Below are positions 1 through 64,000 of a DNA stretch of 64,000 nt, in pieces. The translations under genes and the position numbers were made by a program. The first letter of the stretch is position 1. Each line of letters starts with the position of its first letter. This DNA is from Pseudomonas sp. MTM4 (GTDB lineage: Bacteria > Pseudomonadota > Gammaproteobacteria > Pseudomonadales > Pseudomonadaceae): NCBI RefSeq assembly GCF_019355055.1, contig NZ_CP048411.1:1860001-1924000 (forward strand). The letters are read 5' to 3'. The notes below the pieces were generated by a model. That model worked only from the letters and a program-made list of their open reading frames with translations, was not told where the DNA came from and ran no database searches.

Positions 1-49
1 CGCCGCCCCGGTTCCTCTGTGCATCCCTTCACCTTTGGTCCGTCTGTGT

Positions 50-68
50 ACCCGCCCGGTCGGCGGGT
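50..68. other. Small GC-rich hairpin upstream of fumarase
   Basis: A perfect 7-bp inverted repeat (ACCCGCC / GGCGGGT, 5-base loop) sits about 85 bases before the fumarase start. A TTATACT sequence follows it and could serve as a -10 element, but I see no convincing -35 partner. The hairpin may be the terminator of a gene outside the window or a leader structure. The rest of bases 1-151 holds nothing I can name. Confidence 0.35.
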
Positions 69-151
69 TATACTGCCGCGCCTTTTTTATCCCGCGCGTG
101 TCGGTCTCTTCTCGACACGCCCGTCTCCGCCCCGCCAAGAGGACGCGCTGC

Positions 152-1675
152 ATGACCGTGATCAAGCAAGACGACCTGATTCAAAGCGTTGCAGACGCTT
201 TGCAGTTCATTTCTTACTACCACCCCGTCGATTTCATCCAGGCGATGCACGAAGCCTATCTGCGTGAAGAGTCGCCAGCCGCGCGTGACTCCATGGCGCA
301 GATTCTGATCAACTCGCGCATGTGCGCCACCGGACATCGGCCGATCTGCCAGGACACCGGCATCGTCACCGTATTCGTGCGCGTGGGAATGGACGTGCGC
401 TGGGACGGCGCCACCATGAGCCTGGACGACATGATCAACGAAGGCGTTCGCCGCGCCTACAACCTGCCGGAAAACGTCCTGCGTGCTTCGATCCTGGCCG
501 ACCCGGCAGGTTCCCGCAAGAACACCAAGGACAACACGCCCGCCGTCATCCATTACTCCATCGTCCCTGGCGATAAAGTCGAAGTAGACGTCGCAGCCAA
601 AGGCGGCGGTTCGGAAAACAAGTCGAAGATGGCCATGCTCAACCCGTCCGACTCCATCGTTGACTGGGTGCTCAAGACCGTTCCGACCATGGGTGCCGGC
701 TGGTGCCCGCCGGGCATGCTCGGCATCGGTATCGGCGGTACCGCCGAGAAGGCCGCGGTGATGGCCAAGGAAGTGTTGATGGAGTCCATCGACATCCACG
801 AGCTCAAGGCTCGCGGCCCGCAGAACCGCATCGAAGAGCTTCGCCTTGAGCTGTTCGAGAAGGTCAATCAGCTGGGTATCGGCGCTCAAGGTCTGGGCGG
901 CCTGACCACCGTGCTCGACGTCAAGATCATGGATTACCCGACCCACGCCGCCTCGCTGCCGGTGTGCATGATCCCCAACTGCGCCGCCACCCGCCACGCG
1001 CACTTCGTGCTCGACGGTTCCGGCCCAGCCGAACTCACGCCGCCGCCACTGGATGCCTACCCAGAAATTGTCTGGGAAGCCGGCCCGAGCGCGCGTCGCG
1101 TCAACCTCGACACCATCACCCCGGAAGAAGTACAGAGCTGGAAGCCGGGCGAAACCGTCCTGCTCAACGGCAAGATGCTCACCGGTCGCGACGCGGCGCA
1201 CAAGCGCATGGTCGACATGCTGAACAAGGGTGAAGAGCTGCCGGTGGACCTCAAAGGCCGCTTCATCTATTACGTCGGCCCGGTCGACCCGGTTGGCGAC
1301 GAAGTGGTCGGCCCGGCAGGCCCGACCACTGCGACCCGTATGGACAAGTTCACCCGCCAGATTCTTGAAAGCACCGGCCTCTTGGGCATGATCGGCAAAT
1401 CCGAGCGCGGCCCCATCGCCATCGACGCGATCAAGGACAACAAGGCCGTCTACCTGATGGCAGTTGGCGGTGCTGCCTACCTCGTGGCCCAGGCGATCAA
1501 GAAGTCCAAGGTATTGGCCTTTGCCGAACTGGGCATGGAAGCCATTTACGAGTTCGAAGTGAAGGACATGCCGGTGACCGTCGCTGTAGACACTAACGGC
1601 GAGTCGGTGCACATCACCGGGCCTGCGATCTGGCAGAGCAAGATTGCCGAAAACCTGGCGGTTGAAGTGCAATAA
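152..1675 (+). CDS. Class I (iron-sulfur) fumarate hydratase
   Basis: This enzyme interconverts fumarate and malate in the TCA cycle. The 507-residue product has the one-chain class I layout, with an N-terminal iron-sulfur half and a C-terminal swivel half. Three conserved cysteines that can hold the [4Fe-4S] cluster are visible: Cys66 in GHRPICQDTG, Cys185 in GWCPPG and Cys277 in IPNCAATR. The ATG at 152 was chosen because AAGAGGA lies just upstream; the open frame extends to 35, but that extension is not family-like. A strong terminator follows, so the gene is probably transcribed alone. It is oxygen-sensitive by family. Class I enzymes are called fumA or fumB in E. coli; I leave the symbol open. 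Confidence 0.95.
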   Translation: MTVIKQDDLIQSVADALQFISYYHPVDFIQAMHEAYLREESPAARDSMAQILINSRMCATGHRPICQDTGIVTVFVRVGMDVRWDGATMSLDDMINEGVRRAYNLPENVLRASILADPAGSRKNTKDNTPAVIHYSIVPGDKVEVDVAAKGGGSENKSKMAMLNPSDSIVDWVLKTVPTMGAGWCPPGMLGIGIGGTAEKAAVMAKEVLMESIDIHELKARGPQNRIEELRLELFEKVNQLGIGAQGLGGLTTVLDVKIMDYPTHAASLPVCMIPNCAATRHAHFVLDGSGPAELTPPPLDAYPEIVWEAGPSARRVNLDTITPEEVQSWKPGETVLLNGKMLTGRDAAHKRMVDMLNKGEELPVDLKGRFIYYVGPVDPVGDEVVGPAGPTTATRMDKFTRQILESTGLLGMIGKSERGPIAIDAIKDNKAVYLMAVGGAAYLVAQAIKKSKVLAFAELGMEAIYEFEVKDMPVTVAVDTNGESVHITGPAIWQSKIAENLAVEVQ

Positions 1676-1715
1676 CTTCAACTAGGTGCCGCTATTGCCG
1701 GCGCAGAGTGATGAC

Positions 1716-1746
1716 GAACCCCGCTATCTTAGCGGGGTTCGTTTTT
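1716..1746 (+). terminator. Rho-independent terminator of the fumarase gene
   Basis: A perfect 10-bp stem (GAACCCCGCT / AGCGGGGTTC) with a 5-base loop is followed by GTTTTT, 40 bases after the fumarase stop codon. Confidence 0.93.
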
Positions 1747-1873
1747 CAGGGCATGTCGTTTTTGAATGACCTACTGACTCTATGAACATCGGCGAGTCCA
1801 TGGGAGAGCATTCACCGTGAGGTGCGTCTCACCGAAGCGGCACGGTGCAGGCCTTTTACTTACAGCAGTGACG

Positions 1874-2098
1874 TCACCGCCGGGCTTGGTGCAGCCTGAT
1901 AAACAACGCCTCGACTTTTTCCCGCGCCCACGGGGTTTTGCGCAGGAAGGTCAGGCTCGATTTGATGCTGGGATCGCTCTTGAAGCAGCGAATATCGACG
2001 CGCTGCGCTAGCCCGTCCCAGCCGTACCGCGCCTGTAGCTCGACAAGGATGGCTTCGAGCGTCATGCCATGGAGCGGGTCTTTCGTGGGTTCTCGCAC
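1874..2098 (-). CDS. VF530-type (DUF2132) small protein
   Basis: This is a 74-residue soluble protein with the features of the VF530/DUF2132 family: an N-terminal [15 protein letters not shown] segment, then YGWDGLA, then a basic C-terminal half with [13 protein letters not shown]. The length is normal for the family. Members are annotated as small DNA-binding-like proteins that aid in cell adaptation, but no activity is established. It lies convergent to fumarase, with the fumarase terminator between them, and is followed upstream on the same strand by the DJ-1/PfpI gene. The function is unknown; the family assignment is fairly safe. Confidence 0.8.
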
Positions 2099-2182
2099 TG
2101 AGGGCCTCTGTATCCGAAACCGTCCGAGACGGCCAATAGCAAAAGACCCAGCGAATGCCAGGTCCTTCGTCCCGTCAGCATC

Positions 2183-2764
2183 TTACAGCGTGATGCGCGT
2201 ACCGAGCAGCTCCAGAAACGCTGCCAGCCACGCCGGATGCGCCGGCCAAGCCGGTGCCGTGACCAGGTTGCCTTCGGTATGCGCCTGATCGACCGGGATG
2301 TCCACGAATTCACCGCTGGCCAGCTTCACTTCCGGCGCGCAAGCTGGATAGGCGCTACAGGCACGGCCCTTCAGCACGCCCGCGGCGGCGAGCAACTGAG
2401 CGCCATGGCAAACCGCAGCAATGGGTTTTTTCGCGTCGTCGAACGCCCGTACCAGGTTGCATACCTGCTCGTTCAGTCGTAGGTATTCGGGTGCGCGACC
2501 GCCAGGTATCACCAGCGCGTCGTAGTCTTCGGCACGCACCGAAGCGAAATCGAAGTTCAGCGCAAAATTGTGGCCGGGTTTCTCGCTATAGGTCTGATCG
2601 CCTTCGAAATCGTGAATCGCGGTGCGCACCGTATCGCCCGCTTTCTTATCCGGGCAGACGGCATGCACGCTGTGCCCGACCATCTGCAGCGCCTGGAACG
2701 GCACCATGGTTTCGTAATCTTCGACGTAATCGCCGACCAGCATCAGAATCTTCTTCGCAGCCAT
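2183..2764 (-). CDS. DJ-1/PfpI family protein
   Basis: This 193-residue cytosolic protein has the class I glutamine amidotransferase-like fold of DJ-1/PfpI. It shows [15 protein letters not shown], where the nucleophile-elbow glutamate region sits, and AVCHGAQLL with the likely reactive Cys119 followed by His120. Relatives act as deglycases, chaperones or proteases of the PfpI type; which applies cannot be told from sequence. It follows the phospholipase D-like gene on the same strand after 44 bases and could be cotranscribed with it. The start at 2764 gives [18 protein letters not shown], a typical N-terminus of this subgroup. Confidence 0.88.
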
Positions 2765-2808
2765 CGAAACACACTCCCAGTCAGTGTTGGTTAACGGCCA
2801 ACGCCCGG

Positions 2809-3972
2809 TCAGCCGCTTCGGTTGAATATGTTGATCACCAGTCGATCAAGCAACCCCCACATTCTTTGATAAAGGCGCAGACGCAGCGGGCGGGCGTGCC
2901 AACGTTGCAGGTCGATCTCCAAACTGTGTGAAAAGTCTCGCTCGAAGCTCTCTGCCACCTCGGTGCTGAGCGATTTATCAAGCGCCTCGAGGTTGGCTTC
3001 CAGATTCCAGCGCAGATTCCAGTGATCGAAGTTGCACGACCCGATGCTGACCCAGTCGTCAACCAATACCACTTTCAAGTGCAGAAAGTGTGGCTGATAT
3101 TCATGAATACGCACGCCGGCCCGCAGCAGTCGCGGGTAGTAGCGCTGGCCGGCGTAGCGCACCGACGGGTGATCGGTGTTGCGGCTGGTCAGAAGCAAGC
3201 GCACTTCGACGCCGCGCCTTGCCGCACGCATCAGCTCTCGGCGGACCCTGCCCGTGGGTAGGAAATAAGGGGTCGCCAGCCAGATGCGCCGTTCCGCGCG
3301 CTGCAGGTTTCGCAGCAGGCTATGAAGGATGTCGCTATGCTGCCGCGCCGCCGCGTAGGCAACCCGCCCCAACCCCACTCCACCACGGGGGTTGGCCGGA
3401 ATTTTCGGGAGCCGTTGTGGCAGCGGCAACTGCCAGATACGGCGCTTCAGGCACAGTGTCCATTGCGTGTCGAACAGCCGCCGCCAGTTCTCTATCAATG
3501 GCCCCGCGATTTCCACCATCGCCTCGTGCCAGTGCTCATCCGGTTTGGTTGGGTTCCAGAACTCGTCGGTAGCCCCGGCACCACCGACGAAGCAGCAACT
3601 GTCATCAATGATGATCAACTTACGATGGTCGCGATGCAGGTTGCGAAATCGCAGCCGCAGTTTCAGCGGGTTGTACTGACGCAGCTCGACACCCGCGTCG
3701 GATAGCCGCTGCCGCGCCTTCTGCCCCAGCTTCAAACAGCCGAAGCCATCGAACAGGCAACGCACCCTCACACCACGCGTGGCCGCAGCCGCCAATGCGT
3801 CGATCAACAGATCGGCGCACTGGCCGTCTTCTACCAGATAAAGCTCAACGTCGATCCGTCGTTCTGCCGCCTCGATGCATTCCAGTATTCGCGGGAAGAA
3901 TGCCGGACCGTCGATCAGCAAGCGAAAACGGTTGCCGTCTCGCCAAGGAAAAATCTCCCCGGCGAGCATCAC
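2809..3972 (-). CDS. Phospholipase D family / cardiolipin synthase B-like protein
   Basis: This 387-residue protein carries two HKD motifs, [12 protein letters not shown] in the first half and HLKVVLVDD in the second. It is therefore a two-domain phospholipase D superfamily enzyme of the ClsB type, which makes cardiolipin or related lipids by phosphatidyl transfer at the inner membrane. There is no N-terminal membrane anchor, unlike ClsA. The GTG at 3972 has GGAGG eight bases upstream; an ATG one codon later (3969) is the alternative. It heads a possible two-gene unit with the DJ-1/PfpI gene. Substrate is inferred from the family only. Confidence 0.85.
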
Positions 3973-4372
3973 GAGAGGAGCCTCCGGGCAACCGAAGCCG
4001 CGCTCCGAGGGAGGATTTCGTTATAGCGGCTAGACATTCATTCCGTGTCCTGATGAGTTCTCTGCGACGTGCTTCCGATGAGCAGCCAAACGCAGGAGCG
4101 ATGACCCAGCGCCGTTGCGGCACGCCTGTTATAGGTCCGTACGGCAGCGCAGAGTTCCCGGATATAACGGTCCGACATCTCCGCCACGAGCCGAACGAGG
4201 CCGGTTCAGACATACCGAAAACGCCGATGGTGCTTTGGCAGCTATGGACCTTCACCCTAACGGCAACTCGATCACGGCACGTCCCGATGCCAACTAAGGC
4301 GGCAAGCATCTCAAGGGACTGTTCAGCGTTATCGTGCAACAGCGAAACGGGAAAAGATTCTAAACTCGTCGC
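3973..4372. other. Gene-less stretch between the PLD gene and acpH
   Basis: About 400 bases separate two divergent genes. Open frames cross it on both strands, but they run into the neighbours out of frame, lack ribosome binding sites and have no recognisable protein features. It presumably holds the two divergent promoters; I could not identify convincing -35/-10 pairs or a repeat. Confidence 0.4.
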
Positions 4373-4957
4373 ATGAACTATCTCGCACACCTCCACCTTG
4401 GCGGCCCGCAGCCCGGCGAATTGCTCGGCAGCCTGTATGGCGATTTCGTCAAGGGCTCCTTGCAGGGCCGCTGGCCCCCCGATATCGAAGCCGGCATTCG
4501 CCTGCACCGGCAGATCGATGCGTTCACCGACAGCCACCCACTGGTACTACAGGCCAAGCAGCGTTTTCCCGGCGAACGGCGACGCTATGCCGGCATATTG
4601 ATCGACCTGTTTTTCGACCACTGCCTGGCCGCGCACTGGCATGACTACGCCGATGAGCCCTTGCAGGAATTCACCACTCGCGTGTATCGGGTTCTACGAG
4701 AGGAAGCCGAGTTGCCCGGCAAGCTGGCGCAGATAGCGCCACGCATGGCCGCTCAGGACTGGCTCGGCAGCTACCGAAATTTCGCCGTGATGGAACAAGT
4801 CGTGGCAGGCATGAGTAGCCGGTTGTCGCGTCCGCAAGGCCTCGCCGGCGGGTTCGAGGAGCTGGAACGGCTATATCTGCCGCTCCAGCAGGATTTTCGC
4901 GACTTCTACCCGCAGCTGCAGGCGTTCGTTCGGCTCAGCGAAGCCGAGACGAAGTAA
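4373..4957 (+). CDS. acpH: ACP phosphodiesterase
   Basis: AcpH removes the 4'-phosphopantetheine arm from acyl carrier protein and so converts holo-ACP to apo-ACP in the cytosol. The 194-residue length is that of the family. The N-terminus MNYLAHLHL, followed by GSLYGDFVKG and GIRLHRQIDAFTDSH, is diagnostic. The conserved His and Asp residues in these blocks fit the metal-dependent HD-like active site. It is monocistronic between a divergent PLD gene and a convergent class II aldolase whose stop lies three bases away. Confidence 0.92.
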   Translation: MNYLAHLHLGGPQPGELLGSLYGDFVKGSLQGRWPPDIEAGIRLHRQIDAFTDSHPLVLQAKQRFPGERRRYAGILIDLFFDHCLAAHWHDYADEPLQEFTTRVYRVLREEAELPGKLAQIAPRMAAQDWLGSYRNFAVMEQVVAGMSSRLSRPQGLAGGFEELERLYLPLQQDFRDFYPQLQAFVRLSEAETK

Positions 4958-4960
4958 CCA

Positions 4961-5743
4961 TCAGCTGTCATAACCGGGGCATTGCTGGTCGAGCTTGCGC
5001 AGCAGCGCCGGCCAGGCCAACGCACCGCCCATGCCTTGCTTGCTGCGCGTGACACCGGCGGCCATGGCCTTGGCTCCAGCGAGAATCTGCTCGGGGATCG
5101 GAATCAGCTCGGCGCCGCCAGTCTGGGCCATCACCTGTATTTCGCAGGCACGCTGGAAGATGAACATCATCAGAAAGGTATCGGCAATGCTCCCGCCGCA
5201 GGTCATCAGGCCATGATTGTGCAGGAGCATGAAGCCGGTTTCGCCGAGATCGGCCTGCAACCGGGCCTTTTCATCATGGTTGAGCGCCACGCCTTCGTAG
5301 CCATGCGTGGAAAGGCTGGCGAGTACGAACAGCGCTTGCTGGCTGATCGGCAACAACCCCTGCTTCTGCGCCGACACCGCCACGCCGGCAGCGGTATGGG
5401 TGTGCATCACGCAGGCCACGTCGTGACGCACCTCGTGCACGGCGCTGTGGATGGTGTAACCCGCCGGATTGATGTCGTAGGGCGTGTCCATCAGCTTGTT
5501 GCCGGCCAAATCGATCTTCACCAAGCTGGAGGCAGTCATTTCTTGAAACATCAGCCCGTAGGGGTTGATCAGGAATTCATCGGTGTCAGGGATCTTCGCC
5601 GAGATATGGGTAAAGATCAGATCATCCCAGCCATGCAGGGCGACCAGTCGATAGCAGGCAGCCAGATCGGCGCGAGCCCGCCATTCGGCGGCACTGACCT
5701 GATTCTTCAGCGATTGGATCGAATGCAGAGCGGTCACGGGCAC
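4961..5743 (-). CDS. Class II aldolase/adducin family protein
   Basis: This 260-residue cytosolic protein has the class II aldolase fold. HTHT in the middle (about residue 118) and LLHNHGLMTCG further on supply the zinc-binding histidines. Relatives include fuculose-1-phosphate aldolase and many orphan enzymes; the substrate here is unknown. GTG at 5743 is one possible start, but GTG at 5737 has a better-spaced GAGG and is an equally good choice. The next gene on the same strand upstream is a flavodoxin, 95 bases away. An aldolase close to a flavodoxin matches what I recall of the P. aeruginosa PA3430-PA3435 area. Confidence 0.88.
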   Translation of the reverse strand: MPVTALHSIQSLKNQVSAAEWRARADLAACYRLVALHGWDDLIFTHISAKIPDTDEFLINPYGLMFQEMTASSLVKIDLAGNKLMDTPYDINPAGYTIHSAVHEVRHDVACVMHTHTAAGVAVSAQKQGLLPISQQALFVLASLSTHGYEGVALNHDEKARLQADLGETGFMLLHNHGLMTCGGSIADTFLMMFIFQRACEIQVMAQTGGAELIPIPEQILAGAKAMAAGVTRSKQGMGGALAWPALLRKLDQQCPGYDS

Positions 5744-5838
5744 CTCTTCTTGTTGTTTTACGGTGCCTGAATTCTAGCCAGCGTCTGCCTGTTCGGAAGT
5801 CGCCTTTGCAGCCAGCCTGATGTCCGCAGAGGACACGC

Positions 5839-6291
5839 TCAGCCCCGCAGGGCTGCAGCGAAACGTTCCAGCCAAGGCTCGGCGTCGCTTTCGGGCGTGA
5901 CCGTTTCACTGGCATCGAGGCGCAGCATCTCCTGCGTTTCACGCATACCCAGCTCGGCGTAGAGTTCACGGATCAGCTCGCCACCGCCACAGAAGGTATC
6001 GCCATAGCTGGCGTCGCCCAGCGCGATGACGCCGCCAGGCATGCCCTGCCAGACCGGAACCTGATCGCGGATGGCCGTATACAGCGGAATGAAGTTGTCG
6101 GGCAGCTCGCCCATGCCAGTCGTGGCGGTTACGACCAGCAGCGCCTGCGGGCCGAAATCGAGAATCTGAGGCAGCTGCGCGCGCGGATCATGCCAGGCGT
6201 CGAAACCCGCCGCCTTCAGCTTTGCGGCGGCATGGCGGGCGACGTCTTCGGCTGTGCCGTAGACCGTACCGGAAAGGATGGCGACTTTCAT
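5839..6291 (-). CDS. Flavodoxin (MioC-like)
   Basis: This is a 150-residue FMN-binding electron carrier of the short-chain flavodoxin type. The phosphate-binding loop SGTVYGTAEDVA is at residues 7-18, followed by TATTGMGELPDNF and GDASYGDTFCGGG, which cradle the isoalloxazine ring. Length and motifs fit MioC/YqcA-like flavodoxins. Partner proteins cannot be told. The ATG at 6291 is preceded by a reasonable purine-rich stretch. Confidence 0.9.
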   Translation of the reverse strand: MKVAILSGTVYGTAEDVARHAAAKLKAAGFDAWHDPRAQLPQILDFGPQALLVVTATTGMGELPDNFIPLYTAIRDQVPVWQGMPGGVIALGDASYGDTFCGGGELIRELYAELGMRETQEMLRLDASETVTPESDAEPWLERFAAALRG

Positions 6292-6505
6292 AATGGGCTC
6301 CGTTGCGAATTGAAGCCGAGCATTATGCCGTATTTGGCACCGACGCCCCGCTTGGGTGGAGCTACGCTGATAACGGTGGCGCGCAGACTCTAGGCGACAA
6401 GGGAATTAATCGTCCAGCAAGTTGTCGCAAGGCGGTCCTGACAGAGGATTTGCGGACGCAGCCACTAGGCATGGGCAGGCCTGCTGCCATTGAGAGGGAA
6501 ATCTG

Positions 6506-7150
6506 ATGCCAGAAAAGACCGTACTCACCAGCGCCGAGCTGGCGTATATCAATCAACTTACCAGCGGCCCGCAAACCGAATCGGGCGAAGCACGGGGCGG
6601 TTTTCAGCTCGACGGCGGCGAGCGCGCCAACGGCCTGTTACTGCAGCTTGCAGCGAAAGCCAACCTGACGCTCGACGCGGAACTCGACGACTACTGCATG
6701 TCGTTCCCGCTGCAGCTGACCCGCGACGAACTTCAGACAATCCGACTACAACTCGCCCCCCCCACCATATACGAGCGTGGGCCGGTTCTTCGCGCCTGGC
6801 GCCTGCACCTGGACGAACCCCTGCCCCTGCTCTCCGATAACGGCGACGAGACCGCGCTGAGCGTCCATGAGCTATCACCCAACGGGCTGCTGGTGGACGC
6901 CGGCCCCCAAAAGGCACCCAAGCATCTGCATGTGAGGCTGGCGCTGCCTGGCGAGACACCGTTCATGATCGACGCACGCCGGGTACGCGTTGCTGAAGAC
7001 GGGTTGGCGGCCTATGAAGTCGAACAGCCACATGACAAGGACGCCGAACGCATCCGTTCGTATCTGTACGAGCAGCATCAGCGCCTGCATCCAGAGTTGC
7101 AGCCGGAACTCCCGGTCGACATGCTCGTCGACACGCCCAGCCATTCGTAG
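6506..7150 (+). CDS. PilZ-like domain protein
   Basis: This 214-residue cytosolic protein is of uncertain role. The central segment LSVHELSPNGLLVDA resembles the (D/N)xSxxG half of the PilZ c-di-GMP site, and the preceding region could be a YcgR-N-like domain. The upstream RxxxR motif of true PilZ c-di-GMP binders is not clear, so ligand binding is doubtful. It lies upstream of folM and folX on the same strand, with a 162-base gap. The ATG at 6506 follows GAGAGGGAAA. The PilZ label rests mainly on one motif. Confidence 0.6.
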   Translation: MPEKTVLTSAELAYINQLTSGPQTESGEARGGFQLDGGERANGLLLQLAAKANLTLDAELDDYCMSFPLQLTRDELQTIRLQLAPPTIYERGPVLRAWRLHLDEPLPLLSDNGDETALSVHELSPNGLLVDAGPQKAPKHLHVRLALPGETPFMIDARRVRVAEDGLAAYEVEQPHDKDAERIRSYLYEQHQRLHPELQPELPVDMLVDTPSHS

Positions 7151-7312
7151 GGCTCGCTCCTATTTCATACCGCGCCGCTTCGCCAGACGCGGCCATTTAA
7201 AGGCTGCAGAGTACTGCCAGAAATCACCCTGGTGTAAGCTGACGGGCCATGCGTGGCGCCAGCATCGCAGCCGTGCGCGATCGTTCACCAGCGACAGTCG
7301 ACCCCAGAAGAC

Positions 7313-8023
7313 ATGACCCAGCCAACGGCCCCAATCCTGATTACCGGTGCCAGCCAGCGCATCGGCCTGCATTGCGCTGAACGCTTGCTCGATGATGGGC
7401 AACCGGTGGTCGTCACTTACCGAACAGATCGACCGAGCCTCGCCCGGCTACGCGAACGCGGTGCCGTGACCTTGCAGGCGGATTTCTCCGGAGCGGCGGG
7501 CATTCATGCCTTCATCGCAGCTCTCAAACAGCAGACCCGCCGTCTACGTGCGATCGTCCACAACGCATCGGACTGGCTTCCCGAAGCATCGGGCAAGGAA
7601 GCCGAGGTGTTCCAGCGCATGTTCGACGTGCATATGCTCGCGCCCTATCTGATCAACCTTCACTGCGCGGAGCTGCTGCGGCACGGAGGCCCGGCGGATA
7701 TCATCCACATCGGCGACGATGTCACCCGTATCGGCAGCAAGAGGCACATCGCCTATGCCGCCAGTAAAGCCGGACTGGACAACCTCACCCTTTCGTTTGC
7801 CGCCAGCCTGGCGCCGGTCATCAAGGTCAATGGCATCGCGCCGGCCCTGATACAGCTCAACGAAGGTGACGACGAGGACTATCGACGCAAGGCGCTGGCA
7901 AAATCCGCGCTGGGTATCGAGCCCGGCGCCGAGGTGATCTACCAGAGCCTGCGTTATCTGCTCGATAATCCCTACGTCACCGGCACCACACTGACCGTCA
8001 ATGGCGGCCGTCATTTGATCTGA
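7313..8023 (+). CDS. folM: Dihydromonapterin reductase (FolM), SDR family
   Basis: FolM reduces dihydromonapterin, and also dihydrofolate, with NADPH to give the tetrahydro cofactor used by phenylalanine hydroxylase in pseudomonads. The 236-residue protein is a short-chain dehydrogenase with ITGASQRIG as the cofactor loop and [10 protein letters not shown] holding the catalytic Tyr and Lys. It lacks the usual long N-terminal glycine-rich variant, as is typical of FolM. The ATG at 7313 is preferred over an upstream frame extension to 7253. folX starts 16 bases after the stop, so the two form an operon. Confidence 0.88.
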
Positions 8024-8039
8024 TTTGCGAAGGAATCCC

Positions 8040-8414
8040 ATGCCTAGACTGGAACCCGCCATGGCGCGCATCCGCGTCAAAGATCTGCGACTACGCACCT
8101 TCATCGGCATCAAGGAAGAGGAAATCCTCAACCAGCAGGACGTGCTGATCAACCTGACGATGCTGTATCCCGCAGCGGACGCCGTGCGCGACAACGACAT
8201 TGAATACGCACTGAATTACCGCACCATCACCAAGGCGATCATTCAACACGTCGAGAACAACCGCTTCGCCCTGCTCGAACGGCTCACTCAGGAAATCCTC
8301 GACCTGGTCATGACGCATCCGCAGGTGCGTTACGCCGAGGTCGAAGTGGACAAACCGCACGCGCTGCGCTTCGCCGAATCGGTGTCGATCACGCTTGCCG
8401 CGCATCGCGACTGA
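8040..8414 (+). CDS. folX: Dihydroneopterin triphosphate 2'-epimerase
   Basis: FolX epimerises 7,8-dihydroneopterin triphosphate to the monapterin form, feeding FolM. The 124-residue product belongs to the FolB/FolX tunnelling fold. [21 protein letters not shown] and [18 protein letters not shown] match the Pseudomonas FolX branch rather than FolB aldolase. AAGGAA ends five bases before the ATG at 8040. It is the second gene of a folM-folX pair. No GTP cyclohydrolase gene lies between them, although I recall folE1 there in P. aeruginosa. Confidence 0.92.
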
Positions 8415-8511
8415 GCATCCCGCACCGGAAGGCGGGTTGGTCTCGTTGTCTGGCCCATGGCAACCGCCAAGGTTATGATCCGCCCACGTCTGCAACGCCG
8501 AGGCCCATGAG

Positions 8512-8805
8512 ATGAATGATCAACAACGCACCGAACTCGAAGCTGCCGCATTCCGCCGCCTGGTCCAGCACCTGCGTAGCCGTCCCGATGCGCAGAATAT
8601 CGACCTAATGAACCTGGCCGGCTTCTGCCGCAACTGCCTGTCGAAGTGGTACAAAGCCGCCGGCGACGATCTGGACATCGAAGTCAGCCTCGACGAGGCG
8701 CGCGAAGAGGTTTACGGAATGCCCTACTCCGAGTGGAAGAAGCGCTACCAGAAGGAAGCCACACCCGAGCAGCAGGCCGCCTTCGACAAGGGGCAAAACT
8801 CATGA
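8512..8805 (+). CDS. DUF1244 family protein
   Basis: This 97-residue soluble protein is highly typical of the DUF1244 family. It has a helical N-terminal half, the conserved block NLAGFCRNCLSKWY with two cysteines, and EEVYGMPYSEWKKRYQ near the end. Its function is unknown. Its stop overlaps the start of the HopJ-type gene in an ATGA arrangement, which suggests translational coupling. Confidence 0.9.
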   Translation: MNDQQRTELEAAAFRRLVQHLRSRPDAQNIDLMNLAGFCRNCLSKWYKAAGDDLDIEVSLDEAREEVYGMPYSEWKKRYQKEATPEQQAAFDKGQNS

Positions 8806-9143
8806 CCAGCCTTGCTGACTTCCGCGCCAGCCTGCGCAATCGCAAGCACCCTTTCAGCGAGACGCTGGCCTATATCGACAGTGTCTATGACTACCAGCCC
8901 AGCCGCTTCATCAACGGCAACGTGGAAAACGCCGCCGGAGAAAACGAAGGCTCGTGCAAGACGCTTGGGCTGGCAGTGCTGGAAGGATTCACCACCGAAG
9001 AGGCGCTGTTGGCGTTCGGCGAGCATTATCAATCGGTGCTGGCCAACCCCAGCGGAACCGACCACCGCAACATCCGCGCACTGATGGAAACCGGCCTGCC
9101 GGGCGTGCGCTTCGATCAGCAGCCGCTGACAGCCAAGGAATAA
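8802..9143 (+). CDS. HopJ type III effector family protein
   Basis: This 113-residue protein matches the HopJ family: DTLAYI-like helix ETLAYIDSVYDYQPSRF, then NGNVENAAGENEGSCK, then EEALLAFGEHY. The family was named for a plant-pathogen effector, but most members are chromosomal housekeeping-type proteins in non-pathogens and are probably not secreted. The ATG at 8802 overlaps the stop of the DUF1244 gene, which fixes the start. Function is unknown. Confidence 0.88.
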   Translation: MTSLADFRASLRNRKHPFSETLAYIDSVYDYQPSRFINGNVENAAGENEGSCKTLGLAVLEGFTTEEALLAFGEHYQSVLANPSGTDHRNIRALMETGLPGVRFDQQPLTAKE

Positions 9144-9471
9144 AAAAAGGGCCGGCCAGGCACTTGGGGAAGGCTTGATAATGGACGGCCCTGAAACCAA
9201 AGAGGCCGGGCGAGTCTGACGGTCCGAAGCAACGCCGGCCATTGCGTAATCCCGATTACCGGAATAGGCAGGTGCTATTGGACCAAGGCTGCAAAAACAG
9301 GCCGGTGCGGTTCCGCCAAATCGAAACTGCAGGGATTGCCGCAACGGTGAGCCGGCCTCAATCGTGGAGTCACCTTGCTGGCGTTGCCGAATGCTTTGCA
9401 TAGACCCTGTCAGGCTTTTCCCACTCAGCCAAAGCCGGTAAGGTCCGAACCGTCTTACCGGAGTACTCCAC
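9144..9471 (-). ncRNA. Gene-less stretch; possible minus-strand small RNA
   Basis: These 328 bases lie between hopJ and cysZ, both on the plus strand. At the hopJ end, read on the minus strand, AGGGCCG (9192-9186) can pair with CGGCCCT (9154-9148), followed directly by seven T residues. That is a terminator with no protein gene on that strand to serve. Several GGCCGG/CCGGCC blocks inside could pair with each other. Nearer cysZ, CCGGTAAG / CTTACCGG (9435-9442 and 9454-9461) forms an 8-bp hairpin just before the cysZ ribosome binding site. The small-RNA reading is a guess. Confidence 0.3.
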
Positions 9472-10230
9472 ATGCCCATCGCCGCCCTTTCCGGCCCACA
9501 GTACCTGCGTGAAGGTCTGAAGCTAATCCTGAGCCCAGGGCTACGGCTGTTCGTCATCCTGCCACTGACGGTCAACCTGCTGCTGTTCAGCGGGCTTATC
9601 TATATCGCCCTGCGCCAGTTCGGCGTCTGGGTCGATGCGCTCATGCCGAGCCTGCCCGAGTGGCTGATGTTTCTGGAGTACATCCTCTGGCCGCTGTTCG
9701 TGATTCTGGTGGTGCTGATGGTGTTCTTCACCTTCACCATGCTCGCCAACATCATCGCGGCCCCGTTCAACGGCTTTCTCGCTGAAAAGGTCGAAACGGT
9801 GGCGCGCGGCGAAGACAGTTCGCCACCGTTCAGTTGGGCCGAGTTGCTGGCCATGCTGCCGCGCACCATTGGCCGTGAAGCACGCAAGCTGGCCTATTTC
9901 GCCCCGCGCGCGCTAGCACTGCTGATTCTTTCGTTCATCCCGGTGGTCAACCTGTTCGCCGCGCCGCTGTGGCTGCTGTTCGGCATTTGGATGATGGCCG
10001 TACAGTACATCGACTATCCGGCAGACAACAACAAGCTGAGCTGGGCGGAAATGATGGTCTGGCTGCGTCAGAGGCGCTGGAAAAGCCTGAGCTTCGGTGC
10101 GGTGACCTATGCCGCGCTGCTGGTGCCGGTGTTGAACCTGCTGATCACGCCTGCCGCTGTAGCGGGCGCGACCCTATTCTGGGTTCGAGAAGGCGGCCAG
10201 AAACACTTGGTGCCTGTCGCCACTCAGTGA
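9472..10230 (+). CDS. cysZ: Sulfate transporter CysZ
   Basis: CysZ is an inner-membrane protein that brings sulfate into the cell for cysteine synthesis. The 252-residue product has four strongly hydrophobic segments (about residues 20-45, 60-90, 140-165 and 200-230). It carries the family features [21 protein letters not shown] at the start and [16 protein letters not shown] after the second membrane segment. The ATG at 9472 follows GGAG. No other sulfur genes are adjacent. Confidence 0.93.
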
Positions 10231-10287
10231 ACTGCGGGAGGGGTTGCTGTCTAGATTCGAACACATCGAATTCAGGAGCCCTTCCCA

Positions 10288-10896
10288 ATGGCGCTTTCCG
10301 CACTATCGATAAATTGCACACTCAAAGCCTCCCCCAACACGTCGTCCTGCAGCTTGCTGCTGAGCCAGGCCGAGCGGGAATTGGAAAAGCTCGGCGTGTC
10401 CTGCGAGCAGCTACGCGCGGTGGATTTCAACATCAAACCGGGCGTGACCTCTGACGAAGGCCCGGGCGATGACTGGCCGATGATCCGCGAGAAGATACTC
10501 GCCGCAGACATTCTTTTGCTGGGCACGCCCATCTGGCTGGGGCATCCGTCCAGCATCTGCCAACGAGTACTCGAGCGTCTCGACGCATTTCTCAGCGAAA
10601 CCGACGATCAGCAACGGATGGTCTCTTATGGTCGGGTCGCCTGCGTCGCCGTGGTCGGCAACGAAGACGGCGCCCACCACGTAGTGGCCGAGCTGTACCA
10701 GGGGCTGAACGATGTGGGCTTCAGCATCCCCGCCAACGGCTGTACCTACTGGGTCGGCGAGGCTATGGGTTCGACGGACTACAAGGATGCAGGCCCGCGC
10801 GAGAAAACCGCCAATACCAATGCGATGCTGGCTCGCAACGCCGTGCACTTGGCGAAACTGCTCAAACAGTCCGGTTATCCGGGAGCCTCGGAGTAG
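10288..10896 (+). CDS. Flavodoxin family / NADPH-dependent FMN reductase-like protein
   Basis: This 202-residue cytosolic flavoprotein-like protein starts SALSINCTLKASPNTSS, the phosphate loop of the flavodoxin-like reductase superfamily. GTPIWLGHPSSICQRVLERLD then forms the flavin contact loop, and GNEDGAHHV follows. The probable job is NAD(P)H-dependent reduction of flavin or quinone. AGGAG lies ten bases before the ATG at 10288. It stands alone downstream of cysZ (57-base gap), possibly in the same transcript. Substrate unknown. Confidence 0.82.
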   Translation: MALSALSINCTLKASPNTSSCSLLLSQAERELEKLGVSCEQLRAVDFNIKPGVTSDEGPGDDWPMIREKILAADILLLGTPIWLGHPSSICQRVLERLDAFLSETDDQQRMVSYGRVACVAVVGNEDGAHHVVAELYQGLNDVGFSIPANGCTYWVGEAMGSTDYKDAGPREKTANTNAMLARNAVHLAKLLKQSGYPGASE

Positions 10897-11069
10897 CATG
10901 TAGATCAGCGCCAGGACTGCACGTTCGGCGGCGATACGGCTGATGGGTGCACCTACGCGACCCGACCCATCCCCTTTTGTAGAGAGGAGGGGGCCGCGTA
11001 GACGAAACCCTTCAATCTGATTGGTTAGGCACGCGACGATGCAACGACGCGCTCAGGCAATTGGCCGGC

Positions 11070-12179
11070 TCAAGCCAACGTCTTCAACGCCTCACGGCTG
11101 AACGGCAGGATGTCCTGCATGCGTCCGTCACGCACTTTCAGCGCCCAATCCGGATCGCAGATCAGCGCGCGCCCTACCGCAACCAGATCGAACTCCTCCT
11201 TGTTCAGACGCTCGAGCAGGCCTTCGATATTGGCCGGCTGCGCCACTTTGTCGGTCTTGACCATGAACTGCAGGAACTCACCGTCCAGCCCCACGCTACC
11301 CACGGTGATGGTCGGCTTGCCGGTGAGCTGGCGTGTCCAGCCGGCCAGGTTGAGATCCGAACCTTCGAATTCCGGCTCCCAGAAACGACGCGTAGAGCAA
11401 TGGAAGATGTCCACGCCTGCAGCCGACAGCGGTGCGAGGAATTCGCCCAGCGCTTCTGACGTGGTCACCAGGCGTGCGGTGTAGTCCTGCTGCTTCCACT
11501 GCGAGAAGCGGAAGATGATCGGGAACTCCGCGCCCACCGCAGCCCGCACCGCGCTGATCAGCTCGATGGCGAAGCGCGAGCGGTTGGCCAGACTGCCACC
11601 GTATTCATCGGTGCGCTGATTGCTACCTTCCCAGAAGAACTGGTCGATGAGGTAGCCATGAGCCCCGTGAATTTCGACGCCATCCATGCCGATGGCCTTG
11701 GCATCCGCAGCCGCCTGGGCGAAAGCCGCGATCACGTCCTGGATGTCCTGCTTGGTCATGCCGTGGACGACGACCTGATCGTCCTTGCGCTTCTCCATCG
11801 GCCCATACCCCAGCACTTCCGGCTCCGGCTCGGTACCCTTGCGGCGCACATTGCCGACGTGCCAGAGCTGTGGAACGATCTTGCCACCCGCGGCATGCAC
11901 CGCATCGACCACTACCTTCCAGCCAGACAGAGCATCCTCACCATGGAAGCGCGGCACCTGCGGATAACCATTGGAAGCCTGGTGGCCGACCGTGGTGCCC
12001 TCGGTAATGATCAGCCCAACACCCGAAGCGGCACGGCGACGGTAGTACTCGACGACGTCAGCGGTCGGCACACCGTTGGGCGAGAAGGAACGGGTCATCG
12101 GCGCCATTACCACGCGGGTCGGCAATTGCAGACTGCCAAGCTGGAATGGCTGAAACAGGGCATTTACGGCTGCGGACAT
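11070..12179 (-). CDS. Old Yellow Enzyme family NADH:flavin oxidoreductase
   Basis: This 369-residue FMN-dependent ene-reductase is of the OYE/NemA/XenB type. It has GVEIHGAHGYLIDQFFWEGSNQRTDEYGGS, which holds the substrate-binding His/His or His/Asn pair and the family signature. VAVGRALICDPDW near the C-terminus contacts the FMN phosphate. Such enzymes reduce electrophilic alkenes, nitro compounds or nitrate esters. The gene lies 63 bases downstream of a TetR regulator on the same strand. A palindromic 13-base motif found before both genes suggests direct control by that regulator. Confidence 0.92.
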   Translation of the reverse strand: MSAAVNALFQPFQLGSLQLPTRVVMAPMTRSFSPNGVPTADVVEYYRRRAASGVGLIITEGTTVGHQASNGYPQVPRFHGEDALSGWKVVVDAVHAAGGKIVPQLWHVGNVRRKGTEPEPEVLGYGPMEKRKDDQVVVHGMTKQDIQDVIAAFAQAAADAKAIGMDGVEIHGAHGYLIDQFFWEGSNQRTDEYGGSLANRSRFAIELISAVRAAVGAEFPIIFRFSQWKQQDYTARLVTTSEALGEFLAPLSAAGVDIFHCSTRRFWEPEFEGSDLNLAGWTRQLTGKPTITVGSVGLDGEFLQFMVKTDKVAQPANIEGLLERLNKEEFDLVAVGRALICDPDWALKVRDGRMQDILPFSREALKTLA

Positions 12180-12211
12180 CGTTGTCTCCTTGTTGATTCG
12201 GGTTCAAAAGC

Positions 12212-12224
12212 GACCGGTCGTCTC
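12212..12224. promoter_or_regulatory. Candidate TetR operator before the OYE gene
   Basis: GACCGGTCGTCTC contains the palindrome CGACCGGTCG (12211-12220) and lies 33 bases before the OYE start. The same 13 bases occur upstream of the TetR gene. The pattern is reminiscent of NemR-type operators, which also control an OYE gene. Confidence 0.65.
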
Positions 12225-12242
12225 ACCGTTCGTCACAAAAAA

Positions 12243-12839
12243 TCAGCGCAACGTCAGCAGACGCTCCAGCTGGGTCAGAAAGCTGTTCAGCGGCACGACA
12301 CTGCGACCCACCTTCATGCGTAGCAGCGCGCCTTCCCAGGCGTTGCCGATGAATTCGGCAAGCGCCTGACAATCAGTGCTCCGATCTATTTCTCCTGCAT
12401 TGCGGGCCTGCTCGAGGCAGGCCGCCAGCACCTCGACGGAGCGCAGCAGAATGGCTTCCACCTGACACCCGATCGGCTGCGACAACTCGGCCATCTCGAA
12501 GCTCAGGCTCCCGATAAAGCAGTGATACTCCGGAGATTCCTGGCGAGCGAAATGCGCGACCAGTTCAGCGTAATAAGCGAGGACTCGCTCACGCGGACTC
12601 AGCACAGAGTTGGTCAACGCAGCCTGGTAGCGCGCCAGACGTGGCGTATAGAGATGCTCCAGGGCCTGCAGGGCGAAATCTTCCTTGCTGGCGAAGTAGT
12701 GATAGAACGACCCCTTGGGAATGCCGGCAGCCTGGACGATCTCCAGCACACCGGTGCCGTGATAGCCACGACGGGTCATCACCTGCGCGCCTTTGGCCAG
12801 GATCAGTTCACGCTTGTCGATTCGAGCTCGGCTGTTCAT
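12243..12839 (-). CDS. TetR/AcrR family transcriptional regulator
   Basis: This 198-residue repressor (202 if an upstream ATG at 12851 is used) has an N-terminal TetR helix-turn-helix: GVLEIVQAAGIPKGSFYHYFASKEDF, about residues 30-55. A divergent C-terminal ligand domain follows, with the FxGSLSFEMAE segment common in NemR-like regulators. I prefer the ATG at 12839 because the operator-like motif would otherwise sit against the start codon; neither start has a strong ribosome binding site. It is cotranscribed with or adjacent to the OYE gene and probably represses both in response to an electrophile. That role is inferred from context. Confidence 0.88.
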   Translation of the reverse strand: MNSRARIDKRELILAKGAQVMTRRGYHGTGVLEIVQAAGIPKGSFYHYFASKEDFALQALEHLYTPRLARYQAALTNSVLSPRERVLAYYAELVAHFARQESPEYHCFIGSLSFEMAELSQPIGCQVEAILLRSVEVLAACLEQARNAGEIDRSTDCQALAEFIGNAWEGALLRMKVGRSVVPLNSFLTQLERLLTLR

Positions 12840-12853
12840 GAAACCGAGCATAT

Positions 12854-12866
12854 GACCGGTCGTCTC
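12854..12866. promoter_or_regulatory. Candidate TetR operator before its own gene
   Basis: A second copy of GACCGGTCGTCTC, with core palindrome GACCGGTC, begins 15 bases upstream of the chosen TetR start. Autoregulation is the likely meaning. Confidence 0.62.
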
Positions 12867-12987
12867 GCGCGAACAGCATCATCCATGGCGCTTATTTCGC
12901 CGATACGATCGCGACGATGGCGGGGCGTTGATTGAGCGAAGAAGGGAAAAGCGCAGCGGCAATACCGCCGCGCAGAGAAGCGAAGGA

Positions 12988-13470
12988 TCAGACGAGCGCG
13001 TTTTCGATCGCCTGGATCAGCGCTGGATCGTCCGGGGCGGTACGAGGCGAGAAACGCGCCAGCACACGGCCGTCCTTGTCGACGAGAAACTTCTCGAAAT
13101 TCCAGCTGATGTCACCGGGAAAATCGGCCCCTTCGCCCGCCAGCAGGCGGTAGAGCGGATGACGTTGCGGGCCGTTGACTTCGAGCTTGCTGCTCAACGG
13201 AAAACTGATGCCGTAGTTCTCACTACAGAATCGCAGGATCTCCGCGTCGCTGCCCGGCTCCTGCGCGGCGAACTGGTTGCAGGGAATACCGAGCACACCG
13301 AAACCACGATCCTGATAACGCTGATGCAACGCCTGCAACCCGGCGTACTGAGGAGTCAGGCCGCACTCGGAAGCCACATTGACCACCAGCGTCAGCTGGT
13401 TCTTTAGCGGCGCAAGGGACAGCTCCTGGCCAGCGAGGCCGGGTAGGACCAAATCGTGGAACGCGCTCAT
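12988..13470 (-). CDS. Glutathione peroxidase family (thiol peroxidase)
   Basis: This 160-residue peroxidase removes hydrogen peroxide and lipid hydroperoxides with thiol reductants. The catalytic set of the Cys-type family is complete: Cys36 in NVASECGLTPQY, Gln in CNQFAAQEPG, and Trp-Asn in ISWNFEKFLVD. It resembles BtuE of enterobacteria and likely prefers thioredoxin. It lies just downstream of slyD on the same strand, with a terminator hairpin between them. A gpx-slyD-ackA-pta neighbourhood fits what I recall of P. aeruginosa. Confidence 0.92.
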   Translation of the reverse strand: MSAFHDLVLPGLAGQELSLAPLKNQLTLVVNVASECGLTPQYAGLQALHQRYQDRGFGVLGIPCNQFAAQEPGSDAEILRFCSENYGISFPLSSKLEVNGPQRHPLYRLLAGEGADFPGDISWNFEKFLVDKDGRVLARFSPRTAPDDPALIQAIENALV

Positions 13471-13490
13471 TCGCTCTTCTCCAGAGGGTA

Positions 13491-13521
13491 AAAAAAGCGC
13501 TCCGGCATTACCGAAGCGCTT
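13491..13521 (-). terminator. Rho-independent terminator of slyD
   Basis: Read on the minus strand, AAGCGCTTCGG pairs with CCGGAGCGCTT with one mismatch and is followed by six T residues. It lies between slyD and the downstream glutathione peroxidase gene, ending only 20 bases before the latter's start. Confidence 0.85.
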
Positions 13522-13574
13522 CGTCGCTCGACCGCCTCGGCCGGGCCTGTCGCCACCCGCTTGCTGCGAGGGGA

Positions 13575-14060
13575 TCAGTGGTGATGACCACCTTCGCCAT
13601 GGATGTGGCCATGGGCAACTTCTTCTTCGCTGGCATCACGCACGTCGACGATCTTGACATCGAAGTTCAGGCGCTGACCAGCCAACGGATGATTGCCGTC
13701 GACGATCACGTCATCACCTTCGACGTCACGGATAGTGACGATCTGCATACCGCCGTCCGGACCGGATGCATGGAACTGCATGCCAACTTCCAGCTCGTCA
13801 ACGCCTTCGAACATGGCGCGATTGAGCGTCGCTACCAGCTCCGGGGTGTACTCACCGTAGGCGTCCTGCGGCTCGATGGCGACCGTCACGTGATCACCGC
13901 CCTGTTTGCCTTCCAAGGCCTTTTCCAGGCCAGAGATGATGTTGCCTGCACCGTGCAGGTAGACCAGCGGCGCGCCGCCGGCCGAGCTGTCGATTACCTC
14001 ACCAGCGTCGTTGGTGAGTGTGTAGTCGATTGACACAGCCTTGTTCGCGGCAATCTGCAT
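13575..14060 (-). CDS. slyD: FKBP-type peptidyl-prolyl isomerase SlyD
   Basis: SlyD is a cytosolic prolyl isomerase and chaperone that also binds nickel. The 161-residue product has the FKBP core split by the insert-in-flap domain: YTLTNDAGEVIDSS, then GLEKALEGKQGGDHVTVAIEPQDAYGE. It ends in a short histidine-rich tail, HGHIHGEGGHHH, suited to metal binding. The ATG at 14060 (MQIAANKAVSIDY) is the family start; the open frame continues upstream without family features. A terminator follows. Confidence 0.92.
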   Translation of the reverse strand: MQIAANKAVSIDYTLTNDAGEVIDSSAGGAPLVYLHGAGNIISGLEKALEGKQGGDHVTVAIEPQDAYGEYTPELVATLNRAMFEGVDELEVGMQFHASGPDGGMQIVTIRDVEGDDVIVDGNHPLAGQRLNFDVKIVDVRDASEEEVAHGHIHGEGGHHH

Positions 14061-14290
14061 GAGGCAAAACCTTTTGCTGGGGAATGTGATGTCGAAGTTT
14101 AACCGCGAGCTGCGACGATTGCGAACCGAGCCCGGATAAACGGGACCAGCAACTGGTTGACAAAACCCTACGATGCGAGGTGCCGCATACAACCTTTGGA
14201 GAGCATCGGTCAGTCATGAGCTATGTCAGTATCCGTCCACGCAAGCTAAGCGAAACTTCCAATAATTAATGCGCGTCCCGAGGAGCACCG

Positions 14291-15478
14291 ATGTCGGCTC
14301 GAAACATCCTGGTGATTAACTGCGGCAGTTCGTCGATCAAATTCGCACTGGTCAACGAAACGCAAGCGACCTTCCCTTTGCAAGGCCTGGCAGAACGCAT
14401 AGGCAGTCCTGAAGCGGTGCTTCACTGGCAGCGGGGAGACGACAAGCAGACGCTGGAAATCCCGGGCGCCGACCATCGCGCCGCACTGGAGCGATTGTTA
14501 CCGCTCGCGCAGGAAGCGGCCGGCGGCAAGCTCGACGGCATCGGACATCGGGTCGTTCATGGTGGCGAACATTTCACCGGCTCCAGCCTGATCGACGAGC
14601 ACGTGCTCAAGGCCATTCGTGACAGCGCCCAACTGGCCCCGCTGCACAACCCAGCCAACCTGGTCGGCATCGAAGCCGCCATCGCGCTGTTCCCTACCCT
14701 GCCGCAAGTCAGCGTATTCGATACGGCGTTCCACCAAACCATGCCCGAACACGCCTTCCGTTACGCCGTGCCCGAGTTCCTTTACAAGGAGCACAACGTC
14801 CGTCGCTATGGTTTCCACGGCACCAGCCACAACTATGTCAGCAAGCGTGCCGCCGAAATGACCGGACTGGCAGCGGGTGACAGCTGCTGGCTGACCGCGC
14901 ATCTGGGTAACGGCTGCTCGACCTGCGCCATCGTCAACGGCGAAAGCCGCGACACCAGCATGGGCCTGACGCCATTGGAAGGGCTGGTGATGGGCACGCG
15001 CAGCGGCGATGTCGACCCCAACCTGCACAGCTACCTGAACCGCACGCTGGGCTGGAGCCTCGAGCAGATCGATCGCGTGCTCAACCATGACAGCGGCCTG
15101 AAGGGCCTGTCGGGCCTGTCCAACGACATGCGCACTCTGTACGAGGCACGTGTTGCCGGCCATCCGGGCGCTAATCTGGCCTTCGAAGTGTTCTGCTATC
15201 GCCTGGCCAAATCCCTGGCGAGCATGGCTTGCGCCCTGCCGAAGCTCGACGGCCTGATTTTCACCGGCGGCATCGGGGAGAACTCCGTAGCGGTGCGCAG
15301 CCGCACCCTGGAACACCTCAAGCTGTTCAATTTCAAACTCGACGAAGAAGCCAACGCACGTTGCACACGTGGCGTCGGTGGAGAAATCCAGGCCGCAGGC
15401 AGCCCGCGCGTTCTGGTCGTTCCTACCAACGAAGAACGCCAGATCGCGCTGGACACGCTGGCATTGCTCGACGCCTGA
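14291..15478 (+). CDS. ackA: Acetate kinase
   Basis: AckA interconverts acetyl phosphate plus ADP and acetate plus ATP. The 395-residue product shows the ASKHA-fold motifs: [11 protein letters not shown] at the N-terminus, [12 protein letters not shown] in the middle, HLGNGCS for phosphate binding, and [10 protein letters not shown] near the C-terminus. It forms the AckA-Pta pathway with the gene 107 bases downstream. A terminator hairpin stands in that gap, so the ratio of the two products may be set by partial termination. Confidence 0.96.
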
Positions 15479-15507
15479 CAACCCGCCGACACGAACGCGC
15501 CTCTGCA

Positions 15508-15540
15508 AAACCCGACGACCGAGAAAGGCGTCGGGTTTTG
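15508..15540 (+). terminator. Terminator hairpin between ackA and pta
   Basis: A perfect 10-bp stem (AAACCCGACG / CGTCGGGTTT) with an 11-base loop ends in TTTTG. It lies 30 bases after ackA and about 45 bases before pta, so it could act as an intra-operon attenuator. Confidence 0.85.
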
Positions 15541-15584
15541 TCCAATCAGCATCGCCTTCGCCCTTTGCTCGACAGGAGATCACC

Positions 15585-17693
15585 ATGCATACGCTCTTCC
15601 TCGCCCCCTGCGGTTTCGGTGGCGGCCTCAACTCCATCAGCCTCGGCCTGATCCGTGCTTTGGAACGTGCCGGGTTGAAAGTCGGTTTCTTCAAGCCCAT
15701 CGCCCAGCCCTTTCCGCTCGATCAGGGCCGCGAGCGCTCCTGCGTGCTGGTGGAAAACACACTGAACATCTCTTCGCCAGAGCCGCTCCCGTTGGAACAG
15801 GTGGAGCGCCAATTGGCCGATGGCGAACTGGACCTCCTGCTCGAAGATGTCGTCAGCCGCTACCAGGAGGTTGCAGCGGGCAAGGACGTAGTGATCGTCG
15901 AAGGCATGGTGCCGACGCGAGAGTTCAACCACACCTCGCGAATCAATACGCACCTGGCCAAGAGTCTGGATGCGGAAATCATCCTGATCGCCGCGCAGGG
16001 CAACGACACGCTCAAGCGCCTGGCCGAACGCATCGAAATCCAAGCGCAGTTGTTCGGCGGCGCCAAGGACCCGAAGGTGCTCGGCCTGGTCCTGAACAAG
16101 GTCAAGAGCGACGACGGCGTGGCGGCCTTCGTCGAACGCCTGAAGGAACAGCTACCGCTGCTCGGCACCCAGGATTTTCAGCTACTCGGCGCGATTCCCT
16201 TCGCCGAGGAGTTGAACGCCCTGCGCACCCGGGACATCGCTCAGCTGCTGGATGCCAAGGTGCTTCACGCCGGCGAGGCCGAACATCGTCGCGTGAGCAA
16301 GATCGTCCTGTGCGCCCGGGCAGTTCCCAATACCGTGCAGTTGCTCCAGCCCGGCGTGCTGGTAGTCACGCCGGGTGACCGCGACGACATCATCCTCGCT
16401 GCCAGCCTCGCCTCGCTCAACGGGGTCGATCTCGCGGGCCTGCTGCTGTGCAGCGACTTCGCTCCAGACCCACGCATTCTCGAACTGTGCAAGGCGGCCC
16501 TGGACCGCGGCCTGCCCGTGATGACCGTGCAGACCGGTTCCTACGACACCGCGACCAACCTGTTCGGCCTGAACAAGGAAACCCCTTCCGACGACATCGA
16601 GCGCGCCAGCCAGGTGACCGACTTCATCGCCACGCACCTGCAGCCCGACCTGTTGCACACACGTCTCAGCGTACCGCGTAGCGAGCTGCGCCTTTCGCCA
16701 CCGGCGTTCCGCTATCAACTGGTCAAGCGCGCCCAGCAGGCGAACAAGCGCATCGTCCTGCCGGAAGGCAACGAGCCGCGCACCATTCGCGCCGCGGCTA
16801 TCTGCCAGGAGCGAGGCATTGCCCGCTGCGTCCTGCTGGCGAAGCCGGATGAAGTGCAGGCGGTCGCCCGCGAACAGGGCATCAACCTGCCGGCCGGGCT
16901 GGAGATTCTCGATCCGGAGCTGATCATCGGTCAGTACGTCGAGCCCATGTGCGAGATGCGCAAGTCGAAGGGGCTCACCCCGAGCGATGCCCGCGAGCAA
17001 CTCAAGGACACCGTCGTGCTCGGCACCATGATGCTGGCGCTGGACGAAGTGGACGGCCTGGTTTCCGGCGCCGTGCATACCACCGCCAACACCATTCGCC
17101 CGGCGCTCCAGCTGATCAAGACCGCCCCTGGCTACAGCCTGGTGTCCTCAGTGTTCTTCATGCTGCTGCCGGATCAGGTACTGGTCTATGGCGACTGCGC
17201 AGTCAATCCCAACCCGAGCGCCACGGAGCTCGCGGAGATTGCTCTGCAGAGTGCCGAGTCGGCCGTCGCCCTCGGCGTGAATCCGCGAGTAGCCATGATC
17301 AGCTACTCCACCGGTACGTCCGGCAGCGGTGCTGAGGTAGAGAAAGTCGCCGAAGCCACACGCATCGCCCAAGAGCGCGCACCCAACCTGCCAATCGACG
17401 GCCCGTTGCAGTATGACGCCGCGTCGGTCGCCAGCGTCGGCAAGCAGAAGGCACCCAACAGCCTGGTTGCCGGTCAGGCGACCGTGTTCATTTTCCCTGA
17501 CCTGAACACCGGCAACACTACCTACAAAGCGGTTCAGCGTAGCGCCAACGTGATCAGCGTCGGCCCGATGCTGCAAGGCCTGCGCAAACCGGTGAATGAC
17601 CTGTCTCGCGGCGCACTGGTGGATGACATCGTCTTCACCATCGCACTCACCGCGCTGCAGGCCGATAGCAACGGCAGCAGGCCTGAAGCATGA
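15585..17693 (+). CDS. pta: Phosphate acetyltransferase (long form)
   Basis: Pta moves an acetyl group between CoA and phosphate. The 702-residue protein is the long form. It has an N-terminal BioD/DRTGG regulatory part (MHTLFLAPCGFGGGLNSISLGLIRALE, then a DRTGG-like domain to about residue 340). The catalytic PTA domain follows, from about 375 to the end, with RIVLPEGNEPRT, VSGAVHTTANTIRP and SYSTGTSGSG. The ATG at 15585 has AGGAG upstream; the frame is open further back but overlaps ackA. It works with AckA in overflow or pyruvate-survival metabolism. Confidence 0.95.
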   Translation: MHTLFLAPCGFGGGLNSISLGLIRALERAGLKVGFFKPIAQPFPLDQGRERSCVLVENTLNISSPEPLPLEQVERQLADGELDLLLEDVVSRYQEVAAGKDVVIVEGMVPTREFNHTSRINTHLAKSLDAEIILIAAQGNDTLKRLAERIEIQAQLFGGAKDPKVLGLVLNKVKSDDGVAAFVERLKEQLPLLGTQDFQLLGAIPFAEELNALRTRDIAQLLDAKVLHAGEAEHRRVSKIVLCARAVPNTVQLLQPGVLVVTPGDRDDIILAASLASLNGVDLAGLLLCSDFAPDPRILELCKAALDRGLPVMTVQTGSYDTATNLFGLNKETPSDDIERASQVTDFIATHLQPDLLHTRLSVPRSELRLSPPAFRYQLVKRAQQANKRIVLPEGNEPRTIRAAAICQERGIARCVLLAKPDEVQAVAREQGINLPAGLEILDPELIIGQYVEPMCEMRKSKGLTPSDAREQLKDTVVLGTMMLALDEVDGLVSGAVHTTANTIRPALQLIKTAPGYSLVSSVFFMLLPDQVLVYGDCAVNPNPSATELAEIALQSAESAVALGVNPRVAMISYSTGTSGSGAEVEKVAEATRIAQERAPNLPIDGPLQYDAASVASVGKQKAPNSLVAGQATVFIFPDLNTGNTTYKAVQRSANVISVGPMLQGLRKPVNDLSRGALVDDIVFTIALTALQADSNGSRPEA

Positions 17694-17948
17694 AACACAA
17701 GCTTGGCGGCCCTACCAGCGATAGGGCCAGCCAATCCGTAGGGTGGGCTTCAGCCCACCAAAGCGCGCCCAAGTAACCTAAGGTGTGCGGGCGGCGCTCC
17801 CTACGTTCTGTAACGGAGCGCCGCCCGCTCCCCTGCATTTTTCCTATCTGCTTGAAAACGTCGCTAGGCCGGCATTCGCGACAGTTGCAGTTCGGCGCGC
17901 AATCGCTACCCTTGGCGCCTCGAACCAGCCGTATCGACGAGACGACCT
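17694..17948. repeat. Hairpin-rich intergenic stretch after pta with REP-like repeat
   Basis: Three palindromes follow pta. GGCCCTA / TAGGGCC (17709-17730) is a probable terminator stem. The unit GTAGGGTGGGCTTCAGCCCACC at 17738-17759 is a REP-like palindrome that I associate with P. stutzeri-group genomes. A perfect 14-bp stem GCGGGCGGCGCTCC / GGAGCGCCGCCCGC lies at 17787-17800 and 17815-17828. No T-run follows the last one. The region separates pta from the acyltransferase gene. Confidence 0.6.
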
Positions 17949-18857
17949 ATGCTGAGCTTCCTTCCCGCCCCCCTGCGAGGCACCCTCGCCGGCCTGACCC
18001 TGGCGCTGAACACACTGTTCTGGTGCTGGCCGCTATTCTTCCTTTCGCTGCTTAAGCTGGCGCTGCCGATTCCTCGCGTTCAGCGCGCGCTGCGCTTCGG
18101 GATGCACTGGATCGCCGAATCCTGGATGGCGGTCAACGGCTTCTGGATGGATCGGGTGCGGCGCACCGAATGGGATGTGCAGGGGCTGGAAAAGGTCGAC
18201 ATGCAACACTCGTATCTGGTCACCAGCAACCACCAGAGCTGGGCCGACATTCTGATGCTGCAGTACCAGCTGAACCGACGAATGCCGATTCTGAAGTTCT
18301 TTCTCAAACAGGAGCTGATCTGGGTGCCGGTCATCGGCCTATGCTGGTGGGCGCTGGAGTTTCCCTTCATGAAACGTTTCACGAAGGAGTACCTGACCAA
18401 ATATCCGGAAAAGCGCGGTCAGGACCTGGCCACGACCCGTAAGGCATGCGAGCGCTACCGGACCAACCCGGTGTCGGTGTTCAACTTTCTCGAAGGCACG
18501 CGTTTCACAGAGGACAAGCACACCGAGCAGGCTTCGCCCTACCGCTATCTGCTCAAACCCAGAGCCGGCGGCATTGCCTTCGTGATCGATGCGATGGGTG
18601 AGCAACTGACTTCGCTAATCAACGTCACCATCCACTACCCCAATGGCAATCCGAGCTTCTGGGATCTGCTCTGTGGTCGGATCAGCCAAGTGGTGATGCG
18701 CATCGACTCGCAGCCCATCCCGGCTGAATTCCTGCACCGCAGCTACGATCAGGATGAGCGTTATCGACTCAGTTTCCAGGAGTGGGTCAACGAGCTATGG
18801 AGCGAAAAGGACGCCAAACTCGAAGAGCTGCATCGCCAATATCCGCCAAGTCGCTAG
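17949..18857 (+). CDS. Inner-membrane acyltransferase (PlsC domain, YihG-like)
   Basis: This 302-residue lysophospholipid acyltransferase-family protein has a hydrophobic N-terminal segment (residues 10-45), then SNHQSWADI, the HX4D catalytic block. FLEGTRFTEDKH follows, the EGTR phosphate-binding block. It resembles E. coli YihG, a lysophosphatidic acid acyltransferase with roles in lipid remodelling. It likely places an acyl chain on lysophosphatidate at the inner membrane. It is convergent to the GGDEF-EAL gene, with a 65-base gap. Confidence 0.87.
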   Translation: MLSFLPAPLRGTLAGLTLALNTLFWCWPLFFLSLLKLALPIPRVQRALRFGMHWIAESWMAVNGFWMDRVRRTEWDVQGLEKVDMQHSYLVTSNHQSWADILMLQYQLNRRMPILKFFLKQELIWVPVIGLCWWALEFPFMKRFTKEYLTKYPEKRGQDLATTRKACERYRTNPVSVFNFLEGTRFTEDKHTEQASPYRYLLKPRAGGIAFVIDAMGEQLTSLINVTIHYPNGNPSFWDLLCGRISQVVMRIDSQPIPAEFLHRSYDQDERYRLSFQEWVNELWSEKDAKLEELHRQYPPSR

Positions 18858-18922
18858 GGTCCGGTCCCGTTTCGTCGCGGCCGCGACGGAGCCAACTCCA
18901 TTGAACCCGGCGGCACCCGGTC

Positions 18923-21052
18923 TCAACGGTCGAGTTGCTGCCAGTCTATGCGCCTTGGAAAGACCAGGGCGTCCTCGACGGCCAAGCCTGGCGCCACCAG
19001 AAAACCCTGCATGACCTGGCAGCCATGGGCAATCAGCCAATCGCGCTGAGCCAGGGTCTCAACCCCCTCAGCGATCACTTCCAACTCCAGGTTCCGCCCA
19101 AGGTCGATGATGGTGCTGACGACCGCCGCGTCACGGGGCGAGTCGAGCATATTGGCAATGAACAACCGGTCGATCTTCAGCGTATCCAGATCGAAATGGC
19201 GCAGATAGGCCAGTGACGAATAGCCGGTGCCGAAGTCATCCACCGCGACTTTGACGCCCAGTTCCCGCAATTGCCGAAGCTTGTCACAGCTCTGCTCCAG
19301 GTCCTGCATCAGCGCGCCTTCGGTGACCTCCAGCTCCAACTGGCGCGGGTCGAGCTGATACTCATCAAGCAGACGGCGTAGCTCGCCTATCAGTCCAGCC
19401 CGGGCAAACTGCACCGGGCTGACGTTGAAACTCAGTATCAGCTTGTCGCCGAAGCGCTCGCGCCAATCTCGACATTGAGCCAGTCCTTCACGCAGCGCCC
19501 ATTCGCCAACCCGATCGATCAGTCGAGTCTCCTCCAGCAAGGGGATGAAGACGTTGGGTTCGACTTCGCCGCGTCCGGCGTAATCCCAGCGCAGCAAAGC
19601 CTCGAATCCGCGCAGTTCGCCGGTCTCGAGTTCTATCTGCGGCTGATAGGCCAGCGCGAAACCATTGCGCTCGATGGTGCTGCGCAGGTTTTCCTCCATC
19701 ATCAGACGCGCATGGGCGCGGCCATTCATTTCGCTGGAGAAGAAGCGGTATTGCTGGCGTCCGGCGCGCTTGGCCTCATACATGGCCATGTCCGCCGAGC
19801 GGAGCAGCTCTTCAACGCTCTGCCCGCAATCGGGGAAATGTGCGATGCCGATGCTCGCGCCCAAGGTGACGTCGGTGCCGTTGATGGTGTGCCGGACCGA
19901 AATCAGTTCGATGAGCTTCTCTGCAACTTTCGCCGCGTCTTCGGGATGATCGAGGGAATCCAGCAAGGCGGTGAATTCGTCCCCGCCCATCCGCGCGATG
20001 ATGTCGTAGGGACGCATGCAGGCTTCCAGCACCCGCGCGACGCGGCAAAGTATCTCGTCGCCGGCATCGTGGCCTAGCGAGTCGTTGATGCGCTTGAAGC
20101 CGTCGAGGTCGATATAAAGGATGGCCATGCGCTTGCCGTTCCGATCGATCCGCGCCAAGGCCGACTCCAGCGCCTGATGAAACCCACGCCGATTCAGCAG
20201 CCCGGTCAGCGAATCGGTTACCGCCTGGGTTTCCAGCTGGACGTGGAGGTTACGCACCACCGACATATCGAGCGCGATCACCACCATCGAGCGCTGTTGG
20301 CGAGGCAGTGGCGAGGAGGACAAGGCAACCGGCAAGGTACCGCCATTGGCGGTGTAGAGCTGCGCCTCGTGCAGGCGGTAGGTGTTGCCGCTACGCCACT
20401 GCTTGTAGAAGTCGGTATCGCGCCAGACTTCGGGCATTTGCGGGGAGGCCAGATGATCGACCAGCGCAGTGCCCTGCAGATCATCGACACTGGTGTGCAG
20501 CATCTGCGCGATCGCCGGATTGGCGAAACTGATGTAGCCATCCTCACCCACCACCAGGATGCCTTCGGCGGCGTTGTTCAGCACCGAGGCATTGAAGGCG
20601 CGCGCGCTGTCGAGCTGCTGGGTCAGCAGCTGCAGATCGCGCCGGTTGTGTTCATGGCTGAGCAGGGTGTTGATCTTGTGCTTGAGCACCTGTGGATCGA
20701 AAGGCTTGAGGATGAAATCAACCGCACCCGTTGCGTAACCGCGCAGCACCGACTCGCGGGTATGCGCAATGGCCGAGACGAAGATGATCGGTGTGTAACG
20801 TGTATGCGGGCTGCCACGCATCAGGCGCGCCACTTCGAAGCCATCCATGCCTGGCATTTGCACGTCCAGCAAGACCAATTCCACGTCCAGATCGAGCAGC
20901 GCCTGCAACGCAGCCTCGCCGGAATTGACCGTATGCACCTGCCAGTCGCCATCACCGAGCAGGGCCTCCATAGCCACCAGATTCGCTTCGCGATCGTCCA
21001 CCACCAGCAGTGTGCGGGTACGAGGTTGTGATTTGGCTTGTGCCCGCGCCAT
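18923..21052 (-). CDS. Response regulator with PAS, GGDEF and EAL domains
   Basis: This 709-residue cytosolic c-di-GMP regulator has four modules. The REC domain spans residues 12-130, with phospho-acceptor Asp63 in LLDVQMPGMDG and Lys in ILKPFD. PAS spans about 150-270. GGDEF spans about 280-445, with intact GGDEF at 356-360 and inhibitory site RPYD at 347-350. EAL spans about 460-705, with EAL at 484-486, then EVTEGAL, DDFGTGYSS, KIDRLF and EVIAEGVET. Both catalytic domains look active, so it could make or break c-di-GMP depending on phosphorylation. It lies 96 bases downstream of a hybrid kinase that probably phosphorylates it. Confidence 0.93.
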   Translation of the reverse strand: MARAQAKSQPRTRTLLVVDDREANLVAMEALLGDGDWQVHTVNSGEAALQALLDLDVELVLLDVQMPGMDGFEVARLMRGSPHTRYTPIIFVSAIAHTRESVLRGYATGAVDFILKPFDPQVLKHKINTLLSHEHNRRDLQLLTQQLDSARAFNASVLNNAAEGILVVGEDGYISFANPAIAQMLHTSVDDLQGTALVDHLASPQMPEVWRDTDFYKQWRSGNTYRLHEAQLYTANGGTLPVALSSSPLPRQQRSMVVIALDMSVVRNLHVQLETQAVTDSLTGLLNRRGFHQALESALARIDRNGKRMAILYIDLDGFKRINDSLGHDAGDEILCRVARVLEACMRPYDIIARMGGDEFTALLDSLDHPEDAAKVAEKLIELISVRHTINGTDVTLGASIGIAHFPDCGQSVEELLRSADMAMYEAKRAGRQQYRFFSSEMNGRAHARLMMEENLRSTIERNGFALAYQPQIELETGELRGFEALLRWDYAGRGEVEPNVFIPLLEETRLIDRVGEWALREGLAQCRDWRERFGDKLILSFNVSPVQFARAGLIGELRRLLDEYQLDPRQLELEVTEGALMQDLEQSCDKLRQLRELGVKVAVDDFGTGYSSLAYLRHFDLDTLKIDRLFIANMLDSPRDAAVVSTIIDLGRNLELEVIAEGVETLAQRDWLIAHGCQVMQGFLVAPGLAVEDALVFPRRIDWQQLDR

Positions 21053-21148
21053 TACCTGACTCTCCTGCCCGCTGCGCAGTTACTTCCGATTTCAATGGCG
21101 GCGGCACGGCGGCCGACTCTGGACGAACGATGCGTCACGTACTTCTCC

Positions 21149-24100
21149 TCATGGACTCTCGTGAGGGCCATCGACGCGCCCCAGGCAGCGTCGCAGCAAC
21201 TCGACCAGCTTGGCGCGTTCGACCGGTTTGAACAGAAAATCGTCGGCACCTGCAGTAATGCTCTGATCGCGGACGGCCGGATCGGCTCCGGCCGCCAGCG
21301 CCACAATCGGCACCTGACAACCATAGTCGTTTCTGAGCTGGCGTATCAGTGCAGGGCCGTCATTATTGGGCAATGCCATGTCCACCAATGCCAGATCGAA
21401 GGCATCCTCATCGAATCGTTCAAGCGCTTCGGTGCTTGTCGTAGCCGGCACCACTTGCAGCCCCTGCTCGTCGAGCAGGGCGCTGATGGCGTATATCGAC
21501 CGCACGTCGGAATCCACCAACAGCACCCGTCGCCCCAGCAGGGGATGCTCCACCTCGTCCATGTTCAGCGCCACAGCCTCAGCCTCAGCCTCAGCCACAG
21601 CGGGCTTCAATGCATCTTCCATATGCTCCAGTCCCTCTGTTTTTGACAACGCAACCGATGAGTAACGCCGTAGCCGCTCCAGATTCTTTTCTGAAAGCGG
21701 TGCCCGGCTGTTCAATATGACTCGTGCATCTTTGAGCGAACGTAGCCTGTCGAGCGCCTCGAGCAGCTCCAGGCCGTCTTCGTTAGGCAGATCGAAATCG
21801 ATGACCAGTACCGTGAAGGCATGCTCCGCATAGGCCAGCCGCGCATCTTCGCTGCTCTGGCAGTCGGTGACACGGTATCCAAGACGCTCGAAATGCTCAT
21901 GCAATTGACGTCGCCGCTCCGGTTCGGTTTCCACGAGCAGCAATCGCGTTGGACTGGCTTCCTGCCGAGCCAGGTCGACGAACAGGCGTTCGAGCTCCGA
22001 GTGCGTCACAGGTTTGAGCAAATAGCGCGAATTGTCATCGGACCAGCCATGCGGCTGCGGCACGCACGAAATGATGTACACCGGCGTGCCCTGGTGCCGG
22101 GCATCCTCTCGCAGGACCCGATGGACCTGCCAGCCACTGATATCGGGCAACAGGATATCGAGGATGACGGCCGCGAAACGGTCGCGTTCCAAGGCCTCCA
22201 GCCCCTCCTGCCCGGTGCCGCAGACGGTACTGGGAAAGCCATGAGATTGCCCAACCTCAGCTACCACAGAAGCGAAATCGGCATCATCCTCGACGATCAA
22301 TACGCCGCCGCCCTGGCCTCGGAGCTGAAACGGCCGCAGCGTCCGGATTTCCGTGGTTGCGGCCAGTCTCAGCGGCAACTCGATAGTGAAACTCGAGCCC
22401 TGACCCGGCGCGCTTCGCAGATGAATACCGCCGCCCAGCACTTCGGCCAGCTGCCGTGCGATGGCCAATCCCAGCCCGGCGCCGCCGTATTGCCGGCTGA
22501 TCGAGCCGTCGATTTGCTGGAAGGCCTGGAAGATCCGTTCGTGCTGGTCTTCAGCGATGCCAACACCGGTATCGGTCACACAGATCTGCAGCATGTCTTC
22601 ATCAGCAGGCTGCTCGGCCGGCTTGCAGGTGACATGGATATCCACGAAGCCCTGCTCGGTGAACTTCAATGCGTTAGTGACGAGATTGCGCAGAATCTGC
22701 TGCAGGCGTGCGCGGTCGGTAACGATCGTCACCGGCACATCCGGCGCGATTCGGGTACCGAGCGCCAGCCCGTTCTGCTCGGCCATCGGCTGGAGCCCAC
22801 TGGTCAGTTCCGCCAGTAGCTCAGCCAGATTGAGCGGTTCCGGCTTGATCTGCATGTGGCCCGCTTCGATCTTGGCCAGGTCGAGCACATCATTGATCAG
22901 CTGCAGCAGGTCATGCCCGGCCCGATGAATGATATCGGCGTGCCGAACCTGCTTCTCGGTCAGATTGGCCGCCGCATTCTGCCTCAACTGATCGCTGAGG
23001 ATCAGGATGCTGTTGAGCGGCGTACGCAGCTCGTGAGACATGTTTGCAAGGAACTCGGACTTGTAGCGATTGGCAACGACCAGCTCGTTGGCCTGATCGC
23101 GCAGACGCCGCTCCGCCGCCTTGCGGTGACCGATATCGATCACCACGGCCTGCACCAGCTGCTCCTCACCGCTGCGCAGCGGCGACAGACCTACCTCGAC
23201 GGGCAACAGACGACCATCGCTGTGACGACCGAACAGCTCGCGGTTTTCACCCAGGCGGCGCGACTCGGGTTCCTGGGCGAAACGATGGCGTATCTCGAGA
23301 TATATCTTGCGCATCGACTCGGGGATCAGCAGCTCGACCGGCTCGCCCACCAGCTCTTGCCGGCTATAGCCGAACAGCAGCTCGGTCTGTCGATTGACCA
23401 TGACGATTCGCCCTTCCTGGTCGAACAGAATGAAGGCATTCGGCGACGCCTCGACGACATTGCGGAAGCGCTCTTCGTCCCGTTTGCGCTGTTGCAGATC
23501 GACCAGATTGAGCAGGTGGTGGATACCGTCATCGCGATTGAAGCTGGTCAGGCTCAGTGAAACCGGTATCGGCGTGCCATCCTCCCGTAACGCGTGGCTT
23601 TCCTGATTGCTGGTTTCCAGCCGCTGCCCACCTGCAGCCTCGCTTAGCACGCCGGGTACATAACGGCCAAGACGCTCGCCAGCGAGCAGACCAGCACTGC
23701 TTCCGAGCAGCGCAGCGGCGCTCTGGTTGGCCAGTTCGATTCGCCCTTGACCATCGCACATCAGGGTCGCCACGGGCAGTTGCTCGATCAGCTGACGGAA
23801 GCGTGCCTCACGCTCCTGAAGTTGCGCACCGAGCGCCTGGCTGTTGCGTAGCGCCCTTTCACGCAGGTAAAGGTAGCCGCCTATCAACAGCGCAAACAGC
23901 ACCGCCGCGGACAGTCCAGCCGCCAGGTTGAAGGCTCCGCTGGCTCGGGTCAGGATGGCTTCATACTCCGGCGTACTGGCCACATCCAGTTGCCAGCTAC
24001 GGCCGTACATATAGATATTTCGGGTGCGACGGAAACTCGCATCGGCGCTGACCGGTGCACGGCCCATCAGCAGAGGCTCATCCGGGGCCCCGGCGTCGAA

Positions 24101-24868
24101 CAGCTGTATCTGAAACAGTTTGCTCCGCGACCCCAGCACGCCTTCCAACAGATCGGTCAGCCGAAAGGCGCCGTGTAGCGTGCCGGCGAAGGCGTTCTGG
24201 CGCTCCTCCAGGGTGGTGATGGGCTCACCGACCCGGTACAGGGGAAGAAACAACAAAATACCCACCTGAACGTTCTGCCCGGTCTCCTGCTTGAGACGCA
24301 AAGGCCCCGTCAGCATTGGCGTGCCAATATTACGCGCGGCAACGACGGCTTCCCTGCGGGTTCCCTCGCTCATCAGGTCGAAGCCCAGCACCCGGCGATT
24401 ACGCCAGTCGAGGGGATGTATGTAATCTGTGATCAGATATTCGGCGCGCTCACCGGCCGGATACATGCGGACGTTTCGGCCACCGTCGCGCATCTTCTCC
24501 AGCACCGAAGCCAGGTTATCCGCGCGCGCATGACGCGATAAAGCGATCGCCTGGATGCCGGGATAGAAGTCCTGTAGCTGAAGCTGATCGGAAGCGCGAG
24601 TCCAGTCTTCCAGACTGACGGTATCGCTCCCAACGAACAAGCCGGCCAGACCGCGCATGACCATCTCGTAGGCACGCATGCGCTCACGCAGACTAGTCTC
24701 GAGGTCGTTGACCACCAGATTGAATCGCTGCGCTTGCTCTGCGTGGATACGCGCTTCCTGAACATGCCATTGCCAGCCGACCCATCCCCCGAGCCCCGCC
24801 ATCAGAACCAGCGTTACTACCAATGGCAGCCAAGGCTTACGGGAATGGAGAGCGGAACGATCATCCAT
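21149..24868 (-). CDS. CHASE-domain hybrid sensor histidine kinase with three receiver domains
   Basis: This is a 1239-residue inner-membrane kinase. TM1 is at about 12-31, a periplasmic CHASE sensor at about 50-300, TM2 at about 314-335, and two PAS domains at about 355-590. The HisKA domain has His612 in ANMSHELRTPLNS, followed by the HATPase at about 720-835. Three receiver domains follow at about 855-965, 975-1090 and 1115-1235, with acceptor aspartates in VILDILLPD, VIDFDLPNEDG and LVDMALPNNDG. There is no HPt domain, so a separate one would be needed for phosphorelay. AEAEAEAV in the last linker is encoded by a hexanucleotide repeat. AGGAGGT precedes the ATG. The downstream GGDEF-EAL regulator is the likely output. 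Confidence 0.93.
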   Translation of the reverse strand: MDDRSALHSRKPWLPLVVTLVLMAGLGGWVGWQWHVQEARIHAEQAQRFNLVVNDLETSLRERMRAYEMVMRGLAGLFVGSDTVSLEDWTRASDQLQLQDFYPGIQAIALSRHARADNLASVLEKMRDGGRNVRMYPAGERAEYLITDYIHPLDWRNRRVLGFDLMSEGTRREAVVAARNIGTPMLTGPLRLKQETGQNVQVGILLFLPLYRVGEPITTLEERQNAFAGTLHGAFRLTDLLEGVLGSRSKLFQIQLFDAGAPDEPLLMGRAPVSADASFRRTRNIYMYGRSWQLDVASTPEYEAILTRASGAFNLAAGLSAAVLFALLIGGYLYLRERALRNSQALGAQLQEREARFRQLIEQLPVATLMCDGQGRIELANQSAAALLGSSAGLLAGERLGRYVPGVLSEAAGGQRLETSNQESHALREDGTPIPVSLSLTSFNRDDGIHHLLNLVDLQQRKRDEERFRNVVEASPNAFILFDQEGRIVMVNRQTELLFGYSRQELVGEPVELLIPESMRKIYLEIRHRFAQEPESRRLGENRELFGRHSDGRLLPVEVGLSPLRSGEEQLVQAVVIDIGHRKAAERRLRDQANELVVANRYKSEFLANMSHELRTPLNSILILSDQLRQNAAANLTEKQVRHADIIHRAGHDLLQLINDVLDLAKIEAGHMQIKPEPLNLAELLAELTSGLQPMAEQNGLALGTRIAPDVPVTIVTDRARLQQILRNLVTNALKFTEQGFVDIHVTCKPAEQPADEDMLQICVTDTGVGIAEDQHERIFQAFQQIDGSISRQYGGAGLGLAIARQLAEVLGGGIHLRSAPGQGSSFTIELPLRLAATTEIRTLRPFQLRGQGGGVLIVEDDADFASVVAEVGQSHGFPSTVCGTGQEGLEALERDRFAAVILDILLPDISGWQVHRVLREDARHQGTPVYIISCVPQPHGWSDDNSRYLLKPVTHSELERLFVDLARQEASPTRLLLVETEPERRRQLHEHFERLGYRVTDCQSSEDARLAYAEHAFTVLVIDFDLPNEDGLELLEALDRLRSLKDARVILNSRAPLSEKNLERLRRYSSVALSKTEGLEHMEDALKPAVAEAEAEAVALNMDEVEHPLLGRRVLLVDSDVRSIYAISALLDEQGLQVVPATTSTEALERFDEDAFDLALVDMALPNNDGPALIRQLRNDYGCQVPIVALAAGADPAVRDQSITAGADDFLFKPVERAKLVELLRRCLGRVDGPHESP
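21574..21597 (-). repeat. In-frame hexanucleotide repeat inside the hybrid kinase
   Basis: Three perfect CAGCCT units and a fourth ending in A lie in tandem. On the coding strand they give alternating Ala-Glu in the linker before the third receiver domain. Copy-number change would lengthen or shorten the linker without a frameshift. Confidence 0.7.
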
Positions 24869-24982
24869 TCGACCTCCTCAGTGCCACTACTATGGCTCGC
24901 TGTCACGAGCTTCAGAGTCACGTATCGTCCAGAGGTTCAATGGCGGATAGAGAAAAGATATAAAAATGGCGTCACTTAAATG

Positions 24983-25013
24983 TCACAGGCGAGACCGTTG
25001 CAGTCCCGCCTGT
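24983..25013 (-). terminator. Probable terminator of the OmpA-like lipoprotein gene
   Basis: An 11-bp inverted repeat with one mismatch (ACAGGCGAGAC / GTCCCGCCTGT) follows the lipoprotein stop codon. On the minus strand the downstream sequence is only weakly T-rich, so efficiency is unclear. Confidence 0.5.
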
Positions 25014-25023
25014 TCGAAGCGAC

Positions 25024-25680
25024 TTACAGCGGCCGCAAGTTGATCTCTACACGACGATTCTGGGCGCGACCGGACGCCGTATCGTTACTGGCGATCGGCT
25101 GGCTCGGGCCCGCGCCATAAGAAGAAATTCGTGACGCGGCGACACCGTTGCCTTCGAGGTAGGCGGCCACGCTACGGGCACGACGGTTGGACAGGTCCTG
25201 ATTGAGCTGTTGCGAACCGGTGCTGTCGGTGTGTCCGACGATATCGATGCCGTTCTTGTTGAACTCTTTGAACACCTGGACGAGAGAGTTCAGGGTTGGA
25301 TAGAAGCTACTGGAGATATCAGCCGAGCTGCTGGGGAAGGTGATGTTGCCTGGCATGATCAACGTCAGGTTATCGCCTTCGCGCTGAACCTGAACGCCAG
25401 TGCCTTGCAGCGTCTGACGCAACTTGGCTTCCTGGGTATCGACGTAATAACCATAGCCACCGCCAGCAGCACCGCCGACCGTCGCGCCGATCAGAGCGCC
25501 CTTGGCACGATCCTTCTTGCTGGACGTGGCGGCACCGATTACCGCGCCGCTGACCGCGCCGATACCGCCATAGATGCCTGCTTTGCCGGCCTCGCGCTCG
25601 CCGGTATAGGGATTAGTGGTACAGCCCGCCAGCAGGGCGATGGTGGCGGCGGCTACGGTCAGGTTGCTGAGCTTTTTCAT
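25024..25680 (-). CDS. OmpA-family outer-membrane lipoprotein (YiaD-like)
   Basis: This is a 218-residue lipoprotein. The signal peptide MKKLSNLTVAAATIALLAGC has a lipobox LLAGC with the acylated cysteine at residue 20. A glycine-rich stretch follows (about 35-80, GGIGAVSGAVIGAA and ALIGATVGGAAGGG), as in glycine-zipper proteins. The C-terminal OmpA peptidoglycan-binding domain shows NITFPSSSADI, DIVGHTDSTGS, LSNRRARSVAAYL and GRAQNRRVEI. It anchors the outer membrane to peptidoglycan. The ATG at 25680 has GAAGGAAG upstream; an in-frame start at 25695 is less likely. Confidence 0.92.
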   Translation of the reverse strand: MKKLSNLTVAAATIALLAGCTTNPYTGEREAGKAGIYGGIGAVSGAVIGAATSSKKDRAKGALIGATVGGAAGGGYGYYVDTQEAKLRQTLQGTGVQVQREGDNLTLIMPGNITFPSSSADISSSFYPTLNSLVQVFKEFNKNGIDIVGHTDSTGSQQLNQDLSNRRARSVAAYLEGNGVAASRISSYGAGPSQPIASNDTASGRAQNRRVEINLRPL

Positions 25681-26155
25681 GATTACTTCCTTCATCTCCG
25701 GGACGTCAGCCTGCCGGCAGTGAATCCGTCACAGGCTGAAAATGCGGCGCTAGGTTAACACCCGACTGAGCGCAGAACCGGAACGGACCGACGAACCCGC
25801 ACCGGATCAATACCTGGCAAAAAGATTTTTGCGCATCGTCATCAACATCGAAGGCGGTGGCGTTCAATTGCATTCGTCGAGACGCTACAGCCATCTAACT
25901 GTTCCATCCCTCGATGGTGGCATAATCGCCGCCCCGCAGATCGCGCGGCCAACTCAGCGAAACTGGACATCGCCTCTCACAGGCTTCGTCTTGCGTAATC
26001 AATGCCCGGCGTAGACTGTGCGATGCCGCAACGCTTCGTGGCCGATCGGCTATGAATTCAGAGCTGCAAGGCCTGTCGGGCGAACCAACATGCGGCATTG
26101 CAGTTCTGACAGTCTCAGAAACCGAATTTTTTCGTAAACAGCCAATAGTTGTTTT
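25681..26155. other. Gene-less stretch between divergent lipoprotein and kinase genes
   Basis: About 475 bases hold the promoters of two divergent genes. Open frames of 60-150 codons cross it, but none has a ribosome binding site with protein-like composition. I saw no repeat, hairpin or sigma-54 site that I would stand behind. Confidence 0.4.
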
Positions 26156-28252
26156 GTGCGGCACGTACGGCGTGCCGCTCAGCCGGAGAGCCGAACCATC
26201 GACATTGCGGATTTGCAGCGCGTCTTCGATGCCTTGCCTGGAAACTTTCTCGTGGTCGCCAATGATGCCGACTACACGATGGTGGCCGCCAGCGAAGAGC
26301 GCCTGCGGGCGACCATGACGCGTCGTGAAGACGTCATTGGTCATCCTCTGTTCCATATCTACAACGGCGGAACGACTTCGGTATCGAGCTCTTCCGGCGT
26401 CAACCAGCTGCGTGCATCACTGGCTGAAGTGACACGCACCGGGCTCGCGCAACAGCTGAAAACGGTCGGCTATCCGCTGCGCGTCCCGCATGACGAACGC
26501 GACCATTACGAGAATCGTTACTGGGACGTCGTCAACGTTCCGGTGCTCGATGAACAGGGCCAGGTCGCCTACATCATTCACCAGGCCGAGGATGTCACCG
26601 AAAGTCTGCTCGAGCAGGAATCGGCGGCGCTGCGTCTGCGCGAGAGCGACGAGCGTCTGAATGCGGCATTGTTGGCGTCCGGCACCGGCACCTTCTATTG
26701 GGATTTACGTAATAACCGCTTGGACATGGACCTGCCCATGCAGCGGCTATTCGGCCTGGAGGGGCTGACTTCGGGTTGGCTCGACGATCTTCTCGACAGG
26801 ATTCATCCAGATGATCGGGCTGCCATTGCCCAGCAGTGCGAACGCTGCGCGCGCTACGGTGACGATCTGGAAATGCAATTCAGGGTCCTCCTGCCGGAGG
26901 GCACCGAGCGCTGGATATTCGATAAGGGGCAAACTTTCACCGATAGCAACGATAGACCCACGTACATGGTTGGTGCCTGTCTCGACATCACCCAGCACAA
27001 ACGCACCGAGCGGGCGCTGCAGCGCCTCAACGAAACCCTCGAACAACGGGTCAACGCCGAAGTAGCCGCGCGGGCGAAAACCGAGGCGGCGCTGCGCCAG
27101 TCGCAGAAAATGGAAGCGGTAGGCCAACTGACCGGCGGCCTCGCCCACGATTTCAACAACCTGCTTGCGGGTGTAATCGGCTCGCTGGAGCTGCTGTCCG
27201 TACGCCTGCAGCAAGGCCGCACGGGGGACTTGGAGCGCTACATTCACAGTGCGCTGACCTCAGCCAATCGGGCAACGGCGCTAACCCATCGCCTGTTGGC
27301 CTTCTCCCGTCGACAGACGCTCGACCCCAGCCCTACCGATCTGAACGCCCTGATAGAAGGGATGATGGAGCTGCTGCAGCGCACCATAGGCCCGTTGGTA
27401 AGTTATTCGACGCAGCTGTCCGATGATCTTTGGTTGACACTCTGCGACACCAATCAGCTGGAAAACGCGCTGCTGAACCTGACCATCAACGCCCGCGACG
27501 CCATGCCCGATGGCGGTCAGCTGACATTGACCAGCGAAAACCTGGTGCTGGGCGAGCCGCTCACCGAAGAACTCACGCTGCCGCCAGGTGAATATGTCGC
27601 GCTCGGCGTACGCGACACCGGTGTCGGCATTCCTCCGGAGAGGCTCGGCTATGTCTTCGATCCTTTCTACACCACCAAACCGCTGGGTGAAGGCACCGGG
27701 CTTGGCTTGTCGATGGTCTACGGTTTCGCCAAGCAATCGGGCGGTGCCGTGCGTATCGAAAGTACCGTGGGCGAAGGAACCAGCGTCTGGATTTACCTGC
27801 CCCGCTATCACGGCCAGTCGGCCAGCCTGCACGCGCCGGCGACGCCTGAGCCGGCCTCCACATCGGTCGAGGGCCGAGCCGTTCTGGTGGTGGATGACGA
27901 GCCCAACGTTCGCACCCTGGTAACGGAGGTCTTGCAGGAAATGGGGCTGAACACCCTGGAGGCTGCCGAAGGCCCAAGCGGCTTGCGTATCCTCGATAGT
28001 GATGCACACCTGGACCTGCTGATTTCCGATATCGGCCTTCCCGGCGGCATGAACGGGCGCCAGCTTGCCGATGCGGCAAGGGAAAAACGGCCGTCCTTGC
28101 GCGTACTGTTCATCACCGGATACGCCGAGAGCTCGGTACTGGACCGTAGCAACACCATGTCGGATTACGAAGTCCTGACCAAACCCTTCACCATCACCGA
28201 CCTCGAAGAAAAGGTTCGCAGCATGTTGGAGCCTGGCCAGGATACGGGCTAG
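26156..28252 (+). CDS. PAS-containing hybrid sensor histidine kinase
   Basis: This soluble kinase has up to 698 residues and no membrane segment. PAS1 (about 20-145) senses an unknown cue. PAS2 is at about 160-290, then a coiled region. HisKA has His331 in [13 protein letters not shown], followed by HATPase with [14 protein letters not shown] (N box) and [13 protein letters not shown]-terminal REC has acceptor Asp in [11 protein letters not shown] and Lys in VLTKPF. This class often controls stress or light responses. GTG at 26156 is the most upstream start, but it lacks a clear ribosome binding site and the true start may lie up to 20 codons downstream. It converges on the acyl-CoA ligase with only two bases between. 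Confidence 0.88.
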
Positions 28253-28254
28253 GT

Positions 28255-29937
28255 CTAAACCGACGAAATCGCGCTGTTGCCCTCTTCCAGCCAACGTGCG
28301 ATGTCTACCCGTATACGCTTCTTGTCCAGCTTGCCGACGCTGGTCTTGGGAATTTCGTTGACGACCGCGATCTGCTGCGGGATCGCCCACTTGTTGATAT
28401 GCCCCTGCTCCACCGCAGGCTCCAGAAAGCCCTGCAGCGTCCGCGCATCGAGCTGCTTGCCCTCGCCCAGCACCAGCAAGGCGAAAGGTCGCTCGCCCCA
28501 GCGCTCATCCGGCACGCCTACCACTGCCACGTCACGCACGGCATCGTGGCGGCTGATCAAGCCTTCCAGCGCCAGGGAAGAAAGCCACTCGCCGCCGGTC
28601 TTGATGACATCCTTGATGCGATCACGGATATCGATATTGCCCATTTCGTCGATGGTCGCGACGTCGCCGGTATGCAGCCATCCACCCGCCCACAGCTCTT
28701 CGCTCTTTTCCGGGTTTCCGGCGTAACCCTGAGTCAGCCATGGCGCACGCAGCACCAGTTCGCCCTGGGATGCGCCATCGGCCGGCAGGAAGCTGCCATC
28801 TGGCGCCTGAATCGCGGCATCGACCAGCACCACTGGTATTCCCGCCTTGAGTCGATAGCCGATCTGCTCGTCTTCGCTGGCTTGACGCAACTCATCGTTG
28901 ATATGCGCACCCGAGATCAACGGACAGGTCTCCGACATGCCATAGGCGGCCACCAGCTGCATGCCGCAGGCACGCGCCGATTCGTAGAGACCGCGCGTCA
29001 GCGCGCTACCGCCGATGGTGAGCTTCCAACCGCTGAAATCCACGCCCTTAGCTGCCTTGGCATTGAGCAGCATCTGCACGATGGTCGGTACGCAGTGGGA
29101 GAAGGTCACCTTTTCCCGGCGCCACAGCTCGATCAGCAACTCCGGATCGTAACGCCCGGGATAGACCTGTTTGAGTCCTAACATGGTCGCAATGTACGGC
29201 AGCCCCCATGCATGGACATGGAACATTGGCGTGATCGGCATGTAGACGTCGCCGGCCGCCAACAACTGCGGGTTCTCGCGACAACCGACCGTCACGGCCC
29301 CGGCCAGGGTATGCAGCACCAGCTGACGGTGGGTGAAATAGACGCCCTTGGGGTCACCGGTCGTGCCGGTGGTGTAGAAGGTGGTCGCCACCGAATCTTC
29401 ATCGAAGTCCGGGAAGTCGTAATGCGGCTCCGCCTCCGCCAGTAGACTTTCGTATTCACCGATGCAGTTGGGCAGGTCGCAGGTCTTGTCCTCGGCATCG
29501 GTGATCAGCAAGGTCTTATCGACCGTAGTGAGCTGTCCGGCGATCGCCTGATACAGCGGCGCAAACTCGCTGTTGACCAAAACGAAGCGATCCTCGGCGT
29601 GATTCATGGTGTAGAGGATCTGCTCGGGTGATAGCCGTACGTTGATGGTATGAACCACCGCACCGATCATCGGGATCGCGAACATGCATTCGAGGTAACG
29701 GTGGCTGTCCCAGTCCATGACCGCCACGGTGTCCCCCGCCTTGACTCCGGCGGCAGTCAACACGTTGGCGAGCCGGGCGATGCGCTGATTGAGGGTGCGA
29801 TAGTCGAACCGCAGTTGGTCGCGATAGACGATCTCGCGGGTGCGCTCATAGCGCTGCCCCGACAGCAGCAGGCTCTTGATCAATAGCGGATATTGGTAGG
29901 CATTGGCGGCGGGTTTGATCACTCGGGTCTGCAACAT
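28255..29937 (-). CDS. Fatty acid--CoA ligase (AlkK-like AMP-dependent synthetase)
   Basis: This 560-residue ANL-superfamily enzyme activates a carboxylic acid to its CoA thioester with ATP. The P-loop is TTFYTTGTTGDPKG, the adenine motif is AAYGMSETCPL, the hinge is GWLHTGDVATIDEMGNIDIRDRIKDVIKTGGEW, and the C-terminal lysine is in PKTSVGKLDKK. Overall it resembles AlkK, a medium-chain acyl-CoA ligase, but chain-length preference cannot be read from sequence. It stands alone, convergent with the PAS kinase. Confidence 0.9.
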   Translation of the reverse strand: MLQTRVIKPAANAYQYPLLIKSLLLSGQRYERTREIVYRDQLRFDYRTLNQRIARLANVLTAAGVKAGDTVAVMDWDSHRYLECMFAIPMIGAVVHTINVRLSPEQILYTMNHAEDRFVLVNSEFAPLYQAIAGQLTTVDKTLLITDAEDKTCDLPNCIGEYESLLAEAEPHYDFPDFDEDSVATTFYTTGTTGDPKGVYFTHRQLVLHTLAGAVTVGCRENPQLLAAGDVYMPITPMFHVHAWGLPYIATMLGLKQVYPGRYDPELLIELWRREKVTFSHCVPTIVQMLLNAKAAKGVDFSGWKLTIGGSALTRGLYESARACGMQLVAAYGMSETCPLISGAHINDELRQASEDEQIGYRLKAGIPVVLVDAAIQAPDGSFLPADGASQGELVLRAPWLTQGYAGNPEKSEELWAGGWLHTGDVATIDEMGNIDIRDRIKDVIKTGGEWLSSLALEGLISRHDAVRDVAVVGVPDERWGERPFALLVLGEGKQLDARTLQGFLEPAVEQGHINKWAIPQQIAVVNEIPKTSVGKLDKKRIRVDIARWLEEGNSAISSV

Positions 29938-30113
29938 AGGGGCTTCCTTTTTATTGATGTTATGCGAGGCACGCTAGGGTCTGAATCCGGCTATCGATTC
30001 TGCCGGCGCCTTTGCCGCCGGACTGCGCTGCACCTCTCCACTCCGACCATCGGCATCGCAGCCGTTCACCCTCCGAGCCGCCACTGTGCAACAACAGATT
30101 GCACAGGTGCCGA

Positions 30114-30743
30114 TCAAGCGATCTCGCTTGCCGCCAGACGCACGCCGAGACCGATCAGCACGGCGCCAGTTACCCGGTCGAACCAGTGCCCCATACGGGA
30201 AAAACCGGCGCGGACGCGCTCACGGCTGAACAGCCAGGCCACCAGGCAGAACCACAGGCCGGTCGCGAACGCCAGATATACCCCATAGCCAGCCTGAACG
30301 GCGAGCGGGGTATGAGGGTCGATAACCACCGTGAATAGCGACAGAAAGAATAGCGTTGCCTTGGGATTCAGGCCGTTGGTGACGAACCCCACCATGAAAG
30401 CGCGTCGGCTCGAGTGCACGCCACCGGCGCCGGAAGGCGCCAGCTCGTCGACACCCATCGGCTTTGCGCGCAGCGCCTGGAAGCCGAGATAGAACAAATA
30501 ACCGGCCGCCAGCCACTTGAACAGGTTGAACAGCACGATCGACTGCGAGACGATCAGGCCAATCCCGAGCAGCGAATAACCAACATGCAGCAAAATTCCG
30601 CTGCCGACACCGATGGCCGTCCAACTGCCGCTCCGCTGACCGCGGGTCACGCTTTCACGCACGACCACCGCAAAGTCCGGTCCGGGGCTGGCCACAGCGA
30701 GCAGGTGCACCAGCGCCACGGTGAGAAATTCCATCCAGTACAT
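30114..30743 (-). CDS. LysE/RhtB family exporter
   Basis: This 209-residue inner-membrane protein has about six hydrophobic segments and the family N-terminal signature VASPGPDFAVVVRESVTRGQRSG. Relatives export amino acids, homoserine or related small solutes. It is divergent from the hydroxypyruvate reductase gene, with a 55-base intergenic space, so both promoters must be packed there. Substrate unknown. Confidence 0.88.
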   Translation of the reverse strand: MYWMEFLTVALVHLLAVASPGPDFAVVVRESVTRGQRSGSWTAIGVGSGILLHVGYSLLGIGLIVSQSIVLFNLFKWLAAGYLFYLGFQALRAKPMGVDELAPSGAGGVHSSRRAFMVGFVTNGLNPKATLFFLSLFTVVIDPHTPLAVQAGYGVYLAFATGLWFCLVAWLFSRERVRAGFSRMGHWFDRVTGAVLIGLGVRLAASEIA

Positions 30744-30798
30744 CTATCGACTCCGCTATTTCCGGGCATCTGCCTGCTGATTCATACGAGTAAAGTCC

Positions 30799-31761
30799 AT
30801 GACCAATCGCCGCGCCGTATTCCTCGACTTTTCCCCGCTCGACCAGGGTGACCTGGACCTGACGCCATTGCAGTCAGCCTTCGATGAGCTGATCTGCCAT
30901 GCACAGACCAGCGAAACGCAGCTCATCGAACGGCTGCAGGGCGCCGAAGTCGCCATCGTCAACAAGATTGCGCTGGACGACAGGGTGTTCGCCGCCTGCC
31001 CCGACCTGAAGCTGATTCTGGTCGCCGCGACCGGTGTCAACAACATCGATCTGCCGGCTGCCAGGCAGCGCGGCATCGTAGTCAGCAACTGTCAGGCCTA
31101 TGGTACGGCCACCGTGGCTCAGCACACCCTGATGTTGTTACTCGCGCTGGCTACGCGACTGCCCGACTACCAGGCGGCCGTGGCCCGCGGTCGCTGGCAG
31201 GAGAGCGGGCAATTCTGCCTGCTTGATTTCCCCATCGTCGAGCTGGCGGGCAAGACCCTCGGCGTGCTCGGTCATGGTGAGCTGGGCAGCGCCGTGGCCA
31301 GACTGGCCGAAGCGTTAGGCATGCAGGTGCTGACCGGCAATTTGCCGGGGCGCCCGCCGCGTGCGGATCGCCTGGAGCTCGACGCACTGCTGCCTCAGGT
31401 AGACGCCTTGACGCTGCATTGCCCGCTCACCGAACAGACCCGCAACCTGATCGGCACCCGCGAACTGCAGCTGATGAAGCCATCGGCATTCGTCATCAAT
31501 ACCGCCCGCGGCGGCCTGATCGACGAGCAGGCGTTGGCGGACACGCTGCGCAGTGGGCATCTGGGCGGCGCCGCCACCGATGTACTCATCAGCGAGCCAC
31601 CGAGCAATGACAACCCGCTGCTGGCGGCGGACGTGCCGCGTTTGATCGTGACGCCGCACAGCGCCTGGGGCAGCCGCGAAGCGCGGCAGCGCATCGTTGG
31701 GCAGATGGTCGAAAACGCCGAGGCGTTTTTCGCCGGCACACCGAAGCGCCAGGTCGGCTGA
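30799..31761 (+). CDS. hprA: 2-hydroxyacid dehydrogenase, glycerate dehydrogenase/hydroxypyruvate reductase type
   Basis: This 320-residue NAD(P)-dependent enzyme reduces hydroxypyruvate to D-glycerate or the reverse. The Rossmann loop is LGVLGHGELGSAVA. The catalytic trio of the family is intact: Arg in NTARGGLID, Glu in TDVLISEPPS and His in TPHSAWGS. It sits 62 bases before rsmC on the same strand. This matches the hprA-rsmC neighbourhood I recall in P. aeruginosa, and I assign hprA on that basis; a broader 2-hydroxyacid specificity remains possible. Confidence 0.85.
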   Translation: MTNRRAVFLDFSPLDQGDLDLTPLQSAFDELICHAQTSETQLIERLQGAEVAIVNKIALDDRVFAACPDLKLILVAATGVNNIDLPAARQRGIVVSNCQAYGTATVAQHTLMLLLALATRLPDYQAAVARGRWQESGQFCLLDFPIVELAGKTLGVLGHGELGSAVARLAEALGMQVLTGNLPGRPPRADRLELDALLPQVDALTLHCPLTEQTRNLIGTRELQLMKPSAFVINTARGGLIDEQALADTLRSGHLGGAATDVLISEPPSNDNPLLAADVPRLIVTPHSAWGSREARQRIVGQMVENAEAFFAGTPKRQVG

Positions 31762-31823
31762 CGCACCGCTTATGCAGCCGGCGACAAGGCTGCTAAGCTC
31801 GCCCGCTTTTGCCCGGAGGCAAC

Positions 31824-32822
31824 ATGGATCCCCGAAGCGAAGTGCTGCTGCGCCAGGCCGACCTGTTCAGCGGAAACCTGCTGCTCGCCGGCTTGCAGCC
31901 CGATGATCTGCTCGGCCAACTGCCCGAAGCCACTGGCTGGAGCTGGCACGCCGGGGATCACCAGCGGCTGCAGGCTCGTTTCGCCGGGCGTTGTACCTTC
32001 GGTGTTGAGCCCCCCACGACTGCTTTCGAGGCAGCGGTACTGTTTTTGCCCAAGTCCCGAGAGCTGACCGATTACCTGCTGAACGCACTGGCAGCCAGAC
32101 TGCCGGGCGGCCTGCTCTATCTGGTCGGCGAAAAGCGCGCCGGTGTCGAACGGGCCGCCCGACAGCTGGCACCGTTCGGCGAGGCGCGCAAGCTCGACAG
32201 CGCCCGCCATTGCCAGCTTTGGCAGGTCCGGGTGGAAAACAGCCCGCCGGTGCCTGACTTGCAGGCTCTGGCGCAACACTTTCAGCTGGAACGGCCGGAT
32301 GGCTCATTGCAGATCGTCAGCCTGCCTGGCGTATTCAGCCATGGCCGGCTCGATCGCGGCACCGAATTGCTGCTGGACCAACTCGGCGGCTTGCCGATCG
32401 GCCGACTACTGGATTTCGGTTGTGGCGCCGGCATCATCGGCGCGTCGCTGAAAAAGCGCTATCCGGATAGCGAAGTCGTGCTGCTGGACGTCGATGCATT
32501 CGCTGTCGAAAGCAGCCGCATGACGTTGGCAGCCAACGACCTGGAAGCCGAGGTTATCGCCGGCGATGGCATCGACGCCGCGCCGGACGGCTGCAGCGCC
32601 ATCATCAGCAATCCGCCATTCCATCAGGGCGTGCATACCCACTACGAGGCCAGCGAAACCCTGCTGCAGCGCGCCGCCAGTCATATTCGGCCCGGCGGTG
32701 AGCTACGCCTGGTGGCTAACGCATTCCTCAAATATCCACCCTTGATCGAGACCCATCTAGGGCCCTGCGAAACCCTCATCAACGCGGACGGCTTTCGCAT
32801 CTACCGCGCCAAACGCGGCTGA
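31824..32822 (+). CDS. rsmC: 16S rRNA (guanine(1207)-N(2))-methyltransferase
   Basis: RsmC methylates G1207 of 16S rRNA in the 30S subunit. The 332-residue product has a degenerate N-terminal methyltransferase-like domain (1-155). The active C-terminal one follows, with [12 protein letters not shown] for S-adenosylmethionine and the catalytic motif ISNPPFHQG. The ATG at 31824 has GGAGG upstream; an in-frame start at 31809 is not needed. The next gene on this strand is preceded by a riboswitch and has its own promoter. Confidence 0.93.
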
Positions 32823-32853
32823 TTGCCAGCTCTGACTTGCACAACGCGGCATG

Positions 32854-33004
32854 CTTGGGCAAACTCCGGCCCGTCCTGGGGGAGTAGTCTCCGGCGAGCG
32901 TCCTGCTCGCCTGGCATGCGTCAACATACTTGGTCCACAGACCATGGCGCATGCGACCCGCACGGGCTGCTTCAGCAGTCGTGCCCGGTTTGACAAGACC
33001 CATG
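32854..33004 (+). ncRNA. Manganese riboswitch aptamer (yybP-ykoY class)
   Basis: The region between rsmC and the GDT1-type exporter shows the hallmarks of the yybP-ykoY Mn2+ aptamer. GGGGGAGTAG lies at 32878-32887. A P2 hairpin GGCGAGC / GCTCGCC follows at 32893-32911. Then comes TCAACATAC (32921-32929), held in a hairpin closed by GCATGCG / CGCATGC (32914-32920 and 32948-32954). The 3' side ends in TGACAAGACC. The outer stem can form between about 32854-32869 and 32986-32998. In this class Mn2+ binding turns on exporter genes, which fits the gene downstream. Confidence 0.87.
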
Positions 33005-33068
33005 ACACGTACACCTGACCCGGGGCGGGCAGGCGTTGCGTGTCATGGTGATTTCGTCGACCCGCCCC
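33001..33068 (+). promoter_or_regulatory. Likely expression platform of the Mn2+ riboswitch
   Basis: Two further stems follow the aptamer. CATGACACG (33001-33009) pairs perfectly with CGTGTCATG (33039-33047). GGGGCGGG (about 33022-33029) can pair with CCCGCCCC (33061-33068), just before the AAGGAAG ribosome binding site at 33072. No T-run is present, so control of translation start rather than termination is the likelier mode. Confidence 0.6.
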
Positions 33069-33083
33069 TGCAAGGAAGTCCGC

Positions 33084-33671
33084 TTGGAATCGTTCTACAT
33101 CCCCACCCTGATCGTTGCGCTCGCCGAGATTGGCGACAAGACTCAGCTGCTCGCCCTGCTGCTGGCCGCTCGTTATCGGCGCCCGATGCCAATCATCTGG
33201 GGCATCGTCGTCGCCACTCTGGCCAACCATGCCGTCGCCGGAGCTGTGGGCAACTGGGTATCCTCGCTGGTCTCCCCCTCGATCCTGAGCTGGATTCTCG
33301 CCGCATCCTTTGCCGCCGTGGCGCTGTGGACGCTGGTACCGGACAAACTCGAAGAAGACGAAGCCTCGCGCGGACGCCGCTTCGGTCCTTTCGTCGCCAC
33401 CCTGATCGCCTTCTTCCTAGCGGAGATGGGTGACAAGACCCAGGTGGCGACCGTCATGCTCGCCGCGCAGTATCCCGATTTCATTTTGGTGATCATCGGC
33501 ACGACGCTGGGCATGCTGATCGCCAACGTACCGGTGGTACTGGCCGGTAACTTCGCCGCCGACCGCATGCCGCTCACGCTGATCCGCCGCATCGCCGCTA
33601 TCGGCTTCGCCGCCCTGGCGTTGTATGCCGCCTACCAGGCCTTGAGCTTGAGCGGCATGCTTCCAGTCTGA
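33084..33671 (+). CDS. TMEM165/GDT1 family manganese exporter
   Basis: This 195-residue inner-membrane protein has two repeated halves, each with the ion-binding motif: ALAEIGDKTQLLALLLAARY and FLAEMGDKTQVATVMLAAQY. It has about six hydrophobic segments. The family transports Mn2+ or Ca2+ against H+; bacterial members under Mn riboswitch control export manganese. I start it at TTG 33084 (LESFYIPTLIVALAEIGDKTQ) because AAGGAAG lies just upstream and the family begins there; the frame is open back to 33036. The riboswitch upstream supports the Mn2+ role strongly. Confidence 0.9.
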   Translation: MESFYIPTLIVALAEIGDKTQLLALLLAARYRRPMPIIWGIVVATLANHAVAGAVGNWVSSLVSPSILSWILAASFAAVALWTLVPDKLEEDEASRGRRFGPFVATLIAFFLAEMGDKTQVATVMLAAQYPDFILVIIGTTLGMLIANVPVVLAGNFAADRMPLTLIRRIAAIGFAALALYAAYQALSLSGMLPV

Positions 33672-33754
33672 TACGCAGCGCAAATTGCCGCAGCGCAGGT
33701 GCTGCTAGAGTGCGACCTCACCGCGTTCTAGCGGCATTGACGGGAGCAGGCGGC

Positions 33755-34198
33755 ATGTCACCGGAGGAACGAAAACGGCGGGTTCGGCAGCACATCGACC
33801 TGAGCTGGAGCAAAGGCCGACTGGCGTTGGCCGAACAGCTACAAAGCCGTTATTTCACCTATAAGAGTTCGTTCATTGCCCAGCCGGTCAACAACGCCGG
33901 CTTCGGTTTGATCGTGCGCGAAATTCGCCAGGCAATACCCGATCTGGAAGTCGTAGTGGACGAATGCCTCAGCGAAGGCAACCGCGTGGTTACCTCCAGT
34001 ACGCTGTTCGGCACCCTGGAGAAAGCGGTGTTCGGACTGGCACCAAGCAACAAGATCCTGACCATCGCCGCCATGTCGATCTGGACGCTCAATCCGGCTG
34101 GCGACATCGAAGAAATCAACACGCTGTTCGATCTGGAAAGCGCCCGTAAGCAGCTGGGCATGGAAAGTCCCATTCCGGTTACGCTGCCGCTGACCTGA
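33755..34198 (+). CDS. SnoaL-like / ester cyclase family protein
   Basis: This 147-residue soluble protein has a probable NTF2-like alpha+beta barrel. AIPDLEVVVDECLSEGNRVVTSSTLFGT matches the core of the SnoaL/ester cyclase group, and a helical N-terminal half precedes it. Such proteins bind small hydrophobic ligands, and most have no proven activity. The ATG at 33755 follows GGGAGCAGG; an upstream start at 33710 is less likely. It stands convergent to the M48 protease gene. Confidence 0.72.
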   Translation: MSPEERKRRVRQHIDLSWSKGRLALAEQLQSRYFTYKSSFIAQPVNNAGFGLIVREIRQAIPDLEVVVDECLSEGNRVVTSSTLFGTLEKAVFGLAPSNKILTIAAMSIWTLNPAGDIEEINTLFDLESARKQLGMESPIPVTLPLT

Positions 34199-34218
34199 GC
34201 GGACAGCGGCAAACGAAC

Positions 34219-35028
34219 TCAACGGTTCTGTTCGTACAGCGGCATCACTTTCGGAATGGTTTGCTGCAACGCTTGCGTGCGACTGCTCGAGGACGGATGC
34301 GTGCTGAGAAACTCCGGCGGTGCCGAGCCGCCGGCGGCGCCCATCTTCTGCCACAAGCTGACCGCCGCGTTCGGGTTGTAACCGGCGCGTGCCGCCAACT
34401 CCAAGCCGATCAGGTCAGCCTCGTTTTCGTTGTTGCGGCTGTTGGGCAGCGTCATCAGGTACTCGACACCCATGTTGGCCAGCTGCAGGCTGCCGTCACC
34501 GACGCCAAAGGCCGACCCAATTTGCGTCGCCATTTGCACACCGTAAGCCTTGGACATCGCCTCGCGACCGTGCTCACGTAGCGCGTGAGCGATCTCGTGG
34601 CCCATCACGGCAGCGATCTCGTCGTCGGTCAGCTTCAACTTCTCGATGAGCCCGGTATAGAAGATGATCTTGCCGCCCGGTCCGCAATTGGCGTTCAGCT
34701 CCGGGCTGTCGATGACGTTGACCTCCCAGTTCCACTGCGCCGCATCCGGGCGGAACGCCGGCACCTCGGCGATCAGCCGCTGGGCAATGGTATTCACGCG
34801 CTTATTGATCGCGCTGTTTTTCTCGAGCACGCCCTTCTGGGACGCCTCGCTCAGGGTCTCCTGGTAGGACTGGGCATACATCTGATTGACCTGATCGGTC
34901 GACAACATGCTGAACATGTATTGCTTGCGTTCGACTCCGACTGCACCACCGCTGGTGGTATTGACCGCCTGGCAACCCGCAAGCGCGGAGGCTGCAAGAA
35001 AGAGTGTTAATGAATGCGGTTTGGGCAT
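34219..35028 (-). CDS. M48 family metallopeptidase lipoprotein (LoiP-like)
   Basis: This 269-residue outer-membrane-associated zinc protease has signal peptide MPKPHSLTLFLAASALAGC with lipobox ALAGC. The zinc motif HExxH appears in VMGHEIAHALREHGRE, and the third ligand Glu in NENEADLIGLELAARAGYNP. It ends with STHPSSSSRTQAL, typical of the BepA/LoiP group. Periplasmic quality control of envelope proteins is the likely role. The ATG at 35028 is chosen because it begins the signal peptide; the frame opens back to 35109. Confidence 0.92.
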   Translation of the reverse strand: MPKPHSLTLFLAASALAGCQAVNTTSGGAVGVERKQYMFSMLSTDQVNQMYAQSYQETLSEASQKGVLEKNSAINKRVNTIAQRLIAEVPAFRPDAAQWNWEVNVIDSPELNANCGPGGKIIFYTGLIEKLKLTDDEIAAVMGHEIAHALREHGREAMSKAYGVQMATQIGSAFGVGDGSLQLANMGVEYLMTLPNSRNNENEADLIGLELAARAGYNPNAAVSLWQKMGAAGGSAPPEFLSTHPSSSSRTQALQQTIPKVMPLYEQNR

Positions 35029-35182
35029 GTCGCGTCTCCGGTGATTTCTGCGCCGTATGCTAGAGCGAGCCCGCCTGCCGGGCAACCGAGCCATCGGCAT
35101 AACGCTCACCGTCCCGCATTACCGTCTTGGCCAACATGGCCGGCATCACTGGCGCAGCGCGCTCAATGGTCACAGTGGACGC

Positions 35183-35803
35183 CTAGTTCACTGGCGTCAG
35201 GCACTCTGGAGCGTCCAGTTTGGGGTCGTTGATAAATGTCGCCAAGGGGCGCTCTCGCAGTGGCGGCTGGGGCGTCGCCAATAGCGCCTGAAGCGTCTCC
35301 AGTGGGGTTTCGGGATCGAGCCAGGCAGTCATCCCCGCCTGATCCAGCATCAGCGGCCGCCGTTGATTGGCCGCCGGCAGCGTCACCACCGCAGCGCTCA
35401 AATAAATGTGACCCTGCACCGGATAGGCCTCCCAGATCGCGGCGAAATACATCAGGGAATCTTCGGCGGTCATCCAGAACGGCCGCTTGCGTGCCGCGCC
35501 GCGCCATTCGTAGAAGCCATTGGCCGGCAGCACGCCGCGACGAAGGCGAAAGGCGTCACGAAACATCGGCTGCTCGGCCAGTGTTTCCGCCCGCGCCTGG
35601 GCCGGTGTCCGTGTGAAGTCGGTGAGCCAGGCCGGGGTCAGCCCCCAGCGCACGCTGTCGAGCTGCAGCTCGTGGTTCAGCTGCCGCAGCAACAGGACCG
35701 ACGCGCCAGGCGCCAGGCTCCAATGCGGCTGCTGATCAGCGGGAAAACCGGGCAGCGCGGCGAAGGCCGGACTCCAGCGAAACAGGGCATAGCGGCCACA
35801 CAT
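35183..35803 (-). CDS. SOS response-associated peptidase (YedK/HMCES-like), divergent
   Basis: This 206-residue SRAP-domain protein belongs to the family that forms a covalent link with abasic sites in single-stranded DNA. The catalytic Cys2 (MCGRYALF) and the Glu in PANGFYEWRG are kept. Two other conserved positions look changed. The Asn of the NARxE motif reads Gln (AQARAETLAEQP), and the His of the usual HxRMP motif reads Asn (NQRRPLML). Activity, especially cross-link release, may be altered. The start is fixed at 35803 because Cys2 must follow the first Met. It stands downstream of small zinc-type genes on the same strand. Confidence 0.87.
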   Translation of the reverse strand: MCGRYALFRWSPAFAALPGFPADQQPHWSLAPGASVLLLRQLNHELQLDSVRWGLTPAWLTDFTRTPAQARAETLAEQPMFRDAFRLRRGVLPANGFYEWRGAARKRPFWMTAEDSLMYFAAIWEAYPVQGHIYLSAAVVTLPAANQRRPLMLDQAGMTAWLDPETPLETLQALLATPQPPLRERPLATFINDPKLDAPECLTPVN

Positions 35804-35879
35804 GAAATAGACTCGTAGCAAAAGGGGGCCGAGGGTACCGGACGACCGGCACGACAGTGAGACGGCCATTCGGCCTGCC

Positions 35880-36140
35880 TCAACAGATGAGTTCGCCCGG
35901 ATAGCTTTCCGGCTCGTCACCGGGCAGCGGCTCAGCGCCATTGTACTCAGCGATCAACTGCCGCGCGCGCTCGGCCTGTTCGCCATTCACCATCAGCCCA
36001 AGCAGACCAGCCGCCGGAAGCTCGCCGACCGCACCGACCAGATGCCGTCCGGTCAGAAACACCTCGATCCCTTCGGCGTTCAGCATGCCGCACAGCATTT
36101 CGGCTTCCAGCAGATCGCGGGGCTCGTAAATACGCAGCAT
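35880..36140 (-). CDS. DUF2007 domain small protein
   Basis: This 86-residue protein begins MLRIYEPRDLLEAEMLCGMLNAEGIEVFLTG, the signature of DUF2007, a short ferredoxin-like fold called a putative signal transducer. The acidic tail has no known motif. Its ATG directly follows the stop codon of the CPXCG gene upstream, so the two are translationally coupled. Function unknown. Confidence 0.87.
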   Translation of the reverse strand: MLRIYEPRDLLEAEMLCGMLNAEGIEVFLTGRHLVGAVGELPAAGLLGLMVNGEQAERARQLIAEYNGAEPLPGDEPESYPGELIC

Positions 36141-36323
36141 CTATTCATCCTCCCGCAGTACATCGAGCTGCCAGTCCGCACCATCGGTTCGCAGATCGAA
36201 GACGATCGGTCGACAGCAGACCGAGCAATCTTCGATATAGCGCTGATCACCGCCACTCAGATCAAGCAGCGCCTCCACCGTTTCGCCGCAATAGGGGCAT
36301 TGATAATCCTGTGATTCGAGCAT
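36141..36323 (-). CDS. CPXCG-motif cysteine-rich small protein
   Basis: This 60-residue protein has QCPYCGETVE near the N-terminus and EDCSVCCRPIVF in the middle, giving two Cys-x2-Cys pairs that can hold one zinc ion. Length and pattern fit the CPXCG-motif family of Gammaproteobacteria. Its stop touches the start of the DUF2007 gene, and the pair is probably one transcript. Function unknown. Confidence 0.87.
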   Translation of the reverse strand: MLESQDYQCPYCGETVEALLDLSGGDQRYIEDCSVCCRPIVFDLRTDGADWQLDVLREDE

Positions 36324-36425
36324 CAGCGTCTCCCGCGTGACTTGCCGCTATAATCGCCGTCCAGTGTCACCAGCACCTAATACCGACCCCAAACGATTGG
36401 GGTTATTCAGTTTCTTACAGAGAGC

Positions 36426-37592
36426 ATGATGGACGAATTCGAAGCCATCCGACCCTACGCCGACGCTGAAGTCCCTGCCGTGATGGCGCGGCTGTTCGCC
36501 GACCGGGAGTTCCTCGACATCCTGGCGCATTTCCGCTTCCCGCGCTTGGCCAGCCCGATGGGCTGGATGCTGAAACCACTCATAGCGCACCGCCTGCGGC
36601 GCGAGTTCGCCGGCATTCATTCGGTCGATACGCTGCAGTCGCGGATCGAGCTGTACCTGGACCGCACCATCGAACGTGCAACGGACGGCATCACCTATTC
36701 CGGCCTGGAAGACCTTCAGCCGGGCCGCGCTTATCTGTTCCTGGCCAACCATCGCGACATCGTGATGGACCCGGCTTTCGTCAACTACGCGGTGTTCCAC
36801 GCAAAAATGCGTACACCGCGTATCGCCATTGGCGACAACCTGCTACAACGCCCGTTCGTCAGCGATCTGATGCGACTGAACAAGAGCTTCATCGTGCGCC
36901 GTTCGGTTACCGGCCGGCGCGAGAAGCTCGCGGCCTATCAAGTGCTCTCCGCCTACATCAATCACTCGATTCGCAACGACGGCGAGTCGATCTGGATCGC
37001 TCAGGCCGAGGGGCGCGCCAAGGATGGCGACGACCGCACCGACTCGGCGATCCTGAAGATGCTGCACATGAGCCGCAAGGACGAGCCCTTCGCCGAGGCA
37101 CTGGCGGCGCTGCGACCCACACCGGTATCGATCAGCTACGAGTACGACCCCTGCGATCAGGCCAAGGCCCGCGAACTCTATATCCGCGCCACCACCGGCA
37201 CCTACACCAAGGCGCCAGGTGAAGATGACACCAGCATTGCACTCGGCATCACCGGCTATAAAGGGCGCGTACACGTCAGCTTCGGCACGCCGATCACCGA
37301 TGTTCCCGACGACCCCAAGCAACTGGCCATCGCGATCGATCAGCAGATCCTTGGCGATTACCGATTGTTCCCGGTGAATTACCTGGCGTACCGGATATGG
37401 GATGGGCGCGATCCGCAGCTGCCGATACCAGAGATCGCCGAACTGTTCAGCCGCGAGGAAATTGCCGCTGCCGAAGCCGAGTGGAGCAAGCGATTGGCTG
37501 CCTGCCCGAGCGTGCAGCAGCCTTACCTGATCCAGCAGTACGCCACTCCGGTACGCAATCAGCACAAGCTCAAGGCGGGTCTAAGCCTCTGA
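36426..37592 (+). CDS. Glycerol acyltransferase (PlsC-like domain)
   Basis: This 388-residue acyltransferase has FLANHRDIVMDPAFVNYA as the His-Asp block and QAEGRAKDGDDRTDSA as the phosphate-binding block. An N-terminal region of about 95 residues precedes the catalytic part. Spacing of the His-Asp block differs slightly from textbook PlsC (HX5D instead of HX4D, unless the inner Asp acts). The protein has no clear membrane span and probably acts on lysophospholipid at the membrane surface. The start is the first of two ATGs at 36426 and 36429. The 95-residue membrane protein gene converges on it. Confidence 0.83.
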   Translation: MMDEFEAIRPYADAEVPAVMARLFADREFLDILAHFRFPRLASPMGWMLKPLIAHRLRREFAGIHSVDTLQSRIELYLDRTIERATDGITYSGLEDLQPGRAYLFLANHRDIVMDPAFVNYAVFHAKMRTPRIAIGDNLLQRPFVSDLMRLNKSFIVRRSVTGRREKLAAYQVLSAYINHSIRNDGESIWIAQAEGRAKDGDDRTDSAILKMLHMSRKDEPFAEALAALRPTPVSISYEYDPCDQAKARELYIRATTGTYTKAPGEDDTSIALGITGYKGRVHVSFGTPITDVPDDPKQLAIAIDQQILGDYRLFPVNYLAYRIWDGRDPQLPIPEIAELFSREEIAAAEAEWSKRLAACPSVQQPYLIQQYATPVRNQHKLKAGLSL

Positions 37593-37615
37593 CGCTTAAT
37601 AGACCCGGCTGGCAA

Positions 37616-37903
37616 TCAGACCAGCCGGGAAAACCAAGAAAGCAAGCAGGCCAGCGCTAGGCTGCCAAGACCGAAGCCATGGAAGAACCGGTCGATTCGC
37701 TGCGTCTCCGCCACTCCAGCCCGCCGCCCTGCCGACTGAATTACCGTTAACCGCGCCGCATCGAGCGCGAGCCGCTGACGCCAGCGCGTCGCCAGCAGCA
37801 ACCAGGCGCCGCACATCGCAATCAGTAAGGCCATCGAATTGAGCAGAGGGGCCAGAACGGCCAGCTGCGAAATATCAATATTCAGTAACAATCCAACCCC
37901 CAC
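37616..37903 (-). CDS. Small hypothetical membrane protein
   Basis: I do not recognise this 95-residue product. It has two hydrophobic segments, at about 15-38 and 75-92, separated by a basic, Arg-rich loop. It stands convergent to the acyltransferase gene with a 23-base gap, and codon use looks normal. The start is uncertain: GTG at 37903, or a TTG a few codons later that has a GGGGG run before it. Confidence 0.6.
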   Translation of the reverse strand: MGVGLLLNIDISQLAVLAPLLNSMALLIAMCGAWLLLATRWRQRLALDAARLTVIQSAGRRAGVAETQRIDRFFHGFGLGSLALACLLSWFSRLV

Positions 37904-38317
37904 GAACCGCGAAAGCTACTGGCTCGAACCGACCAGTGACGCGGCAGCGAGTCTACCTAAGCACGCCCGCTGCTTCAGCCACTTCCCGACCAAACGGAAC
38001 GCGCCCCTGAGCTGGCAATTTGCCGGGTATTTGTGCCATTTATGCAGGTAGGCGCCGTCTCGATTGTTGACTTATAGTCCCTTCCGGCTTCACCCTCATC
38101 TTGTCTCGAGCAACCGAAATAGAGCGTGCGCCCGGCCTGAGCAACTGGGCGAAACTGCCGCGGATCGAGCAAACGGCAACTTGTAAATCGCTACGACCGT
38201 GGCGTCATTTACCGGGCCCAATGGCCCGCTACTTCATGGAAGTCGCCTCCTGAGAGCGCCGCGCTTACGGCAGTAGGCTCACAGGAAACCAGTTATCAAG
38301 ATCAACAGGACCGAACA
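37904..38317. other. Gene-less stretch upstream of the DUF1329 gene
   Basis: About 414 bases between divergent genes contain no protein-like open frame. GGGCCCAATGGCCCG near 38215 is a short palindrome. I could not pick a promoter with confidence. It must carry the control region of the DUF1329 gene. Confidence 0.35.
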
Positions 38318-39694
38318 GTGAATAAGAACAAGTTTAAGACGGGGGCCCTCACACTCTCTTTGCTGGCAAGCGCCCTGCTGGCAAACGGAGCCATAGCGGC
38401 AGTATCCGAATCGGAAGCAGCCAAGCTCGGCGACAGCCTGACCCCGATTGGAGCCGAGAAGGCCGGCAACGCCGCCGGCACCATTCCGGCCTGGACGGGC
38501 GGCCTGCCGAAAGATGCCGCAGCGATTACCGCCGATGGCTTCGTCAGCGATCCATTCCCGAACGATCAGCCCAAATTCACTATCACCGCGCAGAACTACG
38601 AACAGTACAAGGACAACCTGAGCCCCGGCCAGATCGCCATGCTCAAGCGTTATCCTGACACTTACCGGCTGCCGGTCTTCGAGACCCGCCGCAGCGCCGC
38701 AGTACCGCAGCGGATCTACGACGCGGCGAAGAAGAACGCAACCCAGACCGAACTGGTCCGCGGCGGCAATGGCCTGGCGAACTTCGATACAGCGGTCGCC
38801 TTCCCGATTCCGCAGGATGGCCTTGAAGTCGCCTGGAACCACATCACGCGCTACCGCGGCGGCTCTGCCCGTCGGGTCGTAGCGCAGGCTACACCGCAGG
38901 TCAACGGCAGTTACAGCCTGGTCAAGTTCGTCGACGAAGTGGTGTATACCGACACCCTGAGCGATTTCAATCCTGAAAAGCACGGCAACGTGCTGTTCTA
39001 TTTCAAGCAGCAGGTGACCGAGCCGTCGCGGCTGGCCGGCAACGTTCTGCTGGTACACGAAACCCTGGACCAGGTGAAAGAGCCGCGCATGGCGTGGATC
39101 TACAACGCCGGCCAGCGCCGCGTACGCCGTGCGCCACAGGTCGCCTACGATGGTCCGGGTACCGCTGCCGATGGCCTGCGCACCTCGGACAACCTGGACA
39201 TGTTCAACGGCGCGCCAGACCGCTACGACTGGAAGCTGGTCGGCAAGAAAGAGATGTACATCCCGTACAACTCCTATCGCCTGGACTCGCCGACGCTGAA
39301 ATACGACGACATCATCAAGGCCGGGCACATCAACCAGGACCTGACGCGCTACGAGCTGCATCGCGTGTGGGAAGTCGAAGCGACGCTGAAGACTGGCGAA
39401 CGCCACATCTACGCCAAGCGTCATTTCTTCATCGACGAGGATACCTGGCAAGCCGCTGTGATCGACCACTACGACGGTCGCGACACGCTGTGGCGCGTAG
39501 CTGAGGCCCACGCCCAGTACGTCTACAACTATCAGGTTCCACTGTATGCGATGGAAACCCTGTACGACCTGGTGTCTGGCCGTTACCTGGTGATGGGCAT
39601 GAAGAACGAGGAAAAGAATCCCTACACCTACGATTACAAAGCAAACTCCAACCAGTACACCCCGGCTGCCCTGCGCAACTCCGGCGTGCGCTGA
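38318..39694 (+). CDS. DUF1329 domain outer-membrane-type protein
   Basis: This 458-residue exported protein has a Sec signal peptide (about residues 1-27, cleavage after ANGAIA). The mature part is DUF1329, a LolA/LolB-like beta-sheet fold, with GNVLFYFKQQVTEPSRLAGNVLLVHE, DNLDMFNGAPDRYDWKLVGKKEMYIPYN and HRVWEVEATLK. The family is common in pseudomonads and has been linked to substrate transport or lipid handling at the outer membrane; the exact function is unknown. It starts with GTG at 38318, after ACAGGA. A strong terminator follows. Confidence 0.9.
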   Translation: MNKNKFKTGALTLSLLASALLANGAIAAVSESEAAKLGDSLTPIGAEKAGNAAGTIPAWTGGLPKDAAAITADGFVSDPFPNDQPKFTITAQNYEQYKDNLSPGQIAMLKRYPDTYRLPVFETRRSAAVPQRIYDAAKKNATQTELVRGGNGLANFDTAVAFPIPQDGLEVAWNHITRYRGGSARRVVAQATPQVNGSYSLVKFVDEVVYTDTLSDFNPEKHGNVLFYFKQQVTEPSRLAGNVLLVHETLDQVKEPRMAWIYNAGQRRVRRAPQVAYDGPGTAADGLRTSDNLDMFNGAPDRYDWKLVGKKEMYIPYNSYRLDSPTLKYDDIIKAGHINQDLTRYELHRVWEVEATLKTGERHIYAKRHFFIDEDTWQAAVIDHYDGRDTLWRVAEAHAQYVYNYQVPLYAMETLYDLVSGRYLVMGMKNEEKNPYTYDYKANSNQYTPAALRNSGVR

Positions 39695-39780
39695 TTCGAG
39701 CGCTGCGGGCTGATGGCCCACCAAGGAACATCCTGCCCCTGAACTGTCCAGAAGCGTCGGACAGTTACGGTTAGGGGCTC

Positions 39781-39822
39781 AAGGCCTGGGTTCGGTATTG
39801 CACCGGACCCGGGCCTTTTGGT
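39781..39822 (+). terminator. Rho-independent terminator of the DUF1329 gene
   Basis: A 16-bp stem with two G.U pairs (39781-39796 with 39802-39817) and a 5-base loop is followed by a short T-rich tail, 86 bases after the stop codon. Confidence 0.88.
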
Positions 39823-39928
39823 TTCCGCCCGCCGTACGAGCACAACGGACGGCCAGCTTCTAATGCGACGTCAGCAGCATCTGGTTGCGCTCGGATCGAC
39901 AGATCGGAATTCACCAAATGCTCGGATG

Positions 39929-39958
39929 GAAAAAAAAGCCCGCATCGAGATGCGGGCT
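39929..39958 (-). terminator. Rho-independent terminator of the yajG-like gene
   Basis: Read on the minus strand, AGCCCGCAT / ATGCGGGCT forms a perfect 9-bp stem with a 4-base loop and is followed by eight T residues, 35 bases after the lipoprotein stop. Confidence 0.92.
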
Positions 39959-39993
39959 TCGGCGACTCAGGCAGGCCGGTTGAGCGCTGAAGG

Positions 39994-40578
39994 TTACTGA
40001 GCCAGCACCTGACCGATGCTCTGGTCACGGAATGCGCGGCTCAGCGCATCACTCAATACTTCACTGACCAGTTTGGTGTTGGTCTGCTCGTTCGGCGCCA
40101 TCCCGAAGCGCTGGTTCAGCGAAGCGCCATAGCGACCCGTATAGCGACGACCGCCGTTCTGCACCTCGATACGAAGTGTTGCGCCAATGGTGGCCTCGGT
40201 GACGTAGAGCCCTTCCTTCGGCGACTGGTATTTCAGCTCAGCCAGGGTCAGGGTCAGCTGCGGGGCGTTATAGGCATTGGCTGATGGCGTGAATCCCAGC
40301 AGACGTACCGCCGCTTCGACCTGAGCCTGAAGCTTGGGTACGACTTTTTCCTTCGGCACGATCACGGCGCTGGTTTCCGGATACAGGCCGCCGCGCGTAC
40401 CTAGTGTCGGCGAAGGCCGGCCATCCACGACGCGTACCGTTACCGGCTGCCCTTGACCGACAGGGTTGATGGTGCCAGTGATCTTCGGTGTTGGATCGAG
40501 CTGTTGCGGACTATGCGCGCAACCGGTCAGCACCAGTGCCGACGCGGCGGCAAGACTGAACAACAGGCGTTTCAGCAT
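39994..40578 (-). CDS. YajG family lipoprotein
   Basis: This 194-residue lipoprotein has signal peptide MLKRLLFSLAAASALVLTGC and lipobox VLTGC. The mature part matches YajG: VTVRVVDGRP, LGTRGGLYPETSAVIVPKEKV, then an amphipathic strand region. It is anchored in the inner or outer membrane and its function is unclear. The ATG at 40578 has GGAG nine bases upstream; the frame opens further back, but the signal peptide fixes the start. It is bracketed by the terminators of mqo and of itself. Confidence 0.9.
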   Translation of the reverse strand: MLKRLLFSLAAASALVLTGCAHSPQQLDPTPKITGTINPVGQGQPVTVRVVDGRPSPTLGTRGGLYPETSAVIVPKEKVVPKLQAQVEAAVRLLGFTPSANAYNAPQLTLTLAELKYQSPKEGLYVTEATIGATLRIEVQNGGRRYTGRYGASLNQRFGMAPNEQTNTKLVSEVLSDALSRAFRDQSIGQVLAQ

Positions 40579-40695
40579 GCTGTCTTTCTCCAGAGTTAGG
40601 AATGAATGGCACGCAGTATAACCAGCCGTGCAACGGCCTGACAGCGGATGCCTTGCTGGGGGCCGGCGAATACCACGTGTCTGGGAGCCATGCAT

Positions 40696-40731
40696 TAAAA
40701 AGCCGCGCAGCTCGTCAAAGCGGCGCGGCTT
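40696..40731 (-). terminator. Rho-independent terminator of mqo
   Basis: On the minus strand, AAGCCGCGC / GCGCGGCTT form a perfect 9-bp stem with a 14-base loop and a T-run, 24 bases after the mqo stop codon. Confidence 0.88.
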
Positions 40732-40754
40732 CAGGTGAAGCACGAACGTTGTAG

Positions 40755-42245
40755 CTAGACGGCCAGACCGAGACGCTTGTCGACCATCTCATTCACTTCG
40801 CGATACGCCGCAGCATCGGCTTGCAGCACCTTCTCGCGGGCCGGGAAGATTTCGCCGAGCTTGCGGCTCCAGGCTTCGCTCTGCGCCTGCTCCGGGAAGC
40901 AACGCTCGATCAGGTCGAGCATGATCGACACCGTGACCGACGCGCCAGGCGATGCGCCCAGCAGCGCGGCGATCGAACCATCTTTGGCGGAGACCAGTTC
41001 GGTGCCGAACTGCAGGATGCCGCCCTTCTTCGGGTCTTTCTTGATGATCTGCACGCGCTGGCCGGCCACTTCCAGGCGCCAGTCCTCAGCCTTGGCTTCG
41101 GGGTAGAAACCTCGCAGGGTTTCCAGCCGATCCGCCATGGACTGGCGAACCTCCTTGATCAGGTAGCGGGTCAGGTCCATGTTGTCGCGCGCGACGGCCA
41201 GCATCGGCTTGAGATTGCTCGGACGGATCGACATCGGCAGGTCGAGCGGCGATCCATACTTGAGGAACTTAGTGGTGAAGCCCGCGTAAGGCCCGAACAA
41301 CAGCGACTTCTTGCCGTCCACAACGCGGGTATCCAGGTGCGGAACAGACATCGGCGGTGCACCGACGGCGGCCAGGCTGTAGACCTTGGCCTGATGCTGC
41401 TTGACGATCTCGGGGTTGTCACAACGCAGCCACTGGCCGCTGACCGGGAAGCCACCGTAGCCCTTGCCTTCCTCGATACCGGACAACTGCAACAGCGGCA
41501 GTGCCGCGCCACCCGCGCCTAGGAAAACGAAGCCCGCATCGATCTCGCGGTTGCTGCCATCACGGGTGTTCTTGATTTCCACGCGCCAGCCCTTGCCGTT
41601 GCGCTCCAGGCCGGTGACCTTCTGGAAATAGGACATCTTCACGCCGGGCCTGCTCTCGAGGTACACCAGCATTTGCCGGGTCAGCTCACCGAAGTTGACA
41701 TCGGTACCGTTCAGCGCGCGGGTGGCGGCGATCGGCTCGTCGCCCGGACGCCCCGGCATCATCAGCGGCATCCACTCTTCCATTGTGGCGCGGTCTTCGG
41801 TGTAGACCATGTTCTCGAACGCGTGGTGGGTCTTCATCGCATCGAAGCGACGCTTGAGATAGTCGATGTTCTTTTCGCCGCGAACGAAGCTCAGATGCGG
41901 CACGACATTAAGGAAGTCCTTGGGACTGCCGAAGCCGTCACGACCCGTCAGATACGCCCAGAACTGCTTGGAAACCTCGAACTGGGTATTGATGGTGACG
42001 GCTTTCTTGATATCGATCGAGCCGTCTTTACTGTCCGGGGTGTAGTTCAACTCACACAATCCGGCGTGGCCGGTGCCAGCGTTGTTCCAGGGATTCGAGC
42101 TCTCGACGGCCCCGGACTCCTGCAGTTCGACGATCTCCAGCTTGATGTTGGGATCGAGTTCCTTGAGCAGTACTGCCAGAGTCGCACTCATGATGCCGGC
42201 TCCCACCAGCACCAAGTCCACGGCTTCGCTATCGTGTTGCGTCAT
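40755..42245 (-). CDS. mqo: Malate:quinone oxidoreductase
   Basis: Mqo is a peripheral membrane FAD enzyme that oxidises malate to oxaloacetate and passes electrons to quinone, replacing NAD-malate dehydrogenase in the TCA cycle. The 496-residue product opens with the FAD loop [16 protein letters not shown]. The family blocks [20 protein letters not shown] and [14 protein letters not shown] follow, then [22 protein letters not shown] at the end. The ATG at 42245 has GGAGAA upstream; an ATG at 42266 is also in frame. A terminator follows. It lies close to a PA4642-type gene, as in other pseudomonads. Confidence 0.95.
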
Positions 42246-42575
42246 TAACGCGTTCTCCAGAATCACAGCATTAAACTGTCACGACCGCAGTACGCCATCG
42301 TGTAGAACCACCAGCCAGGCGGCTAGAAACGGAGGAAGGTTTCCATGCCGCTGCTCGGGCTTGTGCCCGAAGACCGGTACCCAAGGGTGTCGGTCCGCTG
42401 TCGGGAGAACGGCTTTTGGCCTTCTCTCCCCTCGCTTCGAAACATCCCGGAGCGAGGCGACAGGCCTGGGCTCTACGGAATCCATGCAGCGAGAAAAACG
42501 ATTGTGGCTGCCGCTTGCTCAGCCGGGGTCAAGGGTGTTTCCTACTCCGGCGGACTTGCCGCCAAAGCCGTTGTA
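42246..42575. other. Gene-less stretch upstream of mqo
   Basis: About 330 bases separate mqo from the small PA4642-type gene on the same strand. It presumably holds the mqo promoter and the end of the upstream transcript. I see short inverted repeats, such as GCTCGGGCTTGTGCCCGA near 42354, but no T-run or clear promoter. Confidence 0.35.
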
Positions 42576-42863
42576 TCAGCCGCGAGCGGCCTTGATCAGT
42601 TCGATATAAGGCTCGGCCTGGCGTTGATCGGCGATCAGCGCAACGAAGTCCTGCCCCTTGGCGTCCTTCGCGTTCAGGTCGAAGCCGGCTTCGACGAAGA
42701 AGCCCAGAAAACGCTCGAAATCATCGACTCGCAACCCACGGTAGGCCTTGATCAACTTGTACAACGACGCTGGTGTTTCATCAGCCGGTTCCGGCTCGAG
42801 AAACAATTTGATCGCTTCGTCGCTGATCTCTTCGCCGATCACCTGTTTCTTGTCTTTGCGCAT
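42576..42863 (-). CDS. PA4642 family small protein
   Basis: This 95-residue soluble protein starts MRKDKKQVIGEEISDEAIKLF and contains LYKLIKAYRGLRVDDFERFLGFFVEAGFD. That pattern matches the uncharacterised Pseudomonas family named after PA4642 and found beside mqo. It is largely helical. The ATG at 42863 has GGAG nine bases upstream; the frame opens to 42923. Function unknown. Confidence 0.82.
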   Translation of the reverse strand: MRKDKKQVIGEEISDEAIKLFLEPEPADETPASLYKLIKAYRGLRVDDFERFLGFFVEAGFDLNAKDAKGQDFVALIADQRQAEPYIELIKAARG

Positions 42864-43048
42864 GCGTTCTCCGGTTCGACGGGCCTTACGGGGGCGGCAG
42901 TTTACTCCGCGAGGCGAGCGCACTCAACGCGCCAGGGATTCTTGCGACCAAGGTCGTACATGAAAATCCTCGATTTGGCGGCGATGTCGCCCTCAGGCAG
43001 ACCAAGCCGGCGCCTATACTGGCGCTTTGCGCACAGGACGTGGCCACC

Positions 43049-44767
43049 ATGAACGTTCCCCCGTTATTCGCTGCCTGGCGTCAGGCCCTTCGGTCGGGCT
43101 ACGGTGGCGCCGCGCTACGCGGAGACATCACTGCCGGGCTGACGGTTGGGATCATCGCGATCCCTTTGGCCATGGCGCTGGCGATCGCAGTCGGCGTTGC
43201 GCCACAGCATGGCCTGTATACCGTGCTGATCGCCGCGCCGCTGATCGCCTTAACTGGTGGCTCGCGCTTCAACGTATCCGGGCCGACCGCAGCCTTCGTG
43301 GTGATTCTGCTGCCGATTACCCAACAGTTCGGCCTCGGCGGCCTGCTGCTCTGCACCATGCTTGCCGGGCTCATCCTGATCGCCCTCGGGCTGCTGCGCG
43401 CCGGCAAGTTGATTGCCTTCGTGCCCTACCCGGTCATCTTGGGCTTCACTGCGGGCATCGGTGTCGTTATCGCGACCCTGCAGCTCAAGGACGTCCTGGG
43501 GTTGACGATTACCGAACAACCCCACCACTACGTCGAACAACTGGGCATGCTGGCTCGCGCACTGCCCAGCGCGCAGCTGGGCGATGCACTCGTCGCCGCG
43601 TTGTGCCTGTCGATATTGATCGTCTGGCCGCGCCTGGTGCCCATGGTGCCCGGTCATCTGGTGGCGCTGATCGTCGGTGCGCTGGCAGGAATGGCGCTGG
43701 AATCGTCCGGTCTAGCCGTGGCCACACTGGGTGAGCGTTTCAGCTACACGGTCGATGGCGTCGCGCATCCTGGCATCCCACCGCTGCTTCCGGGTTTCGC
43801 CTGGCCCTGGCTGCTGCCCGGCCCGGACGGGCAACCGCTGGTACTGAGCTTCGAGCTGTTCCATCAACTGTTAGCGCCCGCTTTCGCCATCGCCATGCTG
43901 GGCGCCATCGAATCGCTGCTCTGCGCCGTGGTCGCCGACGGCATGACCGGCACCAATCACGATCCGAACGCCGAGCTTCTGGGCCAGGGCCTCGGCAATC
44001 TGGTCGCGCCGCTGTTCGGCGGTATTACTGCGACCGCGGCCATTGCCCGTAGCGCCACCAACGTGCGCGCCGGCGCTTTCTCGCCGCTGGCGGCGATCAT
44101 CCATGCAGGCGTGGTGCTGGTGGCGATCCTCTGGCTCGCGCCGCTGTTCAGCTACCTGCCGATGGCGGCACTGGCGGCATTGCTGCTGATCGTGGCGTGG
44201 AACATGAGCGAAGCGCCGCATGTGGTCAGGACACTGCGCATCGCGCCGCGCAGCGACGTGCTGGTCTTGCTGACCTGCCTGATCCTGACGGTGCTGTTCG
44301 ACATGGTAATGGCGGTGGGCGTCGGCTTGTTGCTGGCCGCCGGGCTGTTCATCAAGCGGATGAGCGAGCTGACCGATACCACCAGCCTGCGTCATGGCCA
44401 GAATCAGCTGCTCCAGGATCTACCCGAGCACGTTGCAGCCTATGCGATTCGCGGCCCGCTGTTCTTTGGCGCTGCGGAAAAGGCATTGAGCGTACTGCGA
44501 CGTTTCAATCCGGACGTGCGGATCGTGATCGTGGATATCAGCGGTGTGCCGATGCTCGACATGACCGCTCTGGCGGCGCTGGAGAACGTGTTGTTGGACT
44601 ATCGCAAGCAGGGCATTACGCTGATTCTCTGCGGCAGCAATGCCCGAGTGAGATTCAAGCTACGCCGCGCCGGCATTCGTCGGCTCGAAGGGCACCTGTA
44701 CTACGTGCGCGATCTGGCCCAGGCGCGCGCCAAGGCCTTGCGCCTGCTGCCGGCTAAAGCAGGCTGA
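43049..44767 (+). CDS. SulP family anion transporter with STAS domain (DauA-like)
   Basis: This 572-residue inner-membrane transporter has ten to twelve hydrophobic segments with the SLC26/SulP signature: AGLTVGIIAIPLAMALAIAVG, then GPTAAFVVILLP. A cytosolic STAS domain (about 440-560) contains VDISGVPMLDMTALAALE. It resembles DauA (YchM), a C4-dicarboxylate transporter, but sulfate or bicarbonate cannot be excluded. I start it at ATG 43049, since the GTG at 43040 is too close to the AGGA motif. It is convergent to the SDR gene. Confidence 0.88.
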   Translation: MNVPPLFAAWRQALRSGYGGAALRGDITAGLTVGIIAIPLAMALAIAVGVAPQHGLYTVLIAAPLIALTGGSRFNVSGPTAAFVVILLPITQQFGLGGLLLCTMLAGLILIALGLLRAGKLIAFVPYPVILGFTAGIGVVIATLQLKDVLGLTITEQPHHYVEQLGMLARALPSAQLGDALVAALCLSILIVWPRLVPMVPGHLVALIVGALAGMALESSGLAVATLGERFSYTVDGVAHPGIPPLLPGFAWPWLLPGPDGQPLVLSFELFHQLLAPAFAIAMLGAIESLLCAVVADGMTGTNHDPNAELLGQGLGNLVAPLFGGITATAAIARSATNVRAGAFSPLAAIIHAGVVLVAILWLAPLFSYLPMAALAALLLIVAWNMSEAPHVVRTLRIAPRSDVLVLLTCLILTVLFDMVMAVGVGLLLAAGLFIKRMSELTDTTSLRHGQNQLLQDLPEHVAAYAIRGPLFFGAAEKALSVLRRFNPDVRIVIVDISGVPMLDMTALAALENVLLDYRKQGITLILCGSNARVRFKLRRAGIRRLEGHLYYVRDLAQARAKALRLLPAKAG

Positions 44768-44833
44768 CCCGTTCAAATCCGGTGATAGGCTCAGGGCGCG
44801 TTTGCGCGCTGAGCCCCGGTACCACGCGGCAGC

Positions 44834-45745
44834 TTAGCCGGCGAACTTTTGCAGATTGGCCATCATTTCCTTCAACGCTGCCAGGTTGTCAGCCGGGTGC
44901 GCGGCATTCTCGAAATCGCAGATTTGCTGCCAGTTGGCCGCGACGTCTTCGGCATCGAAGCCCGCCTTCGGATCGAATCCGACGCCCAGGCTGCGCTCCC
45001 AACGCACCTTGCCCATCCAGCCACCACCGACTTCGAACAGCCCGGATGTCTCCTGGCATTGCTCGCTGGCCAGGTACACAACCAGTGGGCTGACCAACTC
45101 GGGCTTGAGCTGCTCGAAGACCTGCGGAGGAATCAGGCCCTCGGTCATCCGCGTGCCGCCGGTAGGCGCGATGGCATTGACCAAAATATTGTTCTTGCGT
45201 CCCTCCAGTGCCAGGGTGCGTGTCAGGCCGTAGAGACCCAACTTGGCCATGCCGTAGTTGGATTGGCCGAAATTGCCGTAGATACCGGACGTGGACGCGG
45301 TGAAGATTACTCGACCATAACCCTGCTCGCGCATGTGCGGCCAGGCGGCGCGGGTGACTTTGTAAGCGCCTTCGACGTGCACCTTGTAGACCAGATCCCA
45401 GTCAGCGTCGTCCATCTTGTGGAAGGTCTTGTCGCGCAGAATGCCGGCGTTGTTCACCACCACATCGATGCGCCCGAAGGCGTCGAGCGCATGCTGGACG
45501 ATCTTCTCGCCGTCGGTTACGGAGTCGTGGTTGGCGACGGCCGTACCGCCAGCCTGACAGATTTCCTCGACCACGCGATCGGCAGCCGAGCTGTTGGCGC
45601 CTTCGCCCTGAGCGCTGCCACCGAGATCGTTGACCACCACCTTGGCACCATGACGAGCGAACAGCAGTGCATGGGCGCGACCGAGCCCGCCACCGGCGCC
45701 GGTCACGATCACCACCTTGTCTTCGAAGCGGATGGCTTCAGTCAT
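44834..45745 (-). CDS. SDR family oxidoreductase (17-beta-HSD4/FabG-like)
   Basis: This 303-residue NAD(P)-dependent dehydrogenase has GAGGGLGRAHALLFARHGAKVVVNDLGG for the cofactor, NNAGILRDKTF, and STSGIYGNFGQSNYGMAKLGLYGL with the catalytic Tyr-x3-Lys. The extended N-terminal motif with NDLGG matches the D-hydroxyacyl-CoA dehydrogenase domain of peroxisomal MFE-2. A hydroxyacyl-CoA substrate is therefore likely. The C-terminal tail (about 50 residues) is of that type too. The ATG at 45745 is chosen; the frame opens to 45907 without family features. Confidence 0.88.
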   Translation of the reverse strand: MTEAIRFEDKVVIVTGAGGGLGRAHALLFARHGAKVVVNDLGGSAQGEGANSSAADRVVEEICQAGGTAVANHDSVTDGEKIVQHALDAFGRIDVVVNNAGILRDKTFHKMDDADWDLVYKVHVEGAYKVTRAAWPHMREQGYGRVIFTASTSGIYGNFGQSNYGMAKLGLYGLTRTLALEGRKNNILVNAIAPTGGTRMTEGLIPPQVFEQLKPELVSPLVVYLASEQCQETSGLFEVGGGWMGKVRWERSLGVGFDPKAGFDAEDVAANWQQICDFENAAHPADNLAALKEMMANLQKFAG

Positions 45746-45976
45746 ACGAGATTCCTCCAGCAGATTGTTATTGGATGACGTTGCAAAGGTGCCGCGAGTG
45801 TCGACGAGGCGAGTACGGCTCACAATCAAACGGCCATGAATGAATGCCGCGGCATAACGCTGCGGGATGATAGCGAGGTCGGTGCCGGTTCGAATGATCA
45901 AGCGCAACGCTGGCTATTTTTTGTACGACCGTCTGCAAACCAGCCGCAACGGGCTCGGACAGCTCATCTCCCCACC

Positions 45977-46011
45977 TTATCCACAGAACGCCCCACAGCT
46001 ATTCGGGATAA
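45977..46011 (+). repeat. DnaA-box repeat unit 1
   Basis: The 35-base unit follows TTATCCACA-N8-CACAG-N6-GGGATAA. It opens with a perfect DnaA box at 45977-45985 and closes with an inverted TTATCC half. CACAG sits at offset 18. Confidence 0.75.
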
Positions 46012-46079
46012 GTGCAAAACCCCATCTCCGTTTCATCTATTTGCCTCGACTCGGCCTGTTGATGGCGCATTTTCAAAGG

Positions 46080-46118
46080 TTTACATCTATTAAAGACGAG
46101 CTTGGATAAAAAATAACC
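46080..46118. other. AT-rich patch between repeat units 1 and 2
   Basis: About 39 bases rich in A and T, including ATCTATTAAAG and GGATAAAAAATAACC, stand out in a GC-rich chromosome. Such patches serve as unwinding elements at origins, but this one has no proven role. Confidence 0.4.
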
Positions 46119-46168
46119 AGCCAGCTCAACACCGCTATCGGCGCGGCACATAGAAAAGCACGAAGAGC

Positions 46169-46203
46169 TTATCCACAGATCGTTGCACAGCGGACGGGGA
46201 TAA
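46169..46203 (+). repeat. DnaA-box repeat unit 2
   Basis: This second 35-base copy has the same fixed positions: TTATCCACA at offset 1, CACAG at offset 18, GGGATAA at offset 29. It is 192 bases after unit 1. Confidence 0.75.
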
Positions 46204-46304
46204 CTGTACGCACCGCGAGTGACTATCGTAGCCATGGCCATAAACTAAGAGCGACCGACGATACAGCGCGATAACCTTCTTCCAATTTCACAAGGACCGC
46301 GACG

Positions 46305-46391
46305 ATGCCTAACTTCAACTTCTTTCAAACACTGTTCGCCAATTACGCTTCGGCTGTCGCCGGCAGTTGCGCTGGCGAACCGGTCGTTTAA
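46305..46391 (+). CDS. Candidate 28-residue peptide between DnaA-box repeats
   Basis: This short open frame starts ATG at 46305 and ends TAA at 46391. AAGGA lies eight bases before the start, a good ribosome binding site. The peptide begins MPNFNFFQTLFANYASAVAG and ends SCAGEPVV. It is moderately hydrophobic with one Cys and is unlike random GC-rich translation. I do not recognise it. It could be a leader peptide, a small regulator or chance. Confidence 0.4.
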   Translation: MPNFNFFQTLFANYASAVAGSCAGEPVV

Positions 46392-46496
46392 CCGGCCCGC
46401 TTGCCATGCATCGCTTTCTCGGACCCACGGCGGATAAAAATCGAACAATGGCTTACAGCTCAGCTATACCGGCTCCTCCATAGTGTTCGCCGGGGC

Positions 46497-46531
46497 TTAT
46501 CCACAAGCATCTCCACAGTAACCGGGGATAA
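46497..46531 (+). repeat. DnaA-box repeat unit 3
   Basis: This third 35-base copy is 328 bases after unit 2, with the perfect box at 46497-46505 and the inverted half at its end. Twenty-one of 35 positions are identical in all three units. Confidence 0.75.
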
Positions 46532-46638
46532 CTATCTAACTTTCAAGCAGGCGACCACACACCCCGCCCAAACCCGCACAGCTGAAACACGACCACCACG
46601 GTCGCGATGAACGAACTCGCCTGCATCCGCTCGCTCCA

Positions 46639-46731
46639 ATGTTCGAATTCAACTTGAGCTGGAGTATCCGCATGCTTGTCCGTCCTGTTGCGACAACCCA
46701 GGCGCGCGCGCAATCGCCGGGGGTGAAATGA
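46639..46731 (+). CDS. Candidate 30-residue leader ORF overlapping the DUF2726 gene
   Basis: This open frame from ATG 46639 to TGA 46731 overlaps the DUF2726 start codon in an ATGA arrangement. It lacks a ribosome binding site, and its product, beginning MFEFNLSWSIRMLVRP, is not recognised. Translational coupling is possible, but chance is also plausible. Confidence 0.25.
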   Translation: MFEFNLSWSIRMLVRPVATTQARAQSPGVK

Positions 46732-47210
46732 CTGGTTTCATAGGACTGGTACTGGTGGCGTTCGCCTGTTTCGTCCTGGTCTTCTTCATCAAGCAGCGAC
46801 AATACAGGCATCCTGCGCTGCGCATGCCCTACCAGCTGAAACGCCCGTTCTTTCAACCAAGCGAAACTGAACTTCTGGCGCTACTACAGCAAGCGGCAGA
46901 CGACTATCTGATTCTCAGCAAGGTACGGGTCGCCGACGTGATCGAGGTGACGGCGATACCACGGCGAGCCCCCTGGTATCAGGCAGTCAATCGGATTTCG
47001 GCGGCGCGCTTCGACTTTCTTCTGTGCGACCGGGAGACGCTGGAGCCTCGCTGCGCAATCGAGATGGAGCAGGCAACCGAAGCCAATGCCTTTCTCGATG
47101 AACTCAGCCAGACCGTCGGCTTGCCGCTGGTACGCCTGTCGCCGGAAACGGCACGTTCCTATACGGATGTACGGGCTGCGATCGTTCAGGCCACTGTTGA
47201 TCGTCAGTAG
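46728..47210 (+). CDS. DUF2726 domain membrane-anchored protein
   Basis: This 160-residue protein has one N-terminal membrane helix (about residues 3-22) and a cytosolic DUF2726 domain. SEXEL-like start SETELLALLQQA, then KVRVADVI, RFDFLLCDRETLEPRCAIEMEQ and LPLVRLSPE fit the family, which resembles PD-(D/E)xK nucleases in fold. The Asp in FDFLLCD and the Glu in AIEMEQ could be catalytic. The cysteine ribbon of longer members is absent. Function unknown. Confidence 0.82.
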   Translation: MTGFIGLVLVAFACFVLVFFIKQRQYRHPALRMPYQLKRPFFQPSETELLALLQQAADDYLILSKVRVADVIEVTAIPRRAPWYQAVNRISAARFDFLLCDRETLEPRCAIEMEQATEANAFLDELSQTVGLPLVRLSPETARSYTDVRAAIVQATVDRQ

Positions 47211-47412
47211 CCAGCTATCCATGCGGTCCGACTTCAGCACGCTTGAACGGACAAGGGAGCCAATGTCTATTCGGTAACGGATAATCGCCGCCTGAAGACG
47301 CATAGCGCATTCACGTGTGTCGCGATTAATCAGACGACTAGCTTGCACAGACTCTCCAGTCTCCAGCCGGCCCCAAACAGTTACAGAAGGTACCGCTTAG
47401 CGTGAAACCGAG

Positions 47413-48435
47413 ATGCTACTGAAATCCCGCCTTGCCGGCCTTTTCAATCTGGCCTCGCGCCTGATCCTTCGCTATCCAGGCGTCGTCGCGCTGTTCGGAT
47501 TCTGCTCGGGCATTGCCAGCTTCGTTCTTGTGGAGCGCCATGCCGGGCTGGCGAAGGTGATCGCGGCAGTGATGCTAGCCAGCTGGCTCTGGTTGATGCT
47601 GGAAAACAGCCTGCGTCGCGGCGTGGAACGCCGGTTCGGCTGGAAGGTCCCGCCTCCGCTGCTGCGTTACGTCACGCAGATGGTGCATCAGGAAAGCCTG
47701 TTCTTCATCATTCCGTTCTTCTTCATTACCACCACTTGGAACAGTGGCCAGTCGGCGTTCACAGTGTTGTTGGGGGTCGCCGCGCTGGTCTCGCTGATCG
47801 ACCCGCTGTACTACAAATGGCTGGCGCCGCGTCGCTGGATCTATCTGGCCTTCCATGCGCTGACGTTGTTCGCGGTCCTGCTGACGGCGCTGCCCATCAT
47901 CTTTCACCTGTCCACGCCGCAGAGCTACCTGTGCTCTCTGGTCATTGCCGTGTTGCTGGCATTGCCCAGCCTTCTCAGCTTCTTCCCCGAATGGAACTGG
48001 AAAAGCCTGATCGCCATCCCGTTGCTTGCGCTCAGCGTCGGGCTGGCGGGTTGGGTGGGTCGCACCTGGGTCCCGCCGGCGACGCTGTGGCTGACCGACG
48101 TTGCCGTGACCATGAGCATCGACGATGCCTCGCGCAAGCCTGGCAACCGCTTGCGCCAGCTATCCAGCCAGGAGTTGCACGGCAATGGCCTCTATGCCTT
48201 TACCGCAATCAATGCACCACGCGGCTTGAAGGAACGCATCTACCATGTCTGGGAGCACAACGGCCGACGCGTCGACCGCATTCCCCTGGACATAAGCGGA
48301 GGACGCGAGGCGGGTTATCGCGCCTGGACCCACAAGCGCAACTTCCCAGGCAAGCCGGAAGGCCGCTGGCGCGTGCGGGTCCTGACCGAAGCCGGGCAAA
48401 TGATCGGCATGCTGCGCTTCGAAGTCACCCAGTGA
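47413..48435 (+). CDS. DUF5924/DUF2914 membrane protein
   Basis: This 340-residue inner-membrane protein has about seven hydrophobic segments in residues 20-225. A periplasmic C-terminal DUF2914 domain follows, with GLYAFTAINAPRGLKERIYHVWEHNG and EGRWRVRVLTEAGQMIGMLRFEV. The fusion of these two parts is typical of the DUF5924 family. Function unknown. It is 64 bases upstream of the mgtC-type gene on the same strand. Confidence 0.85.
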   Translation: MLLKSRLAGLFNLASRLILRYPGVVALFGFCSGIASFVLVERHAGLAKVIAAVMLASWLWLMLENSLRRGVERRFGWKVPPPLLRYVTQMVHQESLFFIIPFFFITTTWNSGQSAFTVLLGVAALVSLIDPLYYKWLAPRRWIYLAFHALTLFAVLLTALPIIFHLSTPQSYLCSLVIAVLLALPSLLSFFPEWNWKSLIAIPLLALSVGLAGWVGRTWVPPATLWLTDVAVTMSIDDASRKPGNRLRQLSSQELHGNGLYAFTAINAPRGLKERIYHVWEHNGRRVDRIPLDISGGREAGYRAWTHKRNFPGKPEGRWRVRVLTEAGQMIGMLRFEVTQ

Positions 48436-48499
48436 ACCGCCATGCCTGTCACGACTCGAACTCAGACAGTCACCAGCGTGGAGCCAGGCGGAGGCATGC

Positions 48500-49033
48500 A
48501 TGGAATGGTGGGAAATATTGAGCCGCACCGTTGCATCGGAATTCTCCGACATCCCTGATCTGGAGCATTTGATTCGCGTGTCGATGCGCTTACTCCTGGC
48601 GGCGGCACTCGGTGGCATTCTGGGCTATGAACGGGAATACAAAGGCAAGGCGGCGGGCCTGCGAACGCACATGCTGGTGGCACTCGGCGCCGCGCTGTTC
48701 GTGCTGGTACCGCTCGAGGCTGGCATGCCACTCGAGGATCTGTCGCGAGTCATGCAGGGCATCATTACCGGGATCGGTTTCCTCGGCGCCGGCACCATTC
48801 TCAAGGGCAGCTCGCAGCGCGACGTCAAAGGGCTGACCACTGCGGCTGGCATCTGGCTGACCGCCACCATCGGCGTCGCTGCCGGGCTCGGCCACGAAGC
48901 AACGGCAGTACTGACTACCTGCTTTGCGCTGGCCATCTTCCTGATCATGCCGCGGCTGGAGCAACACGCCACCAAAACGGCCGTTGACGAACACGATAAA
49001 AAACAGGGCCGCGACCGCGAACCACACCCTTGA
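48500..49033 (+). CDS. MgtC/SapB family membrane protein
   Basis: This 177-residue inner-membrane protein has four to five helices. Family motifs are LGGILGYEREYKGKAAGLRTHMLVALGAALF and ITGIGFLGAGTILKG, followed by GLTTAAGIWLTATIGVAAG. It lacks the C-terminal ACT-like domain of true Salmonella MgtC and so belongs to the short SapB-like class. Mg2+ homeostasis is often suggested but not shown. It is likely cotranscribed with the DUF5924 gene and the following lipoprotein gene. Confidence 0.9.
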   Translation: MEWWEILSRTVASEFSDIPDLEHLIRVSMRLLLAAALGGILGYEREYKGKAAGLRTHMLVALGAALFVLVPLEAGMPLEDLSRVMQGIITGIGFLGAGTILKGSSQRDVKGLTTAAGIWLTATIGVAAGLGHEATAVLTTCFALAIFLIMPRLEQHATKTAVDEHDKKQGRDREPHP

Positions 49034-49076
49034 TTCGGCGCGGCTTCACAACTGAGCCACACAAGCAGATACCGCC

Positions 49077-50402
49077 ATGCCAAGCCGCTACGCCTACCCT
49101 GTCGCCGTCACCTTGCTGCTCATCCTTGCTGGCTGCGGCGATACCGCAACGGTTCCTGTGGAGTCGGGTTACGGGCCGGACCCGGTCCTTCCGGAGCCGA
49201 ACGAATCACTGATACCCACCGTCAAGATCGCCAAGGCTACCGGCTGGCCTGATGAAGCGAAGCCGCAAGCGGCGCCCGGCCTACGGGTCGAAGCCTTCGC
49301 GCGGGATCTGGATCATCCACGCTGGCTTTATGTCTTGCCCAACGGCGACGTACTGGTGGCCGAAAGCGACGCGCCGGCAAAACCGGAAGGCAACAAGGGC
49401 CTGCGCGGCTGGATCACGAAGAAGGTCATGGCCCGAGCCGGCTCCGGCGGCCAGAGCGCCAACCGCATCACCCTGCTGCGCGACGCCGATGGCGACGGCA
49501 CGCCGGAAAAACGTAGCGTGTTCCTCGAAGGATTGAATTCACCGTTCGGCATGGCGCTGGTGGGTGATCAGCTCTATGTCGCCAACACCGATGCGCTGGT
49601 GCGCTTCCCCTATGAAGAGAGCGCCATCCGTATCGACAGCGAAAGCGAAAGCGAGAAAGTCGTCGCCCTGCCCGCCGGGCCGATCAACCATCACTGGACC
49701 AAGAACGTGATCGCCAGCCAGGACGGTTCGCGTCTCTATGTCACCAGCGGCTCCAACAGCAACGTCGCGGAAAACGGGATAGAGGCCGAGGAAAACCGCG
49801 CCGCCATCCTGGAAGTCGATCCGCAGAAAAAGACCCTGCGCCTGTTCGCCTCGGGCCTGCGCAATCCCAATGGTCTGGCCTGGCAACCGGACAGCGGCGG
49901 GCTTTGGACGACGGTCAACGAGCGCGACCAGATTGGTAGCGATCTGGTGCCCGATTACATGACTTCGGTGCAGGACGGCGGGTTCTATGGCTGGCCCTAC
50001 AGCTACTTCGGTCAGCATGTCGACGAGCGCGCCCAGCCACCACGGCCGGATCGGGTGGCAAAAGCCATCGTTCCCGATTACGCCTTGGGCGCCCATACCT
50101 CTTCGATGGGGCTGACGTTCTACGAAGGCGCTCTGCTGCCGGAGCGTTACCGTCACGGCGCCTTCATCGGCCAGCACGGTTCCTGGAATCGCAATCCACG
50201 CAGTGGTTACAAGGTGGTATTCGTGCCGTTCGACAATGGCAAACCGGACGGCGCGGCCGAGGACATCCTTACCGGCTTTCTCAGCGCCGACGAGGAAGCC
50301 TTGGGCCGTCCGGTGGGTGTAGCCGTCGATAAGACTGGCGCGCTGCTGGTGGCCGATGACGTCGGTGACATCATCTGGCGCGTGACGCCAAACGATGACT
50401 GA
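49077..50402 (+). CDS. PQQ-dependent sugar/sorbosone dehydrogenase-like lipoprotein
   Basis: This 441-residue lipoprotein has signal peptide with lipobox ILAGC at about residue 20. A six-bladed beta-propeller of the L-sorbosone/soluble glucose dehydrogenase family follows. [63 protein letters not shown] and [21 protein letters not shown] are family landmarks, and PQQ and Ca2+ would bind in the centre. The substrate is probably an aldose or aldehyde in the periplasm. It is convergent to sfsA. Confidence 0.9.
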
Positions 50403-50408
50403 GAGAAC

Positions 50409-51116
50409 TCACAGAATCACCGGGAGCCGGCGCGACAGGCGAATTTCTTCGGGCGAAAGCTCGACGCTGTAGGCCAGTACCTCGACGCCGGCTGCCACCG
50501 CATCGCGCAACGCGGCGGCATACAGCGGGTCGATTTCGCTCGCCGGGCGGACCGCCTCGATGCCTGACAGGTTCACGCAATACAACTGCACCGCGCGTAT
50601 ACCGTCACGCGCCAGCGCAGCCAGCTCACGCAGATGGCGTGCGCCGCGAGTGGTTACCGCATCGGGGAAGGCCGCCACCGCCGTATCGCCAAAACCAAGG
50701 GTGACGCTCTTGACCTCGACGAACGCTGGCCCCGTCGGATAATCCAGGCGGAAATCCACCCGACTGTTTTCAATGCCGTAGGCAACTTCACGCCTGAGCG
50801 CGGTGAAACCCGCCAATTCCTCGATCACGCCGGCCAACAGAGCCTCTTCCACCAAGCGATTGGCACGCGCGGTATTCACGCAGGCCAGCCGCCCCTGCGG
50901 CGTTTCCACCAACTCCCAGGTGCCCGGCAGCTTGCGCTTGGGATCGCTACTGCGCTGAAACCAGACACGCGCGCCCTCACCCATGCAGTTGAGCATCGAA
51001 CCGGTGTTGGGGCAGTGAATGCATAGATGCTCGCCGCTATCGGTGACGATATCGGCGAGGAAGCGCTTGTAGCGCCGGACCAGCCGGCCCGTTTCCAGGG
51101 GCGTAGCGAAGCGCAT
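50409..51116 (-). CDS. sfsA: DNA/RNA nuclease SfsA
   Basis: SfsA was found as a sugar fermentation stimulator and is now annotated as a nuclease. The 235-residue product has the N-terminal OB-like part ([19 protein letters not shown]). A PD-(D/E)xK-like core follows, with [25 protein letters not shown], and then [18 protein letters not shown]. Its ATG overlaps the TGA of the upstream aminotransferase gene (ATGA), so the two are coupled. Confidence 0.93.
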
Positions 51117-52288
51117 CAGCCTTGCCAGCTCTGCAGGCCACGAGCGATACGTTCGACCGCCGCTTCTAGCTGCGACAGGTCCTGGGTATAGGCGAAGCGC
51201 ACATGATGCCCGGCCTGATAACGACCGAAATCGAGACCCGGCGTGATCGCGACGAACTCGGTTTCCAGCATGTGCTGGCAGAAGGCCAAGGCATCGCCGC
51301 CGAAAGCGCTGATATCGGCATATAGATAGAAAGCGCCCTCGGGCTCCACGGCGATGCCGAAACCCAGCTCACGCAGGGCCGGAAGCAAGAAATCGCGACG
51401 TCTGGCGAACTCGGCGCGGCGCGCTTCGAGGATTTCCAGCGTGGCCGACTCGAAGCAGGCCAGCGCCGCATGCTGGGCCATGGTCGGTGCGCTGATGTAG
51501 AGGTTCTGCGCCAGCTTCTCCAGCTCGGGCACGGCAGCTTCCGGTGCCACCAGCCAGCCCAGGCGCCAGCCGGTCATGCCGAAATACTTGGAAAAGCTAT
51601 TCAGCACGAAGGCTTCGTCATCCACCTCCAGCACGCTGGCGGCGTCGGTGCCGTAAGTGAGGCCGTGGTAGATCTCGTCCACCACCAGATGCCCGCCCCG
51701 CGCCTTCAGCGCCGCAGATAGGCCCGCCAATTCGTCCCGGTTGAGCAGCGTTCCGGTGGGATTGGCCGGTGAGGCGACCAGGGCGCCAACGCTATCCTGG
51801 TCCCAATGGCGCTCGACCAGATCGGGCGTCAGCTGATAGCGGACATCGGCGCCCACCGGCACCAGTTGAGCGGCGCCTTCGATCAGGCGCAGGAAATGCC
51901 GATTGCAGGGGTAGCCGGGGTCGGCAAGCAGCCAATGCTTGCCCGGATCGACCAGCAGGCTGCTGGCAAGCAGCAGCGCACCTGATCCGCCGGGAGTAAT
52001 CAGCACGCGTTCGGGGTCAATAGACAGTTGATAGCGCTGCTCGTAGAAACCGGCAATCGCCTCGCGCAGCTGTGGCAACCCTCGGGCAGCGGTATAACGG
52101 GTATGGCCGGCCGCCAGGGCAGCCTGACCGGCCGCGACGATGGGCGCAGCGGTGGTGAAGTCCGGCTCGCCGATTTCCAGGTGAATGACGTCACGGCCCA
52201 GCGCCTGCAACTCGTTGGCTCGCGCCAGCAGTGCCATGACATGAAAGGGTTCGATTGCACGACTACGCGCGCTATATGACGAGGTCAT
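51116..52288 (-). CDS. PLP-dependent class I/II aminotransferase
   Basis: This 390-residue fold-type I aminotransferase has the N-terminal [37 protein letters not shown], and [18 protein letters not shown] with the PLP-binding lysine in SFSKYFG. Substrate is unknown; homologues act on aromatic or branched amino acids. The ATG at 52288 follows AGGAC and is the family start, although the frame opens to 52510. It forms an operon with sfsA and is divergent from dksA. Confidence 0.9.
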
Positions 52289-52481
52289 CTGACCGTCCTG
52301 AAGAGTACAAAACGTGAATTCTACCGAAGGTCCCTCTAACACCGCAGCCACCGTGATACTCGGGAGTAGCGCACCCCGATACGATCTGGTAAGTTCGCCC
52401 GCTTGCAGCCGCAGGGCCGGCACGGGCCGGCAGAGGGATTTCATTATCCTGCGCAATGGACATAGCGAGAGGCGTTCATCC

Positions 52482-52925
52482 ATGCCCATTACCAAAACAA
52501 CACCCAACAACCAATTGATTCGCGCCTTCGTGCCCTACAAGGAATCCAAGGGTGAGGAGTACATGAGCGACGACATGCGCGCTCACTTCACCGGCATTCT
52601 CAACAAGTGGAAGCAGGAGCTGATGGAGGAAGTCGATCGCACCGTGCACCACATGCAGGACGAAGCGGCCAACTTCCCCGACCCAGCCGACCGCGCCAGC
52701 CAGGAAGAAGAGTTCAGCCTCGAACTGCGCGCACGCGATCGTGAGCGCAAGCTGATCAAGAAGATCGACGAGACGCTGCAGCTGATCGAAGACAACGAAT
52801 ACGGCTGGTGTGACTCTTGCGGCGTCGAGATCGGCATCCGCCGTCTGGAAGCCCGCCCTACTGCCACGCTGTGCATCGACTGCAAGACGCTGGCGGAGAT
52901 CAAGGAAAAGCAGATCGGTTCCTGA
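52482..52925 (+). CDS. dksA: RNA polymerase-binding transcription factor DksA
   Basis: DksA inserts a coiled coil into the RNA polymerase secondary channel and acts with ppGpp to reset transcription in starvation. The 147-residue product has the long coiled coil (about 35-110) with [12 protein letters not shown] at the tip. The zinc finger has all four cysteines: [10 protein letters not shown] and [12 protein letters not shown]. The ATG at 52482 is the usual start for pseudomonads. It is followed by a hairpin and gluQ, as in other gammaproteobacteria. Confidence 0.96.
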
Positions 52926-52932
52926 TCCCGAA

Positions 52933-52958
52933 CGGGGCGCTTCGGCGCCCCGCTTCAT
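52933..52958 (+). terminator. Terminator-like hairpin between dksA and gluQ
   Basis: A perfect 8-bp stem (CGGGGCGC / GCGCCCCG) with a TTCG tetraloop lies seven bases after the dksA stop. The tail CTTCATTT is only weakly T-rich, so some read-through into gluQ is expected. Confidence 0.75.
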
Positions 52959-53017
52959 TTCCACCTCGCGCGTCTGCGCAGTATCCCGCCTCGCTGATCC
53001 ACCACCCGAGCCGGCCC

Positions 53018-53920
53018 ATGCCTTCTCCCCTGCCCTCGACATCCAACTACATTGGACGCTTTGCCCCGACACCCAGCGGCTACCTGCACTTCGGCTCGCT
53101 GATTGCCGCACTCGCCTCCTACCTCGATGCCCGTGCCGTGGGCGGCCGCTGGCTGCTGCGCATGGAAGACCTCGATCCGCCACGGGAGATGCCCGGCGCG
53201 CAGGACGCCATCATGCAGGCGCTGGAAGCCTACGGTTTCGAGTGGGATGGCTCCATGCAGCGCCAGAGCGAGCGCCATGCGGTGTATGAGGAAATGATCG
53301 AACGGCTGCTGCGCGAGGGCCTGGCCTACCCGTGCCTTTGCTCGCGCAAGCAGCTCGAAGCCTATCCAGGGCCCTATCCCGGCTTCTGCCGCGACGCGGG
53401 CCAGCCCTTGGAAAACGCCGCGATTCGCCTGCGCGTGCCGAACCTGGAATATCGCTTCACCGACCGCGTACAGGGCAAATTCGGCCAGCACCTGGGACGC
53501 GAGGTCGGCGACTTCGTCATTCGTCGCCGCGACGGCTTGTTCGCCTATCAGCTTGCCGTGGTACTAGACGACGCCTGGCAGGGCGTGACCGACGTGGTGC
53601 GCGGTGCCGATCTGCTCGACTCCACGCCGCGCCAGCTGTACCTGCAAGAACTGCTCGGCCTGCCGCAGCCACGCTATCTGCATGTGCCGCTGATCATTCA
53701 GCCGGACGGGCACAAGCTGGGCAAAAGCTACCGCTCACCGCCCCTGCAACCCGAGCAAGCCACCCCGCTGCTGCTCCGCGCATTGCGCGCCCTCGGCCAA
53801 CCAACCGCCCCAGAACTGAACGACGCCCTGCCCGGCGAAGTCCTCGCCTGGGCGGTCCCGCGCTGGGATGCCGACCTCATCCCGCGCACACTGACGCTGG
53901 CTGAGGCGCAATTGGTCTAA
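53018..53920 (+). CDS. gluQ: Glutamyl-Q tRNA(Asp) synthetase
   Basis: GluQ-RS attaches glutamate to the queuosine base of tRNA-Asp. The 300-residue product is a shortened glutamyl-tRNA synthetase lacking the anticodon-binding domain. The first signature motif is FAPTPSGYLHFGS in place of HIGH. A zinc site appears in YPCLCSRKQL and YPGFCRDAG, and the second signature in DGHKLGKSY. The ATG at 53018 gives the family N-terminus. The dksA-gluQ pair is a widely kept arrangement. Confidence 0.95.
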   Translation: MPSPLPSTSNYIGRFAPTPSGYLHFGSLIAALASYLDARAVGGRWLLRMEDLDPPREMPGAQDAIMQALEAYGFEWDGSMQRQSERHAVYEEMIERLLREGLAYPCLCSRKQLEAYPGPYPGFCRDAGQPLENAAIRLRVPNLEYRFTDRVQGKFGQHLGREVGDFVIRRRDGLFAYQLAVVLDDAWQGVTDVVRGADLLDSTPRQLYLQELLGLPQPRYLHVPLIIQPDGHKLGKSYRSPPLQPEQATPLLLRALRALGQPTAPELNDALPGEVLAWAVPRWDADLIPRTLTLAEAQLV

Positions 53921-53991
53921 AGCTGGAAGCTAATCCAAGTGTGAGAATCGCCGCGCTATGGCTTCAAGCTTTCGGCTTCAAGCTTCCAGCT
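53921..53991. repeat. Inverted and direct repeats between gluQ and cbrX
   Basis: A perfect 11-bp inverted repeat (AGCTGGAAGCT / AGCTTCCAGCT) begins directly after the gluQ stop and closes at 53991. Inside the right arm GGCTTCAAGCTT recurs as a direct repeat. The pattern resembles an intergenic repeat common in P. stutzeri-group genomes and may also terminate gluQ. Confidence 0.6.
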
Positions 53992-54031
53992 GCTTCCTTT
54001 ACCATCCCCAACTTCCGACACGAGTTCCAGC

Positions 54032-54208
54032 ATGTACATCTACCGACTGGTGCTGCTCCTGGTGGTGGGGATCTATCTGTTCTCCCCTGCGATCATGGAC
54101 TGGTGGATCGACCCCAACGGCGCCTGGTATCGGCCCTATCTGTTGTGGCTGATCCTCATCGTGGTGACTTTCATCCTTCAGAGCCAGCGCGATGCAGACG
54201 AGCTTTAG
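54032..54208 (+). CDS. cbrX: CbrX small membrane protein overlapping cbrA
   Basis: This 58-residue product has two hydrophobic helices, at about 4-20 and 36-50. It starts MYIYRLVLLLVVGIYLFSP and contains DWWIDPNGAWYRPYLLW. The stop lies 17 bases inside cbrA. The position and overlap match the small ORF upstream of cbrA described in P. putida as cbrX and present in other pseudomonads, where it is translationally coupled to cbrA. Its own role is unknown. The ribosome binding site is weak (GAGTTCCAGC). Confidence 0.78.
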   Translation: MYIYRLVLLLVVGIYLFSPAIMDWWIDPNGAWYRPYLLWLILIVVTFILQSQRDADEL

Positions 54209-57146
54209 CCTCAGCCATCTGATCCTGATCAGCGTCGCCTATCTGTTGGTGCTGTTCGGGGTCGCCTGGGTCAGCGAGCGCGGGCTGATTCCGCGCTGGG
54301 TGATCCGCCACCCGCTGACCTACACCCTGTCGCTGGGCGTCTATGCCAGCGCCTGGGCGTTCTACGGCACGGTCGGCCTGGCCTATCAGTACGGCTACGG
54401 ATTTCTTGCCACTTATTTAGGTGTCTGCGGCGCCTTTTTGCTGGCGCCGGTGCTGCTCTATCCAATCCTGCGTATCACCCGCACCTACCAGCTGGCCTCG
54501 CTGGCGGACCTGTTCGCCTTCCGCTTTCGCAGCACCTGGGCCGGCGCGCTGACCACCATCGTCATGCTGGTCGGCATGCTGCCGCTGCTGGCCCTGCAGA
54601 TTCAGGCGGTAGCCGACGCCATCGGCATTCTCACGCTCGAGCCGCTGCAGGAGCGCGTGGCGCTGGGTTATTGCGTGATGATCATGCTGTTCACCATCCT
54701 CTTCGGCGCTCGGCATATCGCGACACGCGAGAAGCACGAGGGGCTGGTGTTCGCCATCGCCTTCGAGTCGGTGGTCAAGCTGCTGACCTTCGGCGCCATT
54801 GGCGTCTATGCCCTTTATGTCGTGTTCGGCGGCCCGCATCAGCTGGAGATCTGGCTGCTGCAGAATCAGTCTGCGTTGCAGGCACTGCACACACCGTTGC
54901 AGGAAGGCCCTTGGCGAACCCTGCTGCTGGTATTTTTCGCCTCGGCCATCGTCATGCCGCACATGTACCACATGACGTTCACAGAGAACCTCAATCCTCG
55001 GGCGCTGGTGAGCGCCAGCTGGGGCCTGCCGTTGTATCTGTTGCTGATGAGCCTGGCCGTGCCGCTGATTCTCTGGGCTGGCCTCAAACTCGGCGTCAGC
55101 ACCAACCCGGAATACTTCACCTTGGGCCTCGGCATCAGCGCGCAGAGTGAAATGCTGACGCTGGTGGCCTTCGTCGGAGGCCTTTCGGCATCCAGCGGGC
55201 TGATCATCGTCAGCACCCTGGCGCTGTCGGGGATGGCGCTCAACCATCTGGTGTTGCCGCTGTACCAGCCGCCTACCGAAGGCAACATCTATCGCTGGCT
55301 GAAATGGACCCGACGCAGCCTGATCCTGGCAATCATCATGGCCGGTTACGGCTTCTATCTACTGCTCGGCGCCGAGCAGGACCTGTCCAACCTAGGCATC
55401 GTCGCCTTCGTCGCCACGCTGCAGTTCCTGCCGGGCGTGCTCTCGGTGCTCTACTGGCCGACCGCCAATCGCCGCGGTTATATCGTCGGGCTGCTGGCCG
55501 GCATCGCGGTCTGGGTGCTGACCATGCTGCTGCCACTGGTAGGCAATCTGGATGGCATCTACATCCCGCTGTTCAACGTCGTCTACGTGCTCGACGACAC
55601 CAGCTGGCACCTGGCGGCGATCGCCTCGCTGGCGGTCAACGTGCTGGCTTTCTCGCTGTTCTCAATCTTCACCGAGACCAGCGCAGAGGAACAGGCCGCG
55701 GCGGAAGCCTGCGCCGTCGAGAACGTGCGCCGGCCACAGCGACGCGAACTGGCCGCAGCCTCGCCACAAGAATTCGCCACGCAACTCGCCAAGCCACTGG
55801 GCGCCAAGACCGCACAGCGCGAGGTGGAACAGGCGCTGAGAGATCTGCAGCTGCCGTTCGATGAACACCGTCCTTACGCCTTGCGCCGGCTGCGCGATCG
55901 CATCGAGGCGAACCTGTCCGGGCTGATGGGGCCGAGCGTTGCCCAGGATATCGTGGAGAATTTCCTCTCCTACAAGAACGGCGCGAGCGGCTACGTGACC
56001 GAAGACATCCACTTCATCGAAAGCCGCCTTGAGGATTATCACTCGCGCCTCACCGGCCTCGCCGCGGAGCTCGATGCGCTGCGCCGCTATCACCGCCAGA
56101 CCCTGCAAGAGCTGCCCATGGGCGTTTGCTCATTGGCCAAGGACCAGGAAATCCTGATGTGGAACCGTGCGCTGGAGGAACTTACCGAGATTCCGGCGCT
56201 GCAAGTGGTCGGCTCGCGCCTGTCGACCATCGCCGAACCCTGGCAGAGCCTGCTGATGGATTTCATCGGACAGAGCGACGAGCACCTGCATAAGCAGAGA
56301 CTGCAACTGGACGGCCACAGCCGCTGCCTGAACCTGCACAAGGCTGCCATCGCCGAGCCGCTGGCGCCCGGCAACAGCGGCCTGGTCCTGCTGATCGAAG
56401 ACCTCACCGAAACCCAGCAGCTGGAAGACCGCTTGGTGCACTCCGAACGCCTGGCCAGCATCGGGCGCCTGGCAGCCGGCGTCGCCCACGAAATCGGTAA
56501 CCCGATCACCGGCATCGCCTGCTTGGCGCAGAATCTACGCGAGGAGCGCGAAGCCGATCATGAGATCAGCGAAATCAGCAACCAGATCGTCGAGCAGACC
56601 AAGCGCGTTTCGCGCATCGTCCAGTCGCTGATGAGTTTTGCCCACGCTGGCGGCAGGCAGCAGGATTTTTATCCGGTCAGCCTCGCGGAAGTGGCGCAGG
56701 ATGCGATCGCTCTGCTGTCGCTCAACCGCCACGGAACCGAGGTGCGCTTTTTCAACCTGTGCGACCCCGAGCATCTGGCCGAAGGCGACCCTCAGCGTCT
56801 CGCTCAGGTATTGATCAACCTGCTATCCAATGCTCGCGATGCATCGGAGCCCGGCGACGCGATCCGGGTCCGCAGCGAGGTGTCCGAGCAGACCGTCTAC
56901 CTCATCGTCGAAGACGAAGGCAGCGGTATTCCGCAATCGATTCTGGACCGTCTTTTCGAGCCGTTCTTCACTACCAAGGATCCAGGCGAAGGCACTGGAC
57001 TGGGCCTCGCGCTGGTCTATTCGATCGTGGAAGAGCATTATGGGCAGATCAACATCGACAGTCCGGCAAATGCTGAAACCCAACGCGGAACTCGTTTCCG
57101 CATTACCCTGCCGCGATATGTCGGGACGAACGATACCGTTGATTGA
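54192..57146 (+). CDS. cbrA: Two-component sensor CbrA (transporter-fused histidine kinase)
   Basis: CbrA senses carbon/nitrogen balance and phosphorylates CbrB. The 984-residue product has an N-terminal sodium/solute symporter domain with about 12-13 helices (residues 5-500), then a linker and a PAS domain (about 620-740). The DHp domain has His766 in [12 protein letters not shown]. The ATPase domain has [13 protein letters not shown] as N box and [11 protein letters not shown] as G box. The symporter part can move histidine in studied homologues. It starts inside cbrX. cbrB follows 202 bases later, probably with an extra promoter. Confidence 0.96.
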
Positions 57147-57348
57147 CGAGGCGATGGGCGTTGTTCAGGCATAGCTGCCATGTACAACTCAGCGGGGAAC
57201 CGGCCGAGTCGGGGCTTGCGAAAGTGGCCTCCAGCCCGGCGGCAGGCCCCGCCCCATCGCGACCGCTTGCACAGGCTGCGGAACAGGCTCCGCGACGCGC
57301 CCTTTCCTACCGAGCTGCAGCCGCTTTCAGACCGTCGAGAGAGTACTG

Positions 57349-58767
57349 ATGTCACATATTCTGATCGTCGAAGACGAAACCATCATCCGCTCCGCCTTAC
57401 GCCGACTCCTCGAACGCAACCAGTACGAAGTCAGCGAAGCCGGATCGGTGCAGGAAGCGCAGGAGCGCTACAGCATTCCGGGTTTCGACCTCATCGTCAG
57501 TGATCTGCGCCTTCCCGGCGCGCCCGGCACCGAGCTGATCAAGCTCGCCGAAGGCACTCCGGTGCTGATCATGACCAGCTACGCGAGCCTGCGCTCCGCG
57601 GTGGACTCGATGAAAATGGGCGCGGTGGACTACATCGCCAAGCCTTTCGATCACGACGAAATGCTGCAGACCGTAGCTCGCATCCTCCACGATCGACAGC
57701 AGGCAGCCACCGCTCCGGCTGCCGCCTCGCGCAGCGCCGCGGGCCCGGTAACAGATAGCGGCTCCGGTAACGGCGAGATCGGCATCATTGGCCGCTGCGG
57801 CCCGATGCAGGATCTGTTCAGCAAGATTCGCAAGGTCGCACCAACCGATTCCAACGTGCTGATCCAGGGTGAATCGGGCACAGGTAAGGAGCTCGTCGCA
57901 CGCGCGCTGCACAATCTTTCCCGCCGCGCCAAGGCCCCGATGATCTCGGTCAACTGCGCCGCCATTCCTGAAACTCTGATCGAATCCGAACTCTTCGGCC
58001 ATGAGAAAGGTGCGTTCACCGGCGCCAGTGCCGGTCGCGCCGGCCTGGTGGAAGCGGCCGATGGCGGCACGTTGTTCCTCGACGAGATCGGCGAGCTGCC
58101 GCTGGAAGCACAAGCGCGACTGTTACGCGTGTTACAGGAAGGCGAAATCCGGCGCGTCGGCTCTACCCAGTCGCAAAAGGTCGACGTACGCCTGATCGCA
58201 GCGACCCACCGCGACCTGAAAACGCTGGCCAAGAACGGCCAGTTTCGCGAAGACCTTTATTACCGGCTGCATGTCATCGCGTTGAAATTGCCGCCCCTGC
58301 GCGAGCGCGGCGCCGACGTCCTGGAAATCGCCAAGGCGTTTCTGGCGCGGCAGAGCGAACGCATGGGTTCCGATGAGATGCACTTTTCCCGCGAGGCGGA
58401 GCAGGCGGTACGGCATTACACCTGGCCGGGTAACGTGCGGGAACTGGAGAATGCCATCGAGCGCGCCGCTATCCTCAGCGAGAGCGAGGAAATCAGCGCG
58501 GAGCTGCTGGGCATCGACATCGAGTTCGACGCTCTCGACGACGACTTCGATGAGCCCTGCGCTCCACTGGGCGGCGCCGTCTCGACCAACAACGAGCCGA
58601 CCGAGGACCTTTCCCTGGAAGACTACTTCCAGCATTTCGTGCTCGAGCATCAGGATCACATGACCGAGACCGAACTTGCCCGCAAGCTGGGCATCAGCCG
58701 GAAATGCTTATGGGAGCGTCGCCAGCGTCTGGGAATCCCGCGACGCAAATCGAGCGCCACCGGGTAG
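57349..58767 (+). CDS. cbrB: Sigma-54-dependent response regulator CbrB
   Basis: CbrB is the NtrC-type activator of crcZ and of carbon and nitrogen use genes. The 472-residue product has a receiver domain with Asp52 in [10 protein letters not shown]. The AAA+ domain has Walker A GESGTGKE at about 174-181 and the sigma-54 contact loop GAFTGA at 221-226. The C-terminal Fis-type HTH contains [21 protein letters not shown]. All parts needed for sigma-54 activation are intact. A terminator and the crcZ promoter follow directly. Confidence 0.97.
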
Positions 58768-58771
58768 CGGT

Positions 58772-58798
58772 TGTTACCCACCCCATCGAGACGTAACA
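58772..58798. promoter_or_regulatory. Candidate CbrB upstream activator site for crcZ
   Basis: The inverted repeat TGTTAC-N15-GTAACA begins five bases after the cbrB stop codon. It lies roughly 120-150 bases before the expected crcZ start, a normal distance for an NtrC-type activator site. Similar TGTTAC/GTAACA palindromes have been linked to CbrB. Confidence 0.62.
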
Positions 58799-58800
58799 GA

Positions 58801-58836
58801 AACCGGGTTCATCGGTAACGGGAACCCGGTTTTTTG
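58801..58836 (+). terminator. Rho-independent terminator of cbrB
   Basis: A perfect 10-bp stem (AACCGGGTTC / GAACCCGGTT) with an 11-base loop ends in a run of T, 33 bases after the cbrB stop. Confidence 0.92.
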
Positions 58837-58894
58837 TAGGCCGAAAAGACGATGAAAAAAGCTAACCAGCTGTTTTATAAGGACTTTCAAAAAC

Positions 58895-58910
58895 TGGCAC
58901 AGCAAATGCT
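58895..58910 (+). promoter_or_regulatory. Sigma-54 promoter of crcZ
   Basis: TGGCAC-N5-ATGCT has the invariant GG and GC spaced by exactly ten bases, the sigma-54 -24/-12 pattern. It places transcription start near 58920, where the CA-rich RNA begins. CbrB with RpoN is the known activator of this gene in pseudomonads. Confidence 0.9.
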
Positions 58911-58919
58911 TTATATCTG

Positions 58920-59295
58920 GCACAACAACAATAACAAGCAGACCCACAATAAGAACAAGACGTACCGGCTCTAGCAGAATAAATACAAGAAGGCGGAGGC
59001 GTAGCTAACTGATTCTTTTGGAGAGGAACTGTCAAATGGGGTTTTGCCCCATAACCAGGCTGAGAACAACAAAAACTGCATAAGCAGAGCCTGAACTGGT
59101 TGGATCATATGATCAATGGCAAGTCAGCGACCAAAGCAATCCGTTTGCTCTTTGCTCCCAATGTAGGAGCAATTCCTGGAAGCGATAGCTGAAAGGAACG
59201 GGTGATCAAACAAAAACAACACGCCCGAAATACTAATAACAACAAAGCACGCGACATCATTTAAAAGGGGAGCTTCGGCTCCCCTTAGTGCTTTC
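58920..59295 (+). ncRNA. crcZ: CrcZ small RNA
   Basis: CrcZ sequesters Hfq (with Crc) and so relieves catabolite repression. It lies between cbrB and pcnB as in other pseudomonads and begins GCACAACAACAATAACAAG. A-rich CA motifs of the AANAANAA type appear at about 58924-58937, 58947-58957, 59063-59073, 59206-59219 and 59234-59246, with a weaker one near 58976-58993. A 9-bp stem with TTCG loop (59265-59286) closes it. Length is about 375 bases, slightly short of the roughly 400 known. The 5' end is inferred from the promoter. Confidence 0.92.
59265..59290 (+). terminator. Terminator hairpin of crcZ
   Basis: AAGGGGAGC and GCTCCCCTT form a perfect 9-bp stem around a TTCG tetraloop. The 3' side has only a short T-containing tail. 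Confidence 0.8.
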
Positions 59296-59420
59296 TGGCC
59301 CCGGCCATTTTTGACACCTCCCCGCGCTTCGTTCACCATCCCGGCTCCCGGTGCTAGAATCCACGCTCGTTCGTGGCCATTCGCCTCGCCACTCAGTCCT
59401 TTCGCCACACAGTGCCTCCC

Positions 59421-60821
59421 ATGCTGAAAAAGCTGTTCCAGTCTTTTCGTTTGCCCCTGCGCCGTTTGCCGCATCCCCGTCGCACACCCGAAATACTGTC
59501 CAGCCGGCAGCACTCGCTGCACCGCAATGATCTGAGCCGACATGCCGTCAGCGTGGTCGAGCGGCTTCAGCATGCCGGGTACGAGGCTTATGTCGTGGGC
59601 GGTTGTGTCCGCGATCTGCTGCTGGATCTGGACCCAAAGGACTACGACGTCGCCACCAGCGCCACGCCTGAGCAAGTACGCGCCGAATTTCGTAACGCTC
59701 GAGTCATTGGTCGACGTTTCAAGCTGGTCCATGTGCATTTCGGACGCGAGATCATCGAGGTCGCCACCTTCCGCGCCAATCATCCGGAAGAGGATGACGA
59801 CGAGGCCAGCCACCTGGCTTCGCGCAACGAAAGCGGCCGCATCCTGCGCGACAACGTCTATGGCAGCCTGGAAGACGATGCCCAGCGTCGCGACTTCACG
59901 ATCAACGCGCTGTATTACGACCCCTCGACCGAGCGCATCCTCGACCATACCCATGGCGTACATGACATTCGAAATAGGCTGATCCGCCTGATCGGCGATC
60001 CCGAGCAGCGTTATCAGGAAGATCCGGTGCGCATGCTGCGAGCGGTCCGCTTCGCCGCCAAACTGGACTTCGAGATCGAGCAGCACAGCGCCGAACCCAT
60101 TGCCGAACTGGCCGATCTGCTGAACGATGTACCCTCAGCCCGCCTATTCGACGAAATCATCAAGCTGTTCCTCAGCGGCAAGGCTGAGCGCACCTTCGAC
60201 TTGCTGCTGGAGCACGACCTTTTCGCGCCGCTATTCCCGGCTAGCGCCGAGGCGCTGGAAGACAATCCCGAGTACACCGACACGCTGATCCGCAATGCGC
60301 TGGCCAATACCGATCAGCGCATTGCCCAAGGCAAGCCCGTCACTCCCGCGTTCCTGTTCGCCGCCCTGCTGTGGCCGGCGCTGCCGGCGCGCGTCGCCGA
60401 AGCGCAGGCCAGAGGATTGCCGCCCATACCGGCGATGCAGGATGCCGCGCATGAGCTGATCTGGGAACAGTGCCAGCGCACCGCCATACCCAAACGTTTC
60501 ACCATGCCGATGCGGGAAATCTGGGACATGCAGGAGCGTCTGCCGCGCCGTCAGGGTCGTCGCGCCGATCAGCTGCTGGACAATCCGCGCTTTCGTGCGG
60601 GCTACGATTTCCTCCTGCTGCGCGAGAGTGCCGGCGAGCAGACCGACGGTTTGGGCGAATGGTGGACCGACTATCAGGAGGCCAGCGACAGCGAACGTCG
60701 CAACATGATTCGCGGCCTCAGCAGCAAGGACAACGCCAACGGAGCGCCGCGCAAACGCCGCCGCAGCAACAATCGACGCAAGCGCGGCCCGAACGAAAGC
60801 GCACCGACCTCCGACGAATAA
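59421..60821 (+). CDS. pcnB: Poly(A) polymerase I
   Basis: PcnB adds 3' poly(A) tails to RNA and promotes decay. The 466-residue product has the nucleotidyltransferase head (YVVGGCVRDLLLDLDPKDYDVATSA with the catalytic Asp pair). RDNVYGSLEDDAQRRDFTINALYYD and RYQEDPVRMLRAVRFAAKLDFEIE follow, typical of PcnB over CCA-adding enzymes. A very basic C-terminal tail (RKRRRSNNRRKRG) completes it. The ATG at 59421 begins MLKKLFQSF; a start at 59373 is less likely. Its stop overlaps the folK start (TAATG). Confidence 0.96.
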   Translation: MLKKLFQSFRLPLRRLPHPRRTPEILSSRQHSLHRNDLSRHAVSVVERLQHAGYEAYVVGGCVRDLLLDLDPKDYDVATSATPEQVRAEFRNARVIGRRFKLVHVHFGREIIEVATFRANHPEEDDDEASHLASRNESGRILRDNVYGSLEDDAQRRDFTINALYYDPSTERILDHTHGVHDIRNRLIRLIGDPEQRYQEDPVRMLRAVRFAAKLDFEIEQHSAEPIAELADLLNDVPSARLFDEIIKLFLSGKAERTFDLLLEHDLFAPLFPASAEALEDNPEYTDTLIRNALANTDQRIAQGKPVTPAFLFAALLWPALPARVAEAQARGLPPIPAMQDAAHELIWEQCQRTAIPKRFTMPMREIWDMQERLPRRQGRRADQLLDNPRFRAGYDFLLLRESAGEQTDGLGEWWTDYQEASDSERRNMIRGLSSKDNANGAPRKRRRSNNRRKRGPNESAPTSDE

Positions 60822-61315
60822 TGGAACGGGTTTATATCGGCCTGGGCAGCAATCTGGCCGAACCACGCGAGCAGTTGCGCGGTGCGCTCAAGGCATTGGC
60901 GGCCGTCCCCTCTTCTCGGCTCGTTGCGGTGTCTTCGCTATACGCCAGCGACCCGCTCGGCCCACCGGATCAGCCGCGCTACAACAATGCCGTCGCCGCG
61001 CTCGATACCTTGCTGGCCCCGTTGGATCTGCTCGACGCGCTGCAATCCATCGAAAAGGCTCAGGGACGCGAGCGCAAGGCAGAGCGCTGGGGACCGCGAA
61101 CACTGGACCTCGACATCCTGCTGTTCGGCGATCGGTTACTCGACGAGCCGCGCCTGACCGTCCCGCATTATCATCTGCATGCCCGAGCCTTCGTGCTCTA
61201 TCCACTCGCCGAAATTGCACCGCAGCATCTGCAGCTTCCAGATGGACGCAACCTAGCCGATCTGCTGGCAGCCTGCTCATTCGAAGGCCTCGAACGCCTC
61301 GACGAACCGCTGTAA
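60821..61315 (+). CDS. folK: 2-amino-4-hydroxy-6-hydroxymethyldihydropteridine diphosphokinase
   Basis: FolK transfers pyrophosphate from ATP to hydroxymethyldihydropterin in folate synthesis. The 164-residue product shows YIGLGSNLAEP, the binding block ERKAERWGPRTLDLDILLFGD, and LTVPHYHLHARAFVLYPLAEIAP. The ATG at 60821 shares one base with the pcnB stop, so expression is coupled. panB lies 167 bases further on in the same direction. Confidence 0.95.
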   Translation: MERVYIGLGSNLAEPREQLRGALKALAAVPSSRLVAVSSLYASDPLGPPDQPRYNNAVAALDTLLAPLDLLDALQSIEKAQGRERKAERWGPRTLDLDILLFGDRLLDEPRLTVPHYHLHARAFVLYPLAEIAPQHLQLPDGRNLADLLAACSFEGLERLDEPL

Positions 61316-61481
61316 CCCACCGGTAACAGATGTAACGTGTGGGTAACACTCACGATTGACTTAGCTCGCCGCCATCAGGACTATAAGCGCCCTCTGCCGG
61401 CACGCATCGAATTGGTAATCCTGCCCATCGGTGACGCTCCGACTACCGTGATCCCTCAGAGGCTCTAGGAGGACGGCATTC

Positions 61482-62282
61482 ATGCCAGACGTAACCCTGA
61501 CCACCCTGCAAGGCCTCAAGCAGAAAGGCGAGAAGATCGTCATGCTCACCTGCTATGACGCCACCTTCGCCAAGACCGCGTGCGAAGCGGGAGTCGAGAT
61601 GCTGCTGATCGGCGATTCGCTGGGTATGGTCCTGCAAGGTCACGACAGCACCTTGCCGGTGTCCATTGAAGAGATGGCCTACCACACCGCCTGCGTCAAA
61701 CGTGGCAACCGTGGCGCGATGATCGTCGCCGATCTGCCGTTCATGGCCAACGCCACCATCGAGCAGACCCTGGACAACTCGGCCACGCTGATGCGGGCCG
61801 GCGCGCACATGGTCAAGGTCGAGGGTGCGGCATGGCTGGCCGAATCCATCCGTTTGCTGGCCGAACGCGGCATCCCGGTCTGCGCCCACATGGGTCTCAC
61901 GCCACAGACCGTCAACATACTGGGCGGCTATAAGGTGCAAGGCCGCCAAGAGGCCCAGGCGCTGCAGATGATTGCCGACGCCAAGGCGCTCGAGGCGGCG
62001 GGCGCTGCCATGCTGCTGCTCGAGTGCGTGCCCAGCGAGCTGGCGGCCCGCATCACCCAGGCGGTTTCGGTGCCAGTGATCGGCATCGGCGCCGGTAGCG
62101 CCACCGATGGTCAGGTATTGGTCCTGCACGACATGCTCGGATTGTCCCTCAGCGGACGCGCGCCTAAATTCGTGAAGAATTTCATGCGCGAACACGGCGA
62201 CATCACATCCGCCATCGCTGCCTACGCCCAGGCGGTGAAAAGCGTGGAGTTCCCAGCCGCCGAACACGGATTCTCGTCATGA
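61482..62282 (+). CDS. panB: 3-methyl-2-oxobutanoate hydroxymethyltransferase
   Basis: PanB makes ketopantoate from alpha-ketoisovalerate with methylene-THF, the first step to pantothenate. The 266-residue product shows [30 protein letters not shown], with Mg2+-binding Asp residues, then KVEGAAW and [16 protein letters not shown] precedes the ATG. Its TGA overlaps the panC ATG. Confidence 0.96.
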
Positions 62283-63142
62283 ACGTGGTGAAAACCGTCG
62301 CCGACCTGCGCGCCGCGGTGACCCGCGCACGTGGCGAGGGCAAACGCATCGGCTTCGTGCCAACCATGGGCAACCTGCACGCAGGACATATCGCGTTAGT
62401 GAAGAAGGCCGGCCAGCGCGCGGATTTCGTGGTCGCCAGCATCTTCGTCAACCCGTTGCAGTTCGGCCCGAACGAGGATCTGGCCAGTTATCCGCGCACG
62501 CTCACGGCGGACCAGGAAAAGCTCTTCGAGGCGGGTTGCCATCTGCTGTTCGCACCCAGCGTCGAGGAGATGTATCCCCACGGCCAGTCGATGCAGACCA
62601 TCGTGCGGGTGCCGGGGGTATCCGAAGGGCTCTGTGGCGGTAGCCGACCCGGCCATTTCGATGGTGTCTCGACCGTCGTCAGCAAGCTGTTCAACATGGT
62701 ACTGCCCGATCTTGCCGTGTTCGGCCAGAAGGACTTCCAGCAGTTGGCGGTGATCCGCACCATGGTTCGCGACCTGAACATGCCCGTGCAGATCATTGGC
62801 CAGCCAACCATGCGTGCCGAAGACGGCTTGGCACTGTCCTCGCGCAACGGCTACCTCAATACCGAGGAACGCGCCATCGCTCCAGCCCTGTATCGCACGC
62901 TGAACCAGCTGGCAGACGCGATTCGCAACGGGCATCGCAACTACCCGACGCTACTGGCCGAGGGACAACAGGCACTGCAGGCAGCCGGCTTACGTCCCGA
63001 CTACCTGGAAATTCGCAACGCGACGGATCTGCAGCCAGCCACAGGCGATACACGCGAACTGATCATTCTCGCAGCGGTATTTCTCGGCAAAACCCGCCTG
63101 ATCGATAACCTGCTGGTCGATATCAGACCCGCATCGGTATAA
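62279..63142 (+). CDS. panC: Pantothenate synthetase
   Basis: PanC joins pantoate and beta-alanine with ATP. The 287-residue product has the nucleotidyltransferase signature [49 protein letters not shown] and [10 protein letters not shown]. It overlaps panB by four bases (ATGA) and precedes panD by about 100 bases in the same direction. Confidence 0.96.
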
Positions 63143-63241
63143 CCGCCGACCATCGGCACCGCCCTGCCCGTCCCTCGGTCTTGATCACACTTGTGGGTTC
63201 GGGCACACTCTGCGCCGCTTGCGCACCCGGAGGAACCCGCC

Positions 63242-63622
63242 ATGCACGCCATCATGCTCAAGGCCAAATTGCACCGCGCCCAGGTAACCCACTCGGTGCT
63301 GGATTACGAAGGCTCCTGCGCCATCGACGGCGACTGGCTGGACCTGGCCGGCATCCGTGAATACGAGCAGATCCAGATTTACAACGTCGACAACGGTGAG
63401 CGCTTCACCACGTACGCCATCCGTGGCGAAGAGGGTTCGAAGATCATTTCCGTCAACGGCGCAGCCGCGCACAAGGCCGGCGTAGGTCATCGCCTGATCA
63501 TTTGCGCTTACGCCCATTACAGCGAAGCCGAGCTGGCCAGCTTCAAGCCACACGTCCTCTACATGGGCGCAGATGGCGAACTCAGCCACACCAGCAACGC
63601 CATTCCGGTCCAGGTCGCCTGA
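63242..63622 (+). CDS. panD: Aspartate 1-decarboxylase proenzyme
   Basis: PanD forms beta-alanine from aspartate. The 126-residue proenzyme has the self-cleavage site Gly24-Ser25 in DYEGSCAID, which yields the pyruvoyl cofactor, and the family block YQ-like [46 protein letters not shown] lies upstream of the ATG at 63242. It closes the panBCD group. A strong terminator follows. Confidence 0.96.
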
Positions 63623-63640
63623 CTGCGAATGAGTCGTTCG

Positions 63641-63675
63641 AAAGCCCGCACGCCCTTCGCGTTGCGGGCTTTTTT
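63641..63675 (+). terminator. Rho-independent terminator after panD
   Basis: A perfect 10-bp stem (AAAGCCCGCA / TGCGGGCTTT) with a 12-base loop is followed by a T-run, 19 bases after the panD stop. Confidence 0.93.
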
Positions 63676-63975
63676 GTGCCCTGAGGGTTCCCCCTGACGC
63701 GCTAATCTGTAATGGTCGTAGAGGGCTATGGCGGGTATCGATAGCAGGCGCGGCGAGCATTCGGAACGCCGGGCGTTTTTCCCAGTCAGACTGTCTCGGC
63801 GGCGCAGGATGCGCCACCCTAGCTTCATTGAATCGAAGCGGTACGCGCCCGATGCATTCAGGATGAGTGCCAGCGTGTCAGCATCATCGAATGACTGTCC
63901 AACCGCAGCTCCAGGGCTACGCCTGGGGCGGCGCGGAATCGAGACAGTCCGCCAAGCAAAGGAAGCCGCACTACC
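63676..63975. other. 300-base stretch before the last gene, with a long-range inverted repeat
   Basis: GACTGTCTCG at 63789-63798 is matched by CGAGACAGTC at 63940-63949, and GC-rich sequence lies next to both arms. GGCGCAGGATGCGCC at 63800-63814 is a local hairpin. No protein-like frame is present. The arrangement could be part of an intergenic repeat element. Confidence 0.45.
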
Positions 63976-64000
63976 ATGAGCTATTACGAGCACCCTCTCG
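63976..64000 (+). CDS. Start of a gene cut by the window end, possibly pgi
   Basis: ATG at 63976 follows AAAGGAAG and opens a frame reading MSYYEHPL to the window edge. In pseudomonads panD is followed by glucose-6-phosphate isomerase (pgi), and a MxYY start fits some Pseudomonas Pgi proteins as I recall them. Eight residues cannot prove it. Confidence 0.4.

Follow-up and report, generated by a model that had tools for sequence, protein, structure and literature searches.

Control of DnaA by DARS elements is documented in E. coli and in related bacteria, Vibrio cholerae among them (PMC4245941, PMC8682772, PMC6090056). According to PMC4245941, gammaproteobacteria that are related to E. coli have conserved both Fis and the core of DARS2, and the comparison in PMC8682772 covers enterics, Vibrio, and Shewanella. 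In literature searches judged by title or abstract start, neither Pseudomonas nor Stutzerimonas came up with DARS, datA, or arrays of DnaA boxes. Five papers name both DARS1 and Pseudomonas; the relevant passages of three (PMC10218098, PMC5397419, PMC6090056) do not link the two, and the abstracts of the other two concern human disease.

We used E. coli MG1655 as the yardstick. Its DARS1 core, in the bioD-uvrB interval, reads TAATACACA-TGG-TTATCCACA-GGAAT-AGTGGATAA, and its DARS2 core, in the rppH-mutH region, reads TTCTTCACA-ACT-CTATCCACA-GAAAA-GGTGAATAA. Two lines of evidence support this assignment. The DARS2 deletion primers of PMC4585315, which replace boxes I to III, flank exactly the 35 bp taken here as the core. 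In addition, Table 1 of PMC11317965 gives these pairs of boxes III and II, for DARS1 as well as DARS2, as sites in DnaA chromatin immunoprecipitation sequencing (ChIP-seq), with another box pair at DARS2 besides the core pair. A different candidate for the DARS2 core, L055:2951-2986, was ruled out because the primers place the core at L055:2636-2670. Box I is opposite to boxes II and III, and the spacing is equal at DARS1 and DARS2 (PMC5742627). Boxes I and II are crucial for ADP release at DARS2, and DARS1 is fully active only with the region that flanks its last box (PMC4585315).

The stretch of DNA analyzed here (the window) is 64 kb long, positions 1860001 to 1924000 of a genome that consists of one contig of 4.69 Mb. 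On its plus strand, three 35-bp modules start at 45977, 46169, and 46497, all in one orientation and without a mismatch to the spaced pattern, just as first annotated; a recount agrees that 21 of 35 positions are common to all three, and the first nine bases of each are indeed a perfect DnaA box, TTATCCACA. This box has no other exact occurrence in the window. With one mismatch it occurs 6 times, against a shuffle mean of 5.00, so that single loose boxes are uninformative; genome-wide, the exact box is found 22 times and its backward control 18 times, and thus the signal of the modules lies in their spacing, not in the number of boxes. The spaced pattern, even with up to 3 mismatches, had no match in 100 dinucleotide shuffles of the window, and its exact form occurs genome-wide only at the three window places. 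The earlier claim that the modules are beyond chance therefore holds for the spaced pattern but not for box number alone. The AT-rich patch reported between units 1 and 2 is there as well (∼48% G+C at 46000-46199). Over 8 kb, the window matches Stutzerimonas stutzeri SD25545 (L122) at 91.3% and a second locus (L180) at 92.7%, which suggests that the genome is that of a Stutzerimonas.

The motif CACAG, read initially as part of a box, terminates a weak box that has the direction of the first, so each unit holds three boxes; the inverted element at its end corresponds to box I. The layout is thus TTATCCACA, a weaker same-direction box ending in CACA(G), and an inverted box, with a 9-3-9-5-9 spacing in all three window units. 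Box III is the strong one: mean mismatches for boxes III, II, and I are 0.06, 2.86, and 1.72 among 115 modules of the same genus, and window units 1, 2, and 3 have 4, 2, and 2 mismatches in box II and 2, 2, and 2 in box I. The whole unit extends over ∼100 bp and consists of a Fis-like dyad, a 25-bp conserved flank block, boxes III and II, and inverted box I (Table 1).

Table 1. Positions of the unit components and of a neighboring reading frame in the window
Feature	Positions	Strand	Basis
Unit 1 Fis-consensus dyad	45912..45926		GGCTATTTTTTGTAC fits GNNYANNNNNTRNNC; starts 65 bp before first box; fixed-offset conservation across 115 genus modules
Unit 1 conserved flank block (-44 to -20)	45933..45957	+	Column conservation; profile score shuffle p 0.0026
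Unit 1 DnaA box III, TTATCCACA	45977..45985	+	Perfect
Unit 1 DnaA box II, weak	45989..45997	+	4 mismatches to TTWTNCACA; ends CACA
Unit 1 DnaA box I, inverted	46003..46011	-	2 mismatches
Unit 2 Fis-consensus dyad	46104..46118		GGATAAAAAATAACC fits GNNYANNNNNTRNNC; fixed-offset conservation
Unit 2 conserved flank block	46125..46149	+	Column conservation; shuffle p 0.003
Unit 2	46169..46203	+	Box III 46169-46177, perfect; box II 46181-46189, 2 mismatches; inverted box I 46195-46203, 2 mismatches
Unit 3 Fis-like dyad	46432..46446		GGATAAAAATCGAAC fits symmetric GNNYRNNNNNYRNNC, not strict T form; fixed-offset conservation
Unit 3 conserved flank block	46453..46477	+	Column conservation; shuffle p 0.003
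Unit 3	46497..46531	+	Box III 46497-46505, perfect; box II 46509-46517, 2 mismatches; inverted box I 46523-46531, 2 mismatches
28-aa ORF with LFANYA motif	46305..46391	+	Reading frame between units 2 and 3; neighbor, outside the element

The upstream parts emerged from an ungapped alignment, anchored at the box, of the 115 distinct genus modules (box pattern with ≤2 mismatches) and 88 modules from other Pseudomonadaceae (≤3 mismatches). In both sets, a second conserved motif spans -67 to -50, and a weaker block follows at -44 to -20; the conserved columns are few and at fixed offsets, with little conservation beyond -67 to +36. The Fis consensus is symmetric and hence can be written in the form GNNYRNNNNNYRNNC. 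This dyad starts at -65 in 103 of 115 genus modules and 65 of 88 others (6 and 12, respectively, at the best other offset), including all three window units, where the predicted Fis site is centered 58 bp upstream of box III. The upstream motif also fits the T form GNNYANNNNNTRNNC, the consensus as given in PMC4585315, and the strict T form starts at -65 in 41 of 115 and 18 of 88 modules (4 and 4 at the best other offset). When genus loci were anchored on exact TTATCCACA alone, CACA was found at +17 in 96 of 111, GGATAA at +29 in 89 of 111, and the dyad at -65 in 93 of 111, with no other offset above 10, the anchor's own letters aside. A Fis homologue is encoded in the same genome (58% identity; E = 3.7e-26).

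IHF was considered for the upstream motif and rejected: in the genus set, the first A and T of ATCAA are less conserved than our cut requires, TTR is missing, and the Fis dyad fits. A hairpin formed by the dyad-like A.GCC/GGC.T at -40 and -20 was likewise rejected. In the genus set, the counts for 10 of 11 column pairs differed by no more than ∼6 from those expected under independence; the remaining pair, -38/-22, gave 69 versus 56.8 expected there but 44 versus 41.1 in the other set. We took these counts as no stem. The array interval has no Rfam match at gathering score. Elsewhere in the window, Rfam matches at 58768-59321 and 32866-32973 are the sRNAs P36 and CrcZ and a manganese riboswitch.

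The window units, the DARS1 core, and the DARS2 core share the same 9-3-9-5-9 geometry with an inverted last box. The likeness to DARS1 extends into the flank: with a profile built from 130 pseudomonad units, the E. coli DARS1 flank scores 13.9 bits at -44 to -20, in register (shuffle p at the floor of 5e-5), and for the span -49 to -1, just 3 of the 13904 windows in its 7-kb stretch score as high, itself included. The flanks of the window units score on this profile at shuffle p 0.003. The DARS2 flank is weak (p 0.09 for -44 to -20 and p 0.012 for -49 to -1). A 105-bp sequence-only profile, R1, trained on 68 array units with the window's own three among them, detects E. coli DARS1 (E = 8e-7) and the DARS2 core (E = 0.0014), both outside its training set, and a second site in the DARS2 region (E = 0.044). 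At E ≤ 1 it finds nothing in the E. coli datA region (L210), in E. coli oriC, or in the 13.5 kb around dnaA in the genome of the window.

These results suggest, with a probability of roughly 0.55, that the interval is an array of three multiplied, Fis-linked, DARS-like composite elements acting on the nucleotide state of DnaA. This reading draws on the core geometry, the likeness to the DARS1 flank, the Fis-type site, and the absence of a profile match in the datA and oriC regions, and it sharpens the initial proposal, which had offered a datA-like, a DARS-like, and an accessory-origin interpretation side by side. The main reason for doubt about DARS-like activity is the weak box II; mismatches in boxes III, II, and I number 1, 0, and 1 at DARS1 and 1, 1, and 1 at DARS2. 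DARS2 needs IHF, yet a search of the interval 45750-46730 for exact matches to the IHF consensus WATCAANNNNTTR found none, which also counts against the reading. So do the E. coli cores themselves: neither DARS1 nor DARS2 has a Fis consensus at -65 or -66, the placement of the Fis-type site in the array is unlike that at DARS2, and the DARS2 flank is poorly matched. A datA-like site that stimulates hydrolysis of DnaA-bound ATP would likewise be a noncoding cluster of DnaA boxes distant from oriC, with strong and weak boxes in the same direction. However, the unit profile finds no counterpart in the E. coli datA region, and minimal datA has an IHF site for which HU is no substitute (PMC5742627); the missing exact consensus here thus weakens the datA-like option, which we regard as quite improbable.

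By analogy with the E. coli elements, we infer that DnaA and Fis bind at the array, that nucleotide is exchanged there, and that the array has a role in replication timing. DnaA would load on perfect box III and pair with DnaA on weak box II, as suggested by the box pairs of PMC11317965, and this pair would meet, head to head, the DnaA on inverted box I. In growing cells, Fis at its upstream site would help or gate the reaction, in which the complex is remodeled and the bound nucleotide is exchanged as at DARS1 and DARS2. Exchange at the array could then set the supply of ATP-DnaA to oriC, and the array, which lies near mid-replichore, would change in copy number part-way through each replication round.

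The initial annotation asked whether the pattern is confined to this interval. Its exact form is, but looser composite units lie at other loci: at E ≤ 1e-4, R1 finds 8 units in the genome, the three of the window included, and a ninth, partial match has an E value of 0.015. The units outside the window occupy four other places with different neighbor genes, two adjoining adenosine deaminase (3826955 and 3827169) and three standing singly (1286017, 1349813, and 2250718). The single units have box II without a mismatch, like DARS1. The dyad at -65 is present in both deaminase units and in the 2250-kb unit; it is absent at -65 and -66 from the units at 1286 and 1349 kb, and the 2250-kb unit has no flank block (p 0.16). 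The parts missing from these single units also count against a DARS-like function. Neither uvrB nor mutH is among the genes read next to the 1286-kb and 2250-kb units, and synteny with the E. coli DARS loci was rejected on this ground. The deaminase units form a Fis-DnaA pair 213 bp apart at 3826955-3827270 (L192), and a similar pair with the same 213-bp distance occurs in genome G008 (L019).

Related units at several loci in each genome are what an ordinary dispersed or mobile repeat would produce. Conservation, however, is confined to a few columns at fixed offsets, with little outside the unit, and the place of the array is syntenic over the genus loci compared; this reading was already disfavored, and we give it almost no credence. 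Hardly more credible is an accessory replication origin, which would account for DnaA boxes together with an AT-rich patch: the unit recurs at four other loci of the genome, the profile matches neither E. coli oriC nor the region of the resident dnaA, no initiator or partition protein was found among eight neighboring proteins scanned with Pfam, and nothing that we saw points to an origin.

Among 97 genomes, the pattern with ≤2 mismatches is present in 63, comprising all 56 of the same genus (own genome included; 1 to 6 matches each) and 7 of 41 others. Two same-genus genomes, G008 and G009, have only a unit of the deaminase-locus type among the matches listed, and they may therefore lack the array. 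The exact 20-letter pattern was found in 52 of the 56 genomes of the genus and in 22 of the 292 other Pseudomonadaceae; a backward-pattern control gave 0 in every group, and a control with 1 base added before the inverted box gave 0 of 56, 1 of 292, and 1 of 348 in all. A scan of named genomes gave at least 120 stretches, 80 of them listed; among these 80, clusters occur in Stutzerimonas and Pseudomonas species, and matches elsewhere are mostly single, chiefly in Proteobacteria. In two stretches from other Pseudomonadaceae (L194 and L195), we observed six-module arrays in which spacings of ∼193 and ∼168 bp alternate, a pattern that tandem duplication of a two-module unit of ∼361 bp would produce.

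The composite unit reaches further. At E ≤ 1e-4, R1 has matches in 58 of 59 Pseudomonadaceae genomes (own genome included, and some of them the source of training units), with 1 to 32 units each. At E ≤ 1e-5, it has matches, mostly one unit, in 49 of 143 genomes of the class, which we take to be Gammaproteobacteria in the GTDB sense, Burkholderiales included (48 of 142 when the own genome is set aside). For 20 of the first 25 nonself rows of this class scan, the middle box is without mismatch in 18 and the dyad lies at -65 in 5 and at -66 in 11 more, counts that lean upwards because the profile includes the Fis part and the best-fitting box triple was taken; the rows left out were two partial matches in G440, one in G511, the second in G466, and one in G392.

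Such abundance, up to 32 units per genome, would also suit the main rival explanation, a DnaA sink, with DnaA nucleating on perfect box III and being titrated by the array, which would delay reinitiation as copies duplicate; in a variant, the weak box II beside a strong box would make the titration preferential for ATP-DnaA. Array units do have a perfect or nearly perfect box III and a weak box II, and boxes 2 to 3 bp apart, several of them strong plus weak, are preferred DnaA pairs in vivo in E. coli (PMC11317965). But titration needs neither an inverted box I, nor an exact 9-3-9-5-9 spacing, nor a Fis site at a fixed offset, nor a DARS1-like flank, and the spacing before the inverted box is strict, with none of the 56 same-genus genomes tolerating an added base. 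We hold a sink to be a serious competitor, although an unlikely one, to DARS-like elements.

The place of the array was compared over 14 long loci of the same genus (L040-L048 and L050-L054). DUF5924 is found on one side in all 14 and DUF2726 in 12, and SDR is on the other side in 11 and was not found beside the array in the remaining 3. The second part of the proposed check, conserved synteny, was thus borne out, though with gaps, and the number of units and their distances vary among the loci. A LOG-family gene (TIGR00730) lies within or beside the array in 9 of these 14 loci, in 4 of 16 long loci from other genera, and in 8 of 18 named loci. This association, together with the regulation of promoters by DnaA in E. 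coli (PMC11317965), would fit a DnaA- and Fis-controlled regulatory region for the flanking SDR, LOG-family, and DUF2726 genes. The flanking genes differ, however: the window has no LOG gene at E ≤ 1e-3, SDR is not constant, and the other units of the genome adjoin different genes. We consider such regulation improbable.

Between units 2 and 3 lies the small LFANYA reading frame, which has no Pfam or NCBIfam match. Inside arrays across the genus (L042, L043, L044, L048, and others), we found 20 peptide variants of 21 to 45 amino acids from the first M, all with LFANYA, in a search that itself required FA-N/S-Y. In L042 and L043, the frame precedes the LOG gene; in the window, it is kept without one.

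The array lies 1.13 Mb from dnaA, in agreement with the earlier statement that dnaA is not nearby. In 16 same-genus genomes, the distance is 21.4 to 26.0% of the contig; G029, where dnaA and the array share a 2.17-Mb contig, was left out of the 16, and there the distance is 1009 kb, ∼21% of 4.9 Mb. In the eight genomes of another genus (g51), it spreads over 14.0 to 26.9%. The constant distance could be explained as well by conserved gene order as by selection. Taken over all loci, no position bias was detected (Kolmogorov-Smirnov [KS] p 0.26; 70 loci in 13 genomes, two lengths rounded). In 13 genomes, 49 of 56 nonarray single or paired loci run with the replication fork and 12 of 14 arrays of at least 3 units run against it, a split from which we conclude nothing because the loci are shared by descent.

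Judged from sequence, these findings suggest that pseudomonads have multiplied a form of replication-timing control. The unit, compact at 100 bp and with predicted sites for DnaA and Fis, is present in 58 of the 59 Pseudomonadaceae sampled. It provides a short list of testable sites, and it may be an evolutionary link between DARS1, through the flank, and DARS2, through Fis. A broader and doubtful idea, to which we give somewhat less weight than to the sink, is that non-enteric Gammaproteobacteria carry a compact Fis-DARS unit that was multiplied in pseudomonads, and that in the LOG/SDR-linked arrays the box strengths were inverted, with a strong box III and a weak box II, turning reactivating sites into ATP-DnaA-selective ones. 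A single family of elements would then serve both arms of the DnaA cycle, on and off.

Among the described systems, DARS1 shares with the array its core geometry, its in-register flank block at -44 to -20, and its intergenic location. DARS1, however, is a single core with a perfect box II, a weaker box III, and no Fis consensus at -65, whereas the array has a perfect box III, a weak box II, a Fis-like site, and units in tandem. With DARS2 it shares the core geometry, a system that includes Fis, and a similar chromosomal position, DARS2 being 20.6% of the chromosome from oriC and the array 21 to 26% from dnaA. DARS2 differs in that its one core is accompanied by IHF and Fis sites within a regulatory region of ∼400 bp (PMC5742627) and in that its flank is not clearly alike; in the array, 50 bp separate the end of the Fis-like site from box III, and the search for an exact IHF consensus found none. 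Like datA, the array is a chromosomal cluster of DnaA boxes distant from oriC, but datA has no match to R1 and contains an IHF site, of which the array has no exact consensus. Finally, each unit resembles the double DnaA box of PMC11317965 in its boxes III and II, a strong and a weak box of like direction separated by 3 bp, and adds to them an inverted box I, a flank block, and a Fis-like site.
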